Shown here: positions 1-64,000 of the stretch, piece after piece
Layout of the letters: each line of letters begins with the position of its first letter
How positions within the stretch are numbered: the first letter of the stretch is position 1
NCBI GenBank assembly: GCA_004123355.1
Contig: SCHM01000005.1
Span: forward strand, 1,364,001-1,428,000
Source of the DNA: Amphirosellinia nigrospora
Lineage: Eukaryota; Ascomycota; Sordariomycetes; Xylariales; Xylariaceae
Direction: 5' to 3'
Length of the DNA stretch: 64,000 nucleotides
Notes under the pieces: model-generated
Told to the model about the DNA's origin: nothing
Database searches by the model: none
Seen by the model: only the letters and a program-made list of their open reading frames with translations
Made by a program: the position numbers and the translations under genes

Positions 1-858
1 CAAAGTTGACCGCCGCCGCCCGGTTCATGCCCGGCGTAGAGTGTGTGTCTGCGTCCAACGAGTCGCCCGGATCACGCGCACGCCTCCGTGCTCCCACCCG
101 TCGTCAGGAGGGGATGGTGAGTGACCTTCGACTGGCGCATTTGTGCCGCTGGCGGTTGACATGATGTCGGTCTAATGAGTTAGGTAGGCGTGGATGATAG
201 TGAATAGAAGGTTGTGTGTATGTGATGAGATACAACTTTGTCGTGTAAGTGAGCAATAAGGTTAGGTGGTATTCATTACCCGATATGAGAAAGCCGCCGT
301 CTCCCATCAAGCGGAGTCGACCATGTAAGGATGCGGAGTTTTGGAGTTGCATTGGGGTTCCGTCTTAGATGCACTGTCAAGTTCTATTAGGTACATTGGA
401 GAAGTTGGTCGTGTATGATCTGAGGTGGTATCACTAAGGGGCTGAACGCTTTTTGGAAGGAGAATCTTGTCATACGACTCAGCATGGAAAACGTGTCGCT
501 AATAAGGACTTCCCATGTTGACAATAACCAGACAGCACGACAGGCAGTCAAGCATCTTGACTATGAATTTCTAGAGACACCTATGGGAAACGCGGACCTT
601 AAAAGATGATCTAGGCGGGTTACCTACGGCGAGTCGCCTACAAAAACGACCCCATCACTCGTATGAACGCTATTCATCACAGGTAGATTCCTATTCTAAT
701 GTACATTGGCTGGTGATGAATATGAGTTAAACATATTTGAGTGACACAGTATGGTGTTTCCTTCGTCAAAATCCAAGGTGCCATCAACAATCGTTCTCAC
801 GCCTATACACTTCCAGGTCGCTCGCAGAGCAACCCAGCTAGCCAAACAATAGGCAGGG

Positions 859-3484
859 TTAAAATACAAACCTATCTATCCTCCGTTGGCCTGGGGAACT
901 CATCTCATTCTCCATGTGCCGGTTTTGTACCCCCAGTGACCTTAGGCGCTGAGAGAGCAGGCTCTCGGCGGCAGCCGGGTGCCGTTGATGAGGCCAGAAA
1001 ATGCGTTACCACCATATCCCACATCGCCTTTATTCAGTTTATCATACTTATCGATTTGACCATCGTAGCCATCCACGCGGACGGGTTACTGGAGGCCTGG
1101 GTTGTTGGCGACTCGTCTGAGACGATTCGAGGGATTGCGGTTGTGCAGCCCTAAAGCGCCACTCCCGTCTTCCATGGGCCTTCTCGTCTGGCTCCCGAGA
1201 CACCAAACGGTAGGGCTCCACCGGCGTGAGATCGCCGGCGAGGCCATGCGGGAAGGGTACCCCGACGGGCTAGGCGATACAAAGCCCTCTGCTATATCCA
1301 AGGCACGACCTGCGCCGCCAAAGTAAAATCCGGAGCTTCGTCTTCTAAAAGCCGCATCGGCGGCTAGACTAGCACCGGGCCCCGTTCCATTAGACGATGG
1401 CGGATGCATCATCCGAATAGCCTTGTACGGTGTGAACCTAGGCTCCGGAGCGTGATTTCATTTTGAAGCTTCTCTTTCCCGTCGGGCACACGATTGGCAA
1501 AAACGACCCTAATGTTTTTGTATAAGTAGAAGCGACCTCGTGAGGGACAACATATATGCAAATGAACAAGATATCTGAGAATGGGGCGGTCTGCCGATGA
1601 ACTACTTTTCAAGTCGGGCATATTGTCAATAATTGGACCTTTGGAGTAGCTACGTTGCCGCACAAAAGTCTTGGTGCCAGGTTCATCCCGGCGAGATCAT
1701 AGGGAACCAAGAATAACTTAACCGCTGTCCTATTCGGATTCTTGATGATGATTTGAATTTGCCCCTTCTCGGGATCCGGTAGCTTCCGCCGGAGGTGCTC
1801 GCGGCGAACCAGACGCGCGTTTCGTTCTCTGGGCTTTACGAGCGTCCCAACTGGATAAATTCGCGTCAGATTGATTTGCATCTATCACATCCGTGCCAGC
1901 CGCTCTCCTGCTCTGATGTTTCCTTTTTGATCGAACCTCGTCCCCTTGATTAGGCAAACCATTCTCTAAATCAATCTGTCCTACGTATGACTCGGCCCGT
2001 CGTCTTCCTTGGATCGACCATGTGATGAGCTTGCATAACTGTAGAATACAGCAGGAAAAGGCAAAGTCACGTGAGAGGGACAGCGAAGGCTTGATTGCAC
2101 TTGCCCAAGCCAAGGACACCGATCTGTGCTAAGAAGTCAAGAGGTTTTGATGCGTTGTCGACATTCGGCCACGCAAGATACTTTCTCGTAAGACCCAACC
2201 ATAGACGCATGCTGAAGTGGAGAGACATCGAGCTGATGGAGGGGCGGCGGGATTGAAGGAATGCTGGCGTCTGGGGGACGACCCGGGTATAGAGAAACTG
2301 ATGCCGCAACCAGAGATCGCCCGTGGCTGGTGGGCTTGGTAAGGGAAAGTCTTCTCCTGGCGAAATGAAGGGCTCTGTCTTTGCAGTGGGCTGGTCGAAA
2401 ATCCGAAGGAACCCGAGAGAGATGATAGGACGGTATGGCGGCGTTGTTGTCTTTGTTGTCGAGGAAGATTGTTGGCGAGGTTTATGGGAGAAACCAGATC
2501 AGCCTCATCATTACTCTCGGACTGAAACAGGGGCTAGTTGGTGGCTTATAGACGAAGCTCGTCGAGAGAGAGGAAGATAGAGAGGACAGCGCAGACCGCA
2601 CTTCATCAGACCGCACGGGTGGAGGCTGTCTTCCCCCAATATCCAATGATGTAAAGTGTCTCGGAGGCGAAGTGGCGATCCATGCTGGAGGATTCTCGTT
2701 TAAATCCTGTCCGGACCGGGCGAGGGCTCGACGGTCGGAGGGGCTCCCGTCTGGGGACGTCTCGTCGTGTGTGAAATCGCCACTATGTAGGGCTGACCGG
2801 GGCCGCTCGATCTGGGTCCCGGCCTGGCGCCTCCTCTCATCGTCTGACACAGTCCTCTCTTTCTCGGGAGTTATCGTCGGGGGTGGCAATAAACCTGGTG
2901 AGGCCGCGTTGCTACGCGGCGGGCTTTGGGTGGGCGAGATAGAGGGTCGTTGTTGGCTCCATGCCGACTCAAGCTGCTAACAGAACATGCTTCTTTAGTA
3001 CAATGCGACAGGCCGGAGCAACCAAGAATAGAAACGAAGAGGTATAGGTGAATTGAACGAACATAGCGGTGAGGAATCCACGTCGGACTCTCCCCTCTCT
3101 TCAGTCTTTCGATCAAGTCGGCGCGATCGGTACAAACCGCCGGGTTCAGGGTGTTGCCGTGATCTGAGTTCCAGGAGAGATGAGGTAGGGGAGGGGAGGG
3201 GGCGGAGGGCTGTCGGGGACCGGACCTTCGCACAGCTCGGTCCTTATGCTCTCTTCAGATAGCTTTCTCGACAGAGATTGTAGGCGACGACGCCGGGTAT
3301 GTTCTAGCTGTTCGGGCGGAGGCATTGTGGACAAGCTATTCCCGGTGCCGTTGCCGTCACGGTCGTCGTCGTCGTTGTCCTCGTTTGTGTTCGCCTTCTC
3401 AGCTCGATCATGGGCTCGATCATGACCATCAGCGGACTCCCTCCGCGTCAGATCTCTGTGCAGGTCCTGTTGAAAGATGGGCAT
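859..3484 (-). CDS. Atos-like protein (DUF4210 plus Chromosome_seg domains)
   Basis: The protein belongs to the Atos/FAM214 family, whose fungal members carry a DUF4210 domain followed by a domain named for chromosome segregation in meiosis; the molecular role is poorly known. The DUF4210 core is visible near 2100-2230 (motifs SMVGSYEE, ILRGRMSTT, KPLDFLAQIGVLG). The second domain lies near 1450-1780 (GQIQIIIKNPNRTAVKLFLV, then LVHLHICCPSRGRFYLYK, then VVFANRVPDGKEKL). The N-terminal half is low-complexity, rich in Ser, Pro and Arg. One intron at 2974..3062 (GTTCGT..CAG) joins the PHRY exon to the LESAWS exon. I chose the MPIF start at 3484; an in-frame ATG at 3511 is possible. Several one-base frame breaks occur (for example near 3170, 2500, 2180 and 965), so the model is composite. 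The last segment ends RIDRFVF before the stop at 859. Family assignment is confident; exact boundaries are less so. Confidence 0.85.
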
Positions 3485-4363
3485 ACTGCATGGGTACTTC
3501 ACGAATGTCACGGTAACGCTAAGATCCTACCTATCGGCTGGTTATAGATACGGTCAATGGACTGAACACGGGGTTGGGATGTGTCTCTTTCCCTGTTGGC
3601 GCGACGACCGGTGATAGGATCACCAGTAGTAGCCCAACTATGCAGGGACAGCGAGACGTTCTGGGCTTGCTACAGCATCCAGCAGACTTGGTCGCCCTCG
3701 GCCTTCTACGGCTCCCTCAACGACACCGAGATGGTTCGGTCGGGGCGGCCAGGTTAGAGACAGAGAGGCCGAGAGGCAGGGACGCCGAGAGATAAAGGAC
3801 TAAAGACTAAAGACAAAAAGACTGGCGGCTAGAGAAGGTCAACAGGCTGCTGTTGAATGTAATACGGCTGTCGATTTCGACGTGGAACAGTACTCAGTCA
3901 GGTTTACGGCTGTGGCGGCTCAGATGTCTCAAAGGGGTCCTTGAGTCAGTCAGTCGAAAGACAGGAAAGTCGCATCATGCAATGGACAGGGTTCTATCGA
4001 GTGTTTTAACGTGCAGTGCCGGAAACCGGAAACCGGAAAGTGGAAAGTGGAAAGTGGTCATTGGGCCTGGAGATAACCGTTACACCTTGTGGGGCCCGCG
4101 CGCTGTCAGCAGCTAATTTAGCGCATGTACGGTGCCAGATAGGTAACCTATACCTACAGTAGTACGCTATCATTTTTACTAGAGGCGGACAAGCGGTATC
4201 ACTGATCGCTGATTGTAGATAGAGCAGGTACTTAGCTAGCGGCCCATACTTTTTTTCACCACCATTGGGATCTCATGCCCATGCCATGCCATGCCGTGTC
4301 ACATGTGTACTCTCCTCCACTAAGGCTGCTCCACGATATTCCACGCAAAAGAACCAGAATAAC
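3485..4363. promoter_or_regulatory. Divergent intergenic region, Atos-like / fyv7
   Basis: This stretch separates two genes transcribed away from each other and so should hold both promoters. I see no supported gene in it. It contains short direct repeats: a run of GGAAACC / GGAAAGT units at about 4018-4057 and GAGAGGC / ACTAAAGAC-type repeats at about 3755-3815. No specific factor site can be named. Confidence 0.5.
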
Positions 4364-5199
4364 ATGGCACAAAGCAAAAAGAGGCCGATCGACGGCGATG
4401 ATGCAACGGGCCAGCCACCAAGAAGCATCGCAAGGGTTTCGAGTAGGGCCAGAAAACCTACCTGACGGTGCCTGGAGGCGAAAAGGTAAAGTCAAGCCCG
4501 CCATCTCCATGCTATGCCGCGCACGGCCTGGCTGATATCCGTGACCAACAGTCGACAGGATAAAGAAAGACCTCATTCACAAGGCGAAAGTGAAGAAGGC
4601 GTATAAGAAAATTAAGACCACCGAGCTCGCTACCTCTTCCTCGGCTTCGAAACCCGCCCACACAGATATCCATGCTGGCTCTGTTACCATCGTAAGGACG
4701 GACACAGGAGAGGATGGAGACGGCAGCCCTGACCGTAAAGAGAGTAGCGACGCGAGTTGCGAAAGAGAAGATGAAGAAAGGGAAGACGAACTAGAACCGC
4801 CCTCTCCACAGATCCACCCCCAGCGTCAGGCGATGCTCGATGATGATGACGATGACAACAACGACTCAGGAAACGCCACCGTAACGCGAATAAGGAGAGC
4901 AATGAGGAGCCTTTCGAACCTAAGCAAAGACAGAGCCAGAGAGAACGGCCGAGTAGGCAGAAGCGGAAACCCGGGTACTTCGACAAGGCTCTCACGGTAG
5001 CCGAGCGCAAGAAGGCCGAGGCGCGCGAGCGCGCAGCCGAGCACGCACGCAGGGAGGCCGAACGCCAGCACAAAACGGAGGAGCGGAACGCTTCCGTCAC
5101 GCCATGGCCAAGGCACGGAAGCCAGGTCGGGACGGCCAGCGTCGCCTGGGTCGCGAGAGCGGGCTTCTGCTAGAGAAAGTGAAGAAGATGGTGGGTTGA
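4364..5199 (+). CDS. FYV7: rRNA-processing protein Fyv7 family
   Basis: This family takes part in processing of the 18S rRNA precursor in the nucleolus (small-subunit biogenesis). The sequence shows the fungal layout: a short basic N-terminus, the conserved FRVGPENLPDGAWRRK block (about 4438-4485), one short intron (GTAAAG.. to ..CAACAG, about 4486-4553), then KKDLIHKAKVKKAYKKIK. An acidic low-complexity middle (IHPQRQAMLDDDDDD) follows, then a long charged helix with KPGYFDKAL and EARERAAEHARREAERQ, and the C-terminal block AMAKARKPGRDGQRRLGRES ending KVKKMVG. Start: ATG at 4364 (MAQSKKRP). At least four one-base losses break the frame (near 4412, 4443, 4915 and 5085), so no single open frame spans the gene. 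The family call rests on several separate conserved blocks. Confidence 0.85.
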
Positions 5200-5906
5200 A
5201 GATGAAGTGTTTAGGACCAATGGCCCAGGTAAGATAGAGTGATCGTATCTAGCCTGCAAAACTATGGCTGAGATGATAAGGCTCAAGGATATATTTAACG
5301 ATACCCAAATATTAATGCCGTCCTTATCCCGCTTCTTATACAAGGGAGAGAGGAGAGCAATCAAATGATCTCGTAGCTACAAGTATACCGTGACGATGCG
5401 AGAAGAAATCTTGTCTCCTCTGTTGATTTATTTAACACGGGCTCACTCACGAGGTCAACTCGATGCCCCGGTTACAGCATAGGACACTCTTGAACAGAGG
5501 TGAGGTAGAGTGTAGGTCAACCAGACCCTAAACCGAAATTCCTATTCAGGTGGGAAAGAACAACCCCTGAGGTTTGTGATGGCTTACAACAATGTTACAT
5601 TCGAGTACGCATATGTAGTAATATAATAATCTTAGATGCTATATATCTATAATACATATCCTATCTCACGAACGCCGATTAGGAGGGCAAGGGCAGAGTA
5701 TTGACAAATAAGCTGTAATAATAGTAGTATGATTTCTTCATTACTTGGGTATCGCATTCCACGCTCGCAAACGTAGTCAGGGGTAAGGGGCCGATATATC
5801 GTTATATCCCTCCCTGTCAGACGTACAAAATAGAGAGAAGCAGGATGAAAAGGCTTCGTAAGGAGCGTAAGTGTGCGTGTGTGTATCGTATAATTATCGG
5901 CTTCCA
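5200..5906. other. Convergent 3' intergenic region, no gene seen
   Basis: The stretch lies between the 3' ends of fyv7 (+) and the kelch gene (-). It is moderately A+T-rich around 5590-5720 and probably holds the 3' UTRs and poly(A) sites of both genes. I see no coding potential matching a known family. Confidence 0.4.
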
Positions 5907-7938
5907 TCATTGCGAGTATTTGCGGTCCGGCAGCTCGGTCCTGGTGCTTTCGAGGGGCGCGGGCAGTTCGTGCGCCCACTGCATGTTCGGGTCCATCAGC
6001 TCGCCGACTCTCAGTTCCGTCCCGGTAGCTCTCCTCCGTGTATCGGCACGACGCCGTCCTGATGTCCCGAGAGCTCGCTCAGCCAGGTGTTGTGTGGTTT
6101 GTAAGTCTCGGCGTAGTGAGGGTGCGGGTAGGGCTGTGGCGATACCGACGGCGAATGAATATTTCCACCCAGAGCATGGAGTCGGGAGAGTACGTGGACC
6201 GGGGTCCTCGATGGTCCTTGGGCCAGGGCTCCGGTTTGTACTCGGCAATCTCTTCCTGATCGCTGTCGGCGCCGGCGGTGGCGGCGGCCAGTTGGCGACC
6301 CGAGTCAGGGGTATCGACGCGTGTACGTCTGCTGCGTCTCACCAACATGAAGGACATCATGCCGATGGCTGCCACCCCCAGCACGCCGCCCACAGCACCG
6401 CCGACGATGACGCTGGTGGAATGCGAGTTGGCTACCGTGCCTTGTGTAGGAGCCGGTGTCGGCGTGACATCCTTCTTCATAAAGATGCCCTCTACCTCAA
6501 CGCTATCCCAGTGTATGTTGTCCAGATTACCGGCGTCGTACCATTCCTTCACTACCGTCGGGCTATCGTAAGCCGTTGCGTTGGGGTTGTATGAATCCGT
6601 CCACTTCAACTCCGTCATGTCGAGGATGCCGATCCCGTACGGCCAAGGGTCTGCCGTGGTTGGTGCCGTAAAAGTCCTGTTCTCGCCATCCACGCCACCC
6701 ATACTCAGCATCTGTCGCTTGCCCTGGCCGACAACCGCGCACTGATGGTCAGACCGTGGGGGGGCATCTGTCGGGCCCTTGAAGAAAACAAAGCCCGGGA
6801 GAGAAAGCACGTATACTTCGGGTGATGTGTCGCGGAGCTGATCCGATACACCGCCGTACAGAAATCTATGAATCTATGTCAGCCCATCTAACTGTCCATC
6901 CATCGTTGTTCCGAACCTACATTTCATAAGTGCCGTTGGGACCGGGCACGCCAACGCTGCAATGTGATTCGATTGTCGGCGGCTTGGTGCCTGATGTTGT
7001 TTGAGAATGCCATTGCTTCGTTACTGGGTCGACCATTGTAATGCGATTCCAACTCATCTCCACGATAGTCTCGTTCGTCGCGTCTACGGGGGTCTCCGCA
7101 CCGCCGAGGAATAAGAGCAGACCGTTCGGACCGAAAGGTACATACTCGGCCCTCGCGTTCAAGCTAGTCCCATAACCACCGTACGACGACGTCGTCGTGT
7201 TGTCCCATTCGCCCGTCTGGAAATTGTACGAGACCAGGCCTGGCGTGGCATATCCTGGGATTTCCTTGGTGACCGAACCGTCTGACGACTTGGTTACGGC
7301 ACCCCCAAACGCGAAACCCGCGTCCTTGGTTTGCGTAAAAGCCGAGCCAAAGGTGCCTTTCAGTTTCGAGAAGGTCACGTAGTCTCGTTGCGTCACTTGG
7401 GCCCATGAGCCGCCGCCGGAGCCGTCGGCCTGGAAGCGCCAGAGGCCCTGGCTTGGCGATGAGCCGCTCGTCGTGAACCCGCCCCATGTGTATAGACTCT
7501 TTGTCGAAAGATCCGTCCAATGTACCTGTTTACTAAGTAGTGGTGCGGTCTTTGGTATCGATCGAAGCGGGACTGTCTCAGTCGTCCACGCTTCTGTCAA
7601 ATCAATAGACCATGTGGTATCGACTACAACACGCGTCAGCAGTGCTCACGAGTGGTCATGCTGCCACGTCCAAGAAAAAGGAAAGGGGGCCTACCATCGA
7701 AAGACGGACTGTCGGCAGGCGCACTGCCGTCGACTCGTTCGGTGATCTGGCCGCCGTCGGCGTAGAGATAGTCGCCAAGAACGGCGACGGTGTGGCACCC
7801 GCGGCGGATGAAGTCGTGGGCGCTGGGAATGCCGCTACCATTGAGGCCGTCGCGACTCCTGATCTCCCTCGCAATTCCCAGCCGCCCCAGCGCTCCCCAT
7901 ACCGCGAGAAGCACGAAGGGGGAGCATCTGCCCTTCAT
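5907..7938 (-). CDS. Kelch-repeat surface protein with signal peptide and one TM helix
   Basis: A secreted or plasma-membrane-anchored fungal kelch protein. The N-terminus (MKGRCSPFVLLAVWGALG) resembles a signal peptide; an in-frame ATG upstream at 7983 would add 15 residues. The ectodomain shows beta-propeller elements: HTVAVLGDYLYADGG, SLYTWGGF, LLLFLGGAE, FLYGGVSD and MLSMGGVDGENR. A juxtamembrane Thr/Pro stretch precedes one hydrophobic helix (SVIVGGAVGGVLGVAAIGMM) and a basic stop-transfer RRSRR, leaving a cytosolic tail of roughly 100 residues. Introns: 7624..7694 and 6866..6920. Two frame breaks in the tail (near 6160 and 6015) are each repaired by one extra base, giving a tail that ends RTELPDRKYSQ. 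The ligand is unknown. Fungal relatives are annotated as kelch or galactose-oxidase-like cell-wall-anchored proteins. Confidence 0.8.
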
Positions 7939-10900
7939 TGGCGGAAGAACTTGAGGAATGGGCGAAACGCACGCTTTCACCACCGTCGATGTTCAAACAT
8001 TATGTGTGGAAGGGAGGAAAGTAGCAAGCCGGGGACGGGTAGCCAATATACCGCCGGAATGGCTTAGTCAACGGCACTCGTAGGGCAAGAGAGGAGTTCC
8101 CGAGAAATTGGAATGAGGTCTGTGGACTTGAGGTGGACTTGAGGTGGGCTCGACGGGCGACGCTACTGCACATAAGATCTTGGGTGACAGGTACAGCAAG
8201 TTTAGAACGACGTTCACTCAGCCCAGGAATAACAAGACGGCGAGGAGAGGCCCCGGCCCTGGACGAGCCAAGCCAACCCCGTTCGGTTCAGACTGCTGGT
8301 TGGTCCTCCAGCCAGACCCAGGGTTGCTTTGAAAAGTTCTACACTACACTACACTATCCAAGTCAGTCGAGAGTCCTACACTACTACGCTTCCAGCCCCG
8401 ATGTCAGCATAGCCATCCTGCCTGTCGCTTCCTTGTCTCGTGTGGACTACCAGTCTATCCACCACCGCATATGCCAAACCTTCATAAGCCACCTCTATTC
8501 CCTTTTAACTGTATAGAAAGATACAATGGTGAGCCTTCCCAGCCAACCGGCATGGAAGTTAGTTAGTTATTTAATTAGTTAGTTAGATAGTTCGGTAGTT
8601 AAGTAGTTAAGTAGTTAAGTAGTTAGTCGAGTTGAACTAATCAGTCAGTCAGATGCTTCAGGCGAGAGAGGCTGCCAGGAACCGGCAGGGGGGAGGCCCG
8701 TCAAATGACTTGACAATGCCGCCCACGCCGGCTCCATCATGTTCGAATCCTTCGACAGAATGCCCAGGGCCTGTTGGCACTACGAACACTAGCAGACCAG
8801 GCACAGACGGCTTGGCAATCATCATCCCACCCATCCAGACTCATACACTACGCTATGGGAGCCGACCGCTCAGTGCGTATAATTGATTGGTTTGGCTCCC
8901 AGACACGGTACAACAAATTCGAGCGTACGGGCAACGGCAGCAGGACTCTGTTCTCCGTCTGTGTCTTCTACTGTCAGAGCTCCTGCATTCTTGTTTCTGT
9001 TTCTGCTTCTGTGCCTGTGCCTGTGCCTGTGCCTGTACCTGTGCCTGGCCATCATCGCGGATCTCTCACGGCTTACTCCATAAGGCTTGACCGGATTTGT
9101 CACGCGTAACTCGCATTTGCCGGATAAGCGCGCTGATCCTCATTCATCGCCAATGCCAGTGTTTCAAGAGTCGCGGCATACAAGTAATGTACACTAGAAT
9201 TCATCGTTCCTCGGCCCGTCATCATAGTGTATTATTGCGAGCCCTTCCGGCAAAGGAAGCCCTGCGAGAATACAGGAAAGAGTACGACACCATACTCCAA
9301 GTCCGACCGCATACCGTTGCTTTGAAGGATCCTCGCCGGCGCGGAGCGATGGCCAGTAAATCCGGAGGCATACAGCAAAGCACATCAAGTTAACCAGTTG
9401 TACCACCATGCACGACTGCTACATATTATGCGACGGACCACCGGTGGGAATTTACCTGCATGTGATACGTTGCAACACCAATGCCCAATCGTTGGCCTGC
9501 GATATTTAAGTGCCATGCAGAAACTGTGTGTGCCACAAGTGCGGTTGTTACTGCAATAGCATCCTTCCTGATGCAACCATGGAACACTCTTGTGCAAGTA
9601 ATACTCCAGCGCACACAATGTAACGACACGGCCGACGGACTCAAGGCCGGCCGGTACCGTGGCGATAAACTGATGTCATAGATATACAGATAGACGAAGG
9701 AGGAATCGGTCTAGAGTAATTGATTTGTTGTCGTGGTATTCGCGATCTCAGTAGTGTAGATATATGCGTTCCTGATTTAGCTCAAACACGTACAAGGGGG
9801 GAGGGGTAACCGGAAATACACAGGCCACAATGATAAGCGCTGAGTCTCAAAACAAGTTCCCATCTCAGCCCCCAACAGAAAGTATCCAGATGCATTGCTG
9901 CATCAGTCGTTCATTTGTCTAGTCTGAGGTTAGTTAGACTAGATAGAGCGGCCACAGGCATCGCAGCCTCACCAGCTGAGCTTTCGCCTTACCACTCCAA
10001 AGTCTTACATTTGTCATTCTGCCTACTTATAGCACCGCCGTCAAGGGCTGACGCCATGTCCACGACAACCGTCCACCGATGATTAAGATCGTCTCTCATC
10101 TACAATGCATACGCTACATAATCCCGGATTTGCATGATCGGTCGGTGGCTGTCGACCAGGTATTGTTAGTCGAAGGTCAATATTGGAGCCCCTGACAGAC
10201 CATGTATCATATAGTCCTACGCTAGACTGAAACCTCGTTTCCGTGCCTTAGTATACTAGCCCTATGTCGTTCATATCCACCCCATTATTATTTTACTATT
10301 GTCAAAACAGTTTAGGATATGCCCATAGTGTAAACTAATTTGATGCTTTTGGAACTTCATCTTATTCGCAGTGGAGAAGTGGGCACTCGACGAGGGCTGG
10401 CTGGACGAAGAGTCGTCTTACTACAGGTCAGGATACGTCAAACTCTCCCATTCCCTTCAGCCCTACACTACGTGCCACAAGGAACAGCCAGATGATCGAA
10501 ATAGGCTTGTACGGATCCTGTACGGACATTTTTTTGGTCGTTTAAATAATCGCCGGGGCCTATCTCAAAGTAGAATGGTTGTCTTCGGGAGTCGGCAATT
10601 GTTACAAGGCGTCTCTATGTCGATCGCTCGGTAGAAGGTTGTCCTAACCAAAAGTTCCAATGTTCTCGAAACTTTCTAGATGAATTTATGGCTTATTACT
10701 GAGGATTATGGGTTATTTCTTACGTTAACCTGTCTACATACTTACTTTATACCTACCGAGGCGTGACCGGAATCCAGAAAATCGGTTCTTGTTGACACAC
10801 ATAACATTCACGGTGTACCAGTCGAGATAGTTCCCAATATAAAGGCCGATGGTGTATAAGTTATATGACGCATAAAGCTAGTATGTTAAGATTATAAGTG

Positions 10901-13873
10901 TTAGTTGGACATATCTCCATACGGGTTCCAGGCGAATGAGAAAAGTTCGTGGGATTAGTGTTCCTCCATGACATGGTGTAACAAAATTTCTCCCAGCAAA
11001 TCACCCAATCTCCCGGCCAATATACGAAAATATGAAGGCCATCTCCATGCTCCTCCATATCAGCCCTCACCCCTAAAAGAATTTATTACTACGGCTTCAC
11101 TGACACATAATACAATCAACGCGAAAGCATAACCCCAGGTAACACCAAGATACCGTCGTATCGAAAAACACAAATCTGATCTAACAACAGAGGACATTAA
11201 AATCGCTAATCCCCCAGATCCGTCAAGTTGAACTATAGCTTCAGGTCAGTCTCTTGCAGAAGAGTTCGATTTCCATTAGCAGTTGTATACCCTCATATCT
11301 GTATCAGGGTTGACATGGCCACCAACAACACCCCCCCCCCCCCCCTCTTACCCAGTAAGTATACCGAGTGAGGAGTCTAGAATGCCCGCGAAAATAAGTA
11401 GGAAGTCAATAGTCAGACTGCAGTACCAACGACTCCCCGATCAACACACTAATATCCAAGCCAACAAGTGCTCATCGCACACAAAGAAGATGGAAGGACC
11501 GAAACATACTAGGAAAGATATTTAGTATTTCTATCATCTCACGTAGTCCCGAGCTAAAAGCGAGTGGGATTGATCTGAGGAAATCTCGCACAATTACTTC
11601 GTTTCGTTGATTATGCGTGACGTTTTCTGAGCCAGAAACATGTCCATTTCAGATAGTCTTCAGGATAGATGTAGTGATCGAACCAAAGAACTAACTTATC
11701 TATCTGACAGGCTCAACATCAACACTACTTATATAAAAGAGTGTACCTCTTTGTTCTATCAGAACATACAACACCGCCTAGAATATTCTAGGCACCAGAG
11801 ATATCCACAGGCAACAGCCAGGCAACAGGCTCCTGCAGCACAACCACCTATTTCCACAAGAATGTGGAGTAGATGCCGACAATTGGGATAGGTCACATTG
11901 ACTCGCCGACAGCAGACTTTCACATAATCAAGAGGAATTGGTAGATGAGCTCCATACCACGCGGCCGCCTGGTTGGAACTGATCCCCATGTCACTTTCTA
12001 GTGACCAGTAATCTATCTGACCCGTGCTTGACCCTCACTTGACGTGGCCCCTATCGCCACATATAACAATCTAGTTAATATTATTAAAACCGAGCCTCAA
12101 CACAGTAATAACCCAAGAAGAATCCTACCTTCCACCGTACACTACTAGCCTCATCACCTGTATTCTCAGCGGGTGTCCGGGTCAAGATTACGCATTGCTA
12201 TTCCCTGCCCTAAGGATAAACTGGATTTGTCGAGAGCAACACGGCACTGGCACACCGCTAGTTACTTACGTGGCTAGTTTTTAAGAATAACACCCGATGT
12301 CTTGTCTCAACTGATGATTTTTTATTTCTATACACACCCTATGGCAGGGTGTAGTGACAACCCTAGTCATTTTCACCTAGAACCCAAGCGTAGAGCAGTA
12401 GTGTGCAGTAAAATATCCTGACGTGAAGACGCCATGATGCCTCATGTATGTAAAGGACTGAATTTGGAGGGTCAGAGTACCTCCGTAGATAGAGCTTGAG
12501 GCACCGCTTAGATACTTTGTTGTGCCGCGAAGGTATCTAAAACACACCTCCCTCCCTGAGTGAGGCCAAGATACATACCTAGATGGGGCAACAGCGAGAG
12601 TAGATGTTGTCTGTCGTTAGCGTCAGCTACCAGCTCTCTCATCCCATAGCTTAGAATCATAATGAGGGTTTATTATTGTCATTGTCATCGTCCATGCCTA
12701 TCAGCACGAGGCCCCATACCACACGCCCGCCTGTACAAGTACCACATCGGTATTACCATAGATGAGCTTTAGGGTCGTACTCAGCTGTCTATACGCTTGA
12801 TCACGGATTAGATAACGACTATCTATAAACAGTACCTTTGTCTTCCGACCTTGTTTCATAGTTTCGCCGCATTATTGGCCACCACAAGCGGAACACACGT
12901 AGTCGAGGCCAGCAAGTGTGCTACAGCACAACGAAAGCGGCGAGTGAGTAAGTACGTAGTGAAAGGCGGATATAACTAGAATATATATACCAATCCTAAC
13001 GATGGTTGGAACCAATAGATTTCGTTCCGATCAGACGCAGAGTTGTAAGTTGGGTTTGTCCGTGCTGCACATCTCCCCGCACCCGAGGTGGAATACATCA
13101 CTGCCTATGATGACGTATGGCAGCACATGCGCCAGGAAAGTAGCTACGCTGAAGTTGGGACTCGAGAGGGGCTCAAGAACGACGTACAACTCAAGAGGAA
13201 AATGGGTTCAGGAGTTTTTCACGGGCGGTTGAGATTTTGCGGAGGACTGATATATTCACGAACGATATGGATGAAGGTGTGCAAATCTGACACTGAATAC
13301 GCAGAAGGGTTGCATTGAATCTTGTTCCCACAGTTGCTCTCGTTTTCCCCCGGCTGTCTGCTACTGAAGTCGTTCGTTCACGTTTCCCGCTAAATTGGTT
13401 CGTTCCACTGTCCAATATCACCCATGTTTGCCAGGGACACACATTCTGGATGACTGACTGCACTGAAAAATAGATAAGGGCAAGATCGTAAGGTGGTCTG
13501 GATGGCATATCCCTGCCAGCCTCCACAGGCGCAGTACTAGCGATCCAGAATGGAAAGGTAGACAATAGAGAAAAACAAACCCGCCATGCTTTGAAGGATA
13601 TCATCAAATTCCCCGCTGTAAACACAGAGAAACCGCTGCCCAGGACACTCCCACGAATAGAAAGCCAAGGGAATCCCAATGGACCCAATAATAACCGCTG
13701 GTCATCGAGGCGACCGCGCATACGAACGGAACCTCATGAGTCCCGATAGCAATAAGCAATATCAACCTTTCAATGAATTCAACTCAGGTTGATTGGTGTG
13801 GCCACAGACCTTTCTTTTGTGTTGGTATATGTACAATGCGGATAGGGATAGGCGGCCCATGATACAACCGATG
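7939..13873. other. Gene-poor region with simple repeats
   Basis: The first few hundred bases upstream of 7938 should contain the kelch gene promoter. Beyond that I find no gene I can support. Simple repeats: AGTTAGTTAG and GTAGTTAAGTAGTTAA runs at 8555-8625, a TGTGCC hexamer array at 9010-9047, and a run of 15 C at 11331-11345. A short exon-like segment (WALDEGWLDEESSYY) lies at about 10378-10430 between an AG and a GT. Several 60 to 176-codon open frames occur, none with a recognisable domain. Base composition is ordinary, so this is not the RIP-type DNA seen after 50 kb. Confidence 0.5.
9010..9047. repeat. TGTGCC hexanucleotide array
   Basis: About six tandem copies of a TGTGCC / CTGTGC unit, one with an A substitution (TGTACC). 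It sits in gene-poor DNA and is read by short open frames as Cys-Leu or His-Arg repeats on the two strands. Those open frames are a by-product of the repeat. Confidence 0.8.
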
Positions 13874-16800
13874 CTAAGAGAATATAGTCTGGCTATTCTC
13901 GATAATGAACTGGACTGCGATGTCTTGGCGTGCATATCTGTCATCTCTCGTTCGATATTCGTGTCTCTCATAATGGTAGGGGCAAAAACCACCGCCAAGT
14001 TCCTTGGGGTCATCTAACAGAGTTAGTTACGTTTTAAGATGGTGGTGTGAGAATAACCTACAAGATTTTCACTTTCTCTCGATGCTACACGGGAAAGATG
14101 GAACATGAGGAATTCGAGGCAATCCTTGTGCTGCCTCGGGAGTTGATTGAAAACATTCTGGAGATGGGCACATTTCTCTTTCGTTTGCAAGTGCTACGGC
14201 ATTTGTTAGCATTCTGTCGGTCGGGTCATTGCAAAACAAAAAAGGGTCATGGTTCGTGCTTACAGTTCGTTTCCAGTATGTGATCATAGATATCGTATGT
14301 CAATAGGGGTGTCGGGAGTTTCCGGAAATACTGTTTGAGAACACTAGTAACGGCCGTGATATCCATGTCCGGATCTGAAATGTCAAAATTCTCATTCTTG
14401 TCGAAGCCTTCTTGGATGCTCTTGACCTGTGAATTGCCGCCCGTCTTGCGGTATATGCCCTCCATCTCCATGCCCTCAATTCGACTTCTTCGATACAGCG
14501 TGTCACCACAGAAGGTATCTGTCTGCGTTCATATTCGGCTCGATCTGTGAGCTCGGAGCCGAAGAGAACGTTGGGGGGTTCAACGGCGGCTGGCGTGGAT
14601 ACGTTCGCAACCGCACCTTGCCTTGGTATAGTTTGGGCTTTCTTGAAGCCGAAGAACCCTTGGCGGCCGGCGTCTGCCTGCTGGCGGTTGGGGCCATTCG
14701 GCGGGGCGTGTGAAACGGGTGACTCGACTGGCGTGACCGTCATTTATACGGGAGGCCGATGCTCTCGCCAGCCATGCCCTGAGGGTGACGCTCTGGCTGC
14801 TGGAAGGCGACAACTGTCCGGCCCACACCCTTCGCGATGTTCTGGGCCATAGCCTTGGAGCCCTTCTTCCATTTCGAAAAGTTCTTCTTCTCCCCTATTT
14901 TCACCACGGTTGGCCGGGCCTCGATGATCGGTTCTTCGTGGTCCGGCGTGATAATGGTCGTGCCGGTTTGAATACTAGCGTTGTCAAGACTAACTGAGTT
15001 ATTGGAGGCGCCCTTGTTGTGATTATAGATACCAAGCCCGTTGGTTGGTACCCGAGCATCTGAGTGATTTTTGAACCTCTCTTGGATTTGATGGGTGATG
15101 TCGTTGTTCAAGTCAGCCAACTGTGCGTTCTTAGAGACCAGTTGTTCGAACTCGACGCGGGCACGATCCCGATCAGCAACTGCTTGGTTTTTCTCCTCGA
15201 CGAGTTGGTCTCGCTCGGCGTGGAGTTGCTCGAGGCTTGCCACCATAGACTGCTTCAGCTTATCTAGTTTCTGAACAAAGTCCTTGATGGCCGACTCCTC
15301 TAGATCGCGGGGATCAACGGGCTTCTTCGTCTCCTTAGCTCTTTCCACGTACCCAGCAAGTGCTTCCAACTGACGAATCATGAGCTCTGTCTGGGTGTCG
15401 AGTATTGATACAGTTTTACGCTTCTCTTCAACCTTTTGTGACAGGTTCTTGAGGTTCTTCTCGTTGTTGCACTGTCGCTCGAGCTCTGCCACCCGTTGCT
15501 CCGAGTTTCTCAACTTTCTTTTTAATAGCGCATTGTCCTCACTGGACGTCAAGGACAAAGGGCTAGTGATATCGTGACCATTACCATTCACAGAGTCCTC
15601 AGCTATAGGTGTTTTGGCCAGCGAGGTGATACAGTCGTCCGTGTAGTTTCACTGACGCTGCGCGTATGGCCGGCACGAGGGGCGGCGCTTGACTCGGTGC
15701 TATTTGTCCGTCCGTGACGTACGACATTAGATACGCGACGAAGGATTGAGGATGAGCCTTCGTCCGTTCCCAGAATGCGAGCCATATCTCATCCATGCTA
15801 AAATCACCACCGGCACTCCATCTAGGTAGTTTCGGCGATGATTTATTCTCTGCCCCTACACTGGCAGGGTCTTGCACCGTAGAATGTCCCGGGAGGCGCC
15901 GGCGGAGCTCTGGGGGCCATGTATGAATCACTCGGCTTCGGATCGGTCTGACCAGGCCGGGAGAAGCCGTTCACTAAAGCAACCATAAGTTTCTAAGTTT
16001 ACATGAAGCCAAAAGGAGGGGACATACCGCTTCTCGAGGCTGAATGGGGGAGCTCTTTTCGGGTGATGGGTCTGGAGACGTTGCCGGGTGTGGCGGTTAA
16101 AGGATCGACTTGTCTGCCTTCTTCTTCTTCTCTTGGGCGAGAATCTTGTGAGCTGCGTGGAGTGTTCGCTCGGTCACTAGAATATAGATGTTGGTTCGAT
16201 TCAGGGGCAACAAACTCTTTGTCAGTCCGTCCGGACCCGCTATCCCGAGAGCCAACCGATTCTTGGAACGGATTGGACTGCTGCGAGTTGGTTCTGGTAT
16301 TCAGCTTCCTGCTCTTAGGCGCATCTTGTAACTTGAATTCTTCCGACTTTCCGTTCACGGGTGTCTGGGTCTTGTCGTCGCCGATGACGGACGATGTGTT
16401 AGACGACCCGTTTCTTTCGACCTTGGAGGATTTGGATAATTTCCTGCCTAAGCTCTTGGAAGGGAGAGTGTCATAATCTGACGAAGCTTGGCGGCCCTTC
16501 TCCTGGAAAGCAATATGTGGCGTTGATGACTGAGAATCAGCTCTCCTTTCTGTCTGCTTGGGGACGCTGAAATAGTCCCTCTCTTTACTCCTCTTGTTAG
16601 TATCGACGGGCGTCTCTGCAGCTGACCTCGGCGTTGCAGAGGGAAGCGGGCTTGGATCTAATGCAACTGGGATGAAGAAGCTCTGATCATCCATGGCCGT
16701 GCTAGCGGTGTCGCCCCCGAGAAGAGAGACGAGTTCCGGTTGGGGCGATACGTGTGAGCAGGTAAAGACAAACCAGGGTGTTCAGATGGGCGTTCAGGTG

Positions 16801-17668
16801 ACCGGGCCGTCCGCGAGCTACTCAGCGAATCGCCGTCGTTGCGAGGGTACGACGGCCGGGGTCGCGGGGAGAGCTCGGTAGGAAGTTCGACGGGTGTATC
16901 AGAGTCCGGGTCGACTCGATCATTGGAGAAAGCGTTCGGGGTATGGCGTTGGGAGGAAGTGCCGGCAGCGATTTCTCGACAACCATAGGTGATCCATCCT
17001 TCTCACGAGCCTTTGCCTGGGCAGCTTTCGATTTTTTCCTGCGCCTCGCCATCAGAGATTCATGACAACTCATGCAAAAAATACCCTGTGATGTCTTGGC
17101 ATAGCGTAGATTTTCGATTTTTCTCTTGCAGTTTCGACATCGAAAACACGCGGCGCAGAAGGCCTGCTCGCCAGTCAGGATAGCGAGATCCTCGATCTTA
17201 TCGCCACACGCGCTGCAGCTATAAGTGCAATTGTTGCATATCAAGGAACCGTCGCCGAGGAGGAGGGTTTGCGTCCGAGTCGAGCAAAGTATTGCACGTA
17301 TTGCAACGGAAGCAATTAAGATGCCATCGGTTTCCAGCTGAGACAACATGGTTAGACAGACCCGAAGCCCCAGCGGCGAGGTAGTTGTGAGGTGGATATA
17401 AGCACGACAAGATACAAGATGGCAGATACAAGTGAATTGAAGACTAGGGCAGGGCAGGGCAGGGCAGGGTAGGGTTGGCGGCGATAGTAGCATAACATAC
17501 CCAATTCGAAGGCCTTCCCCTCCTCTAATATCTAAGCGGATTTGATGTTAGTCTACCAAGAATTGAAGGCAGCTGCCACATTTCTAGCGGCCGTGTTCTT
17601 ACCTCGCCACATCCCTTGCAAGGGAAGATATCGTCCCCGTCGACGGAGCCATCCATATAGTCCTCCAT
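13874..17668 (-). CDS. LIM-domain Rho GTPase-activating protein (Rga1/Rga2 type)
   Basis: The protein probably stimulates GTP hydrolysis by a Rho/Cdc42 GTPase in polarity control. Order of parts: LIM1 (CKGCGE, then WHLNCFRC, NTC), LIM2 (SCSACGDKI, FCAACFRCRNCKRKI, GIFCMSCHE), a long Ser-rich linker, a coiled coil (about 15060-15540; SEQRVAELERQ, QLEALAGYVERAK, LEQLHAERDQLVEEKNQ), a basic block, then a C-terminal RhoGAP domain. The GIYRKTGG motif near 14450 contains the expected arginine finger; LKQYFRKLPTPLL and MTPRNLAVVFAPTIM follow. Start at 17668 (MEDYMDGSVDGDD). Introns: 17532..17602, 17338..17500, one with donor GTAAGC near 14256, and one near 14020-14060. One-base losses break the frame near 17260, 15800, 15620, 14750, 14475 and 13925. 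The true stop is at 13874 (NSQTIFS). Two LIMs plus coiled coil plus RhoGAP fits Rga1/2 better than the three-LIM Lrg1. Confidence 0.9.
17441..17475. repeat. AGGGC pentamer array inside intron 2 of the RhoGAP gene
   Basis: Five or so tandem AGGGC units followed by AGGGT, lying within the 163-bp second intron (17338..17500) near its 5' splice site on the minus strand, where it reads as GCCCT repeats. It is a microsatellite and probably length-variable; no function is implied. Confidence 0.75.
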
Positions 17669-19025
17669 GGCTTCCGCTTCTGCTCTTTCTTATTCGTGTC
17701 CTTCACCTCGCTGAACAACCAAAAGCAAGGCCAAAGTGTAATGGATCAGAGGCGGCCTTGGCCGGCAAGCGAAAGGACCAAGGTTCCAGGTGTCGAGTTT
17801 TCAGGTTTGAAGTGACTGGTCTCGTGGGCCAAAAGCCTCATGGGAGGCTCGAAAGTGACGATTGGATCTACGGCAACATTGGTTGGCGATTGTGGTGCGA
17901 CGAAGACGGCTGACCGATCCGAGATGGAGATGGAGATGGTAGGAGATCAATCGAAAGCGAGGTGTACCAATTCGACGTCCGACTCAGAAGGAGGTTCTCG
18001 TTGCACCAGCAGACGAGAAAATCCGTAGCTTAGGGGAAGACAGGGTACCGGGCATGCGTAGATGTCCGTCCTCGACACCGCTGAGATAGCGTCGGTGGCA
18101 GGGAGCGAGCGGCGGCGGCGGCGGTGATCAGAGTCAGGGCCAGGGCCAAAATGGCGATGCGAATATATCGCGTCGAGTGAAATGAGACGGCGTATGCTAT
18201 TAGAAGTGTTGGTGTGTGGTGGACGAGGCCGAGGAAGCGGAACAAAAAACGACCAGCGGGCGAGGGCGGACGGCGATCTGCCGGTTACAGTGTTACCCAC
18301 CGACAATACTGTGTCTATACCCTCCTACCTTGCCTACAAGTAACGGTGACAGCGACGGTGACAGTGACAGTGACAGGGAGTGACAAGGGGTGACAGGGAC
18401 GACAGCACAACTTCCAATGTCCAATGTCCAATGTCCAATGTCCAATGTCTACCTAGGTAATGTCCAATGTTGGCAGCGGTGACCGACCTGAGAGCGAGGA
18501 CAGTCGGTCCGCTCAGACGAATACCTACCTACTTAGTAGGTAGCTGAGACGACGAGTTGGGGAGTCTAGTGCTATTCTTCCATTGGAGCAGGTAGCCATA
18601 TGTTTCGAGTTGATGCATCTGCCAGTTCATTCGTCCGCCCGACTCTGGACTTCGGAAAAGGGGGGTGGTACAAGAGACACCCAGTCAGTCGGTGTGGTTG
18701 TCGTCTTCTTCCAGAGAGTACCTTGGGTACTAAGTAACATAGTCTGTAAATGGAACACGAATTTGGCCAGTAAGCACTGCGCAATGCACTCACACGTAGG
18801 TCCCTACAAGTCGGTAGGTAAGTAGGTACCTAGGTAGGTAGGTGGGGGTGTCTGGACCTTACATCAAGCCCCCGATCCGCCGCGCTTAACCGGGATTAAG
18901 TACCTACCAACTTAAGGTACCAAGTACCATACCTAACGTCTCTCTTCACTTCACCATCACCAAAGAACAGCCAAACAGCTCACCGAACAACTACTACTCG
19001 TCGACACAACCAACCTAATCCCATC
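17669..19025. promoter_or_regulatory. Upstream region of the RhoGAP gene, rich in short repeats and TACCTAGGTA motifs
   Basis: The region upstream of 17668 should hold the RhoGAP promoter. Seen in it: GTGACA-type repeats (about 18341-18400), five tandem CCAATGT units (18413-18449), and many copies of ACCTACC / GGTAGGT with the palindrome TACCTAGGTA (18452-18463, 18523-18543, 18812-18845, 18898-18940). The segment 18945-19025 is CA- and CT-rich, like a fungal 5' leader, and runs into an ATG at 19026 on the plus strand, which suggests a second promoter facing right. Confidence 0.5.
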
Positions 19026-22000
19026 ATGAGCACACAATGGGTGCTGGTACTCGCTGACATGGCTGGGTTCTTAATGGACCATTTTGTTCCAACACCTATA
19101 TCATGTGTATAATACTAATCGGTCGCAGAGAGGACGAGGTATGGGCAGCTGTAACTCTACTTATACATGGCGCCTAGCTTTTCGTATTCACCATATACTA
19201 AAGTGTGATGACACATGCTAGGTCGGAGCATCGCTGAGTGCCCATCTTGACGCCGCCCAGCTATCCGGAACCGAGCATACTATAGACCTGTAGGCTCCCG
19301 ACTGACGAGGCCAGCGAGGATAGCACAGTCGAGGCTCGGTTTACGAGGGCACCACCACCACTGCTACCTATTTATCTAGGGAGGCAGGATCTCGAGAATC
19401 TCGAGGGCCCGCATCCTCCGGCTCTCGTACATTTTTTGACCTTTCAGACTTGGCTCCCTACCAGCACAAACCCTGACAATCATCAATCGATCAATTACAA
19501 GGCGGAACCCAGGTACGGTAGTGTAAACCTTGGCATTTCTAAAACCAGCCGTGTGTAACGCGACCTTCCAAAACCATCAGCAGCAGCTCGACGGGGCGCT
19601 CCTTTTTGGCATTTCCAATATTAATAACCAGCAAATATTTCATATGCTGCTAGCATAGTTACCTACCTTGTATAGCGTGTTCTGTTCGGCAGAACTAGCC
19701 CGCCCTCCATACCGTACATACTTGTAGCACACACCAGTGTAGTAGTGTATGGGCAAGTATAGGTTATAACGGCGCCGGGGCGGAGGGGAGTTTGTCGCCA
19801 AACGATCCACACTGCACGAAGCCAGATCGGGGATACGAGGCGTTGGGCCGCTTTTGCGACGGCCAGGGTTGTTGTGGCCATTGGCCCGTCCAGGCTTGAG
19901 AATTCGTGAGAATGTTCTTTGCAGCGTTCTACTACTACTATATGTGCGGTGGAGTAGATGTCGTTGCAACGTTGAGAAGCGACTGGCATTTTTGTGACAT
20001 CAACAACAAATAGTGATGACCCAAAACCCTTATAAGTACAGTCCACCGAAGTTTCCTCAATTTTCCTTCTGGACAATCGATACGCTAACTTGATTAGCTC
20101 TGATCTTCAGTTTTCATACCTTACAAGTTAGTAGTGTATCTGGCATCTGTAATGCCCCTGCCTATACTTACAGTAGGTAGGTACACACTAGTATCTGCTA
20201 CCTAGGCAGAGCTAGGCAGGACTAGGCAGGACTAGGCACGTCCCTAGCTTTGCTACGCAGGGCTACAGATCGATCCATGAATGAGCAGTGTTTCATGTTA
20301 AAATAGGATCCACCCACGTTCAACGCCACGCAAAGACCACGGCATAACTACCTAGATAGGTCTTCATGAGCATATATCCACGCCATAATCCCATACTCGA
20401 TTGTATTACCGTTGGACAGCTCACAATAGCATGCTCTCGATACATGTATACCCGTTTTGCCAGGTCAGTCATCATGGGACGTCGGCACCCCGATCCAGCC
20501 CGCCACAACGGGTATAAGTACTGTGTACCTATAAATTACAGTACTATCCACATCGTGACTTCGAATCCTATTCCTACATGTAATAAGATTATGCACGCAG
20601 CAGTGAAACCAGACAGAGGAGAATCCAATAGCTCGACACGTTTCAAGAAATATACCGTAGCTTGACAACATGATATCCGCGTCCGCCGCTCTACTAATAC
20701 ACTACACTACATCATTAGAGCTCGACCCTTGCGAACTCGAGACTGGGTATCCATGAGTTGATCATCTGTCTTAGTATCACAGCGCCGGCTACCTGCAACC
20801 TGCAACCAGTACTGCAACTATCCATGGGCGGTTTGGACTACACCGACATGTCAACTCAACCTCAACGTTGCATTCAACAAGCACGGCATTCGACCCCATT
20901 CCAGCCGCAAGGTCGCCTACCTCTCTTAGCATAGGAGACTCGGGGCAGTTTTCGATAGCGCTATTATCCTCTACGGCAGTTAATGATAGCACAGCCAGGG
21001 CTCGATACTCGCTCTACTCAACTACAATTGTTGGCTGATAAGCAGATGTACTGGCTAGCGAGTTGGATAGATATAGTTTCGGAACTAAATGGGACAGGTC
21101 GAGAAACAGGCCGCCCTGCCAATATCGCGACATGTTCGACACGGGCACGCGGTAACACGACAATCATTACACATGCACACAATTCCCTATTTCCGCAGTA
21201 TGATATCAGGTTAAAAAAAAACTTGCTACATAGCATATTAATAGAGCATATCTCGGTGTAACATCTACTCACCTATAAACAGGTTATACCCATACGAGAG
21301 GAGCAACGTATCTTGCGTACAGGTAATGAATGTTGAGTGCCCCACCCCCGCTGAGAAAGACTTATATGGGTACGTGAACACGCAATCCTCTGGATGCCAA
21401 ACAAATGAATGCAACGTACGAGTCCCTGGACCACACCTCACGCAATGACCTTGCGGATAGCCTCAAACCTATGATCTTCCAGTATCATTACCAGGTGCCC
21501 AAAAGATTTATACCAAGCAGCCCGTGCTTTCCCAAACCCCCTGATTCCGACCCCATGGTGACGGTATCAGTCTGTAAGCGCATTCTATCGAGGTACGGCC
21601 GATAAGATCTGGTAACAATCTCTCTGCCCAGAATGTCCGTAGACAGCGTCACAAAAAGCCGTTGTGCCTAGCAGCTCGTCCCACATAGCACAAGCTACGC
21701 CTGGCACACAGGTCAAGCAAGCTGCCACATGGCACCTACAAAATCCCGTCGACACGAACCGAGGATAGATGGTATGAGGTCAGCCAAGTCAGCTGAACGA
21801 AAACATGACGGCTCCAGGGTTCTTGTCCACATCCGTGCATGCGGGCTGATGACAGCGGCAGGACCCCGAAACTCTTTGTCGGGAAACCCGTCCAGAGCGT
21901 CGTACAGACGCCGAAGTAGCAATCCGTACGCGCAGGGCTATCGTAATCAAACATGGAGATGCTGTACAACACCGTAGCAGTTCACTCACACTGAAACCAC

Positions 22001-23011
22001 CGAGATTCTGTTTCAAATATAGTATATCTTGAGCCAGGGCATACGGCTGACTGGAGATACATGTTGCCTCGGCGCCGAATGGTTGGACCCCTGTTGCCAT
22101 CTTTGTCGCCAGCTGAGGACAATCATGGTGGCTGAGGTGAGATGGAGCGGGCAGATTGATCACTTGCCTGCTTGCCAATGCCTGGTGTCGATTATTTGGC
22201 TCTGCAGAGCCTCACTTGGCGAGACTGCACCGAGCCGAGGGTTTTCCTTCTTTTATCGTCACTGATATATTAGTTCTCGGGACTTGTATCGGAGCTAGAC
22301 CACGCAAGCATCTGAAACCAATGGAATAAAAGCGGTGTAGGGAAGCCGACGAATCGTAACCCAGAAACATCTAATGACTGTGTATCCATCAAACCATATT
22401 CTATTGGACCAGTCGCTGAGTGTAACAGTACATGGTAGGCCAATAACCAACTCATGCTGGCTTTTAAGTCAGTTTATCCAACTTTTCGTAGTCGTCGTGT
22501 TGAAATCAAGCAGCTATAACTCTCATGGTACACCTCGAAGAAATAGGGGTCGCCAAAGTTACACATTACGTACGTATATGTCGCACATACAAGGCGAGCG
22601 GGTATAAAGCAGATGGCTTTCGATTATTCCCGAGAGACAAGTCTTGTGCAACATGTCAAGATTGAAGTGCCCATGTCACCCCCCCAGCGAATGAGTAGGC
22701 ATTCTATCCAATCCCTGTGCGCCATCGATGGCTAGGCGCCAGTACTAGTATTTCATGATTGGGCCCCGATTTCCGAGTCGAGGTTTTCACGGTCTACTTG
22801 TTTACCTTTACGGTCCGGCGTTCTCCGACGGAAACATGGCGTATTATCGGCTAGATGAAGACGACCGGTTGTCGATTTTATTCTTGTGAATATAGTTGTG
22901 ACGGGATCTGGCACATTGAGGAGCGTAAATTTACATTATAATGAAGGCTCCGTCTCAAAAAATGTGTCGCCTTTGGTATCACCCTAGCCTCCCCTATGTG
23001 ATTCTATCGAA
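19026..23011. other. Gene-poor region after an orphan start codon
   Basis: An ATG at 19026 (MSTQWVLVLADMAG) follows a leader-like sequence, but the frame closes after 28 codons and I cannot find a continuing exon. The rest to 23.0 kb has no recognisable gene. Open frames of 137 codons (20076..19663, -) and 129 codons (22178..21789, -) show no domain I know. A tandem GCTAGGCAGGACTAGG-type repeat lies at about 20208-20240. Possible explanations are a truncated gene, a long UTR or decayed coding DNA. Confidence 0.4.
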
Positions 23012-24103
23012 TTACATCTCAAGCGCACGAGGCTCTCTAACCATGATACTATTCGACTCTAGTCAGCGTTTGCCATCACCAGTTCCATATCCCAGCACAG
23101 GCGGGAGAATGTGCAGATTAATAGGCGCATGGGTATGTATAAGCAATATCTAGGAGTCGGTTGGTTGGTGAAGGCACATACTGCAGGATAGCCGGACTAT
23201 CAAACCCGGCTTCGGCATGGTCGAACTCAAGTTTGTCCACTATCTTAAAACCAAGTCTTTGATAGGCTGGTACTGCTAGGCGCGTTGCTTCTAGATACGC
23301 CTGGAGACTCTCCCTGTCCGCGAGATCGAGGACACCGCGGATTAGCGCAGAGCCAATACCACGGCCGTGGTAACTGCGCCGCGTGCATATGTGTGTGAGG
23401 ACTGAGTAATCGGGTATATCAGCTTCTGGGCTTTGGGTGGTGATAGGATCCCAAGGATAGGCAAAAAAAGTTGGAGCCACAAGGCGCCCTGTCTTGATGT
23501 TCCCAAGATCAAAACTCATGGAGCCATCAGCTTCGTACCCTCATCGTGAATGCTCCTAACAGTGTAGTCATGGGCTATGACAAGATCACTGGGTCAAGGA
23601 GAGAAGACTCACCAAGCTTTTTACTTGCCTGGAATTTCTTTTCCGCGCTTAGCAGACTATCATAGAACGCCGAAAAGAGCGCGATATTCGAACCGTCGGG
23701 AGGACCTTGAGCGTAGCTCTTTGCGCTCGTCTTCCCACCCGTTTCTCCTCTTCTTCCCGTTCCCATTCCCTGCACCTGAGTTGACAGGCTCGCCAACTCA
23801 TCATATACGACAAAGCCCTCCCGCAAACCAACTCTGTGGGGAGGTCCCACTTCGCCCACGCCACGATGGCCCCGTTCGCGTCAACAACTTTGAATTGTTG
23901 CGTGCTCGGGTCCGCAAAGCGTCGACGAATACGTTCCTCTTGCCAGGTCCACATAGCCGGAATCGGCCCCACCAGTATGTGTACTCTGTGTTTGAGAAGG
24001 CGTCCATGTAAACTTCATTCATACCCTGCACATCTGCTGGTGTGCATCTGGACATCGTGAAACCCGTGGGTAACGTGAAGGGACGTGGAAATGGGAGCGC
24101 CAT
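23012..24103 (-). CDS. GNAT-family N-acetyltransferase
   Basis: Fungal GNAT-type acetyltransferase using acetyl-CoA; the acceptor is unknown. The N-terminal half has GFTMSRCTPADVQGMNEVYM and the FKVVDANGAIVAWAKWDLP beta-strand region. The acetyl-CoA-binding motif A is near 23360: VLTHICTRRSYHGRGIGSAL, with the RGxGxG-like loop, followed by LDLADRESLQAYLEAT and VPAYQRLGFKIVDKLEFD. One intron starts at GTGAGT near 23615 and ends near 23560. The last exon is uncertain. A GTATGT donor after AILQ (about 23183) suggests a further intron and a short final exon ending MVREPRALEM at 23012, a tail typical of this group, but the phase does not fit without one extra base. One-base losses also occur near 23965, 23820 and 23520. 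Confidence 0.75.
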
Positions 24104-24596
24104 GGTAGCTGATTTGCGGCAAAGAACGATATTGATTTCGGTGGAAAAATCGATGCATCAATTCTAGCGACAATCTCAGTGGTCTCGTTTTGATAACACC
24201 CAGAGACGAAAAACGTGGTGGGGTGTATATAAGACTGGTTACGTAGGTAGGATCATGGGATGAGTCATTCATTACCCGAAGCCATGAAAACTGAGGTTAG
24301 ACGTATGGCAAACCGCCGAGATCGACAAATGTACTCCGGTGCGGAGGGCGTCAATGACCGAAGATCCACAAGCTCTGATGTGGCGCGTGCGACAGTGATC
24401 TTGTGAATGATTAACATTTTGTTGCCTAGAGATATCTATAGTCACCTATCGGTGCCTCTAGCGGCATACCTAATTGATTGCTATACATGAAATACAAAAT
24501 TATACACTACACGCCAAGTCCTACATTTCATGTTCAGTATCGCAGAGGCTGCTTGAATTCCTTTTCACCGCGGCCGCTGTTGAGCCCGTCCCTCTC
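24104..24596. promoter_or_regulatory. Intergenic region upstream of the GNAT gene, downstream of the PPR gene
   Basis: Both flanking genes are on the minus strand, so this region should carry the GNAT promoter and the 3' end of the PPR gene. I see no coding potential and no clear named motif. Confidence 0.4.
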
Positions 24597-27500
24597 CTAT
24601 CTCGTCGTCTTCGATGGCATCTGTGAATTTAAAGATCTAAAGATTTCGTCTTCTAGCTTCGAATATACGCGAACCATGGATTTGATAGCCCTGGTCACTC
24701 GCACACACTCGCGTTCAACTTCGCGAAGAGTGTTGCTGCATCACGGGACCACGGCCCATTTTGTTGAGCTCCAGGTAAGCTGTGCAAGTCGGTAGAGCGT
24801 CGTCGCAGTTGGGCGAAGATAACGTGAGACGATCCCTCCTGCGCGTGTCTAAAGGAAGTGCATTACGCATGGCCTCTTTGGTGCGAGCGGTATACCATCC
24901 TGTCCAATTTGGCATCAAGACTTTCTCACAAACTACGAACGCCGGTTGGTACTGTTGCATTTGCACGAGGACTTGCACATGATAGTTCCAGTTTCTGCTG
25001 TCCACCTCGAAGCCTGCATCGAGCACTTCTTTCACTAGACACGAAGGCCGGAAACATCGCCCTCCTTGAACAACATCTCTTGCATCACGCGCAGGCCTCC
25101 GGATAGTGCGTAGCGGTATTTCGGTGCTATTCTGTTATTATACGGTAGATCGGGCTTGAAGTCCATCGAACGCGCTACAATCTTAGCGTTTTCGAAAACG
25201 AGCCGCCATGTCGACCTCACGCGATCATATTGTTGATCCTGAAGAGCTGAAAGCATCACTGCATTGAGCATTGACAGTGGCAGTACGCCTTCATCGTTGT
25301 CGGAAGTGCCTTGGAACACATAACGATACAAATCAAGGAGTTCATTGACCCGAAAGCTATCATTCATCTGGGCGAAAATATTCATCATCGTACTGAATTG
25401 ATACACCTCGCGCCCGGATCTTAGCAATTCTCTTGGCCCCGGGGGCTTTGAGTCTGAGAAAGCTTTGGACCTCATATTCGTGCTTGTACGGTGCCCATAG
25501 ATCTGGAAAAATTGCGTAACGCGTCGCCAAGCCATTGTTTCTTTCCCCGCTGTATTCGTTGTCCTGGTGGTAAGTCTCTCCATTGTGTGAGAGCCTGGCT
25601 GATACGAAAGACGACGTCCTGTGTAATCGGGATTTTGTTCTCCTTCATAAGCCAGCAAAGGCGTCTGACCAGCGCCGGCTCTCCAGTCCGGAGAAGAGCG
25701 CCCATGACAATCTGGAAATGTGTCGGCGTAACCTCGAATACTTTCTCTTTGAGGGAAACTGTAAGGAGATGAAGTGCATGCTGCGACTGCTGGCATAGGG
25801 CGAGCCCTAATAGCAATTGTTGATACGTGAACCGATTGTAAGGTATACCCTTCTCGACCATGGTGTTAAGAATCTTGTTGATACTAGCAAGATCGCGACG
25901 CAGAGCGTGGTAGTAAAGGAGCTTGTTCCATATCCACGTTACAATAATCCCCTTGCTAGTAGCACGGATGCACACATCTTCGGCTTCCTGTAACAGGTCG
26001 TTCTGGCAGTACGCATCGATTAGACTGCTTAGCATAGCATCATTCGCGAAAATGCCGGAATTACGCGCTCGACGGTATAACTCGACGGTAAAACTCAAAT
26101 CGCCTCTTGACCCAACCATCTGCATCAAAGTCCCATAACTATACCTATCGGGTTTGGTTGCGCGACATAAACTGTCGAAAGTGCCAATCGCCCCGTCGTA
26201 ATCATCAGCCCTCACATACGCATTCAGCAGAATGTTCCAATCATACACAGAGGGTTGTAATTTAAACTTTTTCGTCATGTCGTCAAAAATTCGCTGAGTC
26301 TCTTCTGGCTCCGCGTTGACCGCGTGAACCTGGAGCAAATGCGCAAAAGTGTCACTGCCTTCTTTACCGTCAAATATGTTCACGGAAGGGTCGTCGCGGA
26401 AATGCTCGACATATTTAGTCCATAGCGAGTAGACTCGCTCCTTATTACCTCGAGCTGCATGGAAACCTAAATGTTTCTGGTAGGCCCGTCGAGACGGAAC
26501 ACCGTGAAATTTATGCCAGTCGTCCCAGAGAAGTTTCGATACCGGCGATCCTTTCGGCGATGGAAGTGCTCATTTTCTTGTAAGCGTTGAAGACACAGTG
26601 CAGAACACCATGGCTAGGTGAGCAACCAGGTAGTTCTCGGTAAATGGCGTATACATCTGTCGAGACGTGTTTCTTACCCCTCCCCTCCGCGGATCTAATA
26701 TATTCCTCGAACGCTAATGGGTCCTTTGTGATATTGAGCAGAGGGATCACCTGTGCATTGTCGCACGAGACCAGTGCCTTTCTGACTAGTATCTTTTGCA
26801 TGATTCGTAATGCTTCTTGGTCGGTTTTATTAATAGACGGGTCGCTCAATCGTTCCTTGATGTACTCGGAAATATCAAAGCTTTGTCGGTAATGCCAGAA
26901 ACGGACGCCAAGTGCTTCAGATCGGCAATGATACCGTTGAAGTCCCACCGAGCCGCCATTTTAGGGTACAACTTCCAGATGTTCTCTAAAAAGCTAGTCG
27001 TAGTAGATCTGAGGGCAGATGCTAGTAGCAAATCCAAGGCATCGACAAGAGCTGTGTCATCGAGGGCAATAGATTGTAGTCCACGCTCGAATATAGACAG
27101 AGCTTGAGCGTGGTTTTGTAGGTTGAGCTCGGCAGAAACGCCAGCAATAAACATCTCGTTTTCCCAGCTAGGCTCCTTTAACTTGTGAAAAAGTTCCGAA
27201 ATCTTCCAAGAGTCAGATACACGACCAGTCCTCGAGAGAAAAGCTAGAACGCGGCTAAAGTAAGTATGTTGAGAGCGGTTATCTAAGGACTTATAGTGAT
27301 GCCACAAGAGATCGGCCGCATCGAGGTTCTTTTTGACCAGAATATGTTCAATGGCTGCGACATGAGTCCGGGTCGTAGGCGGAGTCGGGAGATCCCGGTT
27401 ACTAGACTGGACAGACGAGGGTGAGACATAGTCTTGGGTGCCGTCTTCTACATTGCGATTCCCTTGTGCGACATCGGTCGGCTCTGCTGGGTGCTGAGGA

Positions 27501-27890
27501 AGCGGACCGAGGTGATTGGCGAGGCAACGATAAGTTGTAGAGGCGAGGAGAGACATGTGAGGGTCGAGACCGGAAGCAGAGCCGATCTGGGCGGTCTGGC
27601 GGAATAGGGAAGCGGCGGCGCAATAGCGCAACAGCACCAGCCGGGTACAAGAAGTCAAGAAGGAAAGCTGAGGCGCTCAGAGATGGACTCCTGGTGGTGT
27701 CGGCCGAGGCAAAGGCGGGGCTAAGGGTGCCGTGCATAAGAGCGTGCCAGGCGGTGGTGAGCTCGATATCGGCGGCGCCATGTTGCCAGAAAGCGGTGTG
27801 CAGCTGCCTCGTGGACCGGAGAAGGCTCTTACTAGGCGGACAGACTCGAAGGCCGCATGGTTCCAGGCATGCGGCTGTTCTCTCGAGCAT
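24597..27890 (-). CDS. cya-5: Mitochondrial pentatricopeptide-repeat protein, Cya5-like
   Basis: A large PPR protein predicted to act in mitochondria. The Neurospora relative cya-5 is required for expression of cytochrome oxidase subunit 1; that link is from family knowledge. The N-terminus (MLERTAACLE, then SLLRSTRQLHTAFWQHGAAD) is basic and Ser/Leu-rich like a mitochondrial targeting peptide. PPR-like helical pairs are clear in the middle: YDWNILLNAYVRADDYDGAI, YSYGTLMQMVGSRGDLSFTV, AMLSSLIDAYCQNDLLQEAE, WIWNKLLYYHALRRDLASIN and FTYQQLLLGLALCQQSQHAL. No intron was required. One-base losses shift the frame near 27630, 26900, 26520, 25490, 25040 and 24730. The C-terminus (AIKSMVRVYSKLEDEIF ... 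KTTR) ends at 24597. Length, about 1,090 codons, suits the Cya5 group. The PPR call is firm; orthology to cya-5 is probable. Confidence 0.8.
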
Positions 27891-28634
27891 TTGAGAGGGT
27901 ATCTAGGGTGTTTGAAAGACGAGCTACGTCTTCGAACGACGGCGGGGCGTTTGTGAGAGGGTGGGAGAGAGTGTGTACACTTCAGCGCATCGTAAGGATG
28001 GGCATCTGGCATCGGGCATCTGAGACTGGGCATCTAAGACGGTGGGCTGCGCAAGTCAGCAAGGGTGACGATGCATGCGTGCGTGTTCTGTGTCTATTGT
28101 GATATTCTAATTGTATACGGTGAAGAATAAATGAAGCCCTACATGGGAGGAGGTGGAGTTGGGCTTGGCCACCGACAACAATGCAATGTGTTAGGTTTAC
28201 ACAGCGGACCGCCTCATGAATGATAATAGTATGACATCGGGTATCACATACGGCCAAAGCGAGGAGCAGAGAGGCGCAACGGATATATACAAGCCCACGG
28301 CCCGTGCCAATGACGATGGAGAAATTAGGTATGTAGGTGGTAGGTCCGGTTAGATTTTTGCTGAGTTTGCGACAAGCTGTTAGCCCCTCCAGACCCGGTC
28401 GGTTGATCGGCTGGGCCAGGGTCGCGCCTCACCACCCACTACATACCCCACTACCAAGCCACAGCGAGCACCGTCCGGGCCGGACCCACTACCGACTCAA
28501 GGACGGAATGCTGCTGAACCCCACCATTAAATTGATATCGTCGCCCTCTACGCACGAGCACGAGCACGAGCACGAGCAACGCACACAACGACGACACATC
28601 TCGCCCGCCTACGGTAGAGACGCCAGAGAATCCT
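27891..28634. promoter_or_regulatory. Divergent promoter region, Cya5-like / SRP68
   Basis: About 740 bp separate two divergently transcribed housekeeping genes. The SRP68-proximal leader contains about four GAGCAC hexamer repeats (28552-28579). Nothing else is assignable; the open frames here are short and unconvincing. Confidence 0.5.
28552..28579 (+). repeat. GAGCAC hexamer repeat in the SRP68 leader
   Basis: Around four copies of GAGCAC/CGAGCA lie about 55 to 80 bases upstream of the SRP68 start codon. Microsatellites in 5' leaders are common in filamentous fungi; no regulatory role can be claimed. Confidence 0.7.
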
Positions 28635-30576
28635 ATGGATATCACTAATTTTGTCGTGTCTGCCCGCAACCAGGCGCTCCTCTATGGCGACTACACCACT
28701 TACCACCGCCTGCTGGCCAAGAAGCTGCACGCTTCGCGGAGAAAGCTGAACATCGCCAGCAAGAACAGGTCCAAGTTCGCCAAGCGAGGCCCCGTCACTG
28801 CCGAGCAAATTGCAGAAAACCATGGGTATGTCATGTCGTCATGCCGTCGAGCCCGTCCGCCGCTCACCACCCTCCCAGCTTCCTACACCTCATCCTACTG
28901 ACGGCCGAGAGGGCCTGGGCCCACGCCATGCGTTTCAAGGCCGTGCACGCTGCCGACGCCAAGGGCATAACCGGTCGCACGCGCTCTCATATCATATCGC
29001 GACTCGATAAGGCCGCGCGGACCGCCGAACACCTCGTTCGCATCCTCTCCGACACCGCTGCCGCCGACACCGATCTCCTCGAGGCGCGCGCCTACGCCGC
29101 CATGCTGAGAGGTGCCGCCGATTTTGAGAGCCGGAACTGGGAGGACTGTATGCGGAGCTATGCCACCACGCGCATTATATACAATGCCCTGATGACGTCG
29201 GTGCGGGGTGACATTCTGAAGGATCTCTTGTCCGAGACTATCGACCCCTCGATTCGCTATGCCGCGTACCAGAGCAAGGTCCCGCGCACCCTGGCCATCC
29301 CCGCCATTGCTCGAAAGGCCTTCCCTCGTCGGACGAGACTCTTGTCAGCAAGATTAACAAACTAGCGCCCGACTTGCTGAAACAGGGCGATGCCGCCGCC
29401 GACGAGAAGGGTCAGGCGGATGCCCAAATGCGCCTCACACCATCACGTGGAGGTCGCGGCAGGTTAGGATCGAGGACGCCTCCATTGCGCTTGCCATAGC
29501 TTCGACCGAGGCAGCTACAGCCCGCTTGGCCGAGAAGCTAGCGTCTTCTGACGTTGTGCTCCCTAAAGAAATGGCGGCAGCCTACGACGAAGTCCTCATT
29601 GCCAGCCAGGATGCAGCCGACACGACGAAACATGCCATTGACGAATTGAAGGAGGAGGGCGTGCCACAAAGCGACAGCCGCATACAGAGTCTGCAGATCA
29701 CCCGCACCGCTGTCAACTACCAGATGATCAGTTGGAGAATTGGGCGCAACCGAGTACTCAGCGGCGAGCATGACGGCGCCCTTCTTGACTCAGCTCCGAA
29801 TACTACGCGAAAGTCAAAAAAAGATGCGTCACGGCACAAGGCCAAGATTGAGCCCCCGGTAGAAAGGTGGCCCGCCTTAAAGAAAAGGTCGTGCTTTACG
29901 ACGCCACTCTGCAAAGTCTCGAGTCGATCAAAGAACTCCCCGGTGTGGCCGCTGACGAGGGACTACTTCGGCAACTAGATGCAACTACCAAGTACTTCCA
30001 TGCCCTCAAGTATGTTTCAAACTCCTCCCGCTAACACCTGTGTTCTAATGCCATGCTCCCAGGTGCCTGTCCATTGCACGCTCACACTCTCTGGTCGGTC
30101 AATCATCCAATGCCCTGGCTCTCATTAAATATGCATACGACCAATCGCTGCAGGCTGCTGCCTTCTTCTCCGAGAATGGCGCACCTTTGTCGAATTCTCC
30201 CATCTTAAGTATTGAGATTCGCCAGACAGATATCCGATTCCTCCATGACCTCCTCCAGGGAGAGCTGCAGAGGTGTCGTGCCATTGTGGAGATCGACGGT
30301 TTGAGAGAAAAAGCAAAATCGACATCGTCACAGATCAAGGCGCCCCTAGTAGATAGACTTCGAGAGTATCCAGCGGACGGTGTAGATTTAGAAAATATGG
30401 TTGATTACCCTCCAAAAATTCAACCGATCCCAGTCAAGCCACTATTCTTCGATGTTGCTTGGAATTACATCAACTACCCTGGAAAAGCGCCGGCTGCCGC
30501 GGCTGAGCCAGAGGAGGAACCAGCGCAAACCTCCGAACCTCCTAAGAAGAGGGGATGGTTTGGCTTTGGACGGTGA
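28635..30576 (+). CDS. SRP68: Signal recognition particle subunit SRP68
   Basis: SRP68 binds SRP RNA and SRP72 in the particle that targets nascent secretory proteins to the ER. The N-terminal block MDITNFVVSARNQALLYGDY, then TYHRLLAKKLHASRRKLN, matches the RNA-binding start of the family. Intron 1 (GTATGT.. to ..CCCAG, about 28828-28879) joins AENHG to FLHLILLTAERAWAHAM. The following region (ARAYAAMLRGAADFESRNWE, SIRYAAYQ) is the helical SRP68 domain. A second intron (GTATGT..CCCAG, about 30010-30061) precedes CLSIARSHSLVGQSSNALAL. The C-terminus KPLFFDVAWNYINYPGK then EPPKKRGWFGFGR is the family's usual tail. One-base losses break the frame near 29330, 29440-29470 and 29870. Start and stop are clear. 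Confidence 0.9.
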
Positions 30577-30886
30577 AGAGGTATATAGCTATTGCACTTG
30601 CCCCCGAGAGGGAGGGGGATTACAGGGAATTAGTGAGTCGAGTGAATTTCTCCAATAATGTGGCAATTATCCAAGTCTTTCACTCCATTTATCTTCCCAA
30701 ATTTGTCTCACTTGAACGCGTGTTTTGCGACATGGCATATCTGGCACAAAACCCGGTCCTCCCTTACTACCTTCAGGTGAAAATTTTTTTCAGTCCTCGA
30801 GTTAAGACGTACGTCGTTCACCCGTTCTAGTATCTTGCGTGATTATGCGTGATCGCAGCTCTTTTAGTGGTGTAGGCCTTTTGATA

Positions 30887-33806
30887 ATGGGCGACGATGA
30901 ATGCAGCGAACCCATGATCCCAGAGAAACGTCGCCCGCGACAGATGATACCGTTATGGCTCTTCGTAACAGCACTCATGTGCTTCTGCGTCGTAATGCTA
31001 GCGCTTAGTTTCGGGCTAGGACTGCGATGGGGTCGCGACGGGGCTGTACTTATGACGGTCAAGCCCGACTACAGCAGTCGCTATGGGATCCCCGATAGCC
31101 TTGAAGTGGTCGCGCTGGAACAGCTCGTTGATACGGAAGAACTCGCTCTCGACACTGGGTTTGTGGTCTCGAGCCAGCCTCAAACGCGTGAGTATGTGTT
31201 CAACATCTCGCAGGCCCTGGCTGCGCCCGACGGGTTTCAGAAGCCCATGATACTCGCGAACGGGCAGTCTCCCGGTCCATTGATCGAGGCAAACAGTGGC
31301 GATACCAGTAAGTGATATCTCGGACCACCATTTCCACTAGTCTTGACTTTTCCTCTAAGTTCTTTCATCGGCGATGGAAGATATAATGGGGCTAAAGCGC
31401 CCAAGGATGACTTTGCTGACTGGGATACGTTCAAGTCCGAGTTCGCGTCAACAATCTCATGAGCAATTGGAGCACAACTATCCACTGGCATGGCATTGAC
31501 CAGAAAAACACGACATGGATGGACGGCGTCACAGGGGTCTCCCAATGTGGCATTCCACCAGGGGGGCATTTCACGTATCAGTTTCATGTAGCTGGCCAAA
31601 GAGGTACTTTCTGGTGGCATGCTCACTTGTCGGTGCAGTACAGCGACGGCCTTTATGGACCTATCGTTAGTCGACTGAATCTCTAAAGCGATATTCATTC
31701 GGTACGGTGGCTAATACCTACCGCGTATAGGTGATTCATGACCCGGATGAGATGGTTCCGGAGGTTGACGAAGAGAGGATCATCTTTGTCAGCGATGTGT
31801 ATCATACGTATGGGTCCGTCGTATGTTGCAAAAGCATTCCCGGGCGTCGTCTCCTCCCGTCATGGCCTCGTTAGTACTTTGTTGAATGATGTTCTGACGG
31901 AGATACAGCTGTTACCGAGCTACTTGAATACAACCTCCCGGTGGGTTCCATTCGAATCAGGCGTCGAGCCACTCGCGGATAACATATTGCTCAATGGACA
32001 GGGCACATACAATTGTACCGTAGGTTCAACAACCTACCCACCACCAACTTTGGACGAGGTACCATCGCCTCCTTCCCGTTGGGAGCCTAGTTGCACAGGC
32101 GGGCAACTATACTCCACCAAGGTTCGCACGGGACAGCGCGTGCGGCTCCGCCTGATCAATTCATCTTCCTTTTTCTCCTACTGGATCAGCATCGATAACC
32201 ACACGTTGTCGCTGGTCGAGTTAGACGGTATAGAGATCTCACCCATCTCTACTCGCGGCGTGTATCTCAACATCGGCCAGCGAGCAAGCGTCATCGTCAC
32301 GGCGGACCAGGCGGCGGGAAACTATTATATCCGGGCAACCTTGCCCCAAACGTGCTTCCTACCGTACGTGCCGTACTTGAGCGCAGGATTGGCGGCAGGC
32401 GAGTATGCGGCGAAAGGGATTTTATCATATGATGACGTGCCTGTGAAGAGTGTTCCTATCGGAGTTATGGGAAATGTCAGCAATCCGTATGGCGTTAAGA
32501 ATAACGATGCGAGGGGCGACGTCTGGGAGGGTTGCACTGATATGCCATTTGACTTGCCGACGCCCATGCGTGAGATACCAGCGTACGTCGTTCCGGAGGA
32601 GAATATGCATTACATTGAGTACATGTTTCGGCAAGCGCAGGATGTTAATCGGATCTTCATTAACAAGGTGTGAAACCCCCAATCCAACCCCTTTACTTAT
32701 CCAAGTCTTCCATTTACCCAGTCTCGATGACCCAGATCTGAATCCCTATACATCTCACACATTATACCATTGCACCTACACCAGTTAGATCGCTACATCG
32801 AGGCAGGGTACCCAAAATAAGGGTCAAGCAGGGCGGACAACTATAACTGATAATATGATCGTGTTTTCAGACGGCACATGCGCCACTCCCCAACAACGCA
32901 ACGCTATGGAAAGCATTAGAGCAGCAATTCATCGCCAGCAAAGTTGATTCGTATAGTAGCTGGGATTTTGGTCTAAGCCAACAGGTCTTGCTTATTCCAG
33001 AGGCGGACAAGGGTGTGCAGATAGTTATCAACTCTCGTGATGGCATGGAACATCCGTGGCATTTACAGTCAGTACACCCATTCTTTCTTCGTTTATCTGC
33101 CCTCTTGTTGTTCGAACCCGCCTATATCACATTTTCGCGTTCTATGAGGTGTATGAATTTTCAGTAAAAGCTAAGACACTCACCATAATAAGTCCATTGG
33201 ACTCCTGAACCCTTTTACTATCTTATTTGGTGTCGGGTAACATCATCAACCAAAGAGCTTACACAACCCCTGAATAGCTAAACGTTAAAAGAATGCATCG
33301 AAACTAACTCCGACTCATAGCGGTACGCAGACTCGCGGCGCCGGCCTTGCTAGCCCTCCCCTCCCCCGCGAAAAGGCAAATAGCTAACACTCCTTTCTTC
33401 CCTCTCACATCAGGCCACTCGTTCCAAATAGTAGGCTGGGGGCCTGGTCTTTTTGGCACAACCACGACGACGTGGAACCTCGCAAACCCGATGCGCCGAG
33501 ACACGGTAACAGTGCCGTCCTTCAGCCACATAGTCATCCGGTTTGAAGCCGATAACCCGGGACTCTGGGCGCTTCACTGCCACGTCGCGTGGCATATGGA
33601 GGGTATGTCTCTCTACTCGACAACTAGGATAGTAATCAAAAGGAAGCAGTGGAGAATGCTAACACGAAATTTTACACGTAGGTGGCATGTTTGTTTCTCT
33701 AGCGGAGCGTCCCGACGACCTCGTGAATCTCGTCCAAACCATGGACCCGGAGACCCGTGCCAGGAGCCAGAGTTTCTGTGGTGCACCAGGCAGAAGCGGA
33801 CGTTAG
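30887..33806 (+). CDS. Membrane-anchored multicopper oxidase (laccase / ascorbate-oxidase type)
   Basis: A three-domain multicopper oxidase with an N-terminal transmembrane anchor ([20 protein letters not shown]), so probably type II with the catalytic part outside the cytosol. All four copper-binding segments are visible: HWHG (31483), WWHAHLS (31613), HPWHL (33052) and [14 protein letters not shown] (33570, split by an intron). Asn-rich sites (NTT, NCT, NSS) suggest glycosylation. Exons: to 31307, 31436..31665, 31731..31820, 31909..32667, 32871..33067, 33414..33602, 33681..33806. At the 33067/33414 junction the expected HLHGHSF needs one extra base. Otherwise the gene is open throughout, unlike most neighbours. 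An ATG at 30839 would add 16 residues. Relatives include conidial pigment laccases and Fet3-like ferroxidases; the substrate cannot be decided. It lies about 300 bp downstream of SRP68 on the same strand. Confidence 0.88.
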
Positions 33807-34478
33807 GATTGCGGATCCCCTTGTCGTAGTGAGGTCGTTACTAGTACTATGCACTGATTTTGCTTGAACCTGTACCTAGCAAATGCACTTTTGGCACAAC
33901 TGCACTGGCATCTTAGTTTCTCGCTGGTCTCTTAGCCTTGGTTCCTGTATTCATATTACGTGACCAAACGAATCAGGTCGGAAGCGGCCTCTACAGACGG
34001 CAGATTGGAAACATGCCTAGTGAAAAGCTCCAGCTAAGAGAAATAGAGGAAATGAGTTCTAGACAACATACACAGAGCACACCTGTGTTCGAGAGAGAGC
34101 AGATTGTTAGTTTAGTATCAAAAGTATTCCTTGAGAGGCGATGCTATTACGTTATGTTTGTTGGTATACAACACTTTATATACAGCGCTAGAATATTGGA
34201 ACTGACCATTCCTATGCTAGTCATCATCACAGAGCACCGTAAATGTCTTTGACCCGCCAAACCTGTAGGCCGAGTCCTCTTTTCCTTTTTATCTCAGAAC
34301 GCCCCTACCGCCGCAATGTAGCATGATGAACGTGATCTTCGTATGGGAATCGGGGATGAAACAAATCGCAAATATGAGTACAGGTTGATGTACAACACGG
34401 TAAGCCCATCGCACTTTCCCGCTCATGGTATTGAAAACAACTGGTGAAGAAAAATGACGACTATACCGTAGAGGCGAT
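33807..34478. other. Convergent 3' intergenic region, no gene seen
   Basis: Between the 3' ends of the multicopper oxidase (+) and the Hsp70 gene (-). A 104-codon open frame at 33938..34252 has no recognisable domain and is probably chance. The region likely holds the 3' UTRs of both genes. Confidence 0.4.
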
Positions 34479-36674
34479 CTACGGCTTCTTCTCCTCCTCA
34501 GGCTTGGCCTCTGATGAGCCAGATTGCTCACCTGACTCAGAACGAGCCTTGTGCATCTTGTCGAAGAGATTTAAGCTAGCCATTTGCAGCTCATCCGTTT
34601 GGTCTTGAGGTCCTCGGCGGTGGCGGTGCCCTCACCGACTGGCTCTTGGAGATGAACTCACGGAGAGAATTGATCTTCTCCCGGATGCTATCGGCCTCAG
34701 TCTTGTCGAGTCTATCGGCGAACTCGTTGAGGGCCTTCTCCGTATCGTTCACGACGCTGTCAGCGCGGTTGGCCGCCTCAATGGCGTTCTTACGCTCCTT
34801 GTCTGATTCGGCATACTTCTCGGAATCTTCAACCATCTGCTCAATCTCCGAATCGGAGAGACCGGAGCCGGAAGCGATGGTGATAGACTGATCCTTATTG
34901 GTGCTCTTATCCTTGGCGTGAACGTGCACAATCGAATCGGCGTCGATATCGAAGGTGACCTCGACTTGGGGAACACCGCGATGCGCGGGAGGAATGCCGA
35001 CAAGCTGGAAATTACCCAGAAGCTTGTTATCCTTGACAAGCTCACGCTCACCCTGGTAAACCTTAATCTCAACAGCCGTCTGGAAATCGGCAGCGGTAGA
35101 GAATGTCTGAGATTTCTTGGTGGGAATCGTGGTGTTGCGGTTGATTAGGCGAGTGAAAACACCGCCCAGAGTCTCGAGAGAGGGCGTGACGTCCAGGAGC
35201 AGAAGATCCTTTACCTCGCCCGAGAGAACAGCACCCTGAATGGCAGCACCCATCGCAACGGCTTCATCGGGGTTAACAGACTTGGCGGGCTCGCGGCCGA
35301 ATATGCTCTTGACCGACTCTGTCACCTTGGGCATACGGGTCATACCGCCAACCAGGATAACCTCCTGAATGTCCTTCGCCTGGAGGCCAGCGTCCTTCAA
35401 TGCCTTACGAACCGGTTCAATGGTCTTGGTGATCAAGGGTCCATCATGCTCTCTAGTTGGGACCGAGTGAGCTTGGTGTTGATATGCTTGGGGCCAGAGG
35501 CATCGGCAGTGATGAAAGGCAGGCTAATGTCAGTCTGGAGAGAGGACGACAGTTCAATCTTGGCCTTCTCCGCAGCCTCGCGAATTCTCTGTATGGCCAT
35601 GCGGTCGCTAGATAGATCAATGCCGGACTCGGTCTTGAATTGCTGAACTAGGTGGCGAACTAGACGGATATCGAAGTCTTCACCACCCAAGTGAGTATCA
35701 CCATTGGTGGATTTAACCTCGAAGACACCATTCTGAATCTCGAGAACGGAGATATCGAAAGTACCACCACCCAAATCATAGACAGCCACGACGCTGTCGG
35801 CTTCCTTCTCTAGACCATAAGCCAGAGCGGCGGCAGTTGGCTCGTTGACCACACGGAGGACGTTGAGACCGGAAATCTGTCCAGCGTCCTTGGTAGCTTG
35901 ACGCTGAGAGTCATTGAAGTAGGCACAGTGACTACGGCATTCTTGATGGGTTTGCTCAGGTAAGCCTCGGCAGTCTCCTTCATCTTGTTCAGGACGAAGC
36001 CACCGATCTGGGAAGGCGAGTATTTCTGACCACGAGCCTCAACCCAGGCATCGCCATTGGTGTGCTGGACAATCTTGTAGGGCACCTCCTTGATATCCCT
36101 CTGGACCTCGGCGTCTGTGAACTTTCGACCGATCAATCGCTTGGTAGCAAACAGAGTATTTTCGGGGTTTACGACAGCTTGTCGCTTGGCAGCGACACCA
36201 ACTAAGCGCTCACCGTCCTGGGCGAAAGCGACGACCGAGGGTGTAGTTCGGGAACCTATGTTAGACTCAATAATCCACCATGAATAGACTTGGTGCCAGG
36301 GATTTACCTTCCGAGTTTTCAATGATTCTGGGAGTCTTGCCCTCCATCACAGCGACAGCCGAGTTTGTCGTACCTATCAGGAGCTGTCAGCTAACATCCC
36401 AGCGAACCCAAGCATACGTGGCTCCCTGCTCGCTGCTCATTCACATACCCAGATCGATACCAATGACGGCGCCCTGGACCTTTCCTTCTGTGGACTCATA
36501 GCGGGCGAATGTGGCACCCAGAGGTTTCCTGAGGGGAGCGGCCCATCGGGGAGTTGTGGAAGCTGCTCGGGGAAGCTGTGGCGGACAACTCATCAGCGTT
36601 CATGGTCTACAAATGTATACTAGGGCGATACGAAAAAGTGAACTTACAGCTCTGGACAGCCGCGAAGCCAACAT
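34479..36674 (-). CDS. SSC1: Mitochondrial Hsp70 (Ssc1/DnaK type)
   Basis: Matrix Hsp70, the ATP-driven motor for protein import and folding. The N-terminus (MLASRLSRA, then [20 protein letters not shown]) is a mitochondrial presequence. Nucleotide-binding domain motifs: [17 protein letters not shown] (spans an intron), [20 protein letters not shown] and [12 protein letters not shown]. The substrate-binding domain shows [16 protein letters not shown]-like sequence (here [11 protein letters not shown]) and [15 protein letters not shown]. The tail ends [10 protein letters not shown] at 34479. Three introns lie near the 5' end: after LSRA (about 36587-36644), within DLGTTN (about 36378-36445) and after ENSEG (about 36258-36307). 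Start at 36674. The frame is broken near 35922 (at VPAYFND; four bases missing), 35440, 34635 and 34598, each repaired by adding bases. In an essential, highly conserved gene this argues for assembly deletions. Confidence 0.93.
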
Positions 36675-38112
36675 GACGACAGATGTGGCTGCTGAATTTT
36701 ACTGAGGGGGAGGGGGAGGGGAGGGGAGCGTTGCGGATATGATGATTATGCGCAAGATGACAAGGTAGGTGTTGTACAGGAATGGTTGATTACGTATAGA
36801 GGGGAAGGGGGAGGGAGAGGGGAGGAGGAATGGATATAGATGGAAGAGGGACGGCGATGGTGGTGAGAGAGAAAATGTGAGCTCAAGTACTTCGACGTAG
36901 CGCAAAAAATTTCAGAAGGTTTCCGGGAGCTTCTGACGGGGCGGTCAGAAGCGGCAGAATCTCCGCAGCTGGCCCACGGGAGCGGAGGGTGCCGGCTAAC
37001 GGCTTATCAACGGGCTGCTATCATACTTACTCCATGTATCTACCTAATCGAGGTACCTTTATCACTATACCTACCGACGAAGCTAATCACTTTAGCTAGG
37101 TAGGTACCTTAATGACGCAGCCATGATGATAAGAATATATACTGTATATACCTACTTAATAGTAGGTACCTAGGTAGTTTCAAAATGCTGGATTGTACTA
37201 TACTTCATTTTATATACACACAGAGGCACGAATGGTGCGTACGGCCTTTCTCTAGGTCATCAATAAGTACCATAATCAAGATGCCTCAGTCCCTCTTCAG
37301 CGGGATTCTCGAGTGAAAAACATTGCACGAGGGCGGGCGCAAAAGTGAGGTCGCAGAGCATGGTAGGTATGCATACCCTTCCATTCATATTTGCGTTCAC
37401 ATGTTGGGCCTCCCATACCCATACCATAACTCCGGAGGTCCGGCGGATACCTTGACGACCAGGTAATCAGCAAGTACCCAAGTATCTGTAGCCCTGTGCC
37501 CTGTTTTGTTTCCTTTGTTGCTTTCCTCCGTCTAGAGCAACACTCCCTCCCGCCTACTCCTATATTCGCTATCCCTTCAAGGCTAAAATGTTACAAAGGG
37601 CCGTGGATATATACCTTCGGTTTAGATAGTGAGGTCAGTCGATCAATCATCAATCATCAATCACTGGGCAGGGGCAGCAGTCGGCAGGTAAGCATCAGTC
37701 CGCCAGGCCCGTGACAAATCCCACCTTCAGAACCTTAGCAACCACTGACGCCACCAGGTATAGAGGTATAGATAGGTGTGTCTAGCAGAGCAGCGCCACT
37801 TTCCAACCTACCTAAATGACAACAACCAACCACCGCCCGTCCTCATTCACCTATCACCTATTGCTGCTACCTAAAGCCTCTACCAGAGTACCTACATACC
37901 TACATACCTGGTCAGGTACTGGACCACCACCACCGTACCCAAACCTTTCACTTCCGCTTCTGGGTATACTTAGATACCCACTCGCCCACCACTTCCCGAC
38001 CTGCTTACAGCATAGAACTCGGACGACACGAGACATCATCCCCCTACTCGATTCCTACATCAATGCGCCTTGATGGTCCATTCCTCTACCGTTGACCTTT
38101 GCCATTGGCACC
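36675..38112. promoter_or_regulatory. Divergent promoter region, Hsp70 / DUF2415 gene
   Basis: About 1.4 kb between divergent genes. The Hsp70-proximal side is G/A-rich on the plus strand (36702-36725, 36800-36830), so its leader is strongly CT-rich just before the ATG, as in highly expressed fungal genes. TACCTAGGTA-type motifs cluster at 37040-37180 and 37740-37930. No gene of a known family is seen. Confidence 0.55.
36913..36935. promoter_or_regulatory. Possible heat-shock element upstream of Hsp70
   Basis: An inverted repeat CAGAAG / CTTCTG with 11 bases between, containing GAAGGTTTC and GGGAGCTTC, lies about 240-260 bp upstream of the mitochondrial Hsp70 start. It resembles alternating GAA/TTC pentamers bound by Hsf1, but two of the four units are degenerate. 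The position and the gene identity make a heat-shock element plausible; the motif alone is weak. Confidence 0.3.
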
Positions 38113-40550
38113 ATGGCCATCGGCGATGAAGCGAGGTAAATACTCACAGCATGCCCGAGCCACGATCCATCCATGACCCGAATCCCCGCTGACGTGCGTC
38201 TCGCGCCCTCACTCTAGCCTCCGGCCGACCGACCATCTACTCCTCCAAGAAGGCCGCAAGCATTACCGTACCCAAATCTCGCCCATGTCAGTTTCCGTCC
38301 ACTGCTGCCTAGCCCCGGCCCCAACTCCGGCGCGCCGGTCTTGCCCGCCTTTGGTGTGCATGCTAATCGTCCCCGAACCGCTCCAGACACTGGCAGCTGC
38401 GATCTCTGATCAGCGCCGAGCACGATGGCATTGTCTACTTCCCCGCCGGCATCAACAACACCACATCACTCGCCTCGATACGAGAACCCGCGAGTGCGAG
38501 ACCATCAAGGTCATCAGCTTCCACCCTAGGTGCCTGGTAGCTAGTGGTCGCTGGATCTGCTGCGGCGGCGAGAGCGGAGAGTTTACCGTCATCCGCGAGA
38601 CCACGTCCACCGCTACGAGTGCCACTGCCGCTGCCGATGCGACCGATTCCCTCTCCCCATCGGGCGCTTCTGCCGCTCTCGCCACCGCCGCCGCTCTCGC
38701 TTCCGCCTCCGATCCGGCCCTCGACCGCGATCCGGCCCTCGCCGCCGAGCCTTCCATGGCCGAACTGCGTCGCGACATGCTCAGCATCGTCGAACAGATA
38801 ACCGGCTCGGTGAAGACGTGGTCTGCCGCGAACCACAAGTTCGGTACACAGCGAGTCAACTGCATTACCATCTGGCAGCCGCCCAAGCCGCCTTCCGACC
38901 CGCTACGACCAGGCTGCTACACCTCCCCCGTAGCTGTCTTGGCCAACAACGACAAGACGGTGACCGTTGTCGGCCTGAATGACACCTTGGATGACGCAGA
39001 GGCCATCGATAAGTTACAATATCCGACTGTGTGAACCGCGGTCTCATTTCCCCCGATGGTAGCCTTCTGGTGGCCATCTGTGACGATCCATTCCTCTACG
39101 TCCATGTCCGATGCGCCCCAAAGGGAAGCGAGGCGGCTGCCACGAGTGGGTACAGCTTCCCAAGATACGGCTCAAGGACCAGTCCATACGGGATGTGTCG
39201 GATTGCCGGGGTAGCTTTGCGGCTTGTTTTTCCCAATCCGGGAGGTACTTGGCCGTGGGCACACAGTACGGTACCATATCCATCTTCGACGTTGCCGCGT
39301 TCGCCGATCCCTCGAGAGATTCCCTGGTTACCTACTTCAGCTCGGCGCGAGCGCCCAGCGATTGTGGCGCGGTTAGGACATGGCATTCTCCCCGGGTCCA
39401 TACATTTGCTTGCGTGGACCGAGCACCGCGGGCGCATCGGCGTAGCTGATGCCCGTACCAACTTCACGAAACGTCAGATTATCTCGATAGAGGACCATGA
39501 AGCATACGATCACTTTTCCCTCAACGAGCGAACACCACGATTGACCCTCGCCTACTCGATCCCCGAAGCGAGCGCAGTGCCGCCAGTTCGTCGTCCATTG
39601 CCAACCTCGTAGGCCCCTCGAGTCGGTCGCAGTCCGCCGCCGACAATCCCGACCCATCAAGATTAAATCATCCCTTTTCTCCGAGGAAACAGCCATTCTA
39701 GAGGCTGTACAGGACGACCGGCGGCGCCGAGAAGCCAGGGCAGAGAGGCCAGAGGGATTCACAGACAACGCGAGGTGGCGCCAGTGCTATATGGAGATCG
39801 TCTGCCTTTGCCGAGCGCGTAAGTCCCCAGTCGAGGACGCCCGGTATCGGACGGGAGCGGGATCGGGACATCAGTGAAAGACTGCGTTATCTGACGTCTC
39901 TTCAGCGCGATACGCTGCAGCGAATCTTCGAGCGCGATCAGAGCCGTGAGACTCGCGACCATCAGCGCTCCACGACGACGGGGACCACAACGGCGACGCA
40001 AACGCCGTCGGAGCAGGATCGTGAGAGACGAGCTCCTACGCCGCGGAGGAGAAACTCCATCATGCAAGCCCTAGCGCAGAATATGGACAGCTCACCAAGG
40101 TTGCAAAGTGGTTCCCGCGATTACGCGCCTGTGTGGGGGCAGGCCGGACGAACCACGTCGGGTTGGGCCGACTTGGAGGCGCTGTATAACATGTCAGGCG
40201 GCGATATTGCCTACTCTCACGACGCGACTCGGACCGAGACCAACCGGATCCGGCGCGCGATCCCTATCATTGGTGACGTTTGGGCCGATGAGATATCGGG
40301 ACTTCGCCGTCCGTACGGTCGTATAGGGAACCGGGAGCATCAGCAGCGTCCGGATGACACGGCAGGTCTAACCTGGAGCGAGGATGGCCGCACATTGTAA
40401 GTCTACGAAAAACGGGCCGGCAAGGTCAAGATGAGAGCGATGACGACGACTAACCAAGTGCCAAGGTATATTGGAGCCGAAGACGGCCTCTACGAGTTTC
40501 ATATGAACATGCTCAGCAGAAAACTTTTCCCGGCGGTCACGCTCCGCTAA
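38113..40550 (+). CDS. DUF2415 / WD-like repeat fungal protein
   Basis: A conserved fungal protein with WD-like beta-propeller sequence and a short DUF2415-type segment; function unknown. Blocks: RPTDHLLLQEGRKHYR, WQLRSLISAEHDGIVYFPAG, RECETIKVISFHPRCLVASG, WICCGGESGEFTVIRE, LISPDGSLLVAICDD, FAACFSQSGRYLAVGTQYGT and the DUF2415-like HLLAWTEHRGRIGVADARTN (about 39404-39465). The C-terminal GLTWSEDGRTL is joined by an intron to YIGAEDGLYEFHMN, stop at 40550. Start MAIGDEA at 38113 is followed by a short intron (GTAAAT..CTCTAG); a second intron (GTCAGT..TCCAG) lies near 38287-38388. One-base losses are frequent in this GC-rich gene (near 38425, 38460, 39035, 39115, 39615 and 39860), so the model is approximate. 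The assignment to DUF2415 is from remembered motif shape. Confidence 0.75.
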
Positions 40551-41159
40551 CACTAGGCGCCTGGCCTGAATTCTCGCGTGAGTCGTCGGTATGGATAAGC
40601 GGGCGGCAATTCTGGTGTTCTCGGCGTACATAGCATATCAACTGGTGGACTGTATAGATAGATGCTGGTGGTGCCTCCGGGCAGGATTTGATTTGCAAAC
40701 CCGGGCAGGCATAGTCTCCGCCTCCAAGAGCGAGACTAAGTCGGAGTATGGTTCGGCCTGCCGACATGCTCGGGAAAAGTTGGGAGGGTTGGGGAGTTGT
40801 CGGTTTACTGTTTACTCACGATGGGCCATGGGACCCGATCACTTGTAATGGCCAGATTCTGCCACTCCTCGTTAAACCTAGTGTTACCACGTACATATTC
40901 CTCCATTATACCCATTTCGTTTTCAAACACCGACCATGGTTTGATTGATTGGTTGTCTGCATAACTCTTGACATGTGTAGAGGGAATCAGCCGGGGTGAG
41001 GAATGACCCATCCCCGGCCGGTCCCGGGGTGAGGGCGGGGACGGGGGCGGGGACGGGGGCGGGGGTGTTGACCGACAGATTGTCTCTTCCGTCTCGGCCC
41101 TCGATGCCTAGCCAGCTTCTTCTTCTCACCCTCCAAGTCACTCCTGTTACCGCACAAAG
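40551..41159. promoter_or_regulatory. Intergenic region upstream of L2HGDH with a G-rich tract
   Basis: Between two plus-strand genes. A run of G-tracts (GGGG, GGG, GGGG, GGGGG, GGGG, GGGGG, GGGGG separated by one to three bases) spans 41026-41065, about 95 bp upstream of the L2HGDH start, and could fold as a G-quadruplex on the coding strand. Nothing else is assignable. Confidence 0.5.
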
Positions 41160-42698
41160 ATGCTCGCGCGGAGCTCTTCGTTTCTCGGAAAGCGGCGCCT
41201 TCGCTCATTCAGTAGCACGGCTCCCGCCCGGGCCGATTTTACCCACGTGGTAAGTCTCACATGACTCTGGCCATGGCGAGCCGAGCCTGCACCGGATGAA
41301 TGAATGTATTCTACGGCCACTTCATCATTCTCGTCTTCTCGATGCGAGCCACTATCTAACCATGTAGGCTTGAGACTTGATCACAGCTCTACCTACACAC
41401 GCACGGTGAAAGAGGGACGTGCAAGGCTTACGACGATGGTAGGTCATAGGCGGCGGCGTCATCGGACTCGCCACGGCCCGAGCTCTAGCACGGCCAACCT
41501 CCTCAACTCCATCGGGCGCGAGCACGCTCCTGCTGGAACGGCACGCCAGCATCGGGACGGAGACGTCGGCGCGGAATAGCGAGGTCATCCACGCCGGCCT
41601 CTATTACGGCCCCGACACCCTCAAGACCCGTCTCTGCATCAGCGGCAGGGAGAAGCTGTACGCATTCTGCGCGTCACGCCGCGTGGACCACGCCAAGACC
41701 GGGAAGTGGATCGTCGCCAACGATGAGGTCGAGCTCCTGACGCTGGAGCGCTTGCACGTCGCTTGTCGGGATGTGTTACATGTGCCCACCCGTTGGGTGG
41801 GCGAGCGCGAGGCGCGCGACGAGGCCATCGATCCGTGCCGTGGCCGGCGTGCTCGAGAGCCCCACCACGGGCATCGTCGACTCCCACGGCCTCATGCTCG
41901 CGCTACAAGGCGAGTTCGAAGACGCCGGTGGCGTCGTGGCAACGAACTCGACCGTCACCAATATCGAGCCCTTGTCTATCTCTACATTGCATCAGCCGGG
42001 GAGCGGTGGCTGGCGGCTCACCGTCCGTGATACCGACACGGGCGAGAACGACACCGTCGAGGCTGAGACTATCGTCAACAGCGCCGGCCTCGGCGCCGCT
42101 GAGATCCATAACATGATCGTCCCGCTTGAACAGCGGACGCGTCTGTACTATGCAAAGGGCAACTACTTCAGCTACGGCGCGAGCTCGCCACGCGTCAGGC
42201 GCCTCATATATCCGGTGACGCTCCCGGCGCCCCGGGCTCGGCTCGCACCTCACACTCGACATGGCTGGGCGTATCCGCTTCGGTCCCGACGTTGAGTGGG
42301 TCGACGACCCTCGGATCTGGCCGTCAACACGGCGCGGTTTCAGGATATGGTGGATAACGTCCGGAGATACCTGCCCGACGTCGATGAGGGGGCCTTGAGT
42401 CCTGACTACGCGGGCATACGCCCGAAGCTGAAGAGGGGTGGTGCTGTCGGTGCCGGGGAGGGGTTCTCGGACTTTCACATCAAGATGGAAGATGGGTATG
42501 CTGGCTGGGTCAACAGTAAGTCCTTCGCCCTCCTCTCAACCCCTTATCCCGTCGACGGACAGTAGATCGCGGAATTGCTGACGTGGTATGCTTTCTCAAG
42601 TGCTCGGGATGGAGAGCCCCGGACTTACAAGCTCGATCGCTATCGGGATTATGTTCGAGATCTATTCTACGGGACCCATGAGACAGGTTGAGGTATAG
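41160..42698 (+). CDS. L2HGDH: L-2-hydroxyglutarate dehydrogenase, mitochondrial (FAD-dependent)
   Basis: Flavoprotein that oxidises L-2-hydroxyglutarate to 2-oxoglutarate, a metabolite-repair step in mitochondria. The N-terminus ([20 protein letters not shown]) looks like a mitochondrial targeting peptide. After intron 1 (GTAAGT.., about 41250-41440) comes the FAD dinucleotide-binding motif [17 protein letters not shown]. The family's conserved [19 protein letters not shown], then LYAFCASRR and KTGKWIVA, follow. Later blocks are [46 protein letters not shown], then [12 protein letters not shown] and DFHI. A last intron (GTAAGT..TCAAG, about 42515-42598) precedes [15 protein letters not shown] and the stop at 42698. 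One-base losses occur near 41825 and at two points in 42225-42310. Start and domain order are well supported. Confidence 0.88.
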
Positions 42699-44104
42699 GA
42701 GGGGCTTGGGCGATCCCAACAGACGTAGCTCGAGGCACACAAACTAGGTAGTTCTCTCAGCTCGTGTGTCGGGGACCATTTAAGCACGACGATCAGGCCC
42801 CAGCCAGGGTTCGTCTCAGCCGACATAGTTTATATCTAGTCACATTGCATGATATTGGAACGTTTGTATCTTCTTATCCCTATATGCCCCCAGGTCATGG
42901 CTTTTAAATGAAGAGAGCATCATATAGCAGGTTGTAACTCCGTCGTAGGGAGTTGATGTAGGGCTTGATGAAGTAGCCGTGTGGATAATACCCCCGAAGC
43001 TGTCAGGGTTCGTAAGGGATGAGGGTATCACGGAACGTATATGTTCAATACAGATATCGTTGTTTGCCATCTCGGTTCTTAACAGCCTATGGTGCCGAAA
43101 TACGACAACTTGACGCGTCCTTGCTACAACAATAGCATATACATATATTCTCCTCTTGTATACGCCCATCAGGGACTGTGGAGGCGACATCAATAGTTCA
43201 TCTGTTAGTGTTCCTAGTCATACGTTTTGCTACTTATTATCTTTACTTTCTCCTTGTACTAATGTCGGAGTTTTCCGGGGGCACTTTGAAGTTATCTATC
43301 TCCTTGTTTAAGCGTCAAAATTCAAATAACGAACATAACCTACCCTTTGAAACACTTATAACCACCGAATTGAGAGCCACCGTCCTCCGCTAGCCCCGGG
43401 CACCAGTCCCGTGGTGAAAGTAGCTAAGTCATGGTCCATTTAGGCAGTTCCCAAACGTGTAGGCGTTTTTCTTCCCTCAATGTTGCCAACTCAATACATA
43501 TGCCACCTGGTCCCCCTTTAACCGCTTCTAAATTCACCACTTGAGCCAGTGCTCCAATCACGTGCCCACTATCCCGCTTTGCTTGCGCTATCAGCGGGCT
43601 GTGATGCAACCCCTAAGTCTATGGCGAGTCGCGGCAAATGCCGCCGTGTCTAAGACGTGATGATAACATATCCCTTCCCTTCCTCAGTAGAGCGTTACTA
43701 TGCTATGTAACCTGCACAACTTACACGTCTTCAGCATGTATCCCTCTAATTGACCCGGGTAAAGATTTGGGCCATTTGGCGTGGAGACTTGATAGATAGA
43801 TCAGGCCTGCTATTGTCGGACGCACCATTTGTAGTCGCTATGCTGACTTTAAAGAAAAACAGTTGACACGGCCTCATGAATTGCTCCCTTCCCCAAAGAG
43901 GAATCAACCCGACTAATACACGTCATCTATAAAACAATAATCCTCCCTACCATGTCCCAATCCCCATCCCCCCAACGCCGGAAATCACTACTTGGTAGTA
44001 TTTTACACGATGATAACGTCTCATCCGACCGATAGTAAGCAGTTGAGCTACTCATAAACTTAAAAACGAGCCCCCTTGGTATTGAGAACAGACCCGAGGT
44101 TGTT
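42699..44104. other. Convergent intergenic region, no gene seen
   Basis: Lies between the 3' ends of L2HGDH (+) and the coiled-coil gene (-). The open frames here (60 to 117 codons) have no domain I recognise. The DNA is of ordinary composition. Confidence 0.4.
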
Positions 44105-45360
44105 CTATTCGTCCTTCGTTTCCGAGTGCGAGACGAACTCGGAAGTGGCCATGGACGAGGGCTCCGCCACATCGCCTCCCGACGCCGAGGCTGATTGAGT
44201 GAGGTGCGACGGCTGTATCGGCTCCCTCGTGATAGACGTGTTCGTGTGCGCTTCGCTTAGCTGGCGCTCTAAGATCTGGTCAGCTAAGCGGAAGTGGAAT
44301 AAAGGTGGCAGGATATCTCACCAAGCTCTCGCAATCGATGATGTAGCATTTGGTTTTCGCGAATGAGAGACTGCGTTTCGGCCTGATAATACGCCGCCTC
44401 GTCCCGAACGCCCGAGACATGCGGCTCGCCCTCCTGACTAATAGATGTCGACCTGAGCCTCGGTGAAGAGGCACTATGGCTCGGTGTCCTAGAGCTGCGG
44501 TGCAACGTGTCTCGCGCTGTATCCAATGAGGCAATTTGATGGGAGATGGAGGACGATCTAGGGGTTAAGCCCGACGGCGTGGGTAGGGAGGGAGGTATAC
44601 CGGGCGGTGAGACATGGGAGTGGAGCGGTCTGAGGTAGATGGGTAGTCCTCGGTGGCGACACTGGACTGGGCCTGAGCGGCCTGTAGTTGCTGTAGCTGA
44701 AGTTGCTGTTGACGGATCATCTGCAAAAGTCGGTTCTACTACGGTTAGCCAGACATCGGTTTACCCATCGGCCGATGGGCGTCCGGGGGGGAGGGGGGTC
44801 TGTCCCGGGGCGTACCACTTGAGCTTCCTGTTCGGCCTCAAGCTCCTGGTGAAGCTCCCCCAGGCTTGGGGCCCTGTTGTGATGGGGATCGTGGCCGGTC
44901 AGCAGGGGAGACGACGACAAGGGCTGGGGACTCATTGTCGGGTGGTGTGAATTACCCCCCGACTCCGACACCATCTCACCGGGGCAGGCACGGCGGGGTC
45001 ATTGAGTTGGAGGTTCATCAGAACAGTGGATCGTCGACGACCGGCTTGGGGAGAATGGCGCTGACGCGATAAGGAGCTGCTCGAGGTGCCTGGCGCATCC
45101 ACAAGTTAGCCAATGCCGAGGAAGGGAGGGAATACATGTATATACATACGTCGGCCGGGTTCGTGCTGCAGGCCTGCATTCACGGTGGCGGCAGCCTGCA
45201 GCGAGATGGAGGCAGAGCGTGGCGAAGAGGACGGCGACTCGCCCCGCACGGCGGAGGTAGATTCGCCGGCTGTGACGGCGCCCAGGCTACCGTTTGTCAT
45301 GGTGCGAAGGGGTAGGGTGACGGGAGATGACGGCGGCAGCGAGTTCAAGTCGGGAGCCAT
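44105..45360 (-). CDS. Conserved hypothetical protein with Gln-rich coiled coil
   Basis: I do not recognise a named family, but the exon structure and composition look real. It begins MAPDLNSLPPSSPVTLPLRT, Ser/Pro-rich, then LQAAATVNAGLQHEPGRR. An intron (GTATGT..GCCAG, about 45089-45153) leads to STVLMNLQLNDPAVPAPGEM. The segment SLGELHQELEAEQEAQV is joined by an intron (GTACGC..GTAG, about 44737-44814) to NRLLQMIRQQQLQLQQLQAA, a heptad-like Gln/Leu coiled coil. A second helix (YYQAETQSLIRENQMLHHRL) is split by an intron (GTGAGA..TTAG, about 44276-44322) before RQLSEAH. It ends SHSETKDE at 44105. Frame breaks near 44980 and 44590 each need one extra base. The coiled coils suggest a protein-interaction role, no more. 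Confidence 0.6.
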
Positions 45361-47838
45361 GTCTCTCGGTAGCGGTAGCCGATGGCGGTATGGTGATATA
45401 TGGTAAAGGGCCACGTGCCAGGCCGGCGAGGCGGGTGGTGAGCGTCTAGCCCACACAAGACTAGTCAAGGATAGTCGGCACCTGGTGCAAGTGAGAGCGA
45501 GGCTATCTTCTACTGCGAGGTTGGAGATTAGCCTGATGGATGACGAGGTGTTGCTGCGATCATTCAATTATTCAATTATTCTAGGCCATGGCGGGGGCGG
45601 GGGCGGGGGACAGGCATAGGCGCAGGAGCTGACAGGGACAGAGGGACAGGGGACAGAGGACTGGGGTTAAAGACCGGGTGGTATACTTTACGGTGCTAGG
45701 CTGCCTGCATGTAGGGATGTGAAGAGATACTATAGGTGGTAGCCTGTAGATTAGGTTATTGTACCAGGAAAATAATGATGATGATGAGACGAAGAGTCAT
45801 GTCATGATGCAACGGAGAGCGAATCGACCAGGCAGGTCAGGAGATAGAAAGGGAGGTAGGTAGTAGGTAGGTAGTGGTGATACGTTTGTCGATGTGATGG
45901 ACGGCGAGGGTGAGGTTTAGGTCTACCTACCTAGGTAGAGTGAGATAGAAGGAGTACATAGGTGCCTAGGTAGGTAGGTGGGCTATAGTCCTACCACCTG
46001 CAGGTACACAGTTAGTGTAGATGCCTACCCTTACCTACAGTAATGGCTGTGCGGAAACCACCGCCGCATGTTGCTGGGAGCTTGCCAAGGGCAATTACGG
46101 AGCCGGGGGGTGCTGTACGAGCCCTTTTTATTTTACTAGTACCTAGTGGGGCTACGACGGTCCTCCCTGTACATAGTAGATGATGGAAAGTCTCCAAGTT
46201 GGATGATAAAAGACTAACATGATCGATATTATGTAAGGGGTAGCACACCGGCGGTGAGGTCGGACAATTGGTCCATCGGGCCGCCTTGGCCGCTGGCCCG
46301 GTTCAACTTGGGTTGAACATGCACACATGAATGCGAGCAAGCAGGCAAGTATGCGAGTATGCAGACTAGGGAGATAAGACAGAACCAAAACCTGGCCAGG
46401 CTTGATAACGAGACGATATTCTTTCTTCTCTTATCGCTTGGTCGCGTCGGCGGATACTGTACTCATGTTACATTCCAAAAACGTTAGATCGGAGCCGGAT
46501 CGGGGTGCTGGAGAGAAAAGCTAGCCTTGCCTTAGGTACCTCGTCATGGGGAATACGTTGGATTTACCGAATCACCTCACTCTAGTGGATTAAACACGCG
46601 ACGGGGAAATAATGCAATAACAACAGCGCGTCATCACTGTCGAGGTTGGATAGAAACAAGGTCCTCAACCATGATATTCAAAATTGATATTGAAAATAGA
46701 AACCAAGGGACGCAGTTCCTTACTCTAGCCAGGAAAAAAAATTAGAATGGGAACGAATACCTAAACACGGTACAGCCGTTGCATAATCGACCAGATTCGG
46801 TAATAGGCCTCGGTTTCGAGACATTTAATACGTCGACCGAGAAAGACGGCGCCAATCCTAGTATGGTGCGCACGGTGGCTAAACAAGGTGTTACAAAGGT
46901 AGTATAATTCTTGGCATTCATAACCCCCGGCCATGCCATTCGTACCTTGGCCTGCAATCCCTTCCGTCGGAAAGATTCGGAGAGCCTATCAACCCCATAT
47001 CAATAGAATAAGAAAACAGTAGGATGGTTCAACAACGCGTCACACATACTACAGCGCCTTGAAGGCATGCGAAATTCGGGTTGAACTTGTGTACTGCTAC
47101 CAACTTTGTAGGTACTTTGTAGGAGCCGAATCACTCGGGTAATGGGCAGAGCAGGACTGGCCGAAGATTAATAGCGAGATGGGAGATCGCCGATTTTCCT
47201 AGTCTAGTCCAATTCCCACTCATTATCACAGACACTAATCGGTGGAGATATCCCACACAGTGTTGGCGGTAATGATAGCCCTTGCAATCGGAGCTTGGAA
47301 GTGCGCAGATGCGTATGTTGCATGATTCGACAAGGATGGACCAGCTGTCCTCAACCCTCAAACTCCGGTCCACGGCCTATCTTCCACTTGATTGTATACT
47401 TATGCGTATGCAGCTATGTGATGGAAACAGCCAGGATAAGGCCTATCTCCATATCAATAATATCAGTATTATCGGACCAACTGTTGAGCGAGAAAAAATC
47501 ACGTTAATAATCCTTTTCGCCGTGTTAGCGTATTATTTACTTTTATTCCCTCCCCTATCTCCTCTTTCTCTTCTCTTCAACCTCTACGTATATAAGCCCT
47601 CTCTCTCTCTATTCAGGACCCCAGCCTCGGTAGCCTGTATAAACGTGAGCCCACGTTGTTTCTCTCCTTCGTTATAAAGAGCAGCATACGCTTGACTGTG
47701 TCCGTAATAGCTCGAGGAACACACCACCTCCTGCTTGCGGCCTCTGCTGTCTGCTAGAAGACTGAGGCAGCAACAGCCGAGTTACGGGCGTTGATTCTGT
47801 GCGCGTTTGTTGTAAGCTTGCGACAAACCCGCGAAGCG
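45361..47838. promoter_or_regulatory. Divergent intergenic region, coiled-coil gene / MFS transporter
   Basis: About 2.5 kb between divergent genes. The part near the coiled-coil gene has a G-rich tract (45592-45609) and a dense cluster of GGTAGGTAG / ACCTACC motifs with TACCTAGGTA palindromes (45850-45990). The part near the transporter is CT-rich (47545-47615), like a fungal promoter/leader. No gene recognised. Confidence 0.5.
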
Positions 47839-49623
47839 ATGGTCCTAACCCAGCAGAGATGCCCTCGAAGTCCCGACGCCTTCCCAACACTGCAGCTCTT
47901 CCTTCTAGGTAGGTCAGACATGTGCGCATCCCTTCCAGCTGATGCACTCACTGAGCTGACTTGTTCTGTCAAGCTATCGTGCGTCTGGCTGAGCCTATAG
48001 CCCTGACGTCAATATTTCCCTATGCTTGGTCGCTTGTGCGTCGTTTCCAGGTCGGAAACGAACAAGATGCCTCCTTCTACGCCGGCCTCCTCATTTCGGC
48101 CTTCTCACTCACTGAAGCACTGATGGGTATGTACTGGGGCGGTCTCTCAGATCGAATTGGCCGGAAGCCTGTTCTTATCCTGGGCTGCCTCGGCACGTTG
48201 CTTAGTATGGTTGCCGTTGGCTTCGCCACCAATATATGGGTTGCCTTGCTCGGCCGGGCCTTTGGCGGACTCCTGAATGGAAACATTGGTGTAATCCAAA
48301 CTATGGTGGGAGAATTGGTCACTAAACCTGAGGTGTGTGATTCTCGAGTTGATTTTATCTTGTTCGGGTGACTCTCGGAGCCGTTGTGGGACGGGAGGGT
48401 GCCTGGAAGACCGCCGAAACCCTAGTAAATCACGATGTAATTGGCCATAGCTAACTCCGAGTGTTGCAGCATGAACGTGAGTGAAACCACACGCCCCCTA
48501 CAGCAAAAGACGAGGGACTGATTTTGTAGCGCGGGCGTTTGCCATAATGCCCTTTGTCTGGTCGATGGGGACTATCATCGGACCAGCCATCGGAGGCATC
48601 TTCACAGACCCCCATCAGACCTGGCCGCGGTTTTTTCCCCCAGACAGCTTATTTACGACATTCCCTTATCTTCTACCTAATGTCATTTGTGCCGGTCTCC
48701 TGGGTGTTAGTATCTTACTCGGATGGCTTCTACTGGAAGAGACGCACCCCGACATGCAACCTCGTGTTATGCTGCCGAACGAGACCTACACCACCGAAGA
48801 GACGCCACTGCTTGAAACCTCCGATGCGCTGAAACAACCGGCCGTGGACTTACGATCAGAAATGTATGGGTCATTTAGAGCTAAGGGTAGCCTCGATTCT
48901 AGTTCCGATCCGGCATGCAAGAGGAATTTCGGGGAGGGAGAGCTTGTGGGCGTATTCAATAAGCGCACCATAGCCCTGATCGTCTCCTTGTCTATATTCA
49001 CCTATCACTCGATGACATATGACCACCTAATGCCCATATTTTTCGAGGACAAGAGAGCGCACATTGACGATCTATTGGTTACTACGATAAATCCCTTTTA
49101 CTCGCCGGGCGGTCTGGGGCTTTCTATGCAGACGGTTGGAGTGATACTGGCTGTCAACGGTGTAATCGCCCTTTTTGTGCAGGTTGTGATTTTCCCGCTG
49201 GCCGCGGAAAAGGTCGGCGTCTTCCGCCTTTTCCTATTCGTTACGGTCCTTCATCCAATTGTCTATATTGTGGTTCCGTGGCTAGTCTACGTGCCGGAGG
49301 CGATACTGTTTCCTGCCATCTACGCCTGCTTAACGATTCGGAACCTTTTATCGATCGTTCTGTACCCTCTTCTACTAATCCTCATCAAGGATGCTACACC
49401 CAGTGCTAGTATGCTGGGAAAAGTGAACGGGCTGGCAGCGAGCGCTGGAGCGGCCTGTAGGATGATTGCACCGCCCGTGGCGGGCTATCTATACGGGCTG
49501 GGAACGCAAGTGAATTGTACGGCAATTGCGTGGTATGGAAGTGCTATCATTGCATCGATAGGTTCTATCCAATGTTTTTTGGTGCAGCAAAAGAAAAAAA
49601 GGAACACCGGCGGTGAGAATTAA
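47839..49623 (+). CDS. Major facilitator superfamily transporter (DHA1 / ZIF-like)
   Basis: A 12-helix proton-coupled exporter of the MFS, closest in memory to the fungal and plant zinc-induced-facilitator-like DHA1 proteins. The signature loop between helices 2 and 3 is clear: GGLSDRIGRKPVLILG (about 48139-48186), followed by GRAFGGLLNGNIGVIQTMVG. After a central acidic cytosolic loop (about 48760-48940) come further helices, ending SIQCFLVQQKKKRNTGGEN. Introns: 47909..47973; 48333..48469 (with a CTAAC branch-like site); 48477..48529. The last two flank a 7-nt exon CATGAAC encoding the HE of KPEHEPRAFAIMP. The start is uncertain: ATG 47839 is in frame with helix 1, whereas MPSKSRR at 47859 fits a typical N-terminus but needs one extra base. 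The 380-codon last exon is uninterrupted. Substrate unknown. Confidence 0.88.
48470..48476 (+). other. Predicted 7-nt microexon of the MFS gene
   Basis: The sequence CATGAAC is preceded by TTGCAG and followed by GTGAGT. Including it joins KPE to HEPRAFAIMP in frame, matching the KPEHEPRA(Y/F)AIMP stretch usual in this transporter group. Skipping it would leave the exons out of frame. Confidence 0.7.
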
Positions 49624-50100
49624 CCAAAATTTTCGACTCCGACGGTTGCCTATCCAGCGCGATGCTAGCCAGTTAGCGGACAACATCTTCGATCTGATTC
49701 CCTGGTTGAATATGGTGCCGATTGAATACCAGTTTCCAATAGTCGGCTGGCGTCTCATACTTGCCGATTATGTTGGCGTCTTCATGCGACAACAGTCTAT
49801 TTTCCGGTAAATACAGCCCTTTAATTTGGAGTTGTCCGCAAACCTTTTAAAGGGGGTAATGGCATCAATTGCGGCCAAGTATTTATTGTACATGCTGGTC
49901 TAGTTGGTTGCTTTTACTTGTAATTTGTATTCAGTGTGTGTTCTACCTACAAGATTAGCGAGGGGCAACTGGACATCCCCAAGCCAGAAAAGATAGAGGC
50001 GTTGCGAATCTTTAGCACTGCAAGGCATGCGGTGCTTTGCGAGTTACCAAGACACTGTCTTGCTTAATAACAATCAACAACCTCGCATAATTTACAAAGT
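49624..50100. other. 3' flank of the MFS gene up to the A+T-rich block
   Basis: Ordinary-composition DNA after the transporter stop. It presumably holds the 3' UTR. No gene seen. A+T content rises from about 50080 and the block beyond about 50140 is overwhelmingly A and T. Confidence 0.4.
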
Positions 50101-50312
50101 AATATATGCGTGCTTGTCAACCTATATTAAGTAACCTACGGGGCCTTTATTATTACGGTTTAGGCTATATAGATCAGGTCTCAATATACTAGGTTAGTTG
50201 ATTAAATAAAAAGCTAAGTTTAGTTTTTATAGTAGGCTAAATATTTATAGCTATAAAGTAAAGCTAGTTTATAATATTTACTAAAGCTTTATTAATTATT
50301 ATTTTAAAGTGC

Positions 50313-50577
50313 TTAAGTTTTATAAAGGAGGTATAACTAAGTAAAAGGAAGGTTTTTTTGTCGATAAAAATTTTTTTTGTTTTTTATATCTTAAATAAGA
50401 AATTTTTTTACCCGAATTAAAAACTTTTTTATTTTTATTTATTATCGTATATATTTAGTTTTTAATATTTATTTTTTATTATATATAAATAATTATAAAT
50501 TTAATAAAATAATTTAAAATTAAATATTTATATTAAAAGTAATAATATAATATAAATAAATTATAAAGTTTTATTTT
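50313..50577 (+). repeat. Left arm of large inverted repeat
   Basis: This 265-bp arm is the reverse complement of 51745..51338 once the inserted short element there is removed (264 bp). Matching runs include TATATCTTAAATAAGAAA against its partner and ACCCGAATTAAAAAC in both. Differences are mostly G-to-A and C-to-T, with the left arm keeping more G and C. The arms enclose about 760 bp of A+T-rich DNA. It could be terminal inverted repeats of a DNA transposon or two LTRs in opposite orientation. Confidence 0.85.
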
Positions 50578-50580
50578 AAA

Positions 50581-50658
50581 TTTTAAATATAACTATAAAC
50601 TATTTTTAATTTTAAATATAATTATAAACTATTTTTAATTTTAAATATAACTATAAAT
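50581..50658. repeat. 29-bp tandem repeat, about 2.7 copies
   Basis: The unit TTTTAAATATAACTATAAAC plus TATTTTTAA recurs at 50581, 50610 and 50639 with one C/T difference between copies. It lies just inside the left arm of the inverted repeat. Confidence 0.75.
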
Positions 50659-50729
50659 AAACTTTATATTTTAAATAATAATATTATCGTAAAATATATT
50701 AATTTTTATAACGTATTAAACTTTTATTT

Positions 50730-50883
50730 TTTTCGAAAAAAGCTTAAGCTTACTAATAAGTTTAAAAAAAACTTTATAAACTAGCTAAAACGTTTAAAAA
50801 AAAAAACTTTTCGAAAAAAGCTTAAGCTTATTAATAAGTTTAAAAAAATTTTATAAGCTAGCTAAAACGTTTAAAAAAAAAAA
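50730..50883. repeat. 78-bp tandem duplication
   Basis: Two adjacent copies, 50730..50807 and 50808..50883, each starting TTTTCGAAAAAAGCTTAAGC and containing AGCTAAAACGTTTAAAA. They differ by transitions (ACT/ATT, AAACT/AAGCT) and one or two A-run length changes, consistent with duplication followed by RIP-type mutation. Confidence 0.8.
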
Positions 50884-51337
50884 CTTAAAAACTTAAAAAA
50901 TACGTTTATTACGATTAATTTAAAGCTTTAAAAACCTCGGAAACTTAAAAACTGCGCTTAAAATACTATAATAAAAAATAAAAAAATAAGCAAAAAATTT
51001 ATAAACAAATACTTTATAAAAAATACTATTATATTTATTATATTAATATAACGGCTAATTTTATAATAATTATAGTTTTTTTAAAAAATAGTTTAATAAA
51101 AGTTATATTTAAATAAAATTTATATAATAATATTAGTTTATAATTTAAAAATAATAAATATTTAAATTAATATTAAATTAAAAAAAATAAAAAAATAAAA
51201 AAAATTATAAATATAATTAAACAAATAATATAAAATAATTAAGTTTAATATAATATATAACTATTAAATAATCGGGTTTAATAAAACGTATAATTATTAA
51301 ATAATTAAATTTAATATAATTTATAATAAAAAAAATT

Positions 51338-51745
51338 AAAAATAAAATTTTATAATTTATTTATATTATATTATTATTTTTAATATAAATATTGTTACGA
51401 TTGGTGATTCTGGCCCACTACACAGTTGCGCCAACCCCTTGTAAAAGGGATGTAGAATACCAAGGTGGAGGCTTGGCACTCTAAAGTGGGCTATATTGGG
51501 ATCTGGTCGTACAGTGGCACTTCACTGTAACTAATATTTAATTTTAAATTATTTTATTAAATTTATAGTTATTTATATAATAAAAAATAAATGCTAAGGA
51601 CTAAGTATATATAATAGTAAGTAAAAATAAAAGGGTTTTTAATTCGGGTAAAAGAATTTTTTATTTAAGATATAAAAAATAAAAAAAATTTTTATTAATA
51701 AAAAAACTTTTTTTTATTTAGTTATACTTTTTTTATAAAACTTAA
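51338..51745 (-). repeat. Right arm of large inverted repeat, interrupted by a short element
   Basis: Reverse-complement partner of 50313..50577. It is 408 bp long because a 140-bp element plus a duplicated 5-bp target is inserted in it; subtracting those leaves 264 bp. The arm is more A+T-rich than its partner, as expected if RIP acted unequally on the two copies. Confidence 0.85.
51393..51532 (+). mobile_element. Short unmutated insertion E1 (solo-LTR-like, 140 bp)
   Basis: A moderate-GC island in A+T-rich DNA. It begins TGTTACGATT and ends CTGTAACT, and is flanked on both sides by AATAT (51388-51392 and 51533-51537). The empty target is preserved in the opposite arm of the inverted repeat, which reads TATAAATATTTAATTTT with no insert. 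E1 shares CCAAGGTGGAGGCTTGGCA and nearby blocks with the element at 60443. No coding capacity. It is probably a solo LTR or small non-autonomous LTR element inserted after RIP of the target. Confidence 0.8.
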
Positions 51746-52475
51746 ATAATATTAATTTTTAATAATTTATATCGAATTAATTAGTTTTTAGCTTAATATT
51801 AACGCTATAATTTATATTATAGCTAAATTTACGTTTTAGCATTATTTTTAAAATAGCTTTACTATTTTTATATTAATTATATTTAGCTAAAACTAACGTT
51901 TATAATAATATATTAATATTTTATAACCTTAATATTATTATATTTTATTTGTTTAATAAATTATTCTTAAAAGTTTTTATAAAATAATTAATAGTTTTTT
52001 TATTTTATTAAAAGCTATTTATTATTTTAATAACTTTAATAATATTAATAAACTATTTATTTTATATTATATTTTAAATTGTTTTATAGTTTATTTATTT
52101 TTTAGTATAAAAATATAAATTATAATATTTAATTAATTCGTATATTTATAAAATAATTAATAATAAATAATATTTAATTATTTTATTTAAAGCTACGTTT
52201 ATTTTAAATAATTATAATATATTAGTTAATTATATTATTTTTTATAAGTTTTTTTTAATTAGTTATTTCGCGCGTTATATTTAAAGCTTGTTTAAAATCT
52301 AAAATAAATATTATTATTAAAATAAAGCTTAAAAAAATCAATAGTTTAATTTAAAAGCTAAAAAGCTTTATAATTAAATATAAAATATTAGCTATAATAA
52401 AAATTTAACATTTAAACTAATTAAAGCTAGTTTAATATTAATACTATTTAATTTTATTATATTATTATAGCTATT

Positions 52476-52765
52476 AGTTATGGATTTGCAAGCTTTAGTG
52501 GCTATGCCCTACCACTAGCCACAGCACCTGTAATCTCCACTTGCAATAACTACCACTTACAGTAAATGCGTGACTACTATTCGCAGTAAATGTAGTTGTA
52601 GTAAATAAAGGCAAGCACTAGCAATAAATATAGCTACCCTACGCAAATATTAAGCAGCTATTTATACTATAAATTTAAACTTCTTTTTTTCCTATTTTAT
52701 TTATAGATTTTATATATATATTTATATATACTAAAGTTTATTTTTTAAATATATAAAACATAACT
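52476..52765. repeat. Left LTR (290 bp), lightly mutated
   Basis: Starts AGTTATGGATTTGCAAGC and ends ACATAACT. Its first 200 bases retain many C and G (CCCTACCACTAGCCACAGC), where the right LTR has T or A. It is therefore closer to the original LTR sequence than its partner. Confidence 0.85.
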
Positions 52766-55700
52766 ATTTATAAATTTTTAAAATATTATAAAATATTAAA
52801 ACTATTTTTATAATATTTTCTAACTAAACTAAATAACTAATTTAATTTAAAAATATTAAAATGTTTTTAAAAACGAACTAAAATAATAAACGTATATAGC
52901 TGTACATATTAAAACTTTTATTAATATTTTAAATTTATTTATTTCGAATGTTCGAAATAATAAGCTTTTTATAATAAAACTTTAATAAATAATAAAAAAA
53001 TATATTTATTTTAGCTTTTTAACTACGTAAAAACTATAATAATAAGCTATAAAAACTAATTATTTTTAACTAATTTAATATAGTAGTTTTATAGTATTAT
53101 TAATAATTATATATTTAAAAAATAAAAATTCGATATAAATATTACTAGCTTTACTATATAGTTTAATATTTAGCTAATAATTATATAAATTATAAATAAA
53201 AACTAAGCTTAGCTTTTATTTTAAACTAATAATATATTTAATAATAAATAATCTAGCTTAACTTCGATAAAATTATAAATTAAACTAATATAAATAATAT
53301 ATATAAAAACTTTATTATTATTTTTTAAAAAATAAAAATATACGTTTTTTTAATAATAGTTATTATATTTTATTATTAATTTATATATATTATTAAAAAA
53401 TTAAATAAATAAAATAAATTTTATTTAACTAAGCAAAAAAATAAAATAAAATTATTATTTTATAATAAAATATATATTACGTTAATATATATTACTAATA
53501 TTTTTCGGCTTATAATTAAAAATAATTCCGGCTAATAATAAGCTAACTAATAAACTATTAATTAATTATTAAATAAACTATAAAAAATAATTAAATAATA
53601 TAATTACGCTTAAAATAACCTAAATATTTCGAACTAATAAATAGTTAATTTATTAAATCGTTATAAAATAATTTTTGCTTTATTAAATAATAAAAAAAAT
53701 AACTAATATATAGCTAAAATATTAATATATTTTTTTATATAATATAATTAAAAATAAACTTAAATTTAAAATATAAATTTAAACTATATAAAATCGCTTT
53801 AAATTTAACGCTAATTATTTTATAATAATATAGCTAAAATAGCTAATATTAAAATTTATATTAGAAATTATATAGCTAATAATTTTTTTTTATTTTTTTT
53901 TAATTATTTAACGTATTTATTAACTTAAAAACTATTTTAAAATATTTTAAAAAAATTTATATTAATATTAACCGTAATAAAAAAGTTAAAATTAATTTTT
54001 AATTATTTAGTTTTAATTAATATATATTAGCTAAGTTTTTTAAATTTTAAATTATTTTTGTCCGTTTAGCTAATAAAATTAAACTTAATAAAACTAAATA
54101 AAAAAAAAAGTTTAAAAACAAACTATTTTTAATTAGCAATTAAAACTATATTAAAATATTTAAAAAAAAATATTAACTTTAATATTTATATAAAATATTT
54201 TTAAATAGTTTATTATTTAATAATAACTAATTATAAATAAAATAAAACTTATAAAAAAAAACGTAAAAATTTATTATTATAATTTTTTTTTTTTTTTTTT
54301 TATTTTTGTTTAAATAATTTTCGTTTTATTTAAAACTAAATAATAATAATAATAACTTTGCTTAATTGCTTAAGCTTAATATTAATAAAATATAATAATT
54401 AATTTTAATAATAAATATTTTAATTATATTAAAAAAAATATACTTTAAAAAAATTTATTTAAAAAATTAAACTTTAATAAATAAAAAAGCTTAAGTTATT
54501 ATTATTTTAGCTATATATAATATATTAAATATTAAGCTAGTTAATATATAAAAAAATAAACTTATAATAAATAAAAAAAAAAATTAACTTTAAAAAAAAT
54601 AGCTTTTTTTTTAAAAAAATATTTTTAAAAAATATTATTAGTTATAAAATAAATCTAATAAAAAATATTTAAGCAAAAAATCCTTATTATATATTTATAT
54701 TATATAATAATAGATTTTTTTTAACTATAAATAATTATTTTAAAAATATAAAAATATATATAAATATAAACTAATAATTTATAAAAAAAATTATTAAACT
54801 ATTTAATTTATTATTATTATAGATTTTTTGATTAAAAAAGTTATAAATATAATAAATAATAAAAAAAAATATTAATTAAACTTTTTATTATTATATTAAA
54901 AATATATAAAAAACTTTTAAAAATAAATTATAATTATTATTAATTTAATTTATAATATTATTTTAAATAAATTATAGTTTAAATATTATAATATTTACCG
55001 AACTATCGTTAAAACTATTTAATATTTTTATTTTAGCTATTTTTAATTATAATATAAAATATTATAAATAAATAAAATAAATATATAATTATATATTAGT
55101 TTATTAATATAATACCGATTAATAAAACTATAATTTTAAAATTAAAAAATATAGCGTTAATAATAATAAAAAAAAACGAAATAATATTTAAAAAACGCAA
55201 AACTAAAAATATTTATTTTAAAGCGCAACAATTTAATATAAAAAAACTTTAATAAAATAAAATAAACAATATTTAACTAGCTTTTGCTAAAACTTATTTT
55301 TAAAAATATAAGCTATTTTTTTGCAAAAAATATAACTTCGATTTTTATTTAAAAATTTAATAAAAAAAATCTTTATTATATAAAACAAAACAATATTAAT
55401 TAATATAAAAAAAAACTAATAACCGAAATATTAGTTTAAATATAACTATTTTAATATAATATAAAAAAAAACTAAATAAAAAACGTTTATATTATTAGTA
55501 TTAATAAAATTAATAAAATAATCGGAAAATTAAAAAAAAAATAAAAATAACTTTTTTAAAAAAAAAAATAAAAAGTTAAAATAAAAAACATAAAAAAAAT
55601 ACTTAAAAAATATTAAAACTTAATACGCATTTTTAGCTAAATAAACTTTAATATATTATTATTATATTATTTATAAATAAACTATAAAATAAAATTTATT

Positions 55701-58700
55701 AAAAATAAATTTAAAGCTAATTTAAGCTATAATTTTTTATATAAAATATTATTAAATAAACTAAAAGCTATATAAAAATTTTTAATCGAAAACTTATATA
55801 AAAGCTTTATTAAACTTAATAATATTTTATATAATATATTTATTTTATTTATAAAAAAATAAATAATAAGCTTTATTTTTATATAAATTATTATAAACTA
55901 AATAAAATTATAAAAAAAACTAATATTTGTTTTTTTTTATTAAAAAAACTTTAGGTTATATTATTAAAGCGAAAATTTTTACTTAATTTAATATATAATA
56001 AATATTTAACCGTATTTATATATTATTTAAAAATAAAAATTATATAATATTTTATATAAAATATAATATATATTAATTATTAGTATTATTATTTAGTTTT
56101 ACTAATAAATTTTCGACGTTTTAATAATATATTAATAATATATTATTTAATTTTTTAAACAATTTTTATAATATTTATATAAATAATATTATTATTTACT
56201 TAAAAATAATAAAAAAATATATTATTTATATATTATATATTAAAATAACTAATTTAAACTAAATTATAAATTAATTTAAAAAAATCCGAGTTTTATATTA
56301 TTAAAACTAAATTTTTAAGCTATATTATTAATATTAAAAAAATTTAAATAAATTTTATTAAAATTAACGTTATATTAAAATAAAAAACTTTTATATTAAT
56401 TAAAAACGTATAATTTTTTTTAAAATTTTATAATTTTTATTAAAATTTTATTATATTTAAAGTTATATTATAACGCTTTTAAACTAATTAACGTAAAAAT
56501 ATACTTTTCGAATAAACTAAAAAATATAAAAATTATTTTATTAGTTTAAAAAAACTTTAATAAAATCTTTTTTATTAAAATATTTTAACTATAACCTATT
56601 AATAAAAATTAAAACTAATTTATCCAATAGCGTTAGTTTTAGCGTATTATTATAATTATATAATAAACTTAATATTTTATAATATATTTTTCGAAAATAT
56701 TTTATAACGTTAAATTAAACTATAATATTTATAATAAAAAATTACTAATAATTATATTATACTTTAAAAAAAAAAAACCTAAGTTAATTAATAGCTATAA
56801 TAAGTTTTTTTAATATTTATTAATAATTAAATATTAAAATTTTTTAATAAAAAATAATATTTTAATTTAAAATAAACCAAATAAATTAATTTTTTTTTAA
56901 AATATAACTTTTTAATATTATATCGTTCTAATAAAAACAATATATTAACTAACGCTTTATTATAAAAATAAAAAAACCTAATATAAAAAGCTAAAAAAAA
57001 ACGCAATATTATTTTATAATATTTTAGCTAATAAACAATATAATATAACTAATTTTTATATAAATAAAATACTAAATAAACTTTATTAAAATATATAACG
57101 AATTAAATATTTTTATAAAACTATAATTAATTAAATAAATTTTTAAAAAAAACTATAAAAATATAAATATAAAAATTTACCGTTAATAAATAAAAAATAA
57201 CAAACTAAAAAACCTATAAAAATTAAAAAACAAATTAATTATTTTTACGGACGTTTAATTATTTTTAATTTTTATATTTATAAATACGTTTTATTAAAAA
57301 AACATACTATAAAATACTTATTATATAGTTTAGCAAAAATAAAACACGCAAACTTATTATTAAATATTATTAATAGCTAAAACTAAATAAAAATTATAAT
57401 TATTATATAATAAATTATATAAAATATAAACTTATTAAAATATTTAAAAATAAAACTTTTAATAAACTTATATTTTTTTAATACTTAAATATATAATATT
57501 TATTATTAACTTTAAATAAATATTTAAAAATAAATATAAATATAATAACGTACTAATTATAATAAACTATTTAAATAAATAAGCTTAAATTATATTTTAT
57601 ATTATAAAAATAACTATAAAAAACATTACTAAAATATACTATAAAAAACTTTTCTAAGTTTTTAAAATATTTATAACTATAATTTTAAACTAAAAACTTT
57701 AGTTTATTTTTGCTTTTATAAACAAGCTATATAAACTAATAAATATAAAATATATACTAATTATTATAAAATATTATAAAATTATAAAATAAATAAAAAT
57801 TATAAATAAATATATTAACTAAAATTATAATTATATATAAACTATTATTAAAATAATTAATTTAAATATATATTTACTATAAATTATATATAAACTTTAA
57901 TTTTTTATACTTTAATAAAATTATTGTTTTATAAAATAAAAATAAGTTTTTTAATACTATTTAATTTTAATTAAAAAAATTGGACCGCAAATATAAAGCT
58001 ATAAAAACTTTTAAAAAAAAAAAAAAATTCGAATAAATATATAAAAAAAAATAAAAAAATAACATAATTTATTAAATTAGCTAAAAAAAACTTATAATAT
58101 ATTTAAAAACGTATAATTAATTAAACTAATAAAAGTTAATATAAACTTAATTTTAATATAAAAAACTATATATTAATTTTAAAAAAAAAACAATTTTAAA
58201 AAATAAACCGTTTATTAAATAAACTAAACTTTTTTATAATATAATAAAAGTTTAAAATACGCAAATAAAATAAAAATATTTTTATACTAAATATTTTTAT
58301 AATTTAAAAAATATTAAACTATTATTATATAAATCGATTATAAAAATACTTAAATAATTTATTATTAGGTTAAAAACGGAAAACTTAAAAAAAAAATAAT
58401 AAAACTTAAAAATAAAAAAATTTTTATTATTAAAAAAATATAAATATTTTAACTTTTTATTAAAAGTTATAATATTAAATAAACTAAAAAATTAAAACTT
58501 TAATAATATATAATATTTAATAAAAAATTTTAAAAATAATATAAAAATATTAAAAAACTTTTATAAAAACTTTAATTTAGCTAAACTTTTAGTAAAATTA
58601 TAAATATAACTAAAAGCAGCATAAAAAATAAATTTAATAAGCTATATTTAAATAATAATAAAGCTAATATAAAAGAAAAAATAATATAAAAAAAAACGCA

Positions 58701-58914
58701 TAAAATAAAAAAAATATATAAATATTATATATGCTTAAATATTATATTAAGCAAAAAAAACTTTAAATAATATATAAAAAACTAATATAATAATTTAATA
58801 ATATAAAAGCTTTACAAAAAGTTATATTAATAAAACCGAAGCGATTTTTTTTTTTGCTAAAAAATAGTTATAATTTCGACCCCGGTTAAATTATTTTTTT
58901 TTTCAAAAAAAAAT

Positions 58915-59207
58915 AGTTATAAATTTATAAGCTTTAATAGCTATGCTTTACTATTAGCTATAATACCTATAATCTTTACTTATAATAATTACTATTATAA
59001 TAAATATATAACTATTATTTATAGTAAATATAGTTTAATAAATAAAAGCAAAACATTAGTAATAAATATAGCTACCTTACGCGAATATTTAAACAGCTGC
59101 TTATACTATAGATTTAAATTTTCTTTTTTTTTTACTTTATTTGTAGATTTATATATATAATATATATATATTAAAGCCCTATTTCTTTAAGTATATAAAG
59201 CGTAATT
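58915..59207. repeat. Right LTR (293 bp), heavily mutated
   Basis: Starts AGTTATAAATTTATAAGC and ends GCGTAATT. It aligns with the left LTR along its whole length, differing mainly by C-to-T and G-to-A changes (for example CCCTACCACTAGCC against CTTTACTATTAGCT). The 3' end keeps a G where the left LTR has A and has T where the left has C, so the ancestral end was GTAACT. Confidence 0.85.
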
Positions 59208-59644
59208 TTATTTATTAATCGATTTATAATAGCTTTAGTTAAAAAGCAAAAAAAATAATATTATTTTTAATTATATTATATTAAACTATAATATCCGGAC
59301 TTTATTATTATTAAATCCTAGTTTATTATTAAAACTTTTTATAATAATAAAATTATTGTTTATATTTTTAATATAAACTATTTAATTATTTATATTAAAA
59401 AAAACATAAAGCATAATTATTTATATTAATTTTTAAACTATTTTATTTTTATTTTTAATATATTTAAAAATTTAAAACGATAAATTAAAAGCTTATATAG
59501 TTTAACTAATTAAAATCGGATTTTAATAGTTTAAAAACTATTTTTAAAAAGTTTAATAATAAAAAAAAACTTAAAACTATATTTAAAAAAAGTTTAAAAA
59601 ATAAAACAATTATTTTAATAGTTTTATTATAACGCTATTTTAAA

Positions 59645-59714
59645 GACATTGTTTTTAAAACAGTGTCTAGTAAGCTAGACATTGTCTATAGGACGTTATT
59701 TTTAAAATAACGTC
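59645..59714. repeat. Cluster of three short palindromes
   Basis: 59645..59667 is a near-perfect palindrome (GACATTGTTTT and AAAACAGTGTC around one T). 59692..59714 is a perfect one (GACGTTATTTT and AAAATAACGTC). Between them AGACATTGTCT is an 11-bp palindrome around one base. The arms of the two larger palindromes differ from each other only by transitions, so they look like duplicated copies. They may be fused ends of small inverted-repeat elements. Confidence 0.7.
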
Positions 59715-59868
59715 TAGTATAACAAACTTAGCTTAATAATTCAACAACTTTAAAATTAACAAACTATACGCTATTATTTGGTATAGCTATAAAAAAAGTC
59801 AAAGATTAGAAAATTATAAATGTAGTGTTAAAAACAACTATATAGATCTTACTAAAAACGCTATTAGC

Positions 59869-59915
59869 GTAAAGGATAAACATATACTTAGGTAAGGCAT
59901 AAGATTATCCTTTAC
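59869..59915. repeat. 11-bp inverted repeat GTAAAGGATAA / TTATCCTTTAC
   Basis: Perfect 11-bp arms at 59869-59879 and 59905-59915 with a 25-base spacer. Just upstream, overlapping the first arm by two bases, is the palindrome ACGCTATTAGCGT. It is part of a less A+T-rich patch at about 59640-60080 and could be a remnant of a small DNA element or of a structured RNA. Confidence 0.6.
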
Positions 59916-60442
59916 TAAAAAACAGTATTTATAATAGTGTTATTGCTAAACCTTACTAAAATATTACCTTTATATTTTATAACACTACGTAGCACTATTA
60001 TACTTATATAATACCGCGCATTATATATAATAACATTATTCTTATAAACAATATAGTTACGACAACGTTTTTTTTTATAACGATATTATTACGTATAAAT
60101 ATTATAAATATATTTTGCAAATAAGCGTAAAATAATTAAGCATTATTATTATTTTTTTATATATTAGTTACGATTAAATATTATAATTATAACTTTTATG
60201 GGGATATATTTAAAATAACGTTTATTAATTAAAACTAGGTCGTACGGATAAATCCGTATTTTAATTATATATAATCGATTTTTTAAAATAAAAAATTTTA
60301 AAACTAACGTTTAATTATAATAAAAAAATTTATTTAACGTATATAAAATATAAATAATAAATTAAAAAAACGAGCTAAAAAAAAGCGTATAATAACTATA
60401 TAGCCGTTATTAATAAAATCGAAAACTTTAAAAACTTCGCAA

Positions 60443-60615
60443 AGTTACAACCTAGCTAATAGTGGCCACAACCCATTACGCCAAGCACTTTAAACAGGGC
60501 AAAAGGAACGTAAGGTTAGCCAAGGTGGAGGCTTGGCAACCTATTGTGGACTATATGGATTACGGATACACCTGCTTAGCCACAGGTTAGGGCTAGGGCT
60601 GGGTACTCCGTAACT
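60443..60615 (+). mobile_element. Short unmutated insertion E2 (solo-LTR-like, 173 bp)
   Basis: A moderate-GC island. It begins AGTTACAACC and ends CTCCGTAACT, giving perfect AGTTAC / GTAACT ends, with CGCAA on both sides (60438-60442 and 60616-60620). It aligns with the element at 51393, sharing TAGCCAAGGTGGAGGCTTGG-type sequence, a GTGG(A/G)CTATAT block and CGCCAA, in the same orientation. There is no coding capacity and no RIP mutation pattern, so it probably inserted after the host region had been mutated. Confidence 0.8.
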
Positions 60616-62074
60616 CGCAAAAAACTTTAAAACGAAAAGCTAAATTTATTATTAAAACAAACTATTATTATATAAAAATATAAATATTATCGCTAAATAT
60701 ATAATATTATAAAATTATTAAAAGCTAATATTTTTAAAATATTTAATTTAATTAAGCAATAATATTTAAAAAGTAGTTAATAATTTAATATAAATTATTT
60801 TTAACTAATAGTTTTTAAAATTTAAAGTTTATTTAAAAATTAAAAAAGAATTAAAAAATATTATAGCTTATTATTTAAATACGCGTTTTAAAATAATTAA
60901 TATTAAACTAAACGTTTTAATATATAAAAAATCGAAACTTTATATATATTTAATAGTATAATTTATAAATTTAATATTTATTAAATATAATAAAATATTT
61001 TTTAATTAAAACTAGTTTTATATAGCTTATAGTTTTAAAACTATATATAAAAATATTAAAATATTAATTTTAATATTTAAAAATAATAACTATAAATAAT
61101 AAACTAGTTATAAATTAATAACTAAAACGGATTAACTTTTAATTATAAGCAATAATAAATTTATCGAATTATTTAATAATATAATAAAAAAAAATATTTT
61201 ATTTTATATTTTAATTAATTTTCCGTTTAATAATAATAAAAATAATATTTTGCTCGGCTTAAATAATATAAAAAACATTATAAAAGTTTAAAATAATATT
61301 ATATATAAAATTTTTAATAGTAAAAAAAATATTTTTAATAAATATTAAAATAATAAACGTTTAATAAAATAATATAAAAAAAGTTTAAAAAAAAATCGAA
61401 GCTATAAAGCTCGAAAATATTAAATTAAAAAATATAATATAAAATATTAAGCGTTAAAATTAATAAATATATTATTAAAATAAAAATTTATTAAATAAAA
61501 TAAACTTTTTATAAAATAATATTAAAATAATAATAAAAAAACTATTTAAAAAAAAATAAAAACTAAAATTTTAAATTAAAAAATAATAAATATAATTAAA
61601 ATTTAAAAGTAGAATTTTTAAATAATAAAACTACTAATTAATATAATTATTTAAAAATATAACTAGAATTTTAATCCGTTTAATAATTATATTATTAGTT
61701 TTTATTAATAATAATATTATTTAAAAATAATTTATTAATAATATAATTATAATAACTAATTAATATAAACGTTATAATTTAAGCTATAACTTAATTAACT
61801 ATTAACGTTATATTAAATAAATAAACTATAAAAATATTACTTTTATTAAAACTAATAATAATAATAATATTAAAACTAATAAAACTATAAAAAATAAAAA
61901 GCTATTAATAATAATAACGTTAAATAAATATATTATTAAAATAATAGCTAAACGTTATTATAAATTATTAAATAAAAACAATAATAATAATAATAATTTA
62001 TTAATAGTAATAAAAACTACTAAATTATTATTATTTATTTAAAAATAATTACGCTATAAAATATATATATCGAA

Positions 62075-62110
62075 GAAAAAAAAAACGAAGGAGAAATAGT
62101 TGTTATATTA
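62075..62110 (+). repeat. Polypurine run followed by a possible LTR start
   Basis: A purine-rich run (GAAGAAAAAAAAAACGAAGG, then AGAAA) is followed by TAGTTGTTATA and then by a patch with unusual GC (CGGACCGACGGCC, TAGTCCGGGGC, GCGCGCTTTTGCGC) to about 62240. This could be a polypurine tract and the beginning of a 3' LTR of a second element, but I found no matching second LTR. Confidence 0.3.
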
Positions 62111-64000
62111 AAAGTACGAAGTATTTGTTTGTTTTATTTAAATATGTTTAGCTATAGCTAGCTTTGCTAGCTATTAATAGCTATTAACGGACCGACGGCC
62201 TATTTAGTCCGGGGCAAATATTAGCGCGCTTTTGCGCTTTTTTTAAGTTATTTAAGTTATTTAGATTTATTTAGGTTTATATATAAATTGTTTTAAAAGT
62301 AGTATATATTTTTTATTTTTTTCGTTTATAAATAATTATTTTTTAATATAAATAATTTTAATAAATTTTTATAAAATTTAGTTTTTTTTATAACTTTTAA
62401 TTTATTTAAGTTTTTTAGTATATAATTTTTTTTTATTATAATATAATTTAAAATAGTTTTTTTTATTTAGGTTTTAATTTCGGTTGTTTTTATTTTAATA
62501 TATAAAAACTAGGTTTTAATTTTAAGCTATAATTTATAGTTATTATAAAATAGTGTTAATACTAGGGGGCAATACTAGGTTGGTTAGCTTAATTAGTATA
62601 TTTATGCTATTATATATTTTTAGTTTTTTAGTTATAAACTAAGTAGGCTATTTTTTTATTAAATACTAAAGAATTTGCCTAAGCAGCTATAATAGCTTAA
62701 TATTCCTTTTATCTTGCGTAAAAAAGGCTTTTTTATATATGCTACGCAATATTTAGCGCACATATAAATTACGTACTATATATTATATAGCTATTTAAGT
62801 ATTAATAATTATATAATTTATTATTAAGAATCTAATTAAGTATTAAATTTATATACTAATATTTTTTCTAGCTATAATATATATAATATTATAAGTTTCA
62901 GTCGAAAAATAATAAAAATTTTAAATTAACTTAATATTATAATTAAACTTTTTTTTATAACTAAAAATATATAATTAATTAATTAAACTAAACGTAATAT
63001 TATATATATATATAAGCTATATATTTTATTTTAAAACGGACTTATTTTTTATTTAGCTTAAAATTATTATTTATAAACGTTTTTATTGCTATTATAATTC
63101 TAGTATAATTTTTATTTATTTTAAAGTTTAAAAAAAAACTTTTAAAAATTTTATTTTTTTATATTTATCTAGGTATTTATTAAATAAGCAATTAAATAGT
63201 GCTATTTTTTAAAACCCCGGACTTTTTTTAAATTTAAACCTTTAGGACTTTTTTAGATCTAAAAAATAAATAAATAATATTAGTTATTTTTAACTAAATA
63301 TTATTTTTTTAATATTTAATAAGTTTATTAATTATAATAAAATAAATCGAATTAGTTATATATAAAATTTATAAGTTTTAAAATATTATAAATATTAAAA
63401 TATTAAATTAATTATTTTTTAAAAAATTAATATATTAATAATTTTTTTTTTAATAGTAATAAATAAGCTTAAGCTATTAATAATTATTATATAAAGTTTT
63501 AAAGAAATTTAGCTTTATTTTTTTTTTTACTAATTTTTTAATTTATAAATTAAATAAAATAAAAACTTTTAATATTTAGTTTTTTTAGTAGTTTAGTTAA
63601 CTTATTAGCTAAATTATTTTTAACTTTATATATATTAATTTAATATAGTTAGCTTATATTTTTTAGTTAATATAATAATATTTTTTATATACTTTTTTGT
63701 TTTAATATAGCTATATATTTAAACTAATTTATAGTTTTTATATTATTATATAAAAGTAATAAAACTATTTAATAATATTTTAAATTTATTTAAAAAGTTT
63801 TTATTTATGCTAGATTATTTGCTACTTTATTTATTGCGATATATTTATTTTTAATAAAGTTTTTCGCTATAACTAATTATAGTTTAAAATATTATAATAT
63901 TAGCGCGTTATTTAAAAATATAATATATTTTATTAATAATTTATATTTTTATAAGTTTAATATTAAAATAATATTAATAATAGCAAATAAATTTATATTA

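Follow-up and report, generated by a model that had tools for sequence, protein, structure and literature searches.

The window analyzed here, a stretch of 64,000 nucleotides, contains two inverted-repeat arms, a 140-bp insertion in the right arm (E1), a RIPed retrotransposon copy, and a second short insertion belonging to a related family (E2). The coordinates of all features are compiled in Table 1. Pairwise alignment of the left arm with the reverse complement of the right arm gave 236 identities, 26 mismatches, and a single gap of 145 bases in the left arm, which corresponds to E1 plus one copy of the 5-bp duplication AATAT. The exact ends and the duplication reported in a first-pass annotation of this DNA were reproduced to the base, and the left arm, as proposed there, displays the empty target. 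Every one of the 26 differences between the arms is a transition, the pattern that RIP would leave, and the GC content is 49% in E1 versus 7% in its flanks.

Table 1. Features of the window (positions in the window; strand as read in the analysis)
Feature	Position	Strand	Remarks
Inverted-repeat left arm, uninterrupted (empty site)	50313..50577	+	Target at 50524-50528, ATATT on the plus strand
Inverted-repeat right arm, broken by E1	51338..51745	-	
Target site duplication of E1, copy 1	51388..51392	.	AATAT
E1, solo LTR of E1-type TRIM	51393..51532	-	Sense strand minus, AGTTAC...GTAACA
A-box-like TGGCGCAACTGT in E1	51422..51433	-	1 mismatch to TRGCNNARYNGG; shuffle p 0.057
ACCTTGGTATT in E1, putative RNA 5' end and self-primer	51456..51466	-	Same 11 nt complementary to the LTR/internal border of the full E1-type units L009 and L010
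TATA-like ATATAG in E1	51491..51496	-	29 nt upstream of the putative transcript start
Target site duplication of E1, copy 2	51533..51537	.	AATAT
RIPed near-full-length copy of likely helper chromovirus (partner 1)	52476..59207	+	LTRs 52476-52765 and 58915-59207
Target site duplication of E2, copy 1	60438..60442	.	CGCAA
E2, solo LTR of related TRIM family, 173 bp	60443..60615	-	AGTTAC...GTAACT
A-box-like TGGCGTAATGGG in E2	60472..60483	-	Exact match (no mismatches), in the position typical of the family; the E2 LTR holds another exact match at a different place
Putative self-primer ACCTTGGCTAA in E2	60516..60526	-	Solo LTR, hence own border site absent
TATA-like motif in E2	60551..60556	-	29 nt upstream of the putative start
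Target site duplication of E2, copy 2	60616..60620	.	CGCAA

A search of the genome (48.1 Mb in 11 contigs) with E1 yielded 18 further matches listed at E ≤ 1e-12, in line with the dispersed family anticipated from the window, and some of these are paired or tripled a few hundred base pairs apart (L009, L010, L011, L017, and L020). A 203-bp internal query was found at nine places in eight loci, seven of which also carry an E1-type LTR; overall, internal sequence is kept in 7 of the 14 E1-type loci (E1 of the window and L009 to L021). The annotation had taken the 140-bp block to be the whole mobile element and had named similarity beyond its ends as evidence to the contrary. Such similarity was found: in seven further E1-type loci it runs past the ends of E1 into a common internal region of about 200 bp. 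Because the full units consist of LTR–internal–LTR with one 5-bp duplication around the whole, E1 is an LTR and not an element. Specifically, single duplications enclose the entire unit at L009 (TTAAT), L010 (TATAT), L011 (GTTTT), L032 (TTAAT), and L035 (TAAAT), whereas E1 (AATAT), L015 (ACTAC), and E2 (CGCAA) are solo LTRs with a 5-bp duplication of their own. Units measure 475 bp at L010, 486 bp at L011, 563 bp at L032, and 570 bp at L035, with non-coding internal regions of 180 to 233 bp and LTRs of about 130 to 176 bp. E2 represents another family, whose end motif and core are those of the E1 type and in which 9 of 13 loci possess two LTRs. At the level of sequence, LTR structure, duplications, and family relationship identify these elements as TRIMs with derived solo LTRs.

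The short inverted ends and the 5-bp duplication on E1, L015, and other single copies are also what a stand-alone MITE-like DNA transposon would display, the 140 bp being moved by cut and paste. This reading is very improbable, since the repeats around the common internal region of several copies are direct rather than inverted and a single duplication lies outside the whole unit, and since the helper LTRs described below, which have similar ends, enclose reverse transcriptase (RT) and integrase genes; for the family as such it is refuted by the LTR–internal–LTR units and the similarity extending past the ends of E1. Two further candidates were discarded. The locus L021, considered as a longer autonomous LTR, is rather an E1-type LTR (positions 790 to 1156 of the locus; C4:4132389 onward) that holds a different repeat of about 238 bp; this repeat has many matches in the genome and, as judged by eye, a duplication of 8 bp (CACAGTTG), and the LTR ends 38 bases from a tRNA-Met gene called by ARAGORN. 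An autonomous 7.7-kb E2-type element was suspected at L030 from two LTR matches, but by eye its interior is a distinct insert that has been RIPed, carries terminal direct repeats of its own, and is located inside a TRIM. This nested LTR element of about 7.3 kb (within positions 762 to 8283) has the ends TGTTGG...CTGACA and the duplication ACTTT/ATTTT, again judged by eye.

Tabulation of the flanking 5-mers started from both families, 28 units or loci in all (E1 and E2 of the window, L009 to L021, and L030 to L042), of which L018, L019, L020, and L041 were left out for lack of a clean left end and L042 because it is an internal fragment only. In the 23 readable units the 5-bp duplication is perfect in 16 and has at most one mismatch in 19, whereas mismatched left/right pairs agree in 1.2% of cases. 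L033 and L037 were scored as mismatches, although a one-base shift improves both.

The strand of the elements was read from a purine tract that precedes the sense 3' LTR in most TRIM units, e.g., GTAAGGAGGGGGGA in L010 and AAGTAGGGGGGGGT in L035. At the position inspected, L017, L020, and L038 showed no such tract, and neither did L030, for which the inspected segment stops within the nested insert. The position of this G-rich tract, next to one of the LTRs in most units, places the sense strand of both E1 and E2 on the minus strand of the window. Read in this direction, the LTRs of both families share the same order of elements: LTR tip, TATA-like ATATAG, CCAAGCCTCCACCTTGG, a T-run, and an A-box-like motif. 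The TATA, start, and A-box stretches rank with the best conserved across families; the cross-family identity of the ordered stretches is 0.54 to 0.87 in 10-column bins, compared with a mean of 0.46 over the alignment, which comprises 13 of the 40 LTRs, picked for little RIP.

A likely helper is present at L059 (partner 1). It is 6,848 bp long and features two identical 296-bp LTRs, the ends AGTTAC..GTAACT, and the duplication TAAAT/TAAAT. Pfam hits above the cut-off comprise RT, RNase H, integrase, and chromodomain, with RT and the RNase H-integrase-chromodomain portion in two ORFs; by these predicted domains between its LTRs, L059 is a chromovirus, i.e., a Ty3/gypsy element with a chromodomain. 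The ORF in gag position (5582 to 7150, minus strand) gave no Pfam gag hit; the HeLo domain was matched weakly and short of the cut-off (E 1e-4).

TRIMs and helper-type elements were found directly joined at five loci. The E2-type TRIMs at L034, L036, and L040 abut a partner 1 LTR with 0, 0, and 1 nt between them, and one duplication encloses both parts: GCTTG/GCTTG at L034, AAAAG/AAAAG at L036 with L066, and AGTAC/AATAC at L040 with L065. At L036 and L040 the joined partner 1 was recognized by its LTR ends, and the spacing from near to far LTR (6,947 and 6,608 bp, respectively) approximates the length of L059. Partner 2, a second family with an LTR of about 217 bp and 41 matches listed, recognized here by its LTR, is joined to two E1-type loci; the enclosing duplications are TATTA/TATTA at L014 and ATTAT/ATTAT at L013. 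The latter locus is a chimera in which a truncated TRIM internal part, having lost the border site and B box treated below, is joined to a complete partner 2 LTR. The enclosing duplication is perfect in four of the five loci and has one mismatch in L040. Two successive insertions would have placed a 5-bp repeat between the parts, and none is present. Most simply, the cDNAs of TRIM and helper were probably joined and integrated in one event.

Later ectopic recombination would offer another origin for the joined loci, which would then have no bearing on co-integration. LTR recombination is common, and in the accessible part of one report (PMC11899658) it is among the explanations given for tandem LTR elements of plants and for TRIM arrays. 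Here, though, LTRs of different families meet at their exact ends within 0 to 1 nt (L034, L036, L040, and L014), and a single 5-bp duplication surrounds both parts in all five loci, one of them with one mismatch, so that we regard recombination as an unlikely source of these junctions. The joined insertions and the shared ends make the assignment of helper to TRIM likely. Copia RT gave 16 matches in the genome, and a scan of five such regions for LTR pairs returned one short repeat pair (L060), with no link to the TRIMs.

The copy of partner 1 in the window, 6.7 kb in size and located between E1 and E2, was compared base by base with L059. Its internal part agrees with L059 at 97% over 6,262 columns once transitions are collapsed, and at 6,728 aligned positions there are 2,823 C-to-T/G-to-A changes, 20 reverse changes, and 112 transversions. 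In all, 80% of C/G has turned to T/A, and the GC content drops from 52.5% in L059 to 10%. This comparison directly identifies the AT-rich stretch as a RIP-type product; CA is the context hit most (0.91 to 0.94), and all contexts are heavily hit (0.64 to 0.84). The AT-rich block also contains a small island of 33% GC (window positions 62100 to 62249).

The annotation had concluded, from the RIP-type composition of the target and its absence in E1, that E1 arrived after RIP. Two observations make that argument unsafe. First, the loss of C/G in the window copy of partner 1 amounts to 82% in the internal part, to 44% and 62% in the LTRs, and to 22% in the first 60 bases; as RIP fades toward the ends of the element, a short GC-rich LTR in AT-rich DNA is not a safe sign of late arrival. 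Second, the TRIM at L030 must predate the RIPed insert of about 7.3 kb in its internal region, yet its LTRs still have 49 to 50% GC and differ at 6 of 167 positions, so that dating by composition alone is unsafe. TRIMs can also be RIPed later, as indicated by 28 transitions between the two LTRs of L033. Late arrival itself is still likely on other grounds: duplications are perfect in 11 of the 15 units with flanks of 20% GC or less (L014 being counted as TATTA/TATTA), and independent RIP of both copies would often spoil a perfect match. The clean target duplications therefore favor insertion of E1 into already AT-rich DNA. Recent activity of the family, which the annotation had suggested as a possibility, is supported by near-identical LTR pairs of other copies and not by E1: the pairs of L035 (175/175, one gap column) and L017 (99/99 over part of the LTR, four gap columns) are free of substitutions, that of L010 matches at 134/135 positions (two gap columns), and the other ten pairs compared are 83.4 to 98.3% identical.

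Taken as a whole, and with the putative priming and promoter considered below included, E1 is best explained, with high probability, as the remnant of a gene-less TRIM of about 480 bp (LTR–internal–LTR), which would have been integrated with a 5-bp target duplication by Ty3/gypsy-type helper machinery into an inverted-repeat arm that was already AT-rich; LTR–LTR recombination at the site would then have left the solo LTR.

Beside the 5' LTR, the TRIMs carry a border sequence that is complementary to the stretch of their own LTR starting at ACCTTGG. The perfect run is 8 to 13 nt in 11 of 15 TRIM 5' ends and only 5 nt in the other four (L011, L017, L032, and L036); L018, tested separately from these 15, was a further miss. 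In a control with 500 shuffled LTRs, at most 5% did as well for 10 of the 11 self-complementary ends, the value for L033 being 29%. The two sides covary between the families, with GGTATT versus AATACC in the E1 type and GGTTAA versus TTAACC in the E2 type. When the families were swapped, three E2-type LTRs gave only 5 nt with the E1-type site of L010, and two E1-type LTRs gave 0 to 5 nt with E2-type sites. The border site of L059 is likewise complementary to its own LTR, over 10 nt. For partner 2, 8 to 9 of 10 positions form standard pairs, 6 to 8 of them Watson-Crick, in two RIPed copies, which hints at a self-primer there.

A Tf1-like self-complement is thus present at the LTR border, and it may serve to prime reverse transcription. 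In both E1 and E2, ACCTTGG begins 29 nt below the TATA-like motif, at which distance the TRIM RNA would start from the 5' LTR; its first 11 nt or so would fold back onto the site beside that LTR and prime reverse transcription, as in Tf1. Cleavage of this RNA 5' stretch into a primer is conceivable in view of the TATA-like motif at −29. Priming by a host tRNA, through its 3' end or an anticodon-loop fragment, would reduce the 11-nt self-complement to an RNA stem, and most fungal Helenus TRIMs do have anticodon-loop primer sites according to the available portion of PMC10886601. For the present elements we consider tRNA priming improbable, given that the complement begins right at the border, that it covaries with the LTR from one family to the other, and that the helper has it as well. 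A structured non-coding RNA reaching from the start to the T-run was also considered and rejected: among 11 units folded, the E1-type ones fold well (z −1.7 to −3.3) and the E2-type ones mostly do not (−1.8 to +0.7). RNAalifold on the 11 units returned local stems only, without support for the border stem.

The TRIMs were further scored for A-box and B-box consensus motifs, which we take to be Pol III motifs. In 33 of the 40 LTRs, drawn from both families, the best A-box match is situated 40 to 42 nt from the end of the LTR. Of the 22 E2-type LTRs, 16 have an exact match (shuffle p 0.003 to 0.023) and six do not; of the 18 E1-type LTRs, 16 have one mismatch (p 0.057 to 0.137), and L017_3 and L018 have two (p about 0.6). 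The B box, GGTTCGANNCC, resides in the internal region and is exact in 11 of 16 internals (L018 included), 21 to 25 nt past the border, with one to four mismatches in the other five; in shuffles of one internal (L035), an exact B box occurred in 0.1% of 2,000. It is part of a hairpin with a 5-bp arm and a 7-nt loop, similar to a tRNA T arm, and all five pairs are formed in 13 of the 16 internals. Covariation in this arm is weak evidence, because the two arms of an inverted repeat can be altered in parallel by RIP. About 35 nt after the B box, some 50 to 60 nt into the internal region, follows a run of 4 to 8 T. The LTR and first 300 internal bases of the helper contain no A box with one mismatch or less.

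With the A box in the LTR and the B box in the internal part, only the 5' LTR would form a full promoter. Judged from these motifs, the split across the LTR border may confine Pol III initiation to the 5' LTR, in which case E1 and other solo LTRs would be silent. The T-run would halt Pol III before the 3' LTR, so that full-length RNA would need read-through or Pol II. Transcription of a self-priming TRIM by Pol II alone, with the A- and B-box-like motifs as remnants or structural features devoid of promoter function, is accordingly a serious contender, which we rate somewhat below an even chance. It would fit the TATA-like motif of E1 and E2, which precedes the primer by 29 nt, T-runs that would end Pol III transcription early, and the lack of significance of the A box in single E1-type LTRs. 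It would also fit the tRNA searches: Rfam gave nothing relevant, with no tRNA in 11 loci, and ARAGORN placed a tRNA-Tyr across the LTR border in just 2 of 26 loci, a call on which we do not rely. An origin from a tRNA gene was set aside. It accounts less readily for an exact B box at a near-constant distance in most internals, set in its T-arm-like hairpin, and for an A box at a fixed distance in 33 LTRs although the LTRs of the two families average only 46% identity. Tentatively, and with slightly less than even confidence in the combination, we propose a TRIM lineage that brings its own primer for reverse transcription and has a type-2 Pol III promoter divided by the LTR border. Its solo and 3' LTRs would be inert, and it would be copied by, and co-integrated end to end with, a self-priming chromovirus.

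In architecture, the elements resemble TRIM/SMART elements, with a length below 1 kb, short LTRs, a non-coding internal region of about 200 bp, a purine tract, 5-bp duplications, solo LTRs, and three-LTR arrays. They differ in that the putative primer site, compared here with LTRs, is complementary to the element's own LTR and in that the sense LTR ends are AG..CA or AG..CT rather than TG..CA. TRIMs with Pol III boxes have been grouped as TRIMp3, comprising Helenus, Ajax, and Cassandra (PMC10886601, as far as its text was available). Fungal Helenus, which in the accessible parts of that paper (Kojima 2024, PMC10886601) comes from rusts and Agaricomycetes, is described there as having a tRNA-like part in the LTR, a Copia helper, and mostly anticodon-loop primer sites, with no complement between the tRNA-like part and the primer site. 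The present elements share with Helenus, as portrayed there, a fungal host, the 5-bp duplication, A and B boxes, and several families per genome. They depart from it in three respects: both boxes of Helenus lie in the LTR, whereas here the A box was found in the LTR scan and the B box in the internal scan; the fungal Helenus helper is Copia, whereas the helper identified here (partner 1, in three joined loci) is a Ty3/gypsy chromovirus; and the putative primer site here is complementary to the LTR. Transcription by Pol III, which belongs to the TRIMp3 definition, is putative for the present elements. Cassandra, a 5S-bearing plant TRIM (via the same partial source), likewise has a Pol III promoter, which is putative here; Rfam searches of the window and of 11 loci returned nothing derived from 5S. 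Tf1/sushi-type elements (Tf1, Tj1, Maggy, and Skippy), in the portions consulted of PMC4600332 and PMC6934838, possess the same kind of site beside the 5' LTR, complementary to an LTR stretch at the would-be RNA 5' end; in contrast to these, the device described here is carried by a gene-less TRIM with a primer sequence of its own. The available text of a bivalve TRIM paper mentions self-priming for other elements and proposes no clear mechanism for its TRIM, and TRIMs are reported from Venturia (PMC4646964), such detail being absent from the text examined. Among the titles and abstract openings listed from the open-access literature searched, neither a self-priming TRIM nor a split promoter was seen.

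As an insertion, E1 is ordinary; what is unusual is its TRIM family, with a self-supplied primer and a split promoter of small-RNA type, both putative. The window additionally provides a clean yardstick for RIP, a 6.7-kb element that can be set against a far less mutated copy with 52.5% GC. What keeps a TRIM dependent on its helper is described as unknown in the part of the Helenus paper available (PMC10886601), and the five natural TRIM–helper junctions, each within one target duplication, point directly to the helpers. If the split of the promoter over the LTR border is real, it would explain the silence of solo LTRs, and if the TRIM is indeed self-primed, a gene-less element can bring its own priming device rather than borrow a tRNA.
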